DNA of 32,057 nucleotides from Thomasclavelia saccharogumia DSM 17460 (GTDB taxonomy: Bacteria; Bacillota_I; Bacilli_A; Erysipelotrichales; Coprobacillaceae), in the NCBI RefSeq assembly GCF_000686665.1, contig NZ_JMLH01000027.1, forward strand, positions 6,687 to 38,743. Direction: 5' to 3'. Below, piece after piece: positions 1-32,057 of this stretch (within the stretch, counting starts at the first letter, position 1; each line of letters begins with the position of its first letter). The notes under the pieces are model-generated. The model was not told the origin of the DNA. It saw only the letters and a program-made list of their open reading frames with translations, and ran no database searches. A program made the position numbers and the translations under genes.

Positions 1-16
1 TTGCGATTTCGTACAA

Positions 17-325
17 TCAAACTAATGCGTCCTTTGCATCGCATGTGCGAATATATGATATTCTCCATGCAAAGCACGCATTAGTTTCACACCTAATATA
101 ACAAATCAATTTCATTAATTCTTGACGCTTTACATTAGAACTACCATTATCACTAAAAAAAGCAATAGCTGATAACAAACTTCCCATGCTAACAGCTGCT
201 CCAAAGGAAGCAATTTGTGCTTGATAATTTCCTTGTAATTTATTATCTTTAATGAGTTCAGAATTTTTTACTGCTTCATATGCAATCGGTAAATATCTAT
301 TTATTCTACTCTTTGACATCATCAT
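17..325 (-). CDS. cmr5: Type III-B CRISPR small subunit Cmr5, possibly with a replaced C-terminus
   Basis: This small alpha-helical protein would be the Cas11-type small subunit that lines the belly of the Cmr complex and contacts target RNA. Identification rests on size, position directly after cmr4, and Cmr5-like helical segments (YEAVKNSELI near residue 18, then IASFGAAVSMGSLLSAIAFF). Four start codons lie in tandem (GTG at 328, then ATG at 325, 322 and 319), overlapping the end of cmr4. A GAAGG motif best serves 325 or 322. After the KLICYI segment, the last 25 residues (Cys-, Ala- and Arg-rich, ending DAKDALV) are encoded by the inverted repeat at 19-87 and do not look like a Cmr5 tail. 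The protein is about 102 residues, at the short end for the family. Expected Cmr6 would lie left of the window. Confidence 0.72.
   Translation of the reverse strand: MMMSKSRINRYLPIAYEAVKNSELIKDNKLQGNYQAQIASFGAAVSMGSLLSAIAFFSDNGSSNVKRQELMKLICYIRCETNACFAWRISYIRTCDAKDALV
19..87. repeat. Long imperfect inverted repeat (palindromic element)
   Basis: Two 21-base arms at 19-39 and 67-87 are reverse complements with a single mismatch (20 of 21 positions), separated by a 27-base loop at 40-66. The loop itself contains a short palindrome (CGCATGTGCG, 41-50 region). The arms read AAACTAATGCGT on the outside and CTTTGCAT on the inside. The element overlaps the last 25 or so codons of cmr5 and its stop codon. 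It has no T-run, so it is not a simple terminator. Its GC content is above that of the surrounding cmr genes. It may be a dispersed palindromic repeat inserted into the gene end; that is inference. Confidence 0.8.
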
Positions 326-1133
326 CACCGCCTTCTTTAAATACAGTTACTTTAGTAAGTCCGTAACCAATTGAAGCATTACCACCAAACTGGACAATTT
401 TATTATTAACAGCTTCATTAAATTTTTTAAGTACTTCATCTTCTTCACAGCTAACACAAACAAAGAAAAGAGAATGATGCGAAACGTATTCTTCATACCA
501 GATATTTTCAGAAATACCATTATCTAAAACATTTCTTGCGACAACTGGTAATGAAATATCTTTTATTTTATCATGTGGCATAATAACAAGATTATTTGCC
601 GCATCAGGAGCAATCTGCTTAAATAATTTTTTGATTTCATCATCTTTTAAATTATCATCGATTTTTATTTCTTCTACGGTAATATCACCATTAACAGCTT
701 TATAAGATTTATTTTCATCTAACTTATTTATATTTAAATTGTATTTTATTTTCATAACTTCACACATTTCAATAAATCTTTCTAACATTTTTTTAGTAGT
801 AACCAATGAATATGGCATCTTACCGACTTCATTACGCATTGTCAACCCTAAACATTCACCACTATAAAATTTTAGTTTACCTGGCTTCTTTTTTTCATCT
901 TTGTTTTGTTCAATTGGTTCAGAGCCAAAAATCTCTATTTCAACTTGTTTATTAATTTTAGAATTATCTTGTATAAATTGTCTAAAAGCCCCTTTTATTC
1001 CTGATGAATTAATCATTGGATAATTAGTAAGTGGGTCTTTTTCAACCTCATTATCAATAATATTATAATTAATATCTCCGTTACCTACATGTAGGTTAGT
1101 AATTGGTTCTAGTATGTATATAATACTTTTCAT
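306..1133 (-). CDS. cmr4: Type III-B CRISPR RAMP protein Cmr4 (backbone RNA nuclease subunit)
   Basis: Cmr4 forms the repeated backbone of the Cmr complex and cuts target RNA at 6-nt intervals. The N-terminus shows the family signature: PITNLHVGNGD (residues 10-20), then an Asp at about 27 in NIIDNEVEKD, matching the catalytic Asp of characterised Cmr4 proteins, then YPMINSSGIKGAFR (38-51), the usual 'yP.ipgSslKGalR' motif. The C-terminal Gly-rich loop GGNASIGYGLTKV near residue 255 is also typical. At 275 residues the length is normal. The start ATG shares one base with the cmr3 stop (TAATG), with an AGGAGG ribosome binding site inside the cmr3 end, so translation is coupled. The stop is TAG, overlapping cmr5. 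Confidence 0.93.
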   Translation of the reverse strand: MKSIIYILEPITNLHVGNGDINYNIIDNEVEKDPLTNYPMINSSGIKGAFRQFIQDNSKINKQVEIEIFGSEPIEQNKDEKKKPGKLKFYSGECLGLTMRNEVGKMPYSLVTTKKMLERFIEMCEVMKIKYNLNINKLDENKSYKAVNGDITVEEIKIDDNLKDDEIKKLFKQIAPDAANNLVIMPHDKIKDISLPVVARNVLDNGISENIWYEEYVSHHSLFFVCVSCEEDEVLKKFNEAVNNKIVQFGGNASIGYGLTKVTVFKEGGDDDVKE

Positions 1134-2233
1134 TAGTTATTTCCTCCTATTTTTATAATCTGATTAAATCCGATATTTTTTAAATTTTCATTTTCAAATA
1201 AATGCTCAAAATCTTGCTCTCTTGCTTCATTTACAAAGAAAACACTACCAGCACGAATAAAATTATATAATTCACTTTGCTCTAGCTTATGATAAAAATT
1301 ATCTTTATAATAATTAGTTTTTAAACATCTAAAATTTCTTGTTTCTAAAAAAATCAGATCACAACATTCATTTAATTTATTAGCATCTTCACAAGCTAAA
1401 TCCGATAAAGCATAGTAATAAACACCATCATCGATCTTTAAAGTCTCTTTTATCGTTTCTTCTAAATTATTATTTTCTTTATACATAGTTAATTTAAATG
1501 CTGATTTCTCTGCACCCAGATAAACAACATCTGTTATCTTGTCATCCAAATTTAACTTTGTATCATCAAGCGTTACATAAAAACATAACTTATAATCTTT
1601 AAAAAACTTATACTCTTTTTTAAAGAAACCATCTTCATCTAAATAACGATTAATTCCTACTTTTACATGTGATTTAAAAATTTCACTATTTTCAATAACA
1701 CTTAAATCATCTAAAAGTACATATGAATCACGATAATCATCTTCTTTTTTTAAAGCTATTTTATCAATCAATTTAAAATCTCTTTCACTACTTCCATCCA
1801 TTATTTTACAAACATCTTTTTGCAATCCTCTTAATTTAATTTTATTATTATCAAAACTACCATTAAAAGGGGTTTTGACTAATATCTGTTTTTTATCATT
1901 TTTTAAAAACATTGGACTAATCTTTTTAATAACACCATATTCTAATTTATCATTACATGACATTATAAAACTACTTCTACCAATAAATTCTTTTTGCTTT
2001 TCAATTTGTTGAGCAGTTAATCCCTGACTACTAAAATTCTTATTTAACAAATTCATTCTTTTTAACACAAAATATCTCATCATCCCTAATAATGTTGTTT
2101 GTGTTGGTAAATTTTCTGATATTACAAAATAATTATTGTAAATCCCCTTATTATTCCTACCAAATCCAAAACTTCTTTCATTTCCCAGGAAATAATATTC
2201 AATTGGCTCTAATTCTACACAATACTTACTCAT
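1133..2233 (-). CDS. cmr3: Type III-B CRISPR RAMP protein Cmr3
   Basis: Cmr3 caps the 5' tag of the crRNA and binds Cas10 in the Cmr complex. The N-terminus has the family layout: CVELEPIEYYFLGNERSFGFG, then NLPTQTTLLGMMRYFVL, which matches the 'P.qtallG.lR' segment of Cmr3. Length is 366 residues, normal for the family. A longer frame opens at 2254, but an AAAGGAGG motif about 8 bases before the ATG at 2233 fixes the start at MSKYCVEL. The start overlaps the cas10 stop by 8 bases, and the end overlaps the cmr4 start by one base. This gene therefore belongs to a tightly coupled operon. Confidence 0.88.
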   Translation of the reverse strand: MSKYCVELEPIEYYFLGNERSFGFGRNNKGIYNNYFVISENLPTQTTLLGMMRYFVLKRMNLLNKNFSSQGLTAQQIEKQKEFIGRSSFIMSCNDKLEYGVIKKISPMFLKNDKKQILVKTPFNGSFDNNKIKLRGLQKDVCKIMDGSSERDFKLIDKIALKKEDDYRDSYVLLDDLSVIENSEIFKSHVKVGINRYLDEDGFFKKEYKFFKDYKLCFYVTLDDTKLNLDDKITDVVYLGAEKSAFKLTMYKENNNLEETIKETLKIDDGVYYYALSDLACEDANKLNECCDLIFLETRNFRCLKTNYYKDNFYHKLEQSELYNFIRAGSVFFVNEAREQDFEHLFENENLKNIGFNQIIKIGGNN

Positions 2234-3812
2234 TACTCTTGCCTCCTTTTTCAACTAAAAATTTAGCAAATCTTAACATACTTGATAATTCAGTATCTTC
2301 ATCTTTATTAAAATCATTTTTAATTATGGATTTAAAGCGCTTACTATCATTATCACTTTTAGCTTGAATAAACAAATCTGCAATATCTTCAATAAATTTT
2401 TGATAGTTATCCTGCATCGGATTACTATACATATTAGTAAAGAAATTGCTTATTTCTTTTTTATCCTTATTTTTTATTGCAATATTATATAAACCACGAT
2501 AATTATCCATCAAATAGATTACAGAATTCGTACTGTCGTTTATTTTTTCAGACTCTTTATTAGAAAGATAATAGTTATTTATAAGATTTTTAAATTTCTT
2601 TAAAGTTTCTGTCTCATTACCAAAATTTAAAAACACTGATAACCCACTCGCTTTAGTTAAATTAATTGCTATGCTGTCTTTTTTCTTATTATCATCGCCT
2701 AGTTTCTTTGCCATATCTAACATTTTTCGAGCCTGATTAAACGATTCATATAAAGGAAACTTTCTATAATTGATTGCAATTCCAAATGATATGCTAGCTT
2801 CTTCGATTTTTGATTCTTCAAAAATACCTCTAATTTTGTCACATAGATCTAAAATATTTCCATTACCATTTTTACTTATTATAGGTGCTAAAAACAATAA
2901 ATCATCACCACCAGCATATATCGTTACACCACCATACTCTTTGATCAAAGTGGCTGATTTAGTCGTATATTTAATACAGCTTTTAGAAAAATCCTTTACC
3001 TTTTCAATATCATTACCCATAACATTAAATTTTTTTGTCATTCCATCACCATCTGCCTGTACTATTGCAAGATAGTTAGATATTTTATAATCTTTTTTAT
3101 TTTTTATTCTAGCGATATCATCTACAGATTTGATTTGATTGTCATTTTTTTCAAATAGAACCTGTGGCTTGATTTGGGTATTATTTCTTTTATCATCATT
3201 TATAGTTTTAAAAAAGTTTTTGATATAAATATTTTTAGCATCTGTTTTATCTTTATCATCTAGCTGATCACTTTCTTTAATTTTTATGCCATTAAATAAT
3301 GTTAAGAAATAATTTTCTTTTTCCTCATACACATAAGAATTGAACTGTTCAACATTATCTAATATCTCACTAATTTCAAGCATGATATTATCAATCTTCT
3401 TTGTCTTGATGCAATGAATATTTACATATCTATTAACGAAAGTTTTAACCTCATCTCTACTAAAACATCTTTTGTCAAATTTATTGTCATCTACTCTAGT
3501 AAAAGCATTATATAATAGTTCCCCTGCTTCTTCTTTTATTTTCTTTATTATCCTATTGATATCTAGATTTTCATCAGCAATAAAAATAATATGGTCAGGA
3601 TAAGAACCTACTTCTTCACTAACATTATTCTTATCTTCAAAACTAGGTATTAATACATCACCATCATTTTGTTTTATTTCTAGAATTAATTGTTTAGCAA
3701 GATATGAAAATATATAGCTGGCAACCCATAATCCCCCTGGTGTTGAAGTCATACATAACGTTTTAACTATCGGTCCGAGCGTTATCCCATAATACATTTC
3801 GTTATCTTTCAT
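2226..3812 (-). CDS. cmr2: Type III-B Cas10/Cmr2, HD-less, with intact GGDD cyclase motif
   Basis: This is the large subunit of the Cmr complex. The protein begins with the Cmr2 signature YYGITLGPIVKTLCM and LWVASYIFSYLAKQL rather than an HD nuclease domain, so no DNA-cleaving HD module is visible. The first palm motif is ADGDG (residues 253-257, with Asp 254 and Asp 256). The cyclase motif AGGDDLLF has GGDD at residues 301-304, so synthesis of cyclic oligoadenylate from ATP is expected. A C-terminal helical domain follows. Length is 528 residues, short for Cas10 because of the missing HD domain. The start has GGAGG 9 bases upstream and overlaps the preceding RAMP gene by 11 bases. No CARF effector that would answer the signal is in the window. 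Confidence 0.93.
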   Translation of the reverse strand: MKDNEMYYGITLGPIVKTLCMTSTPGGLWVASYIFSYLAKQLILEIKQNDGDVLIPSFEDKNNVSEEVGSYPDHIIFIADENLDINRIIKKIKEEAGELLYNAFTRVDDNKFDKRCFSRDEVKTFVNRYVNIHCIKTKKIDNIMLEISEILDNVEQFNSYVYEEKENYFLTLFNGIKIKESDQLDDKDKTDAKNIYIKNFFKTINDDKRNNTQIKPQVLFEKNDNQIKSVDDIARIKNKKDYKISNYLAIVQADGDGMTKKFNVMGNDIEKVKDFSKSCIKYTTKSATLIKEYGGVTIYAGGDDLLFLAPIISKNGNGNILDLCDKIRGIFEESKIEEASISFGIAINYRKFPLYESFNQARKMLDMAKKLGDDNKKKDSIAINLTKASGLSVFLNFGNETETLKKFKNLINNYYLSNKESEKINDSTNSVIYLMDNYRGLYNIAIKNKDKKEISNFFTNMYSNPMQDNYQKFIEDIADLFIQAKSDNDSKRFKSIIKNDFNKDEDTELSSMLRFAKFLVEKGGKSNE

Positions 3813-5211
3813 TTTGGTTTTCCTCCAATCTAGTTAAAAAGTATTCAACTTCATAGTTGTCGTTGAATTTATTTTTAACATCCACCATATATAAAACCTT
3901 ATTTAATCCTGCTATCTCAAAAAAATCGATAAAATTAAAGTCTTCTTGATTAGGCAATCTAGCCCCAATATTTATTTTTTTTCGATCAATTTTTTCTCCT
4001 TTATATTTTCTTTCTCTAAAACTTATTTTTGGATCAGCATTTTGTAAACTTATTAAAGCATTATTATTTACTACAATATATATTTCTTTATAACTTTCTG
4101 TGACATGATAATGAAGCGGTGAAGGAAATCTTGATATTTCATCTTTTCCCACTTTTGCTTTAACATCAAAACCTTTCCAAAAACTCATTGTTTCTTTTCC
4201 ATTTTTACGAGGAATTTTATTAAATTTATTACGATTTTCTTTAGTCTCTAAGCTAAATTGATACGATTGGGCAAACCCCAATAACCCTCTTGTATAATAT
4301 ACTTTACTTCTATTGTTAAGATTATAATTATTAATAGTTTTTTCATTATCATGATACATTAAATTGTCAATATTATATTTTGCTAAATGAAGCCCTTGTT
4401 TCATAGCTTTTTTCTCATTAACAATACTATAACCATCTTGTTTAAAATACTTCTTCATAATTACTGAAGGAATATATCCATAATTAGAGTGAAGACCACT
4501 TTTGAGAATACGATTATATTCTGCAATTGCATTCAAAGCAACCGCATAATCAGCATTAATTTTATTGTTTTTTTCTTTATCCAATTCAAGTTTATATACT
4601 AAAACATTGTTATCCTTAAAATGATTTACTACTTTAAGTAAATTTTCTTCGATACCATTTTTATATTCCTGATCATCTATCTTAGAAACTCTAAAATTTC
4701 CATATCCCTTGCCTTGTTGTAGTCCAAATGCTGTCAAATCAATTAAAACTGGTAATAATTCTTTAATTTTGTTAGCCAATTGATGATTAAAACATCGTAT
4801 ATTGATTACAATTTCTTGATAAAAAGAAGAATAATATTTTTTGTTCTTTAAAATATAATCAGCATTTCCTAAAAACTTCTTTTTTTTACTACTATGATCT
4901 AATAAATCCATATTTTTATCTTTATTCATTGCTTTTATTCTCATTTTGTAATTCAATGCGATATGTTCTTCATCAACTAGCCAATCTTTATTCTCTAAAT
5001 TATTTACAACATTCTTTAACATCTCAGTTTCTGAATCTAACTTTTGTCCAGGATGCTTTTTCACCTCTTTTTCATAAGCAAGCCATGATAAAATAAAACG
5101 ATCAAGCTTGGGTTTTAATTCTGTAGCTCTGATTGTTGCTCCATCATCATCTTGAAAATGAATCATTGGTGTAATCTGTTTTAAACTAAATTTTAACTTT
5201 ATCATTTCCAT
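3802..5211 (-). CDS. RAMP-superfamily protein at the Cmr1 position (divergent Cmr1)
   Basis: This is the first gene of the Cmr operon. The N-terminus (FSLKQITPMIHF, then GATIRATELKPKLDRFI, residues 9-40) resembles the Cmr1 pattern 'iTP...GA...ElR.psikg..Rf'. A Gly-rich RAMP loop, GLQQGKGYGNF, sits at residues 163-173. A later SPLHYHV segment is also RAMP-like. At 469 residues it is longer than most Cmr1 proteins, so it could be a divergent Cmr1 or a clade-specific RAMP replacing it. In known Cmr complexes Cmr1 sits at the 3' end of the crRNA together with Cmr6. The start is fixed by GGAGGG 7 bases upstream of the ATG. No convincing promoter is seen upstream; a TTGATA lies near 5270 but lacks a well-spaced -10. 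Confidence 0.68.
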   Translation of the reverse strand: MEMIKLKFSLKQITPMIHFQDDDGATIRATELKPKLDRFILSWLAYEKEVKKHPGQKLDSETEMLKNVVNNLENKDWLVDEEHIALNYKMRIKAMNKDKNMDLLDHSSKKKKFLGNADYILKNKKYYSSFYQEIVINIRCFNHQLANKIKELLPVLIDLTAFGLQQGKGYGNFRVSKIDDQEYKNGIEENLLKVVNHFKDNNVLVYKLELDKEKNNKINADYAVALNAIAEYNRILKSGLHSNYGYIPSVIMKKYFKQDGYSIVNEKKAMKQGLHLAKYNIDNLMYHDNEKTINNYNLNNRSKVYYTRGLLGFAQSYQFSLETKENRNKFNKIPRKNGKETMSFWKGFDVKAKVGKDEISRFPSPLHYHVTESYKEIYIVVNNNALISLQNADPKISFRERKYKGEKIDRKKINIGARLPNQEDFNFIDFFEIAGLNKVLYMVDVKNKFNDNYEVEYFLTRLEENQNER

Positions 5212-5324
5212 ATATTTGCCCTCCTATATCTATATTTAACTACATTTCATTTTATTTTTCGCCCTTTTTATCAAATAAATTTAACTATTTTTTTTAATAA
5301 CAAATATTTAACTTACATTTAAAA

Positions 5325-5351
5325 TAAAAAAAGAACCTAAACTAGGTTCTT
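5325..5351 (-). terminator. Rho-independent terminator of the RR-HK-vanZ operon
   Basis: A perfect 9-bp stem (AAGAACCTA / TAGGTTCTT, 5331-5351) with a 3-base loop is followed on the minus strand by a T-run (5332 down to 5325). It lies 50 bases past the vanZ-like stop codon and separates that operon from the Cmr operon. Confidence 0.85.
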
Positions 5352-5400
5352 GCTTCTTAAAAAATACACTAAATTACAATTTATACTAATATATACGTTT

Positions 5401-5826
5401 TTATAACTCGATATCTATTAATTTATTAAATAAAAGAATGATTCTCTCACTTAATAAATAAATCAGCGCTGCACCAATGAATCCAAATATAATATCATTA
5501 ACATCAAAATATCCTTTTAATGTAATAACCTGAATCAATTCAAAACTAAAAATCACTAATATTAAACATAAATAAAATCTCCGATGATCTTGTAAACATG
5601 AAAAAGCATCACGCGCCAATAAACCAATTGGAAAATAAGTAATCAATGAAGTTAATATCATTTTCATCGTTCCCATTTTATAAAAAGGTATTAGATTACT
5701 ACAAAAGATAATTTTCTCTAAGTAAGTTGATTTCTCGGGTGTAACAGGCTCATTAGCTACATATATAAAACTCAGCAAGAGAAAAAGATAAATTGCAAAC
5801 AGACAGCGACTAATAATTCTTTTCAT
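5401..5826 (-). CDS. VanZ-like family membrane protein
   Basis: A 141-residue membrane protein with four predicted helices: about residues 4-22, 55-72, 85-105 and 112-130. VanZ-family features are the NLIPFYKMG segment after the first helix, YFPIGLLA, and the conserved FELIQ...FDVNDIIFGFIGA stretch near the last helix. VanZ proteins occur in glycopeptide resistance clusters and far more often as stand-alone membrane proteins of unknown role. The frame opens at 5844, but GGAGGAAAGT directly before the ATG at 5826 sets the start. It lies 45 bases after the sensor kinase stop and just before the terminator, so it is the last gene of the two-component operon. A cell-envelope target for this signalling system is possible but unproven. 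Confidence 0.8.
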   Translation of the reverse strand: MKRIISRCLFAIYLFLLLSFIYVANEPVTPEKSTYLEKIIFCSNLIPFYKMGTMKMILTSLITYFPIGLLARDAFSCLQDHRRFYLCLILVIFSFELIQVITLKGYFDVNDIIFGFIGAALIYLLSERIILLFNKLIDIEL

Positions 5827-5871
5827 ACTTTCCTCCATTTTCATCTTCGTTACTATATAATTTACGATAAT

Positions 5872-7131
5872 CTAAACATTATTTTCATTCTTATATAAAA
5901 CAATATAAGTTTTAAAAAGATTATCATGATAATCCGTTAAATAAGTTCCATGATATTTAGTAACAATATCTTTAACAATTTCTAAACCATAACCATGATT
6001 TTGCTGGTCTTTTTTACTAGTTTTAAAACTATGATGATCGGGATCTTCATAACAGCTGTTTTCGATCTTGATAATATACTGATTCGTTTCGAATAATAAT
6101 TCTGCTACTATATTTTTATTATCGCTGCTATTTTCAATTGCATTATTAATTAAATTCATAATTACTAATAGTAAATCACCACTCATATCTTCATTAATTG
6201 ATAAATCATTGCTTCGAATTAAAAAATTAAAATCAGAATAAGTTTGAATGAGGTAATTGATGTATGCATCAATTAAAACATTTCTTGTATAAATATTAGT
6301 TTTCTTTTCTAAAATTTTATCTGTTAATGAAGATATATAATCTAAAGACTCAGAAATATTGTTTTGTATCAATAATTGTTGTAGAACAATCAACTGATTA
6401 TTATAATCATGTCTGATTTTACTTAAATATTCTTGATCATCTTTAATTTTTTGATAATAAAGTTTTAAAAAAGTCTTACTGAGATTATTTTGTTTAGCGA
6501 CTTCTAACTGCTTTGTTGTAGTGTTTAATATTGCTACAATAATCAATCCTAAAAAACACAATATTCCAATCAAAAATAAACTTAAAATATGATAAAAAGA
6601 CAAATCTTTAAGATTAGAAATTGTTGCAATACTACAGAGCTCAATAAATAACATGATAACTGCATAAGTAGAATAATAAATTGTATTTTTAGATTCAATT
6701 ATAAATATCCCAAAAAATGAATTATAAAATAAGCCAATGATCATTAAGGTCCCAATCCATGAAAAAACTACTACCGTAATATCATTAATGTCTATTATAG
6801 AATTATTTGTTCGATAAAAAATACTAACAATTATAAAAACCAGATTATATATAATCGTTATCAAAGAACTGTTAAATAGTATTTGTAATAAATTATCATA
6901 AGTTTGTAAATAAAATATTATTGTTAAAAGTAAAAAAGTAATTAATCCAAATAAAAATAAACTATGAAAATTAAAACAAAAAAACAAATACAAAAACGTA
7001 CTAAAAACAGCAATTAGACACAGTTTAATTTTATTTACTGAATAAGTAAACATTTTTAAAAAAAGATATGATAAACAAATAAAAATCAAAAACTGCACCA
7101 AAAAATAAAATATATCAATCCCTTCTAACAT
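5872..7131 (-). CDS. AgrC/ComD-like sensor histidine kinase (GHKL, HPK10 type)
   Basis: A membrane-bound sensor kinase of 419 residues. Residues 1-200 are almost entirely hydrophobic, with six or seven membrane helices, as in peptide-pheromone receptors of the AgrC class. The phosphoacceptor box is KIRHDYNNQL with His 241. The ATPase N-box is LVIMNLINNAIENS (residues 322-335), and the G-box is GYGLEIVKDIV (380-390). The kinase overlaps the upstream response regulator by 17 bases, so the two are translationally coupled. No agrB- or agrD-like gene is seen nearby, so the ligand is unknown. Family assignment is firm; the peptide-sensing role is inference from the family. Confidence 0.9.
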   Translation of the reverse strand: MLEGIDIFYFLVQFLIFICLSYLFLKMFTYSVNKIKLCLIAVFSTFLYLFFCFNFHSLFLFGLITFLLLTIIFYLQTYDNLLQILFNSSLITIIYNLVFIIVSIFYRTNNSIIDINDITVVVFSWIGTLMIIGLFYNSFFGIFIIESKNTIYYSTYAVIMLFIELCSIATISNLKDLSFYHILSLFLIGILCFLGLIIVAILNTTTKQLEVAKQNNLSKTFLKLYYQKIKDDQEYLSKIRHDYNNQLIVLQQLLIQNNISESLDYISSLTDKILEKKTNIYTRNVLIDAYINYLIQTYSDFNFLIRSNDLSINEDMSGDLLLVIMNLINNAIENSSDNKNIVAELLFETNQYIIKIENSCYEDPDHHSFKTSKKDQQNHGYGLEIVKDIVTKYHGTYLTDYHDNLFKTYIVLYKNENNV

Positions 7132-7801
7132 GTAATAACTTCCTTTCTAATATTTTAACCTTTAATTCTGTACATCTCCTTCTTGAAACCGGAAGTTTAA
7201 AATCAAATATCTGCACATCACCATGATAACAATCTTTTGCATAATCAAGGTTAATAATTGTATTACGACTTATTTGATAGAAACGATTATCCAAATTTTT
7301 TTGAATATCTTTAAGATTTTTTTCTTTGATTGTTTGATTTGACTGATTTAATAAATGAAAAGTAATATCACGTAAATTATAAGTTAGATATACTATTTCA
7401 TTTAAATAGATAATTACTTTTATTTGATTATTTATAATTGTAAGATATGGCTCATTTATTTCCTGACAATATTTATTAATAATTTTTTCCAAACCTGATT
7501 TTAAATTATTTTTTAAGACAAAACCAATAACATTTTTACCAAATGCCTCAATCATTTTGTCAGAATATGAAGTAACAAAGACAATATTTAAATCATAACC
7601 CCGTAACATTCCAGCAACTTTCAAACCATCAAGATCCGGCATATCAATATCCAAAAAAACTAATTGATACAAATCAGCATATTTTAAAAAAGCCTGTCCT
7701 GATTCATAAATATCAATTTCAATATATGGTTTTGATTCTTGAATTATTGTTTTTATAATTGTAAGATATTCTATTTGATCGTCCACAATCGCCCATTTCA
7801 T
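7115..7801 (-). CDS. LytTR-type response regulator (AgrA-like)
   Basis: The receiver domain spans residues 1-115, with the acidic pair DD at 7-8, the phosphoacceptor Asp 51 in LVFLDIDMPDLDG, and a TSYSD segment. The C-terminal LytTR DNA-binding domain covers about residues 125-225 and includes FYQISRNTIINLDYAKD and LPVSRRRCTELK, typical of AgrA/ComE-class regulators that bind pairs of direct repeats. Length is 228 residues, normal. AAGGAGC lies 11 bases upstream of the ATG. It is cotranscribed with its cognate kinase and divergent from the exported protein gene at 8041, whose promoter carries a LytTR-like repeat. Confidence 0.92.
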   Translation of the reverse strand: MKWAIVDDQIEYLTIIKTIIQESKPYIEIDIYESGQAFLKYADLYQLVFLDIDMPDLDGLKVAGMLRGYDLNIVFVTSYSDKMIEAFGKNVIGFVLKNNLKSGLEKIINKYCQEINEPYLTIINNQIKVIIYLNEIVYLTYNLRDITFHLLNQSNQTIKEKNLKDIQKNLDNRFYQISRNTIINLDYAKDCYHGDVQIFDFKLPVSRRRCTELKVKILERKLLHVRRD

Positions 7802-7879
7802 ACAAATTAGCTCCTTTTATTTCAATAAAGTTTCATCACGATTTTTTAACTATTATCCCATTTATAAAACTGTCACCAT

Positions 7880-7929
7880 ACCATTGATGATGTTTTACTA
7901 CCGTTCATTAATTTTCTCTGTAATATAAT
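7880..7929 (+). promoter_or_regulatory. Promoter with LytTR/AgrA-like direct repeat
   Basis: A TATAAT at 7924-7929 has no good -35 at the expected distance. That position is occupied by ACCGTTCAT (7900-7908), which matches all nine positions of the published LytTR half-site pattern [TA][AC][CA]GTTN[AG][TG]. A second copy, ACCATTGAT (7880-7888), fits 8 of 9. The spacer is 11 bases; 12-13 is usual. A poor -35 covered by activator repeats is typical of Agr-type promoters. Transcription would start near 7936, giving a leader of about 100 nt before the ATG at 8041. Confidence 0.5.
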
Positions 7930-8040
7930 ATCAAAAATGATAGAATTGTGATAGATAGTTATCCAATTTATTTACAATTTAAAGTGAACCGTCATAACCA
8001 TATAGTAAAATCATTTTTGCAAGAAAGGATAAAAATTATC

Positions 8041-8565
8041 ATGAGAAAAATATTATCTATATCATTATCTGTTATTTTATCTTTAATAATTTCATGTTCA
8101 AATATTAAAGCAATGCAACCAGATACTCAAGATATTACTACTGAAAACTATTATGATGAACTTGGTAATTACTATAACAGTGAAACTGGAGAATATTTCC
8201 AGTGGAATAACACAAGAAGTTCTGCAAAAAGTTTTAGTTTTAAGATTCATAGTTTTGTTGCTTCTGAAAGTTTTAAACTCAATACAACAAAAGTAAAAAT
8301 AACATGTTATCAGACTAAATATGTTAATGAAAAGGGTAATACGGTATCTGGTGAAAGTGGCAAATTTACTGTTAATTTACGTAGATCTCCTTGGCCATAT
8401 TCAAATAATATTGCCACATTCAATGCACCAATCGGTTCAAGTTTAACTAAAGATCTAGGTTCTGGTTTTTCAACTGACATTAAATACTTTATTGAAATAG
8501 CACCTGTTAATGCTTTGAGTAACGGAGTATATATCGAAGGTTCGGGAGAGGTAATATGTTATTAA
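8041..8565 (+). CDS. Small exported protein, putative lipoprotein, probable target of the divergent two-component system
   Basis: The protein has 174 residues. Residues 1-24 form a signal peptide (MRKILSISLSVILSLIISC), with a possible lipobox IISC giving Cys 19 as the lipidated residue; cleavage after NIKA by signal peptidase I is the alternative. The mature part starts with an acidic, Tyr-rich segment (ENYYDELGNYYNSETGEYF), followed by a Ser/Thr/Lys-rich region with alternating hydrophobic residues, suggesting a beta-sandwich. I do not recognise a named family. The frame is open from GTG at 7948, but that start has no ribosome binding site and would place a polar stretch before the signal peptide. 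AAAGG about 12 bases before 8041 is modest support. It is divergent from the response regulator. Confidence 0.75.
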   Translation: MRKILSISLSVILSLIISCSNIKAMQPDTQDITTENYYDELGNYYNSETGEYFQWNNTRSSAKSFSFKIHSFVASESFKLNTTKVKITCYQTKYVNEKGNTVSGESGKFTVNLRRSPWPYSNNIATFNAPIGSSLTKDLGSGFSTDIKYFIEIAPVNALSNGVYIEGSGEVICY

Positions 8566-8604
8566 AATAACATTCTTTGTAAATAAATTTGACTATCTAA
8601 TTTT

Positions 8605-8839
8605 TATAAAAAATAAAAAGGTAATCTATTAAGACCACCTTTCTATTGGTTCATCATAGCTTATTTCGTCGCCTAAGCGACTAAACGAACATTACCGATA
8701 ATAATATATTTTGTTAATAAAAAGCTAGAGAAGTGCTCTAACTTTGTGGGGAGGGAAGAGCAGTTGCTCTTCCTTCGTTTTGTGCGAGAGCACATTTGGG
8801 ATAAAGTGGTTCATCATCTGAACCACCTTTATTATAACA
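8605..8839 (-). ncRNA. Candidate structured noncoding RNA with its own promoter
   Basis: On the minus strand an extended -10 (TG at 8839-8838, TATAAT at 8836-8831) precedes four helices. H1 is TGGTTC/GAACCA (hairpin within 8804-8830). H2 is GTGCTCT/AGAGCAC (8733-8739 with 8787-8793), closing over H3, the 8-bp GGAAGAGC/GCTCTTCC hairpin (8754-8773). H4 is a stacked unit of GGTAAT/ATTACC (8691-8696 with 8620-8625), GTTC/GAAC (8687-8690 with 8649-8652) and GTCGC/GCGAC (8668-8672 with 8677-8681). A U-rich end (TTTTTATTTTTT, 8619-8608) follows. The motifs ATGATGAACCA and AAAGGTGGT each occur twice, near the 5' and 3' ends, so alternative long-range pairing is possible. I do not recognise a known RNA family. 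The -35 is weak. Confidence 0.5.
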
Positions 8840-9152
8840 TATTTAATAAAAAATGGAAGGTTTTTTTTAAAAAAAATAATATTTTTTGTTATCTTGGATT
8901 GTAAAACAAAACTAATTACATCTAGCTTTACATTCCCTACATTTGATTTTTTAATTCTTGCATTGAAAATGTTCATAAAACCGTTTTATCTTAATTAACC
9001 AAAACTAAATAAAAAATCACAAAAATCTAAAAATAAACATTTTTATTATATCATTATGAATTCTTTTAACAAGTTTAACGCTGTCCATTCAGATCATAAA
9101 CGTAAAATAAAAAAGATCTGCTCAATAAGATTCTTTATTCGATAAAAAAATA
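8840..9152. other. AT-rich intergenic stretch with no identified feature
   Basis: Between the candidate RNA promoter and the terminator of the ATP-grasp operon there is no open frame with a ribosome binding site, no strong hairpin and no repeat that I can support. The stretch has long A and T tracts (for example 8869-8886). Confidence 0.6.
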
Positions 9153-9198
9153 ACTAAAAAGAAGAGATTTCAAAATGATCACATTTAAGAAATCTCTT
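9153..9198 (-). terminator. Terminator of the ATP-grasp/esterase operon
   Basis: A 10-bp stem AAGAGATTTC/GAAATCTCTT (9162-9171 with 9189-9198) with a 17-base loop is followed on the minus strand by CTTTTTAG and further T-rich sequence. It lies 20 bases past the stop codon at 9218. Confidence 0.8.
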
Positions 9199-9217
9199 TT
9201 TAACTTTTACTTTGTAC

Positions 9218-10423
9218 CTATCTCCAGTTACTTCCATCACTTCTTCTTAAAAACTCATCAATCATATAATCAAGATATTCTTGATTATCACTTCTGACCA
9301 TAAATACATGATTTCCCATGGCTGCACTTAATACCTCAGGAACATCGACATCTAAAACAATATCATTTTTAAATTGGTTTCTTAATTGATCATTATCATG
9401 TAAATAGCCAAAACCATCACGACGACCAATATAAGCTACTAGATATTGCTGCTTTAAATCTAAATAACATTTATCATAAATAACCATATCTGCCCATACA
9501 GTATAAACGTCACTATCATAACTAAAATTGATCATATCTGGCATATATGCTCCTGGAGCCCGCATATTTACTTCAAGGCCAACTAGATCACCTTTTTTCC
9601 CTAAACCTTCTTTATCAGCATCTAATCTGAAAAATTCAAAGTGGAAAAAGCGACTTCTAGTATCAAAAGCTTTAACAACTTTTTGCCCTACTTCTTCTAT
9701 ATCTGTTCCTGCAACAATTCGATTTTGAAATGCAGTATCACAATGCTCATTAACATTATCCATAATTGAATTTAACATAATCGTACTATTTGCAATCAAA
9801 ACATTCTTTTTCGAATCTGTAATTCCATCATATGTCTCAACATGACCATTTACATATTCCTCCATAATATAAACACGATCATCTTTTGTCGCAAAGAAAT
9901 ACTCTAACTCATGCTGGTTATTTAATTTATATGTTGATGTTGCTCCTACACCATTATCAGGTTTAACTACTACCGGATAGCCAACCTTTTCAACAAAAGC
10001 TATTGCATTATCAAAAGTATCGATCAAACAGTATCTAGCAACATTTAAACCAACACTTTGATAAACTGCTTTCATTTTTGATTTATATTTCATTACCGCT
10101 AAATCTTCAAATTTAGTACCACTATTAACATTAAAATCACTTCTAAGTCGAGCATCAGTTTCTAACCAGTACTCATTTTGACTTTCAATAAAATCAATTC
10201 TACCATACTTACTAATAAAATAAGCTACAGCTTTATAAACTTCATCGTAATTTTCTAAACTGCCAACTCGATAATATTCACTTAAACTATCTTTAGTCTC
10301 TTTACTAATTTCTTGATAACTTGCATCTCCAATTCCCAAAACATTCACACCACGAATCTTTAACTGTGAACAAAAATTATGAAAATATAATGGAAAATGC
10401 GGTGAAATAAACACTACATTCAT
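9218..10423 (-). CDS. ATP-grasp carboxylate-amine ligase-like enzyme (paralogue B)
   Basis: A 401-residue ATP-grasp enzyme of the carbamoyl-phosphate-synthase-L/carboxylate-amine ligase type. Visible elements are the Rossmann-like N-terminus MNVVFISPHFP, the ATP-binding strand VVVKPDNGVGA with Lys 154, the hinge YIMEEYVNG (Glu 188-189), and metal-binding residues HFEFF (Glu 263) and GLEVNMR (Glu 284, Asn 286, Arg 288) followed by PGAYMPDM. Such enzymes join a carboxylate to an amine or thiol through an acyl-phosphate; the substrates here are unknown. It is a clear paralogue of the protein at 11180-12367, sharing segments such as SEYYRV/TEYCYV, ARLRxDFN and AEVGYP/EKVGYP. Its start follows AAAGGGGG by 7 bases, 17 bases after the esterase gene. 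It is the last gene of the operon. Confidence 0.88.
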   Translation of the reverse strand: MNVVFISPHFPLYFHNFCSQLKIRGVNVLGIGDASYQEISKETKDSLSEYYRVGSLENYDEVYKAVAYFISKYGRIDFIESQNEYWLETDARLRSDFNVNSGTKFEDLAVMKYKSKMKAVYQSVGLNVARYCLIDTFDNAIAFVEKVGYPVVVKPDNGVGATSTYKLNNQHELEYFFATKDDRVYIMEEYVNGHVETYDGITDSKKNVLIANSTIMLNSIMDNVNEHCDTAFQNRIVAGTDIEEVGQKVVKAFDTRSRFFHFEFFRLDADKEGLGKKGDLVGLEVNMRAPGAYMPDMINFSYDSDVYTVWADMVIYDKCYLDLKQQYLVAYIGRRDGFGYLHDNDQLRNQFKNDIVLDVDVPEVLSAAMGNHVFMVRSDNQEYLDYMIDEFLRRSDGSNWR

Positions 10424-10439
10424 CTAATATCCCCCTTTT

Positions 10440-11177
10440 TTATAAAATATGGTTTAAAAAATACGGTAACTGAATTTGCCACCAATCCCAGTCATGATTA
10501 ACATCCTTACCCCAGAAATCGATCCATGCAGGAATATCTTTATAATCTAATAATTCTTTCATTCTTGTTGTCGAATAAATCATCTCATCTTCCCATGCCC
10601 CTTGACCACAACATAAAATAATATCACGATGACGATACATTTCAACATATGGATGGTCATAAGACATTCCATTTAAAAATTGAATCGGACTATTGTTATA
10701 TAAAATTTCATCATGATAATCACCAAAAAATAAATCACTATCATAATATCCACTTAAGCAAATACACCCTTGAAATAAATCTGGTCTTCTAAACAAGTAA
10801 TTTGCTGCATGAGTTGCCCCCATTGAACACCCTGTTGTATAAATAAGTTTACCAGTTCCATTAATATCAAAAATTCTTGGTACCAATTCATCTACTACAT
10901 AATAATACCATTGTTCCATCATATATGTACGATGTTGATTATCGCCACCTTCATCAGACCAGCATTCGCCATCAATACTATCTAAACAAAAGACTTGAAT
11001 TTGCCCTGACTCAATTTTATCAGCGATTACGTTGATCATCCCAAAATTTTCAAAATCATAAAAATGCCCATCTTGAGCCGGAAAAACTAATAAAGGAATT
11101 CCAGTATGACCATAAATTTTAAACTCCATTTCACGATTTAAACAATTGCTGTATTCTTTAAAATATTCAACTTTCAT
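10440..11177 (-). CDS. Alpha/beta-hydrolase esterase (esterase D / antigen 85-like fold)
   Basis: A 245-residue soluble alpha/beta hydrolase. The nucleophile elbow is TTGCSMGATHA with Ser 118. The likely catalytic His is His 228 in DVNHDWDWW, and an acidic residue in GAWEDE (about 196-198) is the probable third member. The N-terminus (PLLVFPAQDGHFYDFENFGM) resembles putative esterases that hydrolyse small thioester or acyl substrates. There is no signal peptide, so the protein is cytoplasmic. The ATG lies two bases after the upstream ATP-grasp stop (TAG), with AGGAGG inside that gene's end, so expression is coupled. Sandwiched between two ATP-grasp ligases, it probably releases, trims or proofreads an acyl or peptide product of them; that role is inference. 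Confidence 0.85.
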   Translation of the reverse strand: MKVEYFKEYSNCLNREMEFKIYGHTGIPLLVFPAQDGHFYDFENFGMINVIADKIESGQIQVFCLDSIDGECWSDEGGDNQHRTYMMEQWYYYVVDELVPRIFDINGTGKLIYTTGCSMGATHAANYLFRRPDLFQGCICLSGYYDSDLFFGDYHDEILYNNSPIQFLNGMSYDHPYVEMYRHRDIILCCGQGAWEDEMIYSTTRMKELLDYKDIPAWIDFWGKDVNHDWDWWQIQLPYFLNHIL

Positions 11178-11179
11178 CT

Positions 11180-12367
11180 CTACGCCTCCTGTAATACCTT
11201 ATCGATAAAATCATTAACTTCTTCCATCGTCTCAAAACGTGCTGTATAAGTATAATTTCCCATTGCCCCCGATAAAATATCCGGCATCCGTTCATTCATT
11301 ACAATATGACTACCAAACATTGCTACAAGAGCATCATTATTGTAATAATAATTTTTACCATCACGTCGTCCACAATATACACAATGATAAGGGCGATTTG
11401 TATAATAATCGCTATTATCATAAATAACCATATCACTATAGATTTTATAAACATCAATATCATTAGCCCAGTTCATCATATCTGGTGTATAACCTCCTGG
11501 TGGTCGCATATTGACTTCTAAGCCAATGAAATCTCCTTTATTTCCTAATCCTGGGCGATCTTCTAATAATTGAAAAAATTCGCAATGAAAAAATCTACCA
11601 TTAACAGGAAATTCCCTAACTACACTTCTTCCCAATTCAACTAATTTATCAGGAATTTTTCTTAAAGAATAATAGTGCATATCACTATTATCATTTACGA
11701 CATCCATGATTGAATTAGGAAAAACATGTGACGTCTCAAATAACACCTCATGCTCCCTATTAGCAATACCATCATAAGAAATAATCAAACCATTGACAAA
11801 TTCTTCCATAATATATTGCGTAATATGATCAATTCGATAAAATTCTTCTAACTCTTGATCATTATTCAACTTATATGTAGCAGCAGCCCCTACACCATTA
11901 TCCGGCTTAACAACTACTGGATATCCAACTTCAGCAATAAACTTTCTCCCATTTTCAATGGTATCAACAAGATGATAACGCGCTGTTTTAACTCCTGCTT
12001 TTTCATAATAAGCTTTCATTCCTGATTTAGTTTTAAAAATCTTAGTTACGTCTTCTTTCATTCCCGTATTAATATTAAAATCCGTTCTAAGTCTAGCATC
12101 TAATTCTAACCAGTATTCATTATTAGATTCTAACCAGTCAATTTTCCCATATTTACTGGCCAAATACGCCACACAACGATATACATTGTCATAATTTTCC
12201 ATATTGTTTACATAACAATATTCAGTTACTGAATTTCTTAACTCACTGCTTATACTTTCTGATGGCATGTCCCCAATTGCCAAAACATTTACACCGTGCT
12301 GTTTCATTCGATCACAAAAATGCCAATATGACTTAGGAAACATCGGTGAGATAAATAAAAAGTTCAT
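11180..12367 (-). CDS. ATP-grasp carboxylate-amine ligase-like enzyme (paralogue A)
   Basis: First gene of the three-gene operon; 395 residues. It has the same layout as the enzyme at 9218-10423: N-terminal MNFLFISPMFP, ATP-binding VVVKPDNGVGA with Lys 154, hinge YIMEEFVNG, metal-site FHCEFF and GLEVNMRPPGG. The second half differs enough between the two (for example ISYDGIANREHEV against ETYDGITDSKKNV) that they likely recognise different substrates. The start is set by AAGGAGGGGG seven bases before the ATG. A promoter with TATAAT lies 50 bases upstream. Two ligases plus one esterase suggest stepwise assembly of a small amide-linked product, but nothing in the sequence identifies it. Confidence 0.88.
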   Translation of the reverse strand: MNFLFISPMFPKSYWHFCDRMKQHGVNVLAIGDMPSESISSELRNSVTEYCYVNNMENYDNVYRCVAYLASKYGKIDWLESNNEYWLELDARLRTDFNINTGMKEDVTKIFKTKSGMKAYYEKAGVKTARYHLVDTIENGRKFIAEVGYPVVVKPDNGVGAAATYKLNNDQELEEFYRIDHITQYIMEEFVNGLIISYDGIANREHEVLFETSHVFPNSIMDVVNDNSDMHYYSLRKIPDKLVELGRSVVREFPVNGRFFHCEFFQLLEDRPGLGNKGDFIGLEVNMRPPGGYTPDMMNWANDIDVYKIYSDMVIYDNSDYYTNRPYHCVYCGRRDGKNYYYNNDALVAMFGSHIVMNERMPDILSGAMGNYTYTARFETMEEVNDFIDKVLQEA

Positions 12368-12390
12368 AAGCCCCCTCCTTTTCTATTTTT

Positions 12391-12444
12391 CAACGGTTTT
12401 ACCATTGTTTAATTTATTATAACATAGAAGTAAAATATATAGCA
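12391..12444 (-). promoter_or_regulatory. Promoter and operator-like palindrome of the ATP-grasp operon
   Basis: TATAAT (12421-12416) on the minus strand has a weak -35 (TTGCTA, about 18 bases upstream). An inverted repeat, CAACGGT / ACCATTG with one mismatch (12391-12407 on the plus strand), sits just after the predicted start site and before the ribosome binding site. This is a suitable place for a repressor operator or an mRNA hairpin. Confidence 0.5.
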
Positions 12445-12481
12445 AAAATAAAATATTATAAACTACTATATTTAACATTTT

Positions 12482-12513
12482 AAATAAAAACAGCTGATTC
12501 ATTGATCAACTGT
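12482..12513 (-). terminator. Terminator after the XRE/membrane-domain gene
   Basis: A 9-bp stem with one G-T wobble (ACAGTTGAT / ATCAGCTGT, 12490-12513) and a 6-base loop, followed on the minus strand by TTTTTATTT. It lies 15 bases past the TAA at 12528. Confidence 0.75.
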
Positions 12514-12527
12514 AAAAAATCTTTTTA

Positions 12528-12869
12528 TTATTTTTTTTGATGATACTTAAAATAGTTCACTAAAGCATAATAAACTGGAATAGTTAAAAACACCACCCAT
12601 GTTGGTGACCAAACATTATTACAAAAGCCCTCATATAAAAAATATAAAATCAATAATATTGGATAAGGAAAGCGATTCAAATCACGATATTTGATTGCGC
12701 TTATTGCTCCTTCAATAATCGGAATCAATAACAGCATTATCCATAAAGGATGAAAATTCCCTGTGTAAAACGCCATAATCAAATAAATAACAATAATAAT
12801 CAAAGCAAATGGAAATTTTGTATAATTTTCATAATAATGAGACCATTCATCATCTTTATGCTGTTTCTT
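12528..12869 (-). pseudogene. Membrane-domain half of an XRE regulator, cut off by an in-frame TAG
   Basis: The 113 codons after the TAG at 12872-12870 stay in the same frame as the upstream XRE gene and read KKQHKDDEWSHYYENYTKFP, then four membrane helices in two pairs (FALIIIVIYLIMAFY, WIMLLLIPIIEGAI, FPYPILLILYFLYEGF, WVVFLTIPVYYALV). The FPYP and FLTIP.YY motifs are what I expect at the C-terminus of membrane-anchored XRE proteins in related bacteria. No ribosome binding site precedes any start codon here: the TTG at 12803 lies inside the first helix. This half is therefore probably not translated independently. Either the gene is newly broken, the TAG is read through, or the base is a sequencing error. 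Confidence 0.7.
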
Positions 12870-13301
12870 CTACTCATCATGACTATACGTTTTATCATTG
12901 ACCCTTACTCCAGAACTATCAACATGAACCTCTTGGTTTTTTACATGTTCTTTAACATGAATACCATCCCAACCCACATGAACTTCATCACCATTTTTGT
13001 CATTTACATGAATTCCATGTTTTAAACTTATATGTACTTTATCTTCCTTCAAAGTATCTGTCTTTTCTGTTTTATTATTGCCGCTTTCAAATTCTTCTTG
13101 ATCTGTTTTTAATAATTCATCCAACGAAATGCCATAAAGCTTTGATAACAAAATAAGATTATCAGTATCAGGAGATGCCTCAGCACGTTCCCATTTACTT
13201 ACAGCTTGACGACTAACTCCTAATTTATTTGCTAAAGCTTCTTGAGAAAGATTATTTTCTTTTCTTAATTTAACTAAACGATTAGCAATTTCTATATTCA
13301 C
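12870..13301 (-). CDS. XRE-family transcriptional regulator, truncated by an amber stop
   Basis: The N-terminal helix-turn-helix domain (residues 5-60) contains RLVKLRKENNLSQEALA, then LGVSRQAVSKWERAEASPD, a textbook XRE/Cro fold. A linker of charged residues follows, then a repeat-like stretch of His-Val pairs (IHVNDKNGDEVHVGWDGIHV and VHVDSSGVRVND) before TAG. The product is 143 residues. GTG at 13301 is chosen because GGGAGG lies 7 bases upstream; the frame is open from 13322. A promoter with a 15-base palindrome over its start site suggests autoregulation. The natural partner of the linker is the membrane domain after the stop (12528-12869). As written, the protein is a soluble DNA-binding fragment. 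Confidence 0.82.
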   Translation of the reverse strand: MNIEIANRLVKLRKENNLSQEALANKLGVSRQAVSKWERAEASPDTDNLILLSKLYGISLDELLKTDQEEFESGNNKTEKTDTLKEDKVHISLKHGIHVNDKNGDEVHVGWDGIHVKEHVKNQEVHVDSSGVRVNDKTYSHDE

Positions 13302-13376
13302 ACATATACCTCCCTTAAACACTTTTATTATGACAAAAAATGTTTAGTTGTTCTAGATATTTTAGTTATCATCAAT

Positions 13377-13431
13377 GCAACCAATGGTTGCGATTTAACT
13401 TATTATAATACAAATTCGATTATGATAACAA
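13377..13431 (-). promoter_or_regulatory. Promoter and palindromic operator of the XRE gene
   Basis: On the minus strand TTGTTA (13431-13426) and TATAAT (13407-13402) are 18 bases apart. Immediately after the predicted start site is a perfect palindrome, GCAACCA-T-TGGTTGC (13377-13391). The position fits autorepression by the XRE protein, but the binding protein is inferred. Confidence 0.6.
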
Positions 13432-13490
13432 TAAATTATCATATTTATTGAAATTTTTTTTATTAACATATATTATAAACGTAGATGATA

Positions 13491-13520
13491 CATTTGTATG
13501 GTGTAATACACCTCCTTTCT
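13491..13520 (-). promoter_or_regulatory. Orphan strong Shine-Dalgarno with hairpin
   Basis: On the minus strand AGAAAGGAG (13520-13512) runs into GGTGT-ATT-ACACC, a short hairpin, then ATACAAATG. The frame from that ATG has only six codons. No gene begins at a normal distance. A similar arrangement (AGAAAGGAG, hairpin, ATACAAATG) precedes the DUF1846 gene at 15047-15087. It may be a leader minigene or the remnant of a lost gene. Confidence 0.3.
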
Positions 13521-13522
13521 GA

Positions 13523-13558
13523 AAAATGGATTGTTTCGTACATGAAACAATCCATTTT
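13523..13558 (-). terminator. Terminator of the DUF1846 gene
   Basis: A perfect 15-bp stem (13523-13537 with 13544-13558; AAAATGGATTGTTTC and its complement) with a 6-base loop, ending in a short T-run on the minus strand. It lies 24 bases past the stop at 13582. Confidence 0.8.
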
Positions 13559-13581
13559 CTTTAATATTGATCTAAAACATA

Positions 13582-15042
13582 TTACTGCTTTTTAGCATCA
13601 TAAGTCACTTCAATCCCAAGACTGCTAAATATCTTAGAATCCATCGGTCCTATCGTAGAAGTAACATGTGCCTGTGTCCCTTTTAATTTTGGTAATTGTG
13701 ACAACACTAGTCTAGCATTTTCATTATCAACAGCACTTAACGATAAAGCAATCAATACCTCATCACTATGTAAGCGGGGATTAATACTTCCTAAATACTC
13801 TGTTTTCAAATGCTGTATTGGTCCAAATGCAGATGGCGAAATCAAATGCGTATCATCAGGAATCTTAGCTAAATATTTAATTGCATTGATCAAAATAGCT
13901 GAACATGATCCCATAAAATCAGTCGTTCTACCTGTAATGATCGTCCCATCATCCAGCTCAATAGCTCCAGCATAGCAATTTGCTGCTTTTGCTTTTTCGT
14001 TTGCAGCCGCAACACAACGACGATCTTCAACAACAACTTTGGCTTGATTCATGACTAGTTCCTGCTTATTAAATTCGTCTAAACTACATTCTTCTTTAAC
14101 ATAGCGATTTCTAGTATGATAATAACGACGAATGATTTCCTGACGACTGGCTTCTTTACAAATTTCATCATCACTAATACAAAAACCAGCCATATTGACC
14201 CCCATATCGGTTGGTGAATTATAAGGACTAACCCCGTAGATTTCTTCAAACATATTTTTTAAAACCGGAAAAATTTCAATATCACGATTATAATTTACAG
14301 TAACTTTATTATATGCTTCTAAATGAAAAGGATCGATCATATTGACATCATTTAAATCAGCTGTGGCTGCTTCATAAGCTAAATTAACTGGATGATTCAA
14401 GGGAATATTCCAAATTGGAAATGTTTCAAACTTAGCATAACCGGCTTTTATTCCTCTAATATGTTCGTGATATAACTGTGATAGACAGGTAGCCATTTTA
14501 CCACTACCTGGACCTGGAGCTGTTACAACTACTAAAGGTTTTGTTGTTTCAATATAATCATTTTTACCAAAACCTTCTTCGCTGATGATCTTTTTAGTAT
14601 TTGTTGGATAGCCATCGATCAAATAATGTAAATAAACATTGATATTTCTTTTTTCTAAACGATTTTTAAATACTTCAGCAGCTTTTTGTCCATCATACTG
14701 GGTAATAACTACACTTCCAACGTATAATCCTTTACTACGATAAACTTCAATCAACCGTAAAACATCATTATCATAAGTTATCCCCAGATCACCACGTACT
14801 TTATTACGCTCGATATCACTGGCTGAAATGGCAATAACGACTTCAGCTTGATCTTTCAACTGCAATAACATTTGCAATTTGCTATCTGGTGCAAAACCTG
14901 GCAACACTCTAGAAGCATGATAATCATCAAATAATTTACCACCAAATTCTAGATATAGTTTATCACCAAATTGAGCAATTCTTTCTTTTATGTGTGATGA
15001 TTGCATCATTAAATATTTATCATTATCAAACCCTATTTTCAT
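13582..15042 (-). CDS. DUF1846 (UPF0371) family protein
   Basis: A 486-residue cytoplasmic protein with the conserved DUF1846 opening: KIGFDNDKYLMMQSSHIKER, then FGGKLFDDYHASRVLPGF and ISASDIERNKVRGDLGITYD. VVVTAPGPGSGKMATCLSQLYH (about residues 173-194) looks like a nucleotide- or phosphate-binding loop. Length is close to the family's usual 490-500. The biochemical function is not established as far as I know. The start ATG has no ribosome binding site at normal spacing; AGAAAGGAG lies 37 bases upstream, separated by a stretch that can form a hairpin (ATATAA/TTATAT), which may bring the two together. It is a single-gene unit with its own terminator. Confidence 0.88.
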   Translation of the reverse strand: MKIGFDNDKYLMMQSSHIKERIAQFGDKLYLEFGGKLFDDYHASRVLPGFAPDSKLQMLLQLKDQAEVVIAISASDIERNKVRGDLGITYDNDVLRLIEVYRSKGLYVGSVVITQYDGQKAAEVFKNRLEKRNINVYLHYLIDGYPTNTKKIISEEGFGKNDYIETTKPLVVVTAPGPGSGKMATCLSQLYHEHIRGIKAGYAKFETFPIWNIPLNHPVNLAYEAATADLNDVNMIDPFHLEAYNKVTVNYNRDIEIFPVLKNMFEEIYGVSPYNSPTDMGVNMAGFCISDDEICKEASRQEIIRRYYHTRNRYVKEECSLDEFNKQELVMNQAKVVVEDRRCVAAANEKAKAANCYAGAIELDDGTIITGRTTDFMGSCSAILINAIKYLAKIPDDTHLISPSAFGPIQHLKTEYLGSINPRLHSDEVLIALSLSAVDNENARLVLSQLPKLKGTQAHVTSTIGPMDSKIFSSLGIEVTYDAKKQ

Positions 15043-15175
15043 ATATCATTTGTATATAACCCTTAAAGGTTTATATTTCTCCTTTCTGTACATTTATTGT
15101 TTTAATTTTTAACTCGACCTTTTGTATTCTACTTTATTTATATAATTATTGCACGATTTTGCATTAAATTTTATA

Positions 15176-15226
15176 CAAAAATAAAAAATTATTAAAACAG
15201 CACCATTAAAATACTGTTTTAATAAT
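15176..15226 (-). terminator. Terminator downstream of the MutS-like gene
   Basis: A perfect 13-bp stem (ATTATTAAAACAG 15188-15200 with CTGTTTTAATAAT 15214-15226) with a 13-base loop, followed on the minus strand by TTTTTTATTTTTG. It is 115 bases past the gene's stop. A smaller hairpin (CTCATGA/TCATGAG) occurs nearer the stop, at about 15321-15340. The rest of the 15043-15340 gap holds the leader of the DUF1846 gene and a possible -10 (TAGAAT, 15131-15126). Confidence 0.8.
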
Positions 15227-15340
15227 TGCGATACTTTAAAATTTTAAACAATAACTTAAATCTAAAGATGCCCCTTGAATCAAAATATACATTTATAAGC
15301 AAATCTTATTCAACATCGATCTCATGATAACTTTCATGAG

Positions 15341-17113
15341 TTATTTTGTAATACCTACCATTTGCAATAAATATTTAGCATTAGTCGACTGACAGCGACC
15401 TTTCTTTATTAAATAATCAAATCTGATCTTATTATCCTGATAATATTCACTAAAATGATAATTAGTACATGGAATTTGATTCTCCAATTCACATAATTCA
15501 AAATCATGGGTCGTGATAAAAGTAAATATATTTTTTGAAGATAACTGTTTGACTGTTTCCGTTGCCCCATATATTCGATCTTTAGAATTAGTTCCTTTAA
15601 AGATTTCATCAATCAAAGCAATCATCCTTTCACCTTTATTATTAGCTTCAACGATTTCTTTGATTCTTAATAATTCAGCATAAAACGTTGAAATACCACT
15701 TAAATCATCTACTAGACGCATTGATGTGTAAATTCTCATCAATGAACATTTAAAAGACTTTGCCAATACTGGCCCACCTGCATATGCTAATACCAAATTA
15801 ATACCAATCATTCTTAAAAAAGTTGTTTTTCCCGACATGTTTGAACCAGTAATAACACAAACCTGTTTATCCATTGTAAATGAATTAGCAACAACTTGTT
15901 TACCATCGATCAAAGGGTGATAAGCATCATTAAACGTTAAACAAAGCTCATCACTAAAAACTGCAAAACTGCTTTGTGGTTTAGTTCTTAATAAAACTTG
16001 TAGACTGATCAAACTTTCCAACTCACCAATTGCAGTGATCCATTCGTCTATTTGACTACCATATTTATTGACCCACATTTCATAGCGTTCGCGGCAATTA
16101 ACATCCCAAAGCAATAAACCGTTTAACAATAATGCCGCTAATAAATTATTTCGTTGCTTAATTGAGGAAGCAATTGCCTGCAGTTCTTTAAACGCTTGAC
16201 TAGAATGAGATAACTTATTCTTTAGATTATTTAAGTGCAGTGATGAAAAATCGTTATTCTCAACTAATTCACAAATATTTTGATAGCTTGTTAAACATTT
16301 AGATAATTCGGTAATTTGTTTAAACAAATTACTGTTTTTATTAAAATTTATGATCATGATAAGCCATTGACCAAATATCAAAACTGGCAGCATTATTACA
16401 GCCAATTTAAAACCAACTTCAAATAAAAACATTATTAAAATTACAAATGTCAAAATTGGTATGATAAATCTCACAATATTCCAGCTTTTTACTTTATGAT
16501 CATCATTAATACCAGCAATAAATTCCTCAACAACTTTTTCAACAGCTTTAGGCTTTATCAGCATCTTTCCATAAGTTTCAAAATCAATAACAAAATCATC
16601 TTTATTCCCTAATTCTTTTATCGCTTCTTGTTCTTGAATAATTAAACTTTTATCAAATGCAGTTCTTGATAATTTATCCAACAATTTTTTCTTTCCTCTT
16701 AAAGTAACCGCAGTATTCAAATACTGAAACAATGAATTACGCCCCACAATATCAAGATCTTTCATAACACCTGTTATCGTTTCTAAATAATCAGTTCCAT
16801 CCTCATCAAAATCTTTCCATTTATCACCAAAGCGCGCAATATATTTTTCAATCACTACTAATCTTGCTCTTAAATAAATCAAACGATCTGCCATTTTAGT
16901 ATGCCAAAAAACCAAAACAACAAATACCCCTAACATTAAAAGCGTTCCCATATATAAATAATCTTTACCCAAAAAATAACCACACAATAAAAATAGTATC
17001 ATTGCAGCTCCACTAACAAAACGAAAAACAGCTATTTTTATTGAACTATTTTCTATTTCTTTGATTCTTTTACCTATTTTATCCTGCAATAATAAATAAT
17101 CATTATAATCCAT
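15341..17113 (-). CDS. Membrane-anchored MutS-like ATPase
   Basis: A 590-residue protein combining two hydrophobic helix pairs (about residues 27-70 and 205-250) with a C-terminal MutS-type ABC ATPase. The Walker A is GSNMSGKTT (423-431). A MutS-like signature region follows (RLVDDLSGISTFYAELLRIK). The Walker B is MIALIDEIFKGTN with Asp 502 and Glu 503, and the H-loop is FITTHDFEL. The central part (RNSLFQYLNTAVTLRGKKKLLDKL) corresponds to the MutS lever/core. The mismatch-recognition domain I, with its Phe-x-Glu motif, is absent, so classical mismatch repair is unlikely. Such proteins are widespread in Firmicutes as 'MutS-related' ATPases of unknown role. AGAGG lies 7 bases before the ATG. 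It stands alone after a decayed regulator gene. Confidence 0.88.
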   Translation of the reverse strand: MDYNDYLLLQDKIGKRIKEIENSSIKIAVFRFVSGAAMILFLLCGYFLGKDYLYMGTLLMLGVFVVLVFWHTKMADRLIYLRARLVVIEKYIARFGDKWKDFDEDGTDYLETITGVMKDLDIVGRNSLFQYLNTAVTLRGKKKLLDKLSRTAFDKSLIIQEQEAIKELGNKDDFVIDFETYGKMLIKPKAVEKVVEEFIAGINDDHKVKSWNIVRFIIPILTFVILIMFLFEVGFKLAVIMLPVLIFGQWLIMIINFNKNSNLFKQITELSKCLTSYQNICELVENNDFSSLHLNNLKNKLSHSSQAFKELQAIASSIKQRNNLLAALLLNGLLLWDVNCRERYEMWVNKYGSQIDEWITAIGELESLISLQVLLRTKPQSSFAVFSDELCLTFNDAYHPLIDGKQVVANSFTMDKQVCVITGSNMSGKTTFLRMIGINLVLAYAGGPVLAKSFKCSLMRIYTSMRLVDDLSGISTFYAELLRIKEIVEANNKGERMIALIDEIFKGTNSKDRIYGATETVKQLSSKNIFTFITTHDFELCELENQIPCTNYHFSEYYQDNKIRFDYLIKKGRCQSTNAKYLLQMVGITK

Positions 17114-17132
17114 AATTTCCTCTCTTTAAAAA

Positions 17133-17599
17133 TTATAATTGTGTTCTTCTAGCAAATTCAACAAACCGAAATTTATCAAATCGATGTTTAAATATTGTGC
17201 ATTGCATCTTCTAAATAAGTGTATGATTTATAATAAACTAATAAATCAAAACCTTTCATATTTAATTTTTAGTCCTGATTCATTTTTCATTACTTCATTG
17301 ACACAATAACATCTATCTCACCATTGATCGTCTTAACTAAATCTTGAAAACTAGTTATTCCTGAAACTAAGAAAGCAATCTTATCAACATCCAGTATCAA
17401 ATATTTTTTGAATATAGCCTCTTTTAAACAAAATATCCAAAGTTTTTCTAATCATATCGCAAAAAGCACATTAATTCATTTTCACTTGGTAAACATGTAT
17501 AAGCTTTTATTTCATGATTCTTAATTTCATTAATCAAATTCTGAGATATTTTCGAATATTTATTTAATCTTTGTTCTGTCGAGTATTCGTCCTCGACAT
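17133..17599 (-). pseudogene. Decayed GntR-family regulator (HTH plus UTRA)
   Basis: Pieces of one GntR/UTRA protein lie in order but in different frames: NKYSKISQNLINEIKNHEIK and LPSENELM (the winged-helix start), then RKTLDILFKRGYIQKI in a second frame, then LDVDKIAFLVSGITSFQDLV in a third, and finally HRFDKFRFVEFARR, the usual end of the UTRA effector domain, stopping at 17133. Most of the UTRA domain is missing. A strong AGAAAGGAGG remains in front of ATG 17599, whose own frame stops after 11 codons. The SENELM segment is immediately followed by a stop and frame changes. Sugar-operon regulators such as TreR have this architecture, but no sugar operon is adjacent. Confidence 0.8.
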
Positions 17600-17650
17600 C
17601 CTCCTTTCTAGAGTTACTATTATAACAGATACTTTTAAATATTAATAGAA

Positions 17651-17682
17651 AAGATAAAAAAACTAAGCACAGCTTAGTTTTT
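17651..17682 (-). terminator. Terminator of the bactofilin gene
   Basis: A perfect 11-bp stem (AAAAACTAAGC / GCTTAGTTTTT, 17658-17682) with loop ACA/TGT, overlapping the bactofilin stop codon and followed on the minus strand by T-rich sequence. Confidence 0.85.
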
Positions 17683-18363
17683 CTTATCACCTTTTTTATT
17701 TGAAACAGTCTGAATGCTGCCAATAATCGTAGATCCTTCTTCAACCATGATTTTAGCAGAAGTTGTATTTCCATCTAAAACAGAAGTTCCTTTTAATGAT
17801 ACTCTGTTTTCAGCAATGATATTACCTTTGATTTCACCTTCTAATACAACATCACTACTATTAACATCACCTTGTAAATTAGTCTTACCTAAAATATTAA
17901 CGATTCCATGACAATTCACATTACCAACGATCGTTGCATCTATAGTTGTTAACGAATCAGCTTTAATATTACCTTTAACTTTACCTTTGATCGTCACTGC
18001 TTTATCACAAATAACATTCCCTTCAATCACACCTTCAACTTGTAAATCTGCTTTACAAGTAATATCGCCAGTAATCTTAGTTCCATATGAAATAACAGAC
18101 GCAGCATATTCTGGTTGCACTTTTGGAGATTTAGAATAGACAGGTTCTTCTTTAGGCATATTGAAAGTTTTATTTTCTACTTTCTTTTCAAGTTTTGGTT
18201 CTACTTTTTTTGGTTCTCTATTTTTTGATTCTGCTTTTCTTTCTTCAATTTTCTTTTCAGCCGAAGATTTATTATCTTTCTTTTCTACCACTTCTTCTAT
18301 CTCCTCTTCTACAAAAACTGCTTTATTGATTATATCCATTATATTTCTTTTTTTGTTACTCAT
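17674..18363 (-). CDS. Bactofilin (polymer-forming cytoskeletal protein)
   Basis: A 229-residue protein with a long, highly charged Lys/Glu-rich N-terminal tail (residues 1-90) and a bactofilin domain (about 95-220). The domain consists of regularly spaced Gly/Val/Ile repeats (ITGDITCKADLQVEGVIEGN, then AVTIKGKVKGNIKADSLTTI and VVLEGEIKGNIIAENRVSL), the signature of a right-handed beta-helix. Bactofilins polymerise without nucleotide at the membrane and often position cell-wall enzymes. GGAGG lies 12 bases upstream of the ATG. It follows an L,D-transpeptidase gene by 177 bases with a possible own -10 (TATAAT 18464-18459), so the two may be linked in wall shaping. The N-terminal tail is longer than usual. 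Confidence 0.9.
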   Translation of the reverse strand: MSNKKRNIMDIINKAVFVEEEIEEVVEKKDNKSSAEKKIEERKAESKNREPKKVEPKLEKKVENKTFNMPKEEPVYSKSPKVQPEYAASVISYGTKITGDITCKADLQVEGVIEGNVICDKAVTIKGKVKGNIKADSLTTIDATIVGNVNCHGIVNILGKTNLQGDVNSSDVVLEGEIKGNIIAENRVSLKGTSVLDGNTTSAKIMVEEGSTIIGSIQTVSNKKGDKKN

Positions 18364-18458
18364 TTCAACTTTTCCTCCACTAAAATCATATTTATATTAC
18401 AATCTAACTATACCATTACAAACATTCAACATATAACATCTGCCAATGTCACTATCCA

Positions 18459-18464
18459 ATTATA
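18459..18464 (-). promoter_or_regulatory. Possible -10 of the bactofilin promoter
   Basis: A TATAAT on the minus strand about 95 bases before the bactofilin ATG. The expected -35 position has only TAGTGA, so this is a weak call. No terminator is seen between the transpeptidase stop and this site, so readthrough is possible. Confidence 0.35.
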
Positions 18465-18540
18465 ACATACAATTCTTAACTATTCACTAAAAGATTGACA
18501 AAATAACCAAAAATAGGACACCTAAGCAATAATTTACCTG

Positions 18541-19998
18541 TTAATAATAACAAACTATTGGACAATTAATTTCAATATTGTCATATAACTTTGCCGCTAT
18601 ATTAGTTGGTAGATTTACACACCCATGAGAACCATTATTCAAGTAAATCGTTCCACCCCATTTACTACGCCATGAAGATGAATCATGCAATCCAATTCCT
18701 TTATTAAAAGGCATCCAGTAAGATACTGGTGTTTCATATGGCCAAGTACCATCTGGTAATTTTGTTCCTCTTAAAACACGATTACGTTCTTTATTATAAA
18801 GATAATATGCTCCCGCTGGTGTTCTTCTTTCTGGATCATTATAAGTTCCAGAAACAATGTCTGACTCTAGAATTATCTGACCGTCTTTATGATACCACAT
18901 ATGTTGACCTTTTAAATCGATTTCAACAAAAGTATTTCCAAGACCGCCATTATCAGTAGAACTTTCTTTACCGCTTGTTACCGGAGTTCTGACCCCTACT
19001 TTATTGGCATATATATCTTCTAATAAACCACTTATTTCTTTAGAAGTTTGTAATCGCAAACCATAATTACCACCACTGACTGTAATAGTACGATTGTTTG
19101 CACCAACAAATGTTCGCGTGCCACCAACACTATTTATTTTTTTTGCTAACGAATTAACAAAAGCCGTAGCTTTTTCTTTAAAAACATCGTCATCTCGATA
19201 GTAATTATCATTTTCATCAATCGAAAGCCAAGTTATTAATGTATCGCCATCTAAAACAACATCTCCAGAATTTGTTTTATATGTAATTACAGCTGATGCA
19301 TAATTTTTAGCAGCTTCATATAATTGCTGAATCTTGGCATCACTCGCTCTTACAGCTGGTTCTACATAACACTTTTGTTCTTGTAGATCAACACTTGTTT
19401 TACCTTCATTAAAAGCCAATTTGATAGCTTCAAATGTCTTTTCTTGATCAATAGTTGAACCATCAACTTCATTTTTAATTGTAAATTGATTATCAACATA
19501 TTCTACTTTTGCATCTTCTGGTGCCACCTGCACTCCTTCTTGCAAATGATTTAATGATAAGATCTTATCTCTTAAAACATTTTCATCAAGTAATGCTAAA
19601 TTATCAACAGAATTATTTTTTTTAGTAAAAAAAGCTTGAATCCAATTAAAAGAACTTTGTTTCTTTATAATTTTCTTGATGTCGTTATCACTATTATATT
19701 TTATCCCGATATCTTTGCCTGATACAAACTCTGATGTTCCATCGTTAAACTTTAATTCCAAAGAGTAATCATCAACTGTTTTTGAAAGTTTTTCATTTGC
19801 TTCACTTACAGTTAGACCACTTACATTTATATCATTGATATAAGTTCCATTCAGAAATTTTTTATTAAAATAAAAAGCTCCTACAAAATAAACAATAGTA
19901 ATTGCCGCCAATAAAACTACGATCACAATAAATTCTTTACGGACCTTACGTTTTCGCTTATTATTTACGTTATTTAAAACCATTTCATCTTTACTCAT
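18541..19998 (-). CDS. L,D-transpeptidase (YkuD) with peptidoglycan-binding domains
   Basis: A membrane-anchored, extracytoplasmic cell-wall enzyme of 485 residues. A short basic cytoplasmic tail is followed by a helix (about 23-45, FIVIVVLLAAITIVYFVGAF). Residues 50-340 contain PG_binding_4-type repeats (VSGLTVSEANEKLSKTVDDY). The YkuD catalytic domain covers 350-485, with GLHDSSSW and SHGCVNLP carrying His 458 and catalytic Cys 460. It would form or exchange 3-3 peptide cross-links. A good promoter precedes it (TTGACA, 16 bases, TAGAAT). The ribosome binding site is modest (AAAGGG, 12 bases from the ATG). Confidence 0.93.
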   Translation of the reverse strand: MSKDEMVLNNVNNKRKRKVRKEFIVIVVLLAAITIVYFVGAFYFNKKFLNGTYINDINVSGLTVSEANEKLSKTVDDYSLELKFNDGTSEFVSGKDIGIKYNSDNDIKKIIKKQSSFNWIQAFFTKKNNSVDNLALLDENVLRDKILSLNHLQEGVQVAPEDAKVEYVDNQFTIKNEVDGSTIDQEKTFEAIKLAFNEGKTSVDLQEQKCYVEPAVRASDAKIQQLYEAAKNYASAVITYKTNSGDVVLDGDTLITWLSIDENDNYYRDDDVFKEKATAFVNSLAKKINSVGGTRTFVGANNRTITVSGGNYGLRLQTSKEISGLLEDIYANKVGVRTPVTSGKESSTDNGGLGNTFVEIDLKGQHMWYHKDGQIILESDIVSGTYNDPERRTPAGAYYLYNKERNRVLRGTKLPDGTWPYETPVSYWMPFNKGIGLHDSSSWRSKWGGTIYLNNGSHGCVNLPTNIAAKLYDNIEINCPIVCYY

Positions 19999-20051
19999 AT
20001 ATTCATAATACCCTTTTGCCTTTTTTACATATTATATTTCTTTCTACATGC

Positions 20052-20079
20052 ATTCTAGCATTTTAACTCTAATTGTCAA
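20052..20079 (-). promoter_or_regulatory. Promoter of the L,D-transpeptidase gene
   Basis: On the minus strand a consensus -35 TTGACA (20079-20074) is followed after 16 bases by TAGAAT (20057-20052) preceded by TG, an extended -10. It is the best vegetative promoter in the window and gives a leader of about 50 nt. Confidence 0.75.
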
Positions 20080-20131
20080 CTAAAATCACCCCTAAGCAAA
20101 GTGCTTTTAAGAATTATTAATAATTATGAAT

Positions 20132-20731
20132 CTAAATATTTCTCTCAAGAAACAACCGCAATTTATCTACTTCACCATCAAAGCAATATGCTTCGATCCC
20201 CGCTTTTTTAGCTCCTTCAACATTTTCTAAAATATCATCAATAAAAATACATTCATCTGCCTTTAAACCAAACTCTGATAAAAAATGCTGATAGATTTTC
20301 AAATCAGGTTTCACTAATTGATGGCGCGCTGAAAGATAAAAATCATCAAAATATTTAAACGCTGGTACTTTTTGATAATAATCATTAAACTGCAAGCTGC
20401 AATTAGACAATAAATATATCTTAAAACCCTTTTGTTTTAACTCTTTTACCAAAGGTTCCATTGCAGTAATTGCTTCAAAATAATCATACCAATGATTTAA
20501 AGCATACTTTAATACTTCATGATACTGTTTATCACTCTGACTATATATTTGTTTTAACGCTTCATCTACGCTAATCAAACCTTGATCCAGCATACGCCAC
20601 TGCAAACTTTCAAAAAGTTCTTTTTTGATTATTTTTTGTTCATTTAAATCTACACTCAATTTACTAGCGATATATTCAGGATCCCATCTTAAAATCACAT
20701 TCCCCATGTCAAAAACAATATTTTTAATCAT
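20132..20731 (-). CDS. HAD-family (subfamily IA) phosphatase, YihX-like
   Basis: A 199-residue haloacid-dehalogenase hydrolase. Motif I is IVFDMGNVI with nucleophile Asp 8, where Gly-Asn replaces the usual second Asp, as in YihX-type sugar phosphatases. Motif II is LLSNCS, motif III is the Lys in VKPDLKIY, and motif IV is FIDDILENVEGA. A helical cap lies between residues 15 and 85. It probably dephosphorylates a small phosphometabolite such as a sugar phosphate; the substrate is unknown. The start overlaps the aminotransferase stop by 8 bases, so the two are cotranscribed. No clear terminator follows. Confidence 0.88.
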   Translation of the reverse strand: MIKNIVFDMGNVILRWDPEYIASKLSVDLNEQKIIKKELFESLQWRMLDQGLISVDEALKQIYSQSDKQYHEVLKYALNHWYDYFEAITAMEPLVKELKQKGFKIYLLSNCSLQFNDYYQKVPAFKYFDDFYLSARHQLVKPDLKIYQHFLSEFGLKADECIFIDDILENVEGAKKAGIEAYCFDGEVDKLRLFLERNI

Positions 20732-21905
20732 TTGTTAAAGCTCCTAAAACCGCTACCCCTTTTATGATTTGTTCTCTAGTCGGCATTGAATAATTCATTC
20801 TAAATGACTGACAACGTTTATTATCATCATCATAAAAAGCATTTCCAGGAACTACAGCCACTTTGTGCTTTAATGCATTTTGAACAAAAGTCGGCATATC
20901 GATTCTTTCAGGTAAAGTAACCCAAATAAACATTCCCCCATCAGGTTTTGTCCATTTGCAGTCCTTACTAAAATGTTTTTCCATTTCTGCTAACATCAAA
21001 CTGCATTTTTCATCATAAACCCGCTGCAATTTTGCTAGATGCTGCTCCATATCTGTTTCTTGTAAAAAACGCGCCATTACTCTTTGCGCCCAGGCATTAG
21101 TATGAACATCATTTGTTTGTTTAGCAATCGTACATTTAGCAAGCAGTTCTTGATGCCCGATCATAATGGCAACCCGCATTCCAGGTGCAATAATTTTTGA
21201 AAAACTAGCTGCATATACTACTAACCCTTCATCATCTAATGATTTTATTGAAGGAATTGCTTCATTTCTAAATCTTAAATCACCGTATGGGTCATCTTCT
21301 AAAATCAAAACCTGATATTTTTTAGCTAATGCATAAATTGCTTTACGTTTTTCTAACGAAGTCGTAATTCCGGTAGGATTTTGAAAATTAGGAATCAAAT
21401 AGATAAACTTAGGCTTCTTTGCCATTTTTAACGCTTCTTCTAATTTTGCGATATTAATACCATCATCATCCATTTCAACCCCAACTAATTTAGCACCATT
21501 ACTTTTAAAAGCATTTAACGCACCTAAAAAACTAGGATTTTCACAAATAACAACATCCCCTTCATCACACAAACACTTTGCCATAAAATCCATGATCTGC
21601 TGTGAACCTGAAGTAACCATTACCCCATCATAATCATTAACAATGTTTCCATGACGTGATAAAAATTTAATTGCTTCTTCTTTAAAATCATTATCACCTT
21701 CAGTAATTCCATATTCTAAAACTGAATTCGGCTCGTTATTAAAAATATCATCGCTGATTTCTTTTAATTTAACAACCGGAAAAGTCTCACTAGCTGGATT
21801 TCCACCACCAAAACTAATAATTTCTGGATCTTTCATCATTTTTAAAATCTCTCTAACCGCTGATGCCTTAACACCGCTGATTCGTTTTGAAAATTCAAAT
21901 TTCAT
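20724..21905 (-). CDS. PLP-dependent aminotransferase, class I/II (2-aminoadipate/aromatic type)
   Basis: A 393-residue fold-type I aminotransferase. SFGGGNPASETFP (31-43) is typical of the LysN/YdcR-like branch. NFQNPTG (173-179) and DDPYGDL (204-210) hold the cofactor-stacking residues. The PLP Lys is Lys 237 in SFSKIIAPGMR, and an Arg for the substrate carboxylate lies in FRMNYSMP near the C-terminus. No GntR DNA-binding domain is fused at the N-terminus. The exact amino-acid substrate cannot be read from sequence. AGGGGGC lies 7 bases upstream of the ATG. It is cotranscribed with the HAD phosphatase and divergent from the PII-like gene. Confidence 0.92.
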   Translation of the reverse strand: MKFEFSKRISGVKASAVREILKMMKDPEIISFGGGNPASETFPVVKLKEISDDIFNNEPNSVLEYGITEGDNDFKEEAIKFLSRHGNIVNDYDGVMVTSGSQQIMDFMAKCLCDEGDVVICENPSFLGALNAFKSNGAKLVGVEMDDDGINIAKLEEALKMAKKPKFIYLIPNFQNPTGITTSLEKRKAIYALAKKYQVLILEDDPYGDLRFRNEAIPSIKSLDDEGLVVYAASFSKIIAPGMRVAIMIGHQELLAKCTIAKQTNDVHTNAWAQRVMARFLQETDMEQHLAKLQRVYDEKCSLMLAEMEKHFSKDCKWTKPDGGMFIWVTLPERIDMPTFVQNALKHKVAVVPGNAFYDDDNKRCQSFRMNYSMPTREQIIKGVAVLGALTND

Positions 21906-21977
21906 CTTTCTGCCCCCTTATGTTATAAGACTATTATAAACCAAACATTTCTTAATGCAAAGCACATTAGTTTAGTT

Positions 21978-21983
21978 TATAAT
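21978..21983 (+). promoter_or_regulatory. -10 of the PII-like gene
   Basis: TATAAT lies 22 bases before the ATG at 22006; no clear -35 is seen. It gives a very short leader. Confidence 0.45.
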
Positions 21984-22005
21984 GATTAAAAGGGGTGATT
22001 TTTTT

Positions 22006-22338
22006 ATGCAGGCACTATTTTTAGTCTTACACAAAACTGAAAAATTAGATGATTTATTAGTAGCTTTACAAAATAATGGTATAACCGGTGGCACGATCAT
22101 TGAAAGCAAAGGAATGGTCAATGCATTAAAAAGCAGCGATAACTTTATTATCGAATCATTACGAATCATTCTAGAAGACCCTCGTGAAACTAGCAAAACA
22201 CTATTCTTTATTTTAAAAAACGATGAAGTTGCTAAAGTCAGAAAAATAATTGATGAAACTTTAAAAGGAATCAATAATCCCAATACAGGTATCATGTTTG
22301 GCATCGATCTAACATTTGTAGCTGGTTTAAACAATTAA
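22006..22338 (+). CDS. Small PII-like alpha/beta protein
   Basis: A 110-residue cytoplasmic protein. Its opening (MQALFLVLHKTEKLDDLLVA), followed by a short helix and GITGGTIIESKGM, fits the beta-alpha-beta ferredoxin-like fold of nitrogen-regulatory PII and PII-like proteins. A second half (ETSKTLFFILKNDEVAKVRK) repeats the pattern. The classical uridylylation T-loop is not present, so it is not GlnB or GlnK itself; the ligand and partner are unknown. The start is set by AAAAGGGGTGA directly before the ATG. It is a single-gene unit ending in a shared terminator. Confidence 0.65.
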   Translation: MQALFLVLHKTEKLDDLLVALQNNGITGGTIIESKGMVNALKSSDNFIIESLRIILEDPRETSKTLFFILKNDEVAKVRKIIDETLKGINNPNTGIMFGIDLTFVAGLNN

Positions 22339-22345
22339 TAAGCAT

Positions 22346-22372
22346 AATGCCCTAGCTGTACGCTAGGGCATT
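22346..22372. terminator. Bidirectional terminator between convergent genes
   Basis: A perfect 11-bp stem (AATGCCCTAGC / GCTAGGGCATT) with a 5-base loop, between the PII-like gene and the stop codon of the minus-strand gene at 22371. T-runs on both sides are short. Confidence 0.7.
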
Positions 22373-22985
22373 ACCATTGTAACATTGACATATATTCATC
22401 TACACTAGATAAAGCCTGTTTATAATCATCCATTTTAACCATTTTTTCTTTCTTACCATCAATCGAAGCAATATAAACACTGTCATATTCCCCTTCTAAT
22501 AATAATGACTGTTTACAATAATCTAATCTGGCATTGACGATTCGATAAACATCTTCACCTTTACTATTTTTATATTGAGCAATATCACCCGTTAAAACTA
22601 AAATATAAGCCTCATGAGTCGGCATCTCACTACTGTTATTCAATAATGGTGACTCTTCTCCAGGTGGTAATAAACGCATAATTTTATTAAATTCCTGTTT
22701 AGTACTTATTTTATAACCACGTATTTCTTCTTTGGCAGCAATATCCATCGCTACTTCCTGATAACTATCATCAAAATTTTTAGCCGAAACAAATTCCAGC
22801 AGTTCTACTTTTAAAACCTGATTTTCAACTACTAATGAACTTAATGTCTCCTTATCTTCTGCTGGTTTTACAATTTCATTATTGGCTTTACCAAAATTCA
22901 AAACAACCAAAACGACTAAAATCAAAACGATCATACCAATCAGCATCAATGCATTTTTTGTTAATTTAAGGGGTTTTCGTACCAT
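22371..22985 (-). CDS. Membrane-anchored protein of unknown function
   Basis: A 204-residue protein with a basic N-terminus (MVRKPLKLTKN), one membrane helix (13-31, MLIGMIVLILVVLVVLNF) and an extracytoplasmic domain of mixed alpha/beta character. I do not recognise a family. The segment LPPGEESPLL and an alternating beta pattern (THEAYILVLTGDIAQY, then YRIVNARLDY) are visible; there is no obvious catalytic motif. GGAGGG lies 8 bases upstream of the ATG, and an extended -10 (TGCTATAAT, TATAAT at 23013-23008) precedes it. It ends in the shared terminator. Confidence 0.7.
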   Translation of the reverse strand: MVRKPLKLTKNALMLIGMIVLILVVLVVLNFGKANNEIVKPAEDKETLSSLVVENQVLKVELLEFVSAKNFDDSYQEVAMDIAAKEEIRGYKISTKQEFNKIMRLLPPGEESPLLNNSSEMPTHEAYILVLTGDIAQYKNSKGEDVYRIVNARLDYCKQSLLLEGEYDSVYIASIDGKKEKMVKMDDYKQALSSVDEYMSMLQW

Positions 22986-23007
22986 TTATATCCCTCCTAA
23001 CACCTTT

Positions 23008-23046
23008 ATTATAGCATAAATAAACCATGGAATCTTCCATGGTTTA
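23008..23046 (-). terminator. Thioredoxin terminator followed directly by the next promoter
   Basis: A 10-bp stem (AAACCATGGA / TCCATGGTTT, within 23021-23046) overlaps the thioredoxin stop codon and is followed by TTTATTTATG. Within 8 bases comes the extended -10 (TGC then TATAAT, 23013-23008) of the downstream membrane-protein gene, a compact terminator-promoter arrangement. Confidence 0.65.
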
Positions 23047-23349
23047 AAGTAATTTTTCTAAATGACTAACGATCTCACTTTCGGGAACAAAACCCGTAAT
23101 TTGATCTATCGCCTTACCATCTTTAAAAATAATCAAGTTAGGTATTGCCTGTACGCCATAACGACCAGCAATATCTGATGAAGCATCAACATTTAATTTA
23201 TAAAAATCAACTTGATCCATTTTATTCGCTAATTCTTCTAATACTGGTCCTAACATTTTACAAGGTCCACACCAGTCGGCATAAAAATCAACTAATACTA
23301 ATCCTTTAGCGATAGCACTATCAAATTCATTACTATTTAATATTTTCAT
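23044..23349 (-). CDS. trxA: Thioredoxin
   Basis: A 101-residue thioredoxin with the active site ADWCGPCK (Cys 27 and Cys 30), the cis-Pro in IPNLIIF and a C-terminal helix. It reduces protein disulfides in the cytoplasm. The frame opens at a GTG at 23358 that overlaps the ribosome binding site; ATG 23349, eight bases after GAGGTGA, is the better start. The promoter is TTGTAA (23397-23392), 16 bases, CATAAT (23375-23370). Other thioredoxins may exist elsewhere in the genome, so the symbol is tentative. Confidence 0.93.
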   Translation of the reverse strand: MKILNSNEFDSAIAKGLVLVDFYADWCGPCKMLGPVLEELANKMDQVDFYKLNVDASSDIAGRYGVQAIPNLIIFKDGKAIDQITGFVPESEIVSHLEKLL

Positions 23350-23369
23350 TATTCTCACCTCTATTTAAC

Positions 23370-23397
23370 ATTATGCCTGATATTAAAATAATTACAA
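23370..23397 (-). promoter_or_regulatory. Thioredoxin promoter
   Basis: TTGTAA (23397-23392) and CATAAT (23375-23370) on the minus strand are separated by 16 bases and directly abut the stop codon of the upstream permease gene. Confidence 0.55.
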
Positions 23398-24915
23398 CTA
23401 ATTTGCTTTTATTTTATTAAAATCCGCTAAAGCTAAAGACATAGGATCATTAGTATTATAATAATATATCAAAGAACTATTTTTTAAATTCACATCACAC
23501 CAAAACTCTTCACCAAAAATCACAGTTTTTAATAAACTAGGATCATTTTCAAAATCTGTCAATTTACGCTGTAATATTTCTTTAAAAAGCTGTAATTCAT
23601 CTTTTGAATCAATACTATAATTATTACCATCATTAAAAAGCTCAATTTTTTGACATTTATCCATCTTTTCTAATAATTGATAATATTTACCATTCCAGCT
23701 TTTAATCAATTTTTTATCAATTTCATTAACGATTTTTTCATATTCAGTATGTTCTACAGAATACCGACGTACTACTTTATGTCCATTAGAACAATAATAA
23801 GTGATATTTATTTTTCTTGGCAGATCATCGACCCTACTTGATTCAATCAATTCTTGATGAATCCTGCTTACTTTAGCAATCTCCTGATCATCAGTGACAC
23901 GAATATCCGATTTAACTCCTGCAACATCCTGATCGATCACTACCGCATCAACTGCATCAGGAATATAATTTTCTAAATAATTTTTAGAACCTGCAAAAAT
24001 GATCACTGTCACCAAAACAATTAAAGCAGATTGGATGATACATAATTGATATTTAATTTTTTTAAAATGAATAAATTGAACAATAAAAGTAACAATTACT
24101 GTTGCAATAATATTTATCATAATAAAGCTTTTTATTGAAGCCGAACTGACTCCTAGCAATGAAGCTAACAGCCATGATCCACTTATAATGATGATCAGCC
24201 TAATTATTTGGGCAACGATTTTATAAGTAAATCCCTGGTAATTATTACTACGATCACGATTTTTACATATATATAAAGTTAACAAAAAACTAACTGCTAG
24301 ATATCCGATATAAATAAAATAATTTAATTTTAGATCAGTACTAGCTGCTGCAGCTATTCTGATAAAGGGCATTAAAGTACTTATCATATCTAACGACATC
24401 CCATCATAAACGATTCCTTTGATAAATGAAGCATATACCAATGATAAACTAAAATAAAGCACGATCGGTACAAAGATGATAACTATCTGTAAAACTATAT
24501 GCATAAAAAGGGTCGTCGTTAAATATGCAGATAAATTAGATAATGTATAATACAAAAGAATTATTAATAACAGCGCCAGACCATTTTTCAAAAAATCTCC
24601 TTGAAGTAAAATACAGTAAATTATAACTGGAATAATCAAACAAATGATCCCGCTTAAATAATGAATCATAAAGCATTGCAGTTTAGTTAAAGGTAAAGAA
24701 TTATAATATGTTTCTTTAGCAACACTGAACAAATGTCTTAAATTGATCGTTGGAATAATCAAAGTAAAGACAAAAATAATCAAATAAAAAGTAATCACAG
24801 CGATATCCTGATCATATGATAATCTACTAATAATAAAATTCAAAATTAGACAGCCAATATATATAACAAAAAGATCCTTTAATTGTTTTAAATCATTTTT
24901 AAATAAACTCAACAT
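23398..24915 (-). CDS. ABC transporter permease-like membrane protein (second permease)
   Basis: A 505-residue membrane protein with about ten hydrophobic segments in residues 18-320 and a hydrophilic domain in 320-505 containing VVIDQDVAGVKSDIRVTDDQ. The layout parallels the permease at 24918-26783, and the gene starts two bases after that gene's stop, with AAAGG upstream. The pair with one ATPase resembles YtrB-F-type exporters of Firmicutes, which act on the cell envelope and respond to peptide antibiotics. The substrate is unknown. It is the last gene of the GntR-ABC operon; no clear terminator was found after it. Confidence 0.78.
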   Translation of the reverse strand: MLSLFKNDLKQLKDLFVIYIGCLILNFIISRLSYDQDIAVITFYLIIFVFTLIIPTINLRHLFSVAKETYYNSLPLTKLQCFMIHYLSGIICLIIPVIIYCILLQGDFLKNGLALLLIILLYYTLSNLSAYLTTTLFMHIVLQIVIIFVPIVLYFSLSLVYASFIKGIVYDGMSLDMISTLMPFIRIAAAASTDLKLNYFIYIGYLAVSFLLTLYICKNRDRSNNYQGFTYKIVAQIIRLIIIISGSWLLASLLGVSSASIKSFIMINIIATVIVTFIVQFIHFKKIKYQLCIIQSALIVLVTVIIFAGSKNYLENYIPDAVDAVVIDQDVAGVKSDIRVTDDQEIAKVSRIHQELIESSRVDDLPRKINITYYCSNGHKVVRRYSVEHTEYEKIVNEIDKKLIKSWNGKYYQLLEKMDKCQKIELFNDGNNYSIDSKDELQLFKEILQRKLTDFENDPSLLKTVIFGEEFWCDVNLKNSSLIYYYNTNDPMSLALADFNKIKAN

Positions 24916-24917
24916 GT

Positions 24918-26783
24918 TTATATACCAGCCTTTCTAATCGAACTAATAACAATTTCATCATTTAACTTTTCAAACTTCAGATCCAAACTAATTTCAAAAC
25001 TCTCATCCTCATTTAAAGCTGTTACATTTGCTCGATATATAACATAATTATTATCAAATTCTATCAATTCAACAACATCATCATATAAAGAAGTCAAATC
25101 ATCTATAAGCAATTCATCTTCTATAAACTTAGCTACTGGACTATCAAGATCCACTAATAAATTATTATCCAAAATATAATTATAACAATCATCAACAAAT
25201 TTAGACTGTTTGACTATTGAATCAGATTCTAAAAATTCTTTTACCTGATCATTTAATTTAATTATATATTGATGATAGTCATCACTGTTTAAATTAAGCA
25301 TATTAGCATCGATTAGATCATCCGCCGTTATTTTTTGATCTTTAGTTATTTGATAAAGCTGATTAATATTTTCTGGACTTAAATAAAGACTTTTTTCTTG
25401 ATAATAACCAGTTAAATATTTTTTGTTTTCAAAGTCTCTAACCGTATTTAAATAATCACTGTCCGATTTATTGAAATAATCGATGACAACTTTAAAATCA
25501 AAATAATAATGTAGGTCATTCTTATAAAAATCATCTGAAGCATTATATAAATTAAGTACCATCAGTTCTTCATTACTTCCATACTCCAGAGCATGAACGC
25601 TATCTAGATTATCATTAAGATAATCAATCAAACCCAGCAAATTATCATGATCAAGATTCAGTAACAAGACATCACTTTTTCGATTATTGATATAAAGATC
25701 ACCACTGATTGTTTCTTTTGAAAAAAGTTCAGAAACAACCTGGTGATATTGATTATTTGCAAACGCATAATTAATGCCAAAAAAGATCAATAAGATGGGA
25801 AGATAAATCAATAACTTACGATAAATATAAGTACTTTTAAAAATAATCTCAATAAAAATTGCTACGATCACACCAATTACCATGTATATCAACAATAAAT
25901 CTAAAATACCCTTCACCCCAAATGTAATATCTATTTGATTCATAAATAAGATCAAATAAAATATTGCTACTGTTACAATCAACATGATTCCCGCTTTTAA
26001 AATCAGTCCCATCTTACGAAAAACCAGCGGTTCTCCAATATACTCATCATTTCTATTTACATAAACATAATAACTTATCACTAAAAATACCATTGCACCA
26101 AGACAATGAATAAAAATTGTCTTATCACCCGTATCAATAAATTCCAGTCCCGCAAAAACCGGAAACACTAATTTAGCATAGCGATCACCAATTTGATTGA
26201 TCTGTCCCGGCACTAAATAAATAGAAAACAACATAAGACTCAACAACAATGCTACAGGCAAAGTATAAGCTACTATACTAAATATGATCTGGCCCAAACG
26301 ATTCCCTGCCATACTGGCAGCTAAATAAGTAATTGTATAATAAATAAACAATAGCACAAAAATCATTAATATAAAGCGATAAAACAAAATACTTTCCACA
26401 ACGGTATAAGATCTAAAGATATCAATAAAAATTACACCAATGCCTTCAATTAAAAGCGTAACTAAAACAATTAGATAACCAGCTAAATAATTAGTAAACC
26501 AAATACACTTAGAACTCAACGGCAGGGTTTTTACTATCGAAGCTTTCGTTTTATCAATCATATAACTTTGAATAAAACTCGGATATACTGTTGTTAAAAC
26601 AACCGCACTGATTGCATAAACAGCAATACATAACTGTCCCATTCCCGTTCCATCAGCAGCTATTGACGCTAAGATAAAAACTCCCCAAAAAACAATTAAT
26701 GAAACTTTAGCTGGAAAAAGATTATTTTTAACAACATTTCTAAACAGGGTTTGATTAACCCATGATGTCCTTGAGCTCATCAT
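24918..26783 (-). CDS. ABC transporter permease-like membrane protein (first permease)
   Basis: A 621-residue protein. Residues 20-340 hold ten or more membrane helices arranged as in ABC-2-type exporters (SFIQSYMIDKTKASIVKTLP between early helices resembles their conserved cytoplasmic loop). Residues 345-621 form a large hydrophilic domain rich in Asp, Asn and Tyr, probably outside the cell. The start is ATG-ATG at 26783, eight bases after GGGAGG, and overlaps the ATPase gene by 29 bases, which implies translational coupling. Together with the following gene it forms the membrane part of the transporter. Confidence 0.82.
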   Translation of the reverse strand: MMSSRTSWVNQTLFRNVVKNNLFPAKVSLIVFWGVFILASIAADGTGMGQLCIAVYAISAVVLTTVYPSFIQSYMIDKTKASIVKTLPLSSKCIWFTNYLAGYLIVLVTLLIEGIGVIFIDIFRSYTVVESILFYRFILMIFVLLFIYYTITYLAASMAGNRLGQIIFSIVAYTLPVALLLSLMLFSIYLVPGQINQIGDRYAKLVFPVFAGLEFIDTGDKTIFIHCLGAMVFLVISYYVYVNRNDEYIGEPLVFRKMGLILKAGIMLIVTVAIFYLILFMNQIDITFGVKGILDLLLIYMVIGVIVAIFIEIIFKSTYIYRKLLIYLPILLIFFGINYAFANNQYHQVVSELFSKETISGDLYINNRKSDVLLLNLDHDNLLGLIDYLNDNLDSVHALEYGSNEELMVLNLYNASDDFYKNDLHYYFDFKVVIDYFNKSDSDYLNTVRDFENKKYLTGYYQEKSLYLSPENINQLYQITKDQKITADDLIDANMLNLNSDDYHQYIIKLNDQVKEFLESDSIVKQSKFVDDCYNYILDNNLLVDLDSPVAKFIEDELLIDDLTSLYDDVVELIEFDNNYVIYRANVTALNEDESFEISLDLKFEKLNDEIVISSIRKAGI

Positions 26784-27657
26784 ACTTTCCTCCCAGCGTA
26801 AATAAGAAAATTTCTTCTAATGACAATGATAATGTTTCATTTATGATTGGATGATATTTTGATACTATCATATCAATACTTTCAAGATTTCCTTCAACAA
26901 TCAAAGTATGAACCCGTCCCATCATCTGATGCGCTAAAATATTCAGTTCTTTTTCTAAAGCATACATATCATCGCCCGATTCTAAGACAATCTGTAATTT
27001 ATGATAACCTTCTTTTAAATGATCAAGCGCTTCTTCAAAAATAATTTTCCCATCACTGATCAAAGCAATATGATCACACATACTGTCTAGTTCATTTAAA
27101 TGATGGCTAGAGATAAAGATCGTCATTTGCCGTTCACTTACATCCTGAATCAAGATATCCCAAATTATTTTCCGAATATGCGGATCTAAACCATCAAAAG
27201 GTTCATCCATAATTAAATATTCCGGCATGATCGAAAGAGCAAAAATAAACATTACCTGCTTTTTCATTCCTTTAGAAAATTTATTAAAATTTTCTAAGCT
27301 GTCATGCTTAAATAACCGCATTAATTTAATATATCGTTCCTCATTAAAAGTCGGATAGATTCCCTGATAAAGTTCTTTAAGATTTTTAATATTATGACCA
27401 AATACATCAAAAAATTCATCAGGAATATATACTAACTTTGCTTTTGCTTCACTATTTTCATAAACTCGCATTCCTTCTAATTCAACAAAACCGTAATCGC
27501 CTTGATATGCCCCAACAAGATGACGGATCAATGTTGTTTTACCAGCACCATTTTCACCAATAATGCCATAAATTGAGCCTTTAGGTATATTTAAATTAAT
27601 GTTGTCCAAAATTAATTTGTTATCTATTTTTTTTGAAAGTTCTTTTACTATTAACAT
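26755..27657 (-). CDS. ABC transporter ATP-binding protein
   Basis: A 300-residue ABC ATPase. Walker A is GENGAGKTT (34-42). The signature is degenerate but recognisable as FSKGMKKQ (127-134), where canonical LSGGQ is replaced, as in YtrB/EcsA-type ATPases. Walker B is YLIMDEPFDGLD (Asp 151, Glu 152), and the switch His lies in ISSHHLNE. A C-terminal extension of about 90 residues follows. The ATG shares one base with the GntR stop (TAATG), with GGGAGG just upstream. It powers the two permeases encoded next. Confidence 0.93.
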   Translation of the reverse strand: MLIVKELSKKIDNKLILDNINLNIPKGSIYGIIGENGAGKTTLIRHLVGAYQGDYGFVELEGMRVYENSEAKAKLVYIPDEFFDVFGHNIKNLKELYQGIYPTFNEERYIKLMRLFKHDSLENFNKFSKGMKKQVMFIFALSIMPEYLIMDEPFDGLDPHIRKIIWDILIQDVSERQMTIFISSHHLNELDSMCDHIALISDGKIIFEEALDHLKEGYHKLQIVLESGDDMYALEKELNILAHQMMGRVHTLIVEGNLESIDMIVSKYHPIINETLSLSLEEIFLFTLGGKYDELKDIMG

Positions 27658-28022
27658 TATTTATCCTCCCATTTTTGTTCCAATAACTGACACAATTGTT
27701 CAAAAGTCATTCCCACATATTTACTTTTAGCCACTATTTCATGTGTTAATTCATCGATCTGTTTTAAAAATAACTTCGTTTGAACATTTTGTTTTGAGCT
27801 GACAAAACTTCCTTTACCCGGTAAAGAATATATAAAACCCTGTTCTTCTAAAAGGCGATAAGCTTTAACAACTGTATTTGGATTAATATGAATCGATGAA
27901 GATAATTCCCGTACTGAAGGTAATTTATCATCTGTCTGCATCAATCCTGTGGTTATATATTCTAGCAGCTGTTTATATATTTGTTCATAAATCGGTGTTG
28001 CACTATTACTATCTATTTTCAT
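27657..28022 (-). CDS. GntR-family regulator, YtrA subfamily
   Basis: A 121-residue repressor. The winged helix (residues 8-75) contains TPIYEQIYKQLLEYI, then KLPSVRELSSSIHINPNTVVKAYRLLEEQGFIYSLPGKGSFV, the standard YtrA-type GntR signature. A short C-terminal helix pair replaces a ligand-binding domain, which is typical for this subfamily. AGAAAGGAG lies 7 bases before the ATG. It heads the ABC transporter operon. A long inverted repeat over its promoter is the likely operator, so it should repress its own operon. Confidence 0.93.
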   Translation of the reverse strand: MKIDSNSATPIYEQIYKQLLEYITTGLMQTDDKLPSVRELSSSIHINPNTVVKAYRLLEEQGFIYSLPGKGSFVSSKQNVQTKLFLKQIDELTHEIVAKSKYVGMTFEQLCQLLEQKWEDK

Positions 28023-28056
28023 GCTGACTCCTTTCTAAACTTATCCTCGCACTAAT

Positions 28057-28099
28057 AGTATAACAGACTTTTAACTGTATTACAACAAGCAATACAGTT
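28057..28099 (-). promoter_or_regulatory. YtrA-type operator and promoter of the GntR-ABC operon
   Basis: On the minus strand TTGTAA (28085-28080) and TATACT (28062-28057) are 17 bases apart. A perfect inverted repeat AACTGTATT-N9-AATACAGTT (28073-28099) covers the -35. Seen as ACTGTA-N13-TACAGT, it has the same arm length and spacing as the known Bacillus YtrA operator AGTGTA-N13-TACACT. This supports repression by the adjacent GntR protein. Confidence 0.75.
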
Positions 28100-28141
28100 G
28101 ATAGTTAGATATAAATATTTCATTAATAATACTTAAATAGT

Positions 28142-28169
28142 TTGCAATTTTTATTATTTTAAGTAAAAT
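28142..28169 (+). promoter_or_regulatory. Probable degV promoter
   Basis: TTGCAA (28142-28147), 16 bases, TAAAAT (28164-28169), about 26 bases before the ATG. It is plausible but not consensus. Confidence 0.45.
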
Positions 28170-28194
28170 ATGTTTTAGAGATAGGAGGTTTTTT

Positions 28195-29061
28195 ATGAGT
28201 AAAGTTGCAATTATCACTGATAGTAATTCTGGAATAAGACAAGATGAGGGTAAAAAGTTAGGCATTAATGTATTGCCAATGCCCTTTACTATTGATGGCC
28301 AGACCTTCTATGAAGATATTAATTTAACACATAGTGAATTTTTTGATAAACTAACAAACGGTGCTGAAGTTTTTACAAGCCAGCCTTTAGTTGGTGATGT
28401 CGGTAAACTATGGGATGAGGTATTAAAAAATTATGATGAGATAGTATATATTCCAATGTCGAGTGGTTTAAGTGGATCTTGTCAAACGGCGTTGATGTTA
28501 GCAAACGAGTATGATGGAAGAGTTCAAGTCGTTGATTCTCAAAGGATCTCAGTTACTCAAAAGTGGGATGTGTTTGATGCCATCGAATTAGCTAAACAAG
28601 GGAAATCAGCTAAAGAAATCAAAGAAATTCTTGAAATAAATAAATTAAACGCTTCTATCTATATTACAGTCAACACATTAGAATATCTTCGTAAAGGTGG
28701 AAGAATTACCCCTGCAGTTGCAATTCTTGGCGGAATGATGAAAATCAAACCGATTTTACAGATTCAGGGTGAAAAGCTTGATACTTTCAGTAAATCAAGA
28801 ACAATGTCAAAAGCAACAAAAATAATGATCGAAGCGATAAAAAAAGATATTGATGAACGCATCGATCCTGAACAAAAAGGGAAAAATGTACATGTCTGTG
28901 TAGCTTATACATATGACAAGCAGCCAGCATTAGAATTAAAAAAAGAATTAGAGGAAATTTATCCTGATTCTAATATAATCTGTGACCCATTATCATTAAG
29001 TGTTTCATGTCATATTGGACCACATGCATTAGCAGTTGCGGCATGTAAAAAAATTATCTAG
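28195..29061 (+). CDS. DegV family fatty-acid-binding protein
   Basis: A 288-residue DegV/FakB-type protein, which binds a fatty acid and presents it for phosphorylation by a FakA kinase. It opens with KVAIITDSNSGI, has FTSQPLVGD and YIPMSSGLSGSCQTA, the fatty-acid and phosphate contact regions of the family, and ends with CHIGPHALAVAA. Length is normal. ATAGGAGG lies 6 bases before the ATG. Firmicutes usually carry several paralogues with different acyl preference, so this one cannot be named more precisely. It is a single gene with its own terminator. Confidence 0.93.
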   Translation: MSKVAIITDSNSGIRQDEGKKLGINVLPMPFTIDGQTFYEDINLTHSEFFDKLTNGAEVFTSQPLVGDVGKLWDEVLKNYDEIVYIPMSSGLSGSCQTALMLANEYDGRVQVVDSQRISVTQKWDVFDAIELAKQGKSAKEIKEILEINKLNASIYITVNTLEYLRKGGRITPAVAILGGMMKIKPILQIQGEKLDTFSKSRTMSKATKIMIEAIKKDIDERIDPEQKGKNVHVCVAYTYDKQPALELKKELEEIYPDSNIICDPLSLSVSCHIGPHALAVAACKKII

Positions 29062-29088
29062 GCAAGAAACGAAGTTTCTTGCCTTTTT
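29061..29088 (+). terminator. Terminator of the degV gene
   Basis: A perfect 10-bp stem GGCAAGAAAC / GTTTCTTGCC with a 3-base loop, followed by TTTTT, beginning at the last base of the stop codon. Confidence 0.92.
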
Positions 29089-29091
29089 ATA

Positions 29092-29100
29092 TGTTATAAT
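29092..29100 (+). promoter_or_regulatory. Extended -10 promoter of the RNase J gene
   Basis: TG (29092-29093), one base, then TATAAT (29095-29100), immediately after the degV terminator; no consensus -35. Confidence 0.55.
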
Positions 29101-29140
29101 AATTATAAAAAGAAGATAAAATATAAACAAGGAGGAAATT

Positions 29141-30907
29141 ATGCAAGAAAAGCCACATACAAATAATAGAAAAACTGGCAGAACTAATCAAAAAAATTAT
29201 AATAAACCTAAAACTATTAGAAAAACGACTAATAAAAATCGTAATAGCATCGATACTAAAGTATTTGCTTTAGGCGGACTTAATGAAATCGGTAAAAACA
29301 TGTACTGTATCGAACATGATAATGAATTATTTATTATCGATGCAGGAGTTAAATTTGCTGAAGAAGGCTTACCAGGAATCGATTATGTAATTCCGGATTA
29401 TTCATATTTAAAGCGCAATGAAAAAAAGATTCGCGGTTTAATGATCACTCATGGTCATGAAGATCATATCGGTGGAATCCCATTTTTATTACAGATCGTT
29501 AAAATCCCTTTTATTTATGCTACTCCGTTAGCTAGTGCGATGATCAAAAGAAAATTAGATGAAAAAAGACTAACTAATGTAACTAAGATCATCCAAATCA
29601 ATGATGAATACCAAATCAAATCTAAGTATTTTAATATCGGATTTTTTAAGACCAATCATTCTATCCCTGAATCATTAGGAATCATCGTCAATAGCCCTAA
29701 TGGTAGAATTGTTGAAACTGGTGACTTTAAATTTGATTTATCTCCAGTGGGAGATGCTGCTGACTATCAAAAAATGTCTTTCTTAGGTGAAACTGGTGTC
29801 ACTTTATTAATGAGTGACTCAACAAATTCTGAAGTTCCTACTTTTTCTATCAGTGAAAAGAAAGTCGCTAACAGCGTCCAGGAAGAATTTAGAAAAACTG
29901 AAGGTCGCTTGATCGTTGCCACATTTGCTTCTAACGTTCATCGTGTCCAGCAAATCGTTGAAGCAGCAGTTAAATTTAATCGAAAAATTCTTGTTTATGG
30001 TCGTTCAATGGAAAATAATATCCAAGTTTCTAGAGCCATGGGATATATTAAATGCCCTGATAAATTTTTCATCAAAAATGATCAGGCTAAAAAATTACCT
30101 GACAATGAAATATTGATTTTATGTACTGGTTCTCAAGGTGAAGCTTTAGCCGCTTTAAGCAGAATCGCTAATGGAACTCATAAATATGTAAAGATCAAAC
30201 CTGGTGATACAGTTGTATTTTCGTCAAATCCAATTCCTGGAAATGCTTATAGTGTCAATGTCGTTGTAAATAAATTATTTAGAGCTGGAGCCAAAGTTTT
30301 AACAAATACCGCTTTCAATAATCTACATACTTCTGGACACGCATCCCAAGAAGAGCAAAAATTAATGATGCTACTTACTAAACCAAAGTATTTTTTCCCA
30401 GTTCATGGTGAATATCGGATGTTAAAAATCCATGCTGCCTTATCTCAAGAAGTTGGTGTGCCAGCAGAAAATTCATTCGTTCTTTCTAACGGTGATACAA
30501 TCCTACTAAATAACGGCGAAGCACGTTTAGGACCACGGATCCATGTTGAAGACATTTATGTTGATGGAAATGATATCAGTGGTTTATCTACAGCAGTACT
30601 TCGTGATCGTCAAATTCTTTCAGAAGATGGAATGGTTTCGATCTTGATCAGTATGGATTCTAGAGCCGGAAAATTATTGACACATCCAGTAATTATTTCT
30701 CGAGGATTTGTTTATATGAAAGACAGTTTTCATATGATTCGTGAAGCAGAACGCTTAGTTGAAAGTTCTTTATCTAAGTTATTACAAGGAAAAACTACTT
30801 TTGGAGAAATAAAGAATACGACACGGGATATCTTATCTTCATATTTTTATCGTAAAACAAAGCGTAATCCGATGATCATTCCGGTTATCATGAATAAAAA
30901 ACCATGA
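29141..30907 (+). CDS. rnj: Ribonuclease J
   Basis: A 588-residue metallo-beta-lactamase/beta-CASP RNase with 5' exonuclease and endonuclease activity in mRNA turnover and rRNA maturation. An N-terminal basic extension of about 38 residues rich in Lys, Asn and Arg precedes VFALGGLNEIGKNMY. The metal motif is HGHEDHIGG (His 104, His 106, Asp 108, His 109), followed by IVETGDFKFD, the beta-CASP segment (SGHASQEEQ) and PVHGEYRML. The C-terminal domain is complete. AAGGAGG lies 7 bases upstream of the ATG. Whether it is the J1 or J2 paralogue cannot be told. It overlaps the next gene by 4 bases (ATGA), so the two are coupled. Confidence 0.95.
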   Translation: MQEKPHTNNRKTGRTNQKNYNKPKTIRKTTNKNRNSIDTKVFALGGLNEIGKNMYCIEHDNELFIIDAGVKFAEEGLPGIDYVIPDYSYLKRNEKKIRGLMITHGHEDHIGGIPFLLQIVKIPFIYATPLASAMIKRKLDEKRLTNVTKIIQINDEYQIKSKYFNIGFFKTNHSIPESLGIIVNSPNGRIVETGDFKFDLSPVGDAADYQKMSFLGETGVTLLMSDSTNSEVPTFSISEKKVANSVQEEFRKTEGRLIVATFASNVHRVQQIVEAAVKFNRKILVYGRSMENNIQVSRAMGYIKCPDKFFIKNDQAKKLPDNEILILCTGSQGEALAALSRIANGTHKYVKIKPGDTVVFSSNPIPGNAYSVNVVVNKLFRAGAKVLTNTAFNNLHTSGHASQEEQKLMMLLTKPKYFFPVHGEYRMLKIHAALSQEVGVPAENSFVLSNGDTILLNNGEARLGPRIHVEDIYVDGNDISGLSTAVLRDRQILSEDGMVSILISMDSRAGKLLTHPVIISRGFVYMKDSFHMIREAERLVESSLSKLLQGKTTFGEIKNTTRDILSSYFYRKTKRNPMIIPVIMNKKP

Positions 30908-31722
30908 GAAAAAAAATAAGAACAATTAAATTTCTTTTATTAGTAATTATAATTATCGGTGGCGGTTTTGGTTATTATCATAGTCATTACATCGCCCCTG
31001 ATGATTATACGATCAAAAAAACTACTATTAATAATAGTAGTCTTCCTAATGAATTTGCAAATTTTGAAATTGGATTTATTAGTGATATAAATCTTCAAAA
31101 TAGTAGTGATATTACTAGATTGGAAAAAATCGTGACATCTTTAAATAATCAGCATGTTGATATGCTTATTTTTGGTGGTGATTTATTTACAGATATCCCA
31201 TTTGATAATGAAAAAGTAATTGAAGTATTATCAAATATAAAATCAAGTTATGGTAAATTTGCTGTGTTAGGTGAAAAAGATCTCGCTTCACTAAATGATG
31301 TTACAAGTATTTTAAATGAAGGTGGATTTGAAGTTCTTCATAATGAATATCGTCCCATTTATTTCAATAATGCGACAATTGGGTTATTCGGTCTAGAAAG
31401 CAGTGGCGATATTTCCGGTTTGATCAACGAAAACAATCAAGATATTTATAAACTTGTAGCTGTTCATGAACCAGATTATTTTGATACTACAGCTAAAAGT
31501 AATATTGCATTGCAATTATCTGGTCATACGATGGGCGGTTATATTTATTTACCTGGGATTGGTGGTTTATTTAAAAAGAGTAATGGTCAAAATTATGTTC
31601 ATGGCTACTATACTAAAAACAAAAGCCAATTGGTTATTTCTAATGGTTTAGGTATGGAAAATGGTTATGAATATCGATTGTTTTGCCCTAACCAAATTAA
31701 TATAATTACACTAAAAAAGTAA
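30904..31722 (+). CDS. Metallophosphoesterase-like protein with degenerate metal site (YkuE-like)
   Basis: A 272-residue membrane-anchored protein: one N-terminal helix (9-26), then a calcineurin-like phosphoesterase domain. The five family motifs are recognisable but altered: DIN instead of DxH (Asp 61, Asn 63), GGDLFTD intact (Asp 93), GEKD instead of GNHD/E (residues 123-126), VHEPD with His 188 kept, and GHTM instead of GHxH (His 208 kept, Met 210). Loss of two His and the Asn/His of the bridging motif makes normal bimetal catalysis unlikely. The domain would face the outside of the cell. The start is ATGA-coupled to the RNase J gene. It may be a binding-only pseudoenzyme. Confidence 0.85.
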   Translation: MRKKIRTIKFLLLVIIIIGGGFGYYHSHYIAPDDYTIKKTTINNSSLPNEFANFEIGFISDINLQNSSDITRLEKIVTSLNNQHVDMLIFGGDLFTDIPFDNEKVIEVLSNIKSSYGKFAVLGEKDLASLNDVTSILNEGGFEVLHNEYRPIYFNNATIGLFGLESSGDISGLINENNQDIYKLVAVHEPDYFDTTAKSNIALQLSGHTMGGYIYLPGIGGLFKKSNGQNYVHGYYTKNKSQLVISNGLGMENGYEYRLFCPNQINIITLKK

Positions 31723-31778
31723 TCTGATGAGACAATGGTATTAAGTTAAGAGAAAATGAAAAATCATTGAATTAAGAT

Positions 31779-31814
31779 AAGATGGTTGTTAAAGTAAAAA
31801 CAGCCATCTTTTCT
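31779..31814 (+). terminator. Terminator of the RNase J operon
   Basis: A 12-bp stem with one G-T wobble (AAGATGGTTGTT 31779-31790 with AACAGCCATCTT 31799-31810), loop AAAGTAAA, followed by TTCTG. Confidence 0.8.
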
Positions 31815-31893
31815 GTTATTCATAAATAAAAATATAAAAATATGGATTTTAGATATACTTAAAAAGAACTAGCATCTAGCTCAAAAAATTTTA

Positions 31894-31921
31894 TTGTTAT
31901 TCTAAAATAACGTGTTATAAT
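31894..31921 (+). promoter_or_regulatory. Promoter of the structured leader RNA
   Basis: TTGTTA (31894-31899), 16 bases, TATAAT (31916-31921) with TG one base before it (extended -10). Transcription would start near 31927. Confidence 0.6.
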
Positions 31922-31925
31922 AATT

Positions 31926-32023
31926 CATGTCAGGACGTTCTATAATTTAACGGTTGACATGATTTGGGTTTTATAGCACGTTCATATGATCTTTCTGGTC
32001 TTTGCGGGACCAGAAATTTTTTT
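31926..32023 (+). ncRNA. Candidate riboswitch/attenuator leader ending in a terminator
   Basis: After the promoter, CATGTCA (31926-31932) pairs with TGACATG (31955-31961), enclosing CGTT/AACG (31936-31939 with 31949-31952). A competing helix, ACGTTCTATAA (31935-31945) with TTATAGCACGT (31971-31981), pairs 10 of 11 positions and would break the first. A strong terminator follows: TTTCTGGTC / GACCAGAAA (31992-32000 with 32008-32016), then seven T. A short RNA of about 100 nt with mutually exclusive helices and a terminator is typical of a cis-regulatory leader. I cannot match it to a known riboswitch class. The regulated gene would lie beyond the window; it could also be an independent small RNA. 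Confidence 0.55.
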
Positions 32024-32057
32024 ATTCTTGAGATAAGATTCTTCTCTTTTAATAGAT

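Follow-up and report, generated by a model that had tools for sequence, protein, structure and literature searches.

A probable C-rich small RNA of the genus Thomasclavelia and its possible pairing with LytTR and Agr-like messages

The region behind an ATP-grasp/esterase/ATP-grasp operon of Thomasclavelia saccharogumia DSM 17460 carries on the minus strand what genome comparison supports as an uncatalogued structured RNA, belonging to no Rfam family. This element, here called unit 1 (8718..8827 of the window, the 32,057 nt stretch of DNA that was analysed), would be about 110 nt long, its ends being deduced from a −10 element and an intrinsic terminator. It is conserved as a single copy in eight species, its stems covary in the aligned sequences, and the invariant sequence that pairing leaves unaccounted for is C-rich. 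Unit 1 is probably a trans-acting C-rich small RNA, and the complementarity of its main C-rich stretch points to ribosome-binding sites as the place where it would act.

Two structured units in one intergenic region

An earlier note, made from the letters of this stretch, had proposed a single minus-strand RNA of about 220 nt in a gene-free interval. The interval is indeed without a supported gene, the nominal 83-aa ORF (8725-8976, minus strand) having no Pfam match and running across the promoter, and neither tRNA nor tmRNA was found. The claim of structure above chance also stands, the minus strand of 8600-8850 folding at −81.2 kcal/mol against −43.2 ± 4.6 for dinucleotide shuffles (n = 200; z −8.35, 0/200 as good) and the plus strand folding less well (z −5.54). 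Two consecutive terminators could by themselves give strong folding, and relatives were therefore searched. A DNA search of 60 relatives recovered the region throughout the genus except in one genome, and in the aligned relatives only the first ~110 nt is common to all. The observation was real but the unit had been drawn wrongly: there are two units within 8600-8850. The first closes with a terminator of its own that shows covariation in eight species, giving an RNA of about half the proposed length, and the 3' half is a separate and less conserved unit.

A covariance model of unit 1 (R1) finds exactly one copy in each of eight of nine Thomasclavelia genomes (E 1.9e-28 to 1.8e-22), the exception being G006, and has no match among 89 further genomes from the family and order, and so far as these sequences reach unit 1 appears restricted to the genus. 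A loose DNA pattern matched ten genome contigs, of which the Thomasclavelia contigs tested were scored by the model and the unrelated ones were not; the matches outside the genus (four genome contigs and 22 viral contigs) are put down to chance, because the model scored only Thomasclavelia contigs among those tested. An origin in a phage or plasmid was set aside after DNA searches of both gave no match. The possibility raised earlier of a repeat scattered through the genome, or a mobile one, was likewise rejected, there being one copy per genome with a constant upstream neighbour.

That neighbour is the operon itself (9218..12367, minus strand, by Pfam), which precedes unit 1 in all eight genomes with order and strand unchanged. 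The genes downstream vary between species, and unit 1 is therefore not the leader of a downstream gene; a riboswitch or other cis-acting leader was rejected on the same ground, the next gene in the window (7948-8565) moreover being convergent.

Anatomy and covariation of unit 1

Read along the minus strand the order is TGTTATAAT, hairpin 1, GAACCACUUUAUCCC, hairpin 2, hairpin 3, CUUCCCUCCCCACAA and the terminator. The putative promoter is the extended −10 element TGTTATAAT (8831..8839), correctly picked out in the earlier note, and the aligned sequences of all eight species have TGYTATNAT at this position. A good −35 was not found for unit 1, and TGTTATAAT is absent from the output of a simple sigma-70 scan. 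Hairpin 1 (8803..8829; 8829-8819 with 8813-8803) begins almost at the start expected from TGTTATAAT; its 3' arm is invariant and one closing pair is compensated (in G001). Between hairpins 1 and 2 lies the block GAACCACUUUAUCCC, invariant in 8/8, and here also is motif A, UUUAUCCCAAA (8795..8805), predicted to be single-stranded, of which UUUAUCCC is invariant in 8/8 and unpaired in the model ensemble. Hairpin 2 (UGUGC/GCACA, 8781..8794) can pair in all eight species and shows a U-A to A-U exchange in G008, as extracted by script. In hairpin 3 (8754..8773; 8773-8766 with 8761-8754) a G-C pair has become A-U, by change on both sides, in half of the eight.

Motif B, CUUCCCUCCCCACAA (8744..8758), is the stretch proposed to pair with targets and is invariant in all eight species. 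Its 5' part belongs to the arm of hairpin 3 and its CCCAC is predicted to be open; in a model of the free RNA CCCAC is open in G000 and G004 and shows some pairing in G005, and CUUCCC, just before it, lies within hairpin 3. Two UCCC motifs occur in every species and a third, UCCCA, occurs in the terminator loop of four of the eight, their openness being predicted only. The intrinsic terminator (8719..8745; 8745-8736 with 8730-8721, U run 8723-8719) has two pairs altered on both sides across the eight species, and its U run is present in all of them, with an interruption by CC in G005.

Taken alone unit 1 folds with z −7.86, and its minimum-energy structure is also the centroid structure. Its covariation score is 0.202 against 0.149 ± 0.011 for shuffles, none of 500 scoring as high, and slid controls reach at most 0.08. 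In the alignment 92% of cells are paired and five pairs, with twelve cells, are changed on both sides, one of these five being to be discounted as it falls in the misaligned hairpin 2. In three sequences MAFFT places this hairpin some two columns off; the count made by the tool therefore understates the helix, and the script count was used for it. Given no structure, RNAalifold recovered the terminator as well as hairpins 1 and 3, and four of the pairs are compensated. The covariation and cross-species conservation that the earlier note had asked for are thus found in unit 1.

Unit 2 and the neighbouring CRISPR island

Unit 2 (8607..8701, minus strand) has a z of −5.38 alone and contains a terminator-type hairpin (8647-8632 with 8627-8612, minus strand) that appears in the output of a terminator scan; the U-rich end noted earlier near 8619-8612 (minus strand) is confirmed. 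It would seem to be a terminator unit. It occurs in only four species, the window's copy having counterparts in G007, G001 and G003 only, and is missing in four of the eight genomes that carry unit 1; its patterns were not found in viral contigs. In T. cocleata unit 2 is flanked by the small RNA and a HAD-hydrolase gene, and it is therefore part of an old intergenic region and not of the CRISPR island nearby. A further terminator-like hairpin (AAAAGAGCG...CGCTCTTTT; L018:7726-7755(-), also in L024 and L080) is conserved between species immediately ahead of the HAD-hydrolase ribosome-binding site, an attenuator-like arrangement.

The island in the window is a type III-B Cmr module (17-5211, minus strand), to which an RT-Cas1 fusion (RVT_1 and Cas1 domains) and Cas6 are linked on the contig (L070:524-6446; G000:C26:1-6700). 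In G007 (L080) a Cmr module, RT-Cas1, CRISPR arrays and an AbiL-like pair, the last found also on G000:C65, are placed between the small RNA and the HAD-hydrolase gene. One CRISPR spacer (L024:12594-12634, on G000:C65) matches unit 2 at 8665-8632 (minus strand) over 30/30 and 33/34 bases, and past this match it continues into an inverted terminator loop, which looks like the copy of a hairpin RNA made with a strand switch. RT-Cas1 proteins are reported to be able to acquire spacers from RNA (PMC11014452), and the spacer may therefore have been copied from a terminator transcript of the cell itself; a relative with an inverted loop is an equally possible source. The arrays of G007 (L080:5690-6182 and 9357-9830(-)) hold several spacers resembling transcript ends, one a hairpin with terminator character (AAAAAGCAGGAACTTATTCCTGCTT) and another with a Shine-Dalgarno sequence and ATG. 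Elsewhere, a repeat TGGGGAGGGGGCCACYATG lies near the ends of six contigs (G000:C57, C74, C78, C85, C98 and C107) and occurs also in G003, and is probably an unresolved repeated element.

Complementarity of motif B to ribosome-binding sites

When nine genomes were searched with the complement of motif B, allowing up to 2 mismatches, six sites appeared besides the unit 1 gene itself, and three of these six are in Agr-like loci. Two are ribosome-binding sites, belonging to an agrD-like gene of G005 (L114) and to a LytTR regulator of G008 (L147). The third, a perfect 15-nt complement, is also in G005; it follows a kinase-like gene and an 18-codon ORF and has a LytTR gene nearby (L111:1440-1680(-); G005:C1 near 3232138). 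The ORF, MQLYSFFEWIIEWLYGKK, has the kinase-like gene ahead of it and possibly encodes a signalling or small membrane peptide. As a general target agrD was rejected, a good match being found for one agrD only, that of G005.

A second search, for TGGGGAGG placed 3-11 nt before ATG, gave some 15 matches at real ribosome-binding sites of the RNA-bearing genomes. Five of them belong to LytTR regulators, for which the binomial chance is 7e-9 before correction for a class noticed afterwards, taking LytTR genes as ~0.5% of genes and assuming some 2,900 genes per genome; TetR, FeoB, PTS and GGDEF genes are also preceded by such sites.

The LytTR sites of the genus (n = 104) were compared with a background sample of 296 genes, drawn from stretches totalling 400 kb. 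Pairing with motif B at −18 kcal/mol or below is reached by 8/104 LytTR sites and 0/296 of the background (p 1.7e-5), and a shared run of seven or more by 17/104 and 7/296 (p 2.5e-6), values to be read in the light of the class having been tested in the very genomes where it was first noticed and of related genes not being independent. Generic affinity for the 16S anti-SD shows no difference between LytTR sites and background (p 0.37), nor are LytTR sites enriched for pairing with motif A. Of 300 shuffled motifs one matches the mean difference of motif B and three its 1% tail; on two weaker measures nine and fifteen of 300 do as well.

Conservation of the sites is partial. Close species keep some of them, GTGGGGATGGGGATAATTATG being common to G000, G003 and G007, and the LytTR paralogues that match motif B differ between species. 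In G006, the genome without the RNA, the mean pairing energy of LytTR sites is equally favourable (n = 5 genes); set against their orthologues these sites pair less well than all four of one group and are intermediate in two groups.

Proposed function and alternative explanations

In the pathway that we propose transcription of unit 1 would start at an extended −10 promoter of its own, behind the operon, and stop at its own terminator near 8719. The C-rich stretches of the RNA, above all motif B, would then pair with mRNAs at G-rich Shine-Dalgarno sequences and so block translation. The open CCCAC may serve as first contact with the arm of hairpin 3 opening afterwards, an order which the location of CUUCCC within that hairpin fits. 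The likeliest favoured partners would be mRNAs of LytTR response regulators and of some other Agr-like signalling genes, although that these are the main targets is a tentative reading of the complementarity statistics. That unit 1 jointly restrains paralogous LytTR/Agr-like quorum-sensing circuits at the post-transcriptional level, matching G-rich ribosome-binding sites being gained and lost between species, is possible and rather doubtful.

A distinct possibility is that unit 1 does act in trans as a C-rich small RNA but on other targets or on a broad set of them, the enrichment of LytTR sites then reflecting the G-rich ribosome-binding sites of that family itself. The G-richness of LytTR sites in G006, which does without the RNA, and the TGGGGAGG sites of TetR, FeoB, PTS and GGDEF genes speak for such a reading, whereas the equal generic anti-SD affinity of LytTR and background sites and the rarity with which shuffled motifs match the performance of motif B speak against it. 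A trans role could also be missing altogether if unit 1 belonged to the ATP-grasp operon as a by-product or as its 3' regulatory end, either a fragment processed from the 3' UTR or a terminator region that binds protein. This would account for its constant place directly behind the operon on the same strand but leaves its own conserved −10 element and two invariant stretches outside stems, needless for a mere terminator, to be explained, and we regard it as unlikely.

It is very improbable that the conserved sequence is a tiny messenger. In all eight species an ATG in or beside the loop of hairpin 1 opens a frame M(x)NHFIP, but this frame runs for anything from 12 to 36 codons and diverges in sequence and length past the sixth or seventh residue, and the shared part of its DNA shows no synonymous change at all; the constraint is therefore on RNA and not on protein. 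Barely credible by now is the single RNA of ~220 nt whose 5' hairpin strand could switch to pair with the 3' region. The doubled motifs on which this was built do exist, ATGATGAACCA at 8817-8807 and 8657-8647 and AAAGGTGGT at 8830-8822 and 8642-8634, and read-through of the first terminator would join both units, but exact copies are confined to the window's own genome, hairpin 1 is strong, and unit 2 is lacking from half of the genomes with unit 1, which leaves the switch unsupported. The alternative helices named for it fare no better in the relatives. The 7-bp closing helix (GTGCTCT, 8793-8787, with AGAGCAC, 8739-8733) is absent from the predicted folds and is impossible in some relatives, G005 for instance, where GUGCAUA would face GGACAUC, and the GGTAAT/ATTACC closure cannot be made in G007, where the 3' partner is GATCCCC.

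Unit 1 as a trans-acting small RNA gives a gut-bacterial genus a well-defined and experimentally tractable candidate of this kind. Should the target prediction prove right, several peptide-signalling circuits would be linked through one RNA, which would offer a testable case of how many parallel quorum-sensing systems are restrained in one cell.

Comparison with known C-rich small RNAs

A search of the window against Rfam 15 at gathering threshold gave no match, in agreement with the earlier note, which had recognised no known family. In a relaxed search the best was L20_leader (E = 0.039, 21.9 bits against a cut-off of 58.7), and the RsaE/RoxS model was not among the matches up to E = 5. A literature search on regulatory RNAs in the genus Thomasclavelia found nothing relevant.

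In low-GC Gram-positives exposed C-rich stretches are the usual grip of small RNAs on Shine-Dalgarno sequences (PMC4132741, PMC9410917). For LhrC the pairing of its C-rich motif with Shine-Dalgarno sequences was shown by mutation and probing, and RNAIII, RsaE, SprD and FsrA use C-rich stretches in the same way (PMC4132741), as does IsrR through its C-rich regions (PMC9410917). The features of this class, an own promoter, a terminator and a conserved exposed C-rich stretch, are all seen in unit 1 as judged from sequence and covariation.

RsaE/RoxS and FsrA of the Bacillales resemble unit 1 in the C-rich motif that pairs with Shine-Dalgarno sequences and in their low-GC Gram-positive hosts (reviewed in PMC4132741), but no Rfam match links them even in the relaxed search, and unit 1 is confined to one genus of another class. 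IsrR of the staphylococci resembles unit 1 in having three stem-loops and a terminator, conserved single-stranded C-rich regions and little stem covariation (PMC9410917); it is Fur-regulated and targets the mRNAs of iron enzymes, and no sequence relation to unit 1 was found. LhrC of Listeria monocytogenes likewise combines a hairpin, a single-stranded stretch and a terminator, and pairs with Shine-Dalgarno sequences through several CU-rich (UCCC) motifs (PMC4132741), but it is present in five copies in Listeria whereas unit 1 is single-copy, and neither sequence nor Rfam matches connect the two. A member of none of these families by sequence, unit 1 is by its predicted anatomy LhrC/IsrR/RsaE-like.
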